From Dehalococcoidales bacterium (lineage in GTDB: Bacteria; Chloroflexota; Dehalococcoidia; Dehalococcoidales; RBG-16-60-22): a stretch of 7,558 nucleotides of DNA. Numbering within the stretch: the stretch's first letter is position 1; every line of letters begins with the position of its first letter. Made by a program: the position numbers and the translations under genes. The notes under the pieces were generated by a model. That model was not told the DNA's origin. It saw only the letters and a list, made by a program, of their open reading frames with translations, and searched no databases. Positions 1 to 7,558 of this stretch are shown here, one piece after another. The stretch spans positions 1 to 7,558 of the forward strand of contig JADHXF010000070.1 in assembly GCA_016783105.1 (NCBI GenBank), read 5' to 3'.

Positions 1-105
1 GGAAGGCCAGCGCGCGGCTCCCTGTTCTCCGGTTATTCGGGAAAGGGGGTCGAGTTTGGCCTTCATCCCCGGTGATAACGCTTCCAGATAACTCCTCGTC
101 GCCAT
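1..105 (-). CDS. N-terminus of an unrecognised protein (partial, runs off left edge)
   Basis: An open frame of 35 codons starts with ATG at 105 and stays open to the window edge. The visible protein begins MATRSYLEALSPGMKAKL and continues with a mixed polar stretch. No signal peptide, membrane segment or recognisable motif is visible in this short piece, so no function is proposed. The start is well supported by an AAGGAGGTG Shine-Dalgarno (112-120 on the plus strand as CACCTCCTT) six bases upstream. It is divergent from uvrB, so the 210 bases between them hold both sets of control signals. Confidence 0.6.
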   Translation of the reverse strand, partial: MATRSYLEALSPGMKAKLDPLSRITGEQGAARWPS

Positions 106-111
106 TTTCCC

Positions 112-120
112 CACCTCCTT
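112..120 (-). promoter_or_regulatory. Strong Shine-Dalgarno for the left-edge minus-strand gene
   Basis: CACCTCCTT on the plus strand reads AAGGAGGTG on the minus strand, an almost perfect anti-SD match, six bases before the ATG at 105. It decides that start and shows that this organism uses SD-led initiation, in contrast to uvrB and the antitoxin gene. Confidence 0.7.
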
Positions 121-256
121 CTGAGCATAATATCATTAGAATAGTCAAATAAACATCCATCTTAAGTAATCCTTTCCCTGGTACTTTCGTCTGATTTAAA
201 CCGGATTGCTTTCTCCTGCAGCACAATGAAGCAGTGCAGTCATGCCTTGAATTTCA

Positions 257-285
257 TTGAAGCCATTACGACAACAGGATATACT
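257..285 (+). promoter_or_regulatory. Candidate sigma-70 promoter for uvrB
   Basis: TTGAAG at 257-262 and TATACT at 280-285 are separated by 17 bases, close to the TTGACA/TATAAT consensus. Predicted transcription would start near 292, giving a leader of about 24 bases with no Shine-Dalgarno. A second -10-like TATAAT at 305-310 lies only five bases before the uvrB ATG (see findings). Confidence 0.45.
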
Positions 286-315
286 ATGTTTAGAATCATA
301 TTCTTATAATCAGCC

Positions 316-2304
316 ATGCCAGGTTTTAAAATTGTTTCCGATTTCAAGATGACCGGCGACCAACCCCAGGCGGTGGACAAGCTGGTGGATGGTCTTGACA
401 GTGGTTTCCACCGGCAGACGTTGCTCGGGGTTACGGGCAGCGGCAAGACCTTCACCATGGCCAACGTGGTTGAGCGGGTGCAGCGGCCCACCCTGGTCAT
501 CTGCCACAATAAGACGCTGGCGGCACAGCTTGCCAGCGAGTTCCGCGAGTTCTTCCCCGATAATGCCGTGGAATACTTCGTCAGCTACTACGATTACTAC
601 CAGCCGGAAGCTTACGTCCCGCGCACCGACACCTATATCGAGAAGGAAATAGACATCAACGAGGAAATTGATAAGCTGCGCCACGCCGCCACCAAAGCCC
701 TCTTTGAGCGACGCGACGTGCTCATCGTCGCCTCGGTGTCCTGCATCTACAGCCTTGGCGAGCCTGGGGAGTATCGCAGCTTCGTGGTCAGCCTGAAACG
801 GGGAGAAAGCTATGGCCGACAGAGCCTCCTCCGCAAGCTGGTGGACATGCAGTACGAGCGCAACGACATCGATTTCACCCGCGGCCGGTTCCGTGTCCGC
901 GGTGACACCCTGGAGATACAGCCGTCTTACGAGGAGCTGGCGCTGCGCTTCGAGTTCTTCGGCGATGAAATCGACCGCATCGTCAAGATAGACCCGCTCA
1001 CAGGGGAGCTACTCGCCGAGCTTGACTCCATAGATATCTACCCCGCCAAGCACTTCGTCACCTCGCATGATAAGCTAGTGCTGGCGCTTGAGAGCATCAA
1101 ACTGGAGCTTGAGGAAAGGCTTGCCGTACTCAAAAGGCAGGGCAAGCTGCTGGAAGCCGCCCGCCTGGAGCAGAGGACCAACTACGACCTGGAGATGCTA
1201 CGTGAGGCCGGTTACTGCCACGCCGTGGAAAACTACTCCCGCCACCTCTCCCAGCGGGCGCCGGGAAGCCCGCCCTGGACGCTCATCAACTACTTTCCCG
1301 ACGACTTCCTGCTTTTTGTCGATGAGTCACATATGACCCTGCCCCAGGTACGCGGCATGTACCACGGTGACCGCTCCCGCAAGGAGACGCTGGTGGAATA
1401 CGGCTTCCGTTTGCCCTCGGCGCTGGACAACCGACCGTTCAATTTCACCGAGTTCAACGAGCGCATCAACCAGGTTATCTATGCCTCCGCCACCCCCGCC
1501 GACTACGAATACGAGCACAGCCAGCAGGTCGTGGAACAGGTCGTCCGCCCCACCGGCCTCCTGGAGCCCACAATCGAGGTCAAGCCGCCGAAAGGACAGA
1601 TTGACGACCTCCTCGACCAGATAAAGACCAGGGTCGATAAAGGGGAGCGCTGTCTGATAACCACGCTGACCAAGCGGATGGCGGAGGAACTGGCCGATTA
1701 CCTCATTGAGATGGGTGTCCGGACACACTACCTCCACTCTGAAATTGACACGCTGGAAAGGGTGGAGATACTGCGCAACCTCCGCCTTGGTGTCCATGAC
1801 GTCGTCGTTGGCATCAACCTGCTGCGCGAGGGACTCGACCTTCCCGAGGTCAGCCTGGTAGCCATACTGGATGCGGACAAGGAAGGCTACCTGCGGTCGA
1901 AAGGAGCCCTCATCCAGACCATGGGGCGCGCGGCACGCCACATTGGCGGCCACGTCATCATGTACGCCGATACCACCACCGGCTCCATGAAGGCCGCCAT
2001 TGACGAGACCAAGCGCCGCCGGCAGATTCAGGAAGCGTACAACCGCGAGCACGGCATAACCCCGCAGGGAATCAGAAAAGCGATTCGTGACATCACGAAA
2101 CGGGTAAAGATGGTGGCGGAAGCACGCACCTCGTATGATGCCGAAGCCCCGGTATCGAAAGAGGACGTGGCCCGGCTCATCAAAGAACTCGAAACGCAGA
2201 TGAAGTCCGCCGCCAGAAGCCTCGAGTTTGAAAAGGCGGCGCTGCTCCGCGACCGCATCATAGAATTACGCCATGAATTTGACCAGGTGGAAATAAAGAG
2301 GTAA
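316..2304 (+). CDS. uvrB: UvrB, excinuclease ABC subunit B
   Basis: A complete 662-residue protein of normal family length. UvrB is the DNA-damage-verifying helicase-like subunit of cytoplasmic UvrABC nucleotide excision repair. It receives damaged DNA from UvrA and positions UvrC for the dual incisions. Visible motifs are Walker A GVTGSGKT (38-45), the beta-hairpin [10 protein letters not shown] that inserts between the strands (91-100), DESH motif II (336-339), YASATP motif III (389-393), motif V around REGLDLP (504-510), motif [10 protein letters not shown] (534-541), and the C-terminal UVR coiled-coil that contacts UvrC (about 615-655). The start [10 protein letters not shown] matches the usual UvrB N-terminus, but no Shine-Dalgarno precedes it. 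It is followed after 26 bases by the selenoprotein gene on the same strand, so co-transcription is likely. No missing residues or frameshift were seen. Confidence 0.98.
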
Positions 2305-2319
2305 ATTAATACCAAAAAA

Positions 2320-2326
2320 GGGGGAG
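2320..2326 (+). promoter_or_regulatory. Shine-Dalgarno for the selenoprotein gene
   Basis: GGGGGAG stands four bases before ATG 2331. It marks the start upstream of the in-frame TGA as the true one. The alternative TTG at 2433, downstream of the TGA, has no such site. Confidence 0.6.
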
Positions 2327-2330
2327 ACCA

Positions 2331-2831
2331 ATGACAGCTAAAAGCAAGGAAGAGGCCGCCAGCCAGGCCTACCGCAACGGATTGGATTATATGCCCAAAT
2401 ACCACGGCTGAGGCCAGTGCACTGTTCTTGCGTTGCAAGAAGCGCTTGACATGAGGGACGACAACCTCTTCAAAGCCGCCAGCGGACTCGGCGGCGGACT
2501 CGGCCAGATGAACGACGTCTGCGGCGCCCTGCTGGGGGCCAGCCTGATGCTCAGTGTGAAGTACGGGCGCAGCCGGGAAGAAATTGAAGACTATGAAATA
2601 GCGAAAAGCTCCTATCTCCCCGTAGCCAGATTATACAAATGGTTTGAAAAAGAGTTCGGTTCCGCCACCTGCCGGGGAGTCCGCACCAGGATGGCCGGCG
2701 TTTTCTATGACACCAAGATACCCTGGCAGAAGGAAATGGCCGATGAGGCCGGGCTGCCGGCAATGTGCGCCGAGCTGGCGGCAAAAACAGCCGCCCATAC
2801 GGCGGAAATGCTCTGGGACGGCACCGAATAA
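2331..2831 (+). CDS. C-GCAxxG-C-C family redox protein, probable selenoprotein (TGA at 2409 read as Sec27)
   Basis: One continuous frame of 166 residues runs from an SD-led ATG through an in-frame TGA (codon 27) to TAA at 2829-2831. The protein before the TGA (KYHG) and after it (GQCTVLALQE) reads as one family member. Position 27 is where I expect the first conserved cysteine of this family (compare YNCAQSV), giving U27-G-Q-C30, a redox UxxC motif. Further family marks are the glycine-rich SGLGGGLGQM (51-60), C64 in DVCGALLGA (62-70), C114 in FGSATC, and C146. The family is thought to be redox-active, with cysteines that may bind a metal or cluster. Its substrate is unknown, and there is no signal peptide or haem CXXCH. 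The gene lies 26 bases after uvrB, probably in its transcript. The alternative is a nonsense-mutated gene. The stem-loop at 2416-2446 and the otherwise clean frame argue against that. Confidence 0.82.
2409..2446 (+). promoter_or_regulatory. Bacterial SECIS-like element (UGA plus stem-loop)
   Basis: The UGA at 2409-2411 is followed by a perfect 7-bp stem, TTCTTGC (2425-2431) with GCAAGAA (2435-2441), capped by loop GTT (2432-2434). Below it, a four-base 5' bulge (2421-2424) sits over a second helix, 2416-2420 with 2442-2446, one pair being G-U. The loop begins with G followed by U, 21-22 bases after the UGA. This is close to the geometry and GU loop of the E. coli fdhF SECIS bound by SelB. The function is inferred from that likeness. 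Confidence 0.75.
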
Positions 2832-2852
2832 GAAAAAAAGACGTAGCTCACC

Positions 2853-3002
2853 GTGGTGGAAGACAGCAAGTCAGATATAGATACCAGGCAGGAGCGCCGC
2901 GAGGAGAAGCTCCGGAAAAAGCGGGCGCGGGTGAAAAAGCACGGCAAAAACCTGGCCCGGGTCTACATGGACGCCATTTTGAAGAGGTTAAGGCACAGGT
3001 AG
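2853..3002 (+). CDS. Small basic hypothetical protein (49 aa)
   Basis: GTG at 2853 (or GTG at 2856) opens a 49-residue frame ending TAG at 3000-3002. The protein is very rich in Arg, Lys and Glu, with a helical run RQERREEKLRKKRARVKKHG followed by NLARVYMDAILKRLRHR. It is probably a single long charged helix that might bind nucleic acid or a partner protein, which is inference only. I have the impression that similar short basic proteins recur in Dehalococcoidia but cannot check it. There is no clear Shine-Dalgarno. It sits 21 bases after the selenoprotein gene, so coupled transcription is likely. The last codons (MDAILKRL) reappear in degenerate form at 3711-3735, beyond the toxin-antitoxin pair, which supports this frame as real coding sequence. 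Confidence 0.5.
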   Translation: MVEDSKSDIDTRQERREEKLRKKRARVKKHGKNLARVYMDAILKRLRHR

Positions 3003-3031
3003 CAGGTTGCTTTGAAAAAATATAAAAGTGG
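2967..3031 (+). repeat. Direct repeat, left copy (3' end of the small basic gene)
   Basis: Positions 2967-2991 match 3711-3735 at 24 of 25 bases (one C/G difference). The likeness continues weakly with indels to a shared TATAAAAG followed by G-rich sequence (3021-3031 here, 3763-3773 there). The copies bracket the toxin-antitoxin pair. Confidence 0.65.
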
Positions 3032-3042
3032 GAATATCCCAC
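3028..3042 (+). promoter_or_regulatory. Operator-like inverted repeat before the antitoxin gene
   Basis: GTGGGA-ATA-TCCCAC is a 6+6 inverted repeat with a three-base centre, ending directly against the -35 box. The half-site TCCCAC recurs at 3054-3059, inside the promoter spacer, 17 bases after the first. The placement suits repression by the antitoxin or toxin-antitoxin complex, as is usual for such modules. This is inferred from position. Confidence 0.55.
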
Positions 3043-3071
3043 TTGACAGATAATCCCACCAATGTTATAAT
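3043..3071 (+). promoter_or_regulatory. Perfect consensus sigma-70 promoter of the toxin-antitoxin operon
   Basis: TTGACA (3043-3048) and TATAAT (3066-3071) are separated by exactly 17 bases, matching the housekeeping consensus at all 12 positions. Transcription should start at about 3078, which is the first base of the GTG start codon, so the mRNA is probably leaderless. Confidence 0.85.
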
Positions 3072-3077
3072 CTCACC

Positions 3078-3362
3078 GTGATGGCTATGATAATAAAAGA
3101 TGAAGAGTTCATAAGGGTAGCCGAGAGCGTGAAGCCGGATGCTAAAAAACGAGTGGTTCTGCCCAAACCACCGGTACAAGAAGGCATCACATATCATATA
3201 TACAGCAACAGAATCGGGCAGATTATTCTGGACCCACAGGTAACCATCCCCGCTTCAGAAGCATGGCTGTTCAATAACCCGGATGCCATTGCGTCAGTTC
3301 GGCGGGGCCTTGCCGATGCTGCACAGGGCAGGGTGTCAAAAGTCGACCTTGATACTCTATAG
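3078..3362 (+). CDS. Antitoxin-like protein with AbrB-type N-terminal region
   Basis: This frame encodes 94 residues from GTG 3078, or 93 from ATG 3081. The order of elements resembles type II antitoxins. KKRVVLPKPPVQEG (23-36) and RIGQIILDP (45-53) recall the swapped-hairpin AbrB/SpoVT DNA-binding fold. The segment AWLFNNPDAIASVRRGLADAAQGRVSKVDL (62-91) recalls the toxin-binding tail of many antitoxins. It would act in the cytoplasm by neutralising the next gene's product and repressing the shared promoter. No Shine-Dalgarno is possible because the promoter ends six bases before the GTG. The toxin gene follows after 11 bases. The family is assigned by pattern only, and a Phd/YefM-like C-terminus is an equally fair description. 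Confidence 0.65.
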   Translation: MMAMIIKDEEFIRVAESVKPDAKKRVVLPKPPVQEGITYHIYSNRIGQIILDPQVTIPASEAWLFNNPDAIASVRRGLADAAQGRVSKVDLDTL

Positions 3363-3373
3363 GGTCAAGCGTT

Positions 3374-3667
3374 TTGTTTGAGCTAGAATGGGCAAATGAA
3401 GCAAGGCAGGCTTACATCCTGCTCAAAGGTGATGCATCCCAAATAAAACGCTGCAAAGCGGTCAAGAAGACCATCAGGTTACTGGTAAGGAATCCACGGT
3501 ACCCTGGCCTCCAGACGCATGAATTCATTAGTCTAACAGGCCCGAATGGGGAAAAGGTTTTTGAAGCATATGCGGAACAGAAGACGCCGGCAGCCTACAG
3601 AGTCTTTTGGTATTATGGTCCTTCAAGGGGTATAATCACCGTTTTCGCAATTACTTCTCACCCATAG
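3374..3667 (+). CDS. RelE/ParE-like toxin
   Basis: 97 residues starting at TTG 3374, which is the only usable start. A weak AGGG (3361-3364) overlaps the antitoxin stop codon. Length, basic charge and the C-terminal strand pattern YRVFWYYGPSRGIITVFAITSHP (75-97) fit the RelE/ParE fold, whose members cut ribosome-bound mRNA or poison gyrase. The N-terminal half ELEWANEARQAYILLKGDASQIKRCKAVKKTIRLL supplies the expected pair of helices. I cannot tell which activity applies. The gene order (antitoxin first, 11-base gap, one strong promoter) supports a type II toxin-antitoxin pair. Confidence 0.65.
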   Translation: MFELEWANEARQAYILLKGDASQIKRCKAVKKTIRLLVRNPRYPGLQTHEFISLTGPNGEKVFEAYAEQKTPAAYRVFWYYGPSRGIITVFAITSHP

Positions 3668-3710
3668 TCACGTCTTAACAAAGGGAAACTATTTCTTCGA
3701 TAACCCGGAT

Positions 3711-3773
3711 ATGGACGCGATTTTGAAGAGGTTAAAAAGGAAAGAAGTGAGGCAAGTTGTATAAAAGGGGAGC
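3711..3773 (+). repeat. Direct repeat, right copy (degenerate tail of the small basic gene)
   Basis: ATGGACGCGATTTTGAAGAGG and the following bases copy 2967-2991 with one mismatch, then drift. In frame it reads MDAILKRLKRKEVRQVV and ends at TAA (3762-3764). No Shine-Dalgarno or upstream coding sequence accompanies it, so it looks like a remnant rather than a gene. The 174 bases between the toxin and the minus-strand module hold nothing else I can identify. Confidence 0.6.
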
Positions 3774-3814
3774 ACTTTCAGTAAGAGTTACGAGTTTGTT
3801 AGCAAAAAGATATA

Positions 3815-3830
3815 ATAACGTGGTAGTTAT
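3815..3830 (-). terminator. Weak possible terminator of the minus-strand module
   Basis: ATAAC (3815-3819) pairs with GTTAT (3826-3830) around a six-base loop, just past the TAG of the HEPN-like gene. On the minus strand it is followed after a few bases by a short T run (CAAAAAGA on the plus strand, 3803-3810). The stem is only 5 bp and AT-rich, so the call is weak. Confidence 0.25.
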
Positions 3831-3841
3831 AGAAATAGGCG

Positions 3842-4591
3842 CTAGGTTTTAGTTTTGCTTCGCAAAATCTCAAATGATTGTTTATAACCTAGGGAAGTCA
3901 GTTTGTAGCCTTGCTGAATATTTCCTTCAATAAATCTCTTTCTGTAGATAGTTCTTATTGCATTTGAAACGGTTGAATTTGCACGTCTGTTCATATCTTT
4001 TTTAATCTGTGAAAACAAAACTGGTGAAGGGAAATAATGAAATAACAGGGTAAGAAGCTCCTCTTCAGCGGTTCCAGCCTTAAGAACAAGCCTTCTGTCG
4101 CCGAAATCTTCAACTAAAATGTTAACCGGTATCTGTATAAATTCAATGAGCTTACTTGCCGTAGACATATCACTTACTAGCAAATATCTAACTAGTTCGG
4201 AGAGCATCCACTGACTTGATGAAAAAAGGTGTTGAAGATCATATATGTTGGGGTTAACCTCACCCTTATGAGCAATGCTTCGCTTACTACGGAGAGTATA
4301 ACTTGCACGTGCTACACGTGCGAGAGTTATTCGCAAATCGTCAGGTATATTAGCAGAGCGAGACTCAAGATTTTTTAAATAGTCGTCAACCTTTGGATTC
4401 TTATCATATTTGCCATGCTCTAGGAACTGAAGGATTTGCACAACTGTTTCTATAAACTTACCTGGTGCTGACCTCTCCAATGTCTCGGTTGAGAGGTCAG
4501 ATTTTATCAATACGAAGTTATCAACAACATCGGAGGCAAGCTCTGATGGAAGAAACTCCTTTAGCTTTTCTATTAATTCGGAGGGTATCAT
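3842..4591 (-). CDS. HEPN-like / winged-helix protein of a two-gene accessory module
   Basis: 249 residues with no membrane segments. The central helical part contains TLRSKRSIAHKGEVN (99-113). R101 and H108 fit the RxxxxxxH (Rx4-6H) signature of HEPN ribonucleases, and it is followed by a long helix SSSQWMLSELVRYLL. The C-terminal part (about 176-245, AEEELLTLLFHYF through YKLTSLGYKQSFEIL) reads as a winged helix-turn-helix. HEPN domains are common in toxin, abortive-infection and CRISPR RNases. A role in RNA cleavage or host defence is therefore inferred, not shown. Its ATG overlaps the stop of the upstream gene by four bases (ATGA), with no own Shine-Dalgarno, so translation was coupled to that gene, which is now broken by an IS. 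Base composition is clearly more AT-rich than uvrB, suggesting transfer. Confidence 0.6.
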   Translation of the reverse strand: MIPSELIEKLKEFLPSELASDVVDNFVLIKSDLSTETLERSAPGKFIETVVQILQFLEHGKYDKNPKVDDYLKNLESRSANIPDDLRITLARVARASYTLRSKRSIAHKGEVNPNIYDLQHLFSSSQWMLSELVRYLLVSDMSTASKLIEFIQIPVNILVEDFGDRRLVLKAGTAEEELLTLLFHYFPSPVLFSQIKKDMNRRANSTVSNAIRTIYRKRFIEGNIQQGYKLTSLGYKQSFEILRSKTKT

Positions 4592-5025
4592 GACGCCAAA
4601 TTTTTAATTAATTCCGCAGCCTTTTTTTGACCAGGAATTGTAAGAACCCAGTTCTTACCCTGAGCCAAGAATATGTTCTTTTGCTTCTTCATGATAGAGG
4701 AAAAATTTGCCGAATCATGTGAAGCATAATGTTTGCACATGTCAATGAGTATACCTTTCGGAATGTCAGGAGACCCTGTTTCAAGCATATTCTTTACACC
4801 CAAGAGAAGAGCTAAATTAAACTGCCGTCCTGTTTTACCCTTCTCTTTTAAGTCATTCACGATAATCTGATATTCGCTGCCATCAAAATGATATACTCTT
4901 GTCCATTCTTCATCAGAAATGCCATTTTGGGCAAAGAAAGCTAAAGCAGACTTAGGGATCTCCGTAACGGGAGTACCAGGGGCGAAAGTTTGAGCACTTG
5001 CTGAAATAGCTTGTCCTCTAACTAG
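4588..5025 (-). pseudogene. 3' piece of the IS-interrupted partner gene
   Basis: This is the main body of a gene whose first 36 codons lie at 6577-6684, beyond the IS. Joined across one copy of the 8-bp target duplication, the protein has 179 residues and no stop. This piece supplies residue 37 onward (RGQAISASAQTFAPG...). The last 60 or so residues (SPDIPKGILIDMC through LTIPGQKKAAELIKNL) look like a winged helix ending in a helix. I do not recognise the family. In the present allele an open frame extends from an ATG at 5151 inside the IS, so a chimeric protein with an IS-encoded N-terminus is possible but has no visible start signal. Its TGA overlaps the HEPN-like gene's ATG. Confidence 0.75.
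5018..5025 (+). repeat. Target-site duplication, left copy
   Basis: CTAACTAG abuts the left IS end and is repeated exactly at 6575-6582. The bases on either side of the two copies differ, so the duplication is exactly 8 bp. Confidence 0.85.
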
Positions 5026-5045
5026 TTTCCCCTGAAAAAGTCGAG
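5026..5045 (+). repeat. Left terminal inverted repeat of the IS
   Basis: The left end begins TTTCCCCTGAAA. It matches the reverse complement of 6555-6574 at 16 of 20 positions, including an unbroken CCCCTGAAA. Confidence 0.85.
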
Positions 5046-5047
5046 TG

Positions 5048-5076
5048 TAGTCAAGCGTGAGCGAAGCTGGTAAAAT
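5048..5076 (+). promoter_or_regulatory. Candidate transposase promoter
   Basis: TAGTCA (5048-5053) and TAAAAT (5071-5076) are 17 bases apart, at 4/6 and 5/6 consensus. Both lie inside the IS just after the left repeat, the usual place for a transposase promoter. Confidence 0.4.
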
Positions 5077-5121
5077 AGGGGTAAAGGATTTATCCTGAAG
5101 GACTAGAAGGGGGTGACTCCG

Positions 5122-6489
5122 ATGCTTCGCATTGATAACTGTAGCCAGCAACAGCCGTCGTTATGGGAGACGGTATTACCGCCGGAGATATTCCAGATGA
5201 ACGAGGAATTGACCAAGGTAGATACGCTGCTTGATGACGAGCGTTTCTTTATTCCCTTCAAGGAGGGATTTAACGTTCGCATGGGCCGGCCGACAACCGC
5301 GGTAGCCACTTATCTGCGCCTGATGTATCTCAAGTATCGGTACGGGCTGGGTTACGAGGTACTGGTGAAGGAAGTCAGCGACAGTCTTGCCTGGAGACGG
5401 TTCTGCCATCTTTCCCTGGATGACCGTGTTCCCGACAGCACTACCCTGATCAAGCTGACCCACAAGTATGGAGCGGACACGGTAAGCTCCTTGAATGACA
5501 CGCTGGTACTGAAGCTGAAAGAAAGTAAGGTAATCAGGGGCAGGAAACTGCGCATTGATACCACGGTGGTGGAGTCGGATATTCACCATCCCACGGATAC
5601 GGGACTGCTTAATGACGGGATCAGGGTAATTACCCGTGTGGTAAGTCAGTTGAAGAATGTGGTACCCGGTATCGGGGGCCGGTTCGTGAAGCATACGAAG
5701 AAGGCGAAGAAGGTCTATCTTGGCCTGATGAAGGTCATGAAGAGTAGAGCAGGCAAAGATAAGGCCGCGTTGAAGGATGCCCAGAAAAAGCTGGTCAAGA
5801 TAATGGGAGAGGTCATCGCCGGTGGCCGGCAGGTGCAGACGGAACTGGAGTCGCTTCAGGAGACATCTCCCCTGGTGAACAGAATGCGAGGGCAGATGGA
5901 TGAATGGATCAAGTCAGCTGAGAAGGTAGTCCGGCAGACGCAAGAGGTAATCAAGGGAAACCGGCACCTCTCCCGGCGGCTGGTAAGCCTGTTTGACACT
6001 GATGCCCGACCGATAAAGAGGGGCAAAGCCAGGGCGGATACCGAGTTTGGGCGCAAGGTACTTTTAGGAGAGACCGACCACGGCATTATCACCGTTTACG
6101 ATGTGCTCGACGAAAACCCTTCCGATACAACGCTACTCAAACCCGCCGTAAAGGGACACCGGCGCCTGTTCCGCAAGAGACTCAAGGCGGTGGCTGCGGA
6201 TCGTGGTTTCTCGTCGCAGGCGAATGAAGACTGGCTAAAGCACACGGGAGTCAAGCGGGTCAGTATCCCGAAAAGGGGGAAGGTGGGGGAAGAACGGCGC
6301 AGACATCAAAAGCAGTCCTGGTTCAAACGGCTCCAGCGGTTCCGGGCCGGGATAGAAGGCAGGATAAGCCTGCTCAAGAGGAAGTTCGGGCTCAGGAGAA
6401 GCCGGATGCGGGGCAGCGCCGGGACGAAAACATGGGTCGGGCAGAGTATATTCACCCAAAATCTCTGGCAGGCCGCCCGGATAGGCTAA
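5122..6489 (+). CDS. IS5-like DDE transposase
   Basis: 455 residues from ATG 5122. AAGGGGG (5106-5112) stands nine bases upstream of that ATG, which makes it a better start than the in-frame GTG at 5113 that touches the same G run. The N-terminal part (YLRLMYLKYRYGLGYEVLVKEV) is of the DUF772 type. The catalytic residues are likely D146 in LRIDTTVVES, D360 in VAADRGF and E412 in FRAGIEGRISLLKRKFG. A lysine-rich helical insert of roughly 120 residues (about 170-290) separates the first strand from FDTDARPIKRGKA. The enzyme cuts and rejoins its own IS ends in the cytoplasm. All three acidic residues are present and the frame is unbroken, so it is probably active. Confidence 0.9.
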   Translation: MLRIDNCSQQQPSLWETVLPPEIFQMNEELTKVDTLLDDERFFIPFKEGFNVRMGRPTTAVATYLRLMYLKYRYGLGYEVLVKEVSDSLAWRRFCHLSLDDRVPDSTTLIKLTHKYGADTVSSLNDTLVLKLKESKVIRGRKLRIDTTVVESDIHHPTDTGLLNDGIRVITRVVSQLKNVVPGIGGRFVKHTKKAKKVYLGLMKVMKSRAGKDKAALKDAQKKLVKIMGEVIAGGRQVQTELESLQETSPLVNRMRGQMDEWIKSAEKVVRQTQEVIKGNRHLSRRLVSLFDTDARPIKRGKARADTEFGRKVLLGETDHGIITVYDVLDENPSDTTLLKPAVKGHRRLFRKRLKAVAADRGFSSQANEDWLKHTGVKRVSIPKRGKVGEERRRHQKQSWFKRLQRFRAGIEGRISLLKRKFGLRRSRMRGSAGTKTWVGQSIFTQNLWQAARIG

Positions 6490-6505
6490 AATATCTGATG
6501 AAACA

Positions 6506-6521
6506 GGTATTCGGGAATACC
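6506..6521 (+). terminator. Hairpin in the IS tail, possible transcription block
   Basis: GGTATTC (6506-6512) and GAATACC (6515-6521) form a perfect 7-bp stem with a two-base loop, 16 bases after the transposase stop. No T run follows on the plus strand, so a classical intrinsic terminator is not supported. It may instead block transcripts in either direction or have a role at the IS end. Confidence 0.35.
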
Positions 6522-6554
6522 AAAACGAGGAGACCATCCTTCCAACTGGATTTT

Positions 6555-6574
6555 CTTGAGTATTTCAGGGGGAA
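6555..6574 (-). repeat. Right terminal inverted repeat of the IS
   Basis: Read on the minus strand it begins TTCCCCCTGAAA and pairs with the left end at 16 of 20 positions. It also supplies the premature TGA (6565-6567) that ends the 5' piece of the interrupted gene. Confidence 0.85.
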
Positions 6575-6582
6575 CTAACTAG
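6575..6582 (+). repeat. Target-site duplication, right copy
   Basis: CTAACTAG, identical to 5018-5025, lies immediately outside the right IS end and within the coding sequence of the interrupted gene. Confidence 0.85.
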
Positions 6583-6684
6583 AGAGTCAAGAAGGATTTC
6601 AAAGCATTTGACTTGGTATTTATCGGGGCATTTATCGGATACTTCTATGACTTCATCTAAGTGTTTCTTTATCGTTTCAAACAT
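6575..6684 (-). pseudogene. 5' piece of the IS-interrupted partner gene
   Basis: ATG 6684 follows GGAGGTG (6690-6696) by five bases. The 36 codons before the insertion point (MFETIKKHLDEVIEVSDKC through FEILLDSLV) are mainly helical and charged. In the present allele the frame reads three codons into the IS (SSP) and stops at TGA 6565-6567, giving a 39-residue product. Removing the IS and one duplication continues the frame into RGQAISASA at 5019. The start, ribosome site and promoter are intact, so the insertion alone appears to have broken the gene. Loss of this coupled first gene should also reduce the HEPN-like protein. Confidence 0.75.
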
Positions 6685-6689
6685 ATTAG

Positions 6690-6696
6690 CACCTCC
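6690..6696 (-). promoter_or_regulatory. Shine-Dalgarno of the interrupted gene
   Basis: CACCTCC on the plus strand reads GGAGGTG on the minus strand, five bases before ATG 6684. This strong site fixes the start of the 5' piece, a frame too short to stand out by itself. Confidence 0.75.
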
Positions 6697-6716
6697 AAAA
6701 TAATGTCCATGTCTTT

Positions 6717-6749
6717 ATTATACCCTATACATTTATATTTTCCTATACA
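6717..6749 (-). promoter_or_regulatory. Promoter and operator-like direct repeats of the interrupted module
   Basis: On the minus strand a perfect TATAAT (plus-strand ATTATA, 6717-6722) would start transcription near 6710, about 26 bases before the ATG. No good -35 lies 17 bases upstream (TAGGAA, 6740-6745). Instead TGTATAGG occurs twice, 18 bases apart (plus-strand CCTATACA at 6724-6731 and 6742-6749), over the spacer and -35 zone. Such repeats suit a repressor or activator, perhaps one of the module's own winged-helix proteins, but that is inference. Confidence 0.45.
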
Positions 6750-6960
6750 AATATGATATGCCTTTTAAAAGGATGCTACATATAACTAGAGTAGGGAATT
6801 AGAATAAATGAATTGCAGATTTAGGCGGTTATTCGAGATAGCATAAATGTTAAGACAGTTAAGAACGACTTAAAGTAGTGAAAAGCTTTTATACGTATAC
6901 GCTGGAGGATTAGTTAAGATAATGAGAAACGGGGCGTATTTTATGACCCACCAAAGCCTC

Positions 6961-7558
6961 TTATTCTGATTGTTCCTCGCTTTCTCCCCCACTAACGTCT
7001 CCCCCCATCTCCTCCTCAAGCTGCTCCATAATGCGGGCCGCCCTGGGGTAGCCGATGTGCAGTTTCCGTTGCAGGAAAGAAGTTGAAATGTGGTCGTGCT
7101 GCTCCATGAGCTCGCGGGCGGAGTCCATGAGCGGGTCTTCCTGCTGTCCGCTGCGACCACCCATCGTGGGGGGTAGCGCCACTTCTTCGATTTTAATCGA
7201 CGCCGCTTCCTGTTCCTTCTGGCTGTTCCAGAAGTACACCAGCCGCTCCACCTCGGAATCGGAGACAAAGCAGCCCTGGAGTCGCCTCGGTTTTCCGGCT
7301 TCCGTGGGCATGTAGAGCATGTCTCCCCTGCCCAGCAGCTTTTCCGCCCCGGCACCGTCAAGGATGGTGCGCGAGTCCACCTGGGAGGTGACGGCAAAGC
7401 TGATGCGGGTGGGGAAATTGGCCTTTATCAGCCCGGTGACCACGTCCACCGATGGACGCTGTGTGGCCACGACCAGGTGAATGCCGGTGGCACGGGCAAG
7501 CTGAGCGAGCCGGCACAGGATATGCTCCACCTCGTCAAAGCTGGTCATCATCAGGTCA
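6961..7558 (-). CDS. ftsK: DNA translocase FtsK/SpoIIIE, C-terminal part (gene continues past right edge)
   Basis: The last 198 residues of the protein are present, and the frame is open at the window edge. It begins within the strand after Walker B (DLMMTSFDEVEHILCRLAQLARATGIHLVVATQRPSVDVVTG). It continues with GLIKANFPTRISFAVTSQVDSRTILDGAGAEKLLGRGDMLYMP, the conserved end of the RecA-like motor. The last 60 or so residues (DPLMDSARELMEQHDHISTSFLQRKLHIGYPRAARIMEQLEEE) are the gamma winged helix that reads polar chromosome sequences, followed by an acidic tail. The protein is a hexameric, membrane-anchored, ATP-driven DNA pump that clears chromosomes from the septum and promotes dimer resolution. 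The ATG at 7551 is internal, not the start. The composition is GC-rich, like uvrB. Confidence 0.95.
   Translation of the reverse strand, partial: DLMMTSFDEVEHILCRLAQLARATGIHLVVATQRPSVDVVTGLIKANFPTRISFAVTSQVDSRTILDGAGAEKLLGRGDMLYMPTEAGKPRRLQGCFVSDSEVERLVYFWNSQKEQEAASIKIEEVALPPTMGGRSGQQEDPLMDSARELMEQHDHISTSFLQRKLHIGYPRAARIMEQLEEEMGGDVSGGESEEQSE

What the first reader, a model, noticed from the sequence alone, without database searches (positions are those of the whole stretch)
2331..2831. Probable selenoprotein hidden by an in-frame TGA, directly downstream of uvrB
Seen: an SD-led frame of 166 codons broken only by TGA at codon 27. The codon falls where the family's first conserved cysteine is expected and makes UxxC with C30. 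Known: C-GCAxxG-C-C proteins are cysteine-rich redox proteins, and I recall selenocysteine forms being recognised. Inference: TGA is decoded as Sec. Ordinary gene calling would start at TTG 2433 and lose the redox centre.
Basis: partly seen in the sequence, partly recalled or inferred. Interest (0 to 1): 0.85.

Follow-up and report, generated by a model that had tools for sequence, protein, structure and literature searches.

The report
Selenocysteine redox protein beside uvrB
A small bacterial protein next to a DNA-repair gene almost certainly contains the rare amino acid selenocysteine at a position that is cysteine in its relatives, so ordinary gene-finding cuts off its front end; the family was already recorded as containing selenoproteins.

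Summary
Window 2331-2831 (+) is a 166-codon frame interrupted only by TGA 2409-2411 (codon 27) and matches PF09719, C_GCAxxG_C_C.

Sec decoding is well supported. Three other Dehalococcoidia assemblies keep the TGA. Codons 2-26 evolve under protein constraint (omega 0.14). Of 68 distinct aligned sequences, window included, 15 have TGA at this site, 53 Cys, none another residue. The nearest held genome (the window's own is not held) has selA, selB, selD and tRNA-Sec(UCA). A SECIS-like hairpin follows the TGA; Sec forms have longer hairpins there than Cys forms.

The family is already listed as (seleno)protein: a new member of a known kind.

The parts
2331..2831 (+). C_GCAxxG_C_C selenoprotein gene: 166 codons, Sec at codon 27
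2320..2326 (+). Shine-Dalgarno-like GGGGGAG upstream of ATG 2331
   Evidence: the same run is in L011 and L012, and AGGAGG in L013
2409..2411 (+). In-frame TGA, codon 27, read as selenocysteine; Cys codon in Cys-type relatives
2416..2446 (+). SECIS-like hairpin: lower stem 2416-2420/2442-2446, apical stem 2425-2431/2435-2441 (7 bp), loop GUU 2432-2434 with G first
2520..2522 (+). Codon of C64 (in CGALLG)
2670..2672 (+). Codon of C114
2766..2768 (+). Codon of C146
316..2304 (+). uvrB, ending 26 bases before the gene; neighbour kept in L011, L012 and L013
2853..3002 (+). Short basic downstream ORF (GTG start by my reading), neighbour kept in L011, L012 and, over 22 residues, L013; only a Pfam match under its cut-off (RDD1, 19.3 against 27 bits)

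Best explanation
The gene encodes an all-helical, 166-residue selenoprotein of the C_GCAxxG_C_C family. UGA at codon 27 is read as selenocysteine by SelB and tRNA-Sec, directed by a hairpin just 3' of the UGA (well supported by comparison; not shown by experiment). Sec27 takes the place of the first of four conserved cysteines (C27, C64, C114, C146). The predicted fold matches the domain of split-Soret cytochrome c that holds its conserved non-haem cysteines, so the most likely role of the four residues is to hold a metal or iron-sulfur centre, with selenium tuning its redox potential or reactivity. The metal role is inference, about 0.45 likely against a metal-free selenol/thiol redox site; the confidence below is for Sec decoding at codon 27.
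Against: The window's own assembly is not held, so its sel genes were not seen. The hairpin region is no more stable than shuffles (z 0.38; 131 of 200 shuffles fold at least as well), and 122 of 10000 synonymous resamplings reach 7 bp. The minimum-energy fold of L012 differs from the hairpin, and one lower-stem pair is broken there (my reading), though its 7-bp apical stem is present. 5 of 53 Cys forms also reach 7 bp, and 3 of 12 Sec sequences do not. One TGA-bearing genome, G028, gave no tRNA-Sec match at E 1e-9, with 150 of 734 candidates scored. G041 and G170 hold only pieces of selA. For the metal role: no coordinates were available to measure distances; no Foldseek match reached E 0.001 (1h21 has 0.0068); the profile alignment covers only residues 55-161, so the C27 equivalence rests on the structural range and on spacing; and the iron-sulfur nature of the split-Soret centre is recalled, apart from the 1h21 title.
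Confidence: 0.95

Rival explanations
1. The TGA is a true stop: the locus is a pseudogene, or makes a 132-residue protein from TTG 2433 that needs no upstream part.
For: Mechanical ORF calling gives exactly this product, and 104 of 120 listed homologues are recorded without the part before residue 28.
Against: Codons 2-26 are under purifying selection (omega 0.14 against L013; 5 synonymous and 0 non-synonymous changes against L012). TGA, and no sense codon other than Cys, sits where relatives have Cys. I see no Shine-Dalgarno-like run close before TTG 2433.
Confidence: 0.03
2. TGA is reassigned genome-wide to another amino acid such as Trp or Gly.
For: No positive evidence found; most of the window's larger ORFs end in TAA or TAG.
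Against: The 4588-5151 minus-strand ORF ends in TGA, overlapping the next start. Relatives have Cys at the site. The selA and selB hits of G001 have no in-frame TGA. A tRNA-Sec with anticodon TCA and the Sec pathway are present in G001.
Confidence: 0.01
3. Sec27 is the attacking residue of a thioredoxin-like UxxC selenenylsulfide pair with C30, with no metal.
For: UGQC is present in the window and in L011, L012 and L013; CxxC occurs in part of the Cys relatives.
Against: 19 of 78 genome rows have Cys at position 30, the others S, A, G, T, V, N or a gap. The predicted fold is all-helical, and the only strong structural match is split-Soret cytochrome c. C64, C114 and C146 are far better conserved.
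Confidence: 0.2
4. Sec27 forms a redox pair with one of the distant conserved cysteines (C64, C114 or C146), without a metal.
For: The four residues are co-conserved, and many Sec proteins use Sec in redox chemistry (general knowledge).
Against: Four conserved thiol or selenol residues in the split-Soret fold fit a metal site at least as well; nothing here separates the two.
Confidence: 0.35

Closest known systems
C-GCAxxG-C-C family (PF09719, TIGR01909 '(seleno)protein')
   Same: Match over both cut-offs (82.5 against 27 bits; 47.5 against 47.4 bits); same four conserved positions; Sec members already listed in two reviews (PMC9312934; PMC13188914, forms 1 and 2; passages seen).
   Different: A Dehalococcoidia lineage beside uvrB. 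The passages seen give no Sec motif for the family, so I could not check whether forms 1 and 2 carry Sec at this same Cys.
DVU_1555 family C-GCAxxG-C-C protein (NF045669)
   Same: Best NCBIfam E-value, 1.5e-13.
   Different: 50.7 bits, far under its cut-off of 103, so not a member.
Split-Soret cytochrome c (PDB 1h21; NF047622)
   Different: Lacks the haem-binding C-terminal part and any CxxCH motif; match to the family model only E 0.015.

Membership tests
C_GCAxxG_C_C (PF09719 / TIGR01909) | Score over the curated cut-off | tested here: met
   82.5 against 27 bits; 47.5 against 47.4 bits, only just over
C_GCAxxG_C_C (PF09719 / TIGR01909) | Four conserved Cys positions of the family | tested here: met
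   U27 in place of the first Cys, C64 (in CGALLG), C114, C146
Bacterial selenoprotein | In-frame UGA aligned with Cys of homologues | tested here: met
   15 TGA, 53 Cys, 0 other of 68 distinct rows, window included
Bacterial selenoprotein | SECIS-like hairpin just 3' of UGA with G in the apical loop | tested here: met
   thermodynamic z-score alone not remarkable
Bacterial selenoprotein | selA, selB, selC, selD in the genome | tested here: inconclusive
   All four in nearest relative G001; the window's own assembly is not held
Bacterial selenoprotein | Selenium in the purified protein | not testable with these tools
   needs mass spectrometry
Split-Soret cytochrome c | Same fold | tested here: met
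Split-Soret cytochrome c | CxxCH haem-binding motifs in a C-terminal part | tested here: not met
   No CxxCH in the 166 residues; so a fold relative, not a member

The most novel reading that the evidence does not exclude
Across the C_GCAxxG_C_C / split-Soret fold, selenocysteine repeatedly replaces the first ligand of a four-residue metal site, including in haem-bearing split-Soret relatives (L057, L113). That would make this window's protein one of very few natural cases in which selenium coordinates an iron-sulfur or other non-haem iron centre.
Probability: 0.3. Interest if true: 0.65.

Novelty: new member of a known kind. Interest (0 to 1): 0.38.

Why it matters
It is a clean example of a selenoprotein that automatic annotation cuts short: 104 of 120 listed database homologues start after the Sec position. 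The link to a solved fold, and two apparent Sec-containing split-Soret relatives, give a family described only as 'putative redox-active' a testable hypothesis: does Sec bind a metal centre?

Tried and rejected
UxxC as the conserved redox centre: rejected, since position 30 varies. Thermodynamic stability of the hairpin as evidence: not useful (z 0.38); replaced by the comparison of Sec with Cys forms and by synonymous resampling. selA co-occurrence as a statistical test: not informative, because 323 of 400 sampled genomes of the phylum have selA at E 1e-30. Gene neighbourhood as a clue to function: uvrB and the short ORF are kept in L011, L012 and L013, but Pfam scans of ten neighbouring ORFs in L012, L013 and L014 suggest no shared pathway. 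Defence assignments for the downstream island: no PADLOC match for four proteins. In the fold look, families that were not listed are not excluded.

Literature. 'GCAxxG' anywhere gave 8 papers. I saw passages of three: the two reviews that list the family as selenoprotein and a Desulfococcus biacutus proteome paper that lists a family member. The 2007 source paper is not held. Of the 2008 marine paper (PMC2398784) and a 2006 selenoprotein survey (PMC1794560) I saw passages only; my terms did not find the family there. Six papers hold 'split-Soret cytochrome'; I saw passages of two papers on it. A search for split-Soret with two selenium terms showed 5 of 3,323 papers, none with split-Soret; this does not prove absence.

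Full report
What is there. Window 2331-2831 (+) is a 166-codon frame with one internal TGA at codon 27. A Shine-Dalgarno-like GGGGGAG lies four bases before the ATG. The product matches PF09719, C_GCAxxG_C_C, at 82.5 bits with the match beginning at residue 27, and TIGR01909, 'C-GCAxxG-C-C family (seleno)protein', at 47.5 bits against a cut-off of 47.4. uvrB ends 26 bases upstream.

Origin. The window's own assembly is not held. The nearest held genome, G001, encodes the protein at 99% identity with one in-frame TGA. A scan of named genomes returned five loci: three Dehalococcoidia MAGs (L011, L012, L013; 99, 97 and 80%) and one Chloroflexota MAG in two pieces, L014 and L015. The first three keep the TGA; L014 has TGC and L015 does not reach the site. 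L008 (G001) looks like the same locus as L011, and L025 (G176) like L013, so I count each once. uvrB, the gene and the short downstream ORF are neighbours in L011, L012 and L013.

Is the part before the TGA translated? Against L013, codons 2-26 show 9 synonymous and 11 non-synonymous differences over 13.8 and 61.2 sites, dN/dS 0.14; codons 28-166 give 0.12. Against L012, codons 2-26 show 5 synonymous and 0 non-synonymous. Both sides of the TGA are therefore kept as protein. A long run with one TGA is not rare in itself: the same call lists eight others in this window.

What stands at position 27? I searched six-frame translations of 79 fetched loci and the window; 78 rows passed E 1e-6, of which 3 had a gap at this column. 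After leaving out repeats and rows with under 48 bases left, 68 remained, the window among them: 15 TGA, 53 Cys, 0 other. TGA-bearing loci were fetched on purpose, so 15 of 68 is not a frequency; frames were cut at TAA and TAG, so those could not appear. In a sample of the class, 45 of 294 genomes have a match, and at least 6 of the 57 listed matches carry a TGA (matches that start after the site cannot show one). In the phylum sample with PF09719, 47 of 400 genomes match and 5 of 59 rows are flagged TGA. Of 137 matching database proteins 120 were listed: 16 cover the site, all with Cys, and 104 begin after it, as expected if gene callers stop at a UGA.

Machinery. G001 has selB, selA and selD over their cut-offs (337.9, 553.9 and 395.6 bits), the selD hit with one in-frame TGA, and a tRNA-Sec at 73.6 bits over a cut-off of 47, with anticodon TCA by ARAGORN. 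The loose threshold also rings in all 14 control genomes, so the cut-off and ARAGORN are what count. Other genomes with TGA forms: selA whole in G176, G028 and G154, in pieces in G041 and G170, whole in G304, G367, G374 and G464. tRNA-Sec over cut-off in 5 of 6 tested (G001, G176, G041, G154, G170); G028 gave none at E 1e-9, with 150 of 734 candidates scored. selA is common in the phylum, 323 of 400, so this is consistent, not proof.

SECIS. The 48 bases from the TGA fold with a 7-bp apical stem, loop GUU and a 5-bp lower stem. Overall energy is no better than shuffles (z 0.38; 131 of 200 at least as good). L013 keeps the lower stem through paired changes (AGUGC/GCGCU to AAUGC/GCAUU), while L012 breaks one lower pair and its minimum-energy fold differs (my reading). 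The better test is comparison: the longest hairpin with a G early in its loop averages 7.0 bp in 15 Sec forms and 4.2 bp in 53 Cys forms, and folding energy of the stretch also differs (p 1e-5). Counting the four close relatives as one leaves 12 against 53, one-sided p 4e-6; 9 of 12 and 5 of 53 reach 7 bp. Some of the 12 come from the same genome, so they are not wholly independent. Random synonymous versions of the window reach 7 bp in 122 of 10000.

The conserved residues. In 121 database rows (window protein included) C64 is present in 121, and C114 and C146 in the 120 that have a letter there; position 30 is C 10, S 6, A 1 in the 17 rows that reach it. In the 78 genome rows: C64 77 and 1 gap; C114 76 and 2 gaps; C146 69, 6 gaps, and V, T, A once each; position 30 S 30, C 19, A 18, G 4, T 4, V 1, N 1, gap 1 (U was written as C there).

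An extension. Among 20 loci with split-Soret relatives from Chloroflexota (L055-L057, L101-L117), the first conserved Cys is Cys in 18 and TGA in 2: L057 in G464 and L113 in G910. None of the matches reaches the family cut-off of 400 bits, so they are relatives. Two further rows flagged with a TGA (L115, L116) do not have it at this Cys; three rows (L115-L117) lack the haem part in the aligned stretch. Both TGA cases have CxxCH motifs and a hairpin after the TGA; G464 has selA; G910 was not tested for sel genes. They look like Sec-containing split-Soret cytochromes. I did not find such a case in what I read, but the searches do not prove it is unpublished.

Verdict. Sec at codon 27: 0.95. Metal or Fe-S role: about 0.45, inference. 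The family is already known to hold selenoproteins, so the window's gene is a new member of a known kind.

Noticed in passing
L057 (G464:C3) and L113 (G910:C109): Split-Soret cytochrome c relatives with in-frame TGA at the first conserved Cys (GAUMYGAF, HNUSGGSF), followed by hairpins; apparent Sec-containing cytochromes.
   Followed up: partly
L010 (G001:C79): A second C_GCAxxG_C_C paralogue in the nearest genome with TGA at the same Cys position.
   Followed up: partly
L022 (G001:C78): The selD match of the nearest genome itself has one in-frame TGA, which would fit the known Sec-containing SelD; its position was not checked.
   Followed up: no
window 3078-3667 (+): Two short adjacent ORFs (94 and 97 aa) that look like a toxin-antitoxin pair by layout only; no match in the Pfam, NCBIfam or PADLOC scans; found in L011, not in L012.
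   Followed up: partly
window 3842-5151 (-): Two overlapping minus-strand ORFs (249 and 187 aa) without a confident family, not found in L011 or L012 although both reach ftsK.
   Followed up: partly
window 5113-6489 (+): ISNCY-type transposase (NF033593, 437.5 bits), not found in L011 or L012 between the short ORF and ftsK.
   Followed up: partly
database homologues of PF09719: 104 of 120 listed homologues are recorded without the part up to residue 27, probably because gene callers stop at the UGA.
   Followed up: partly
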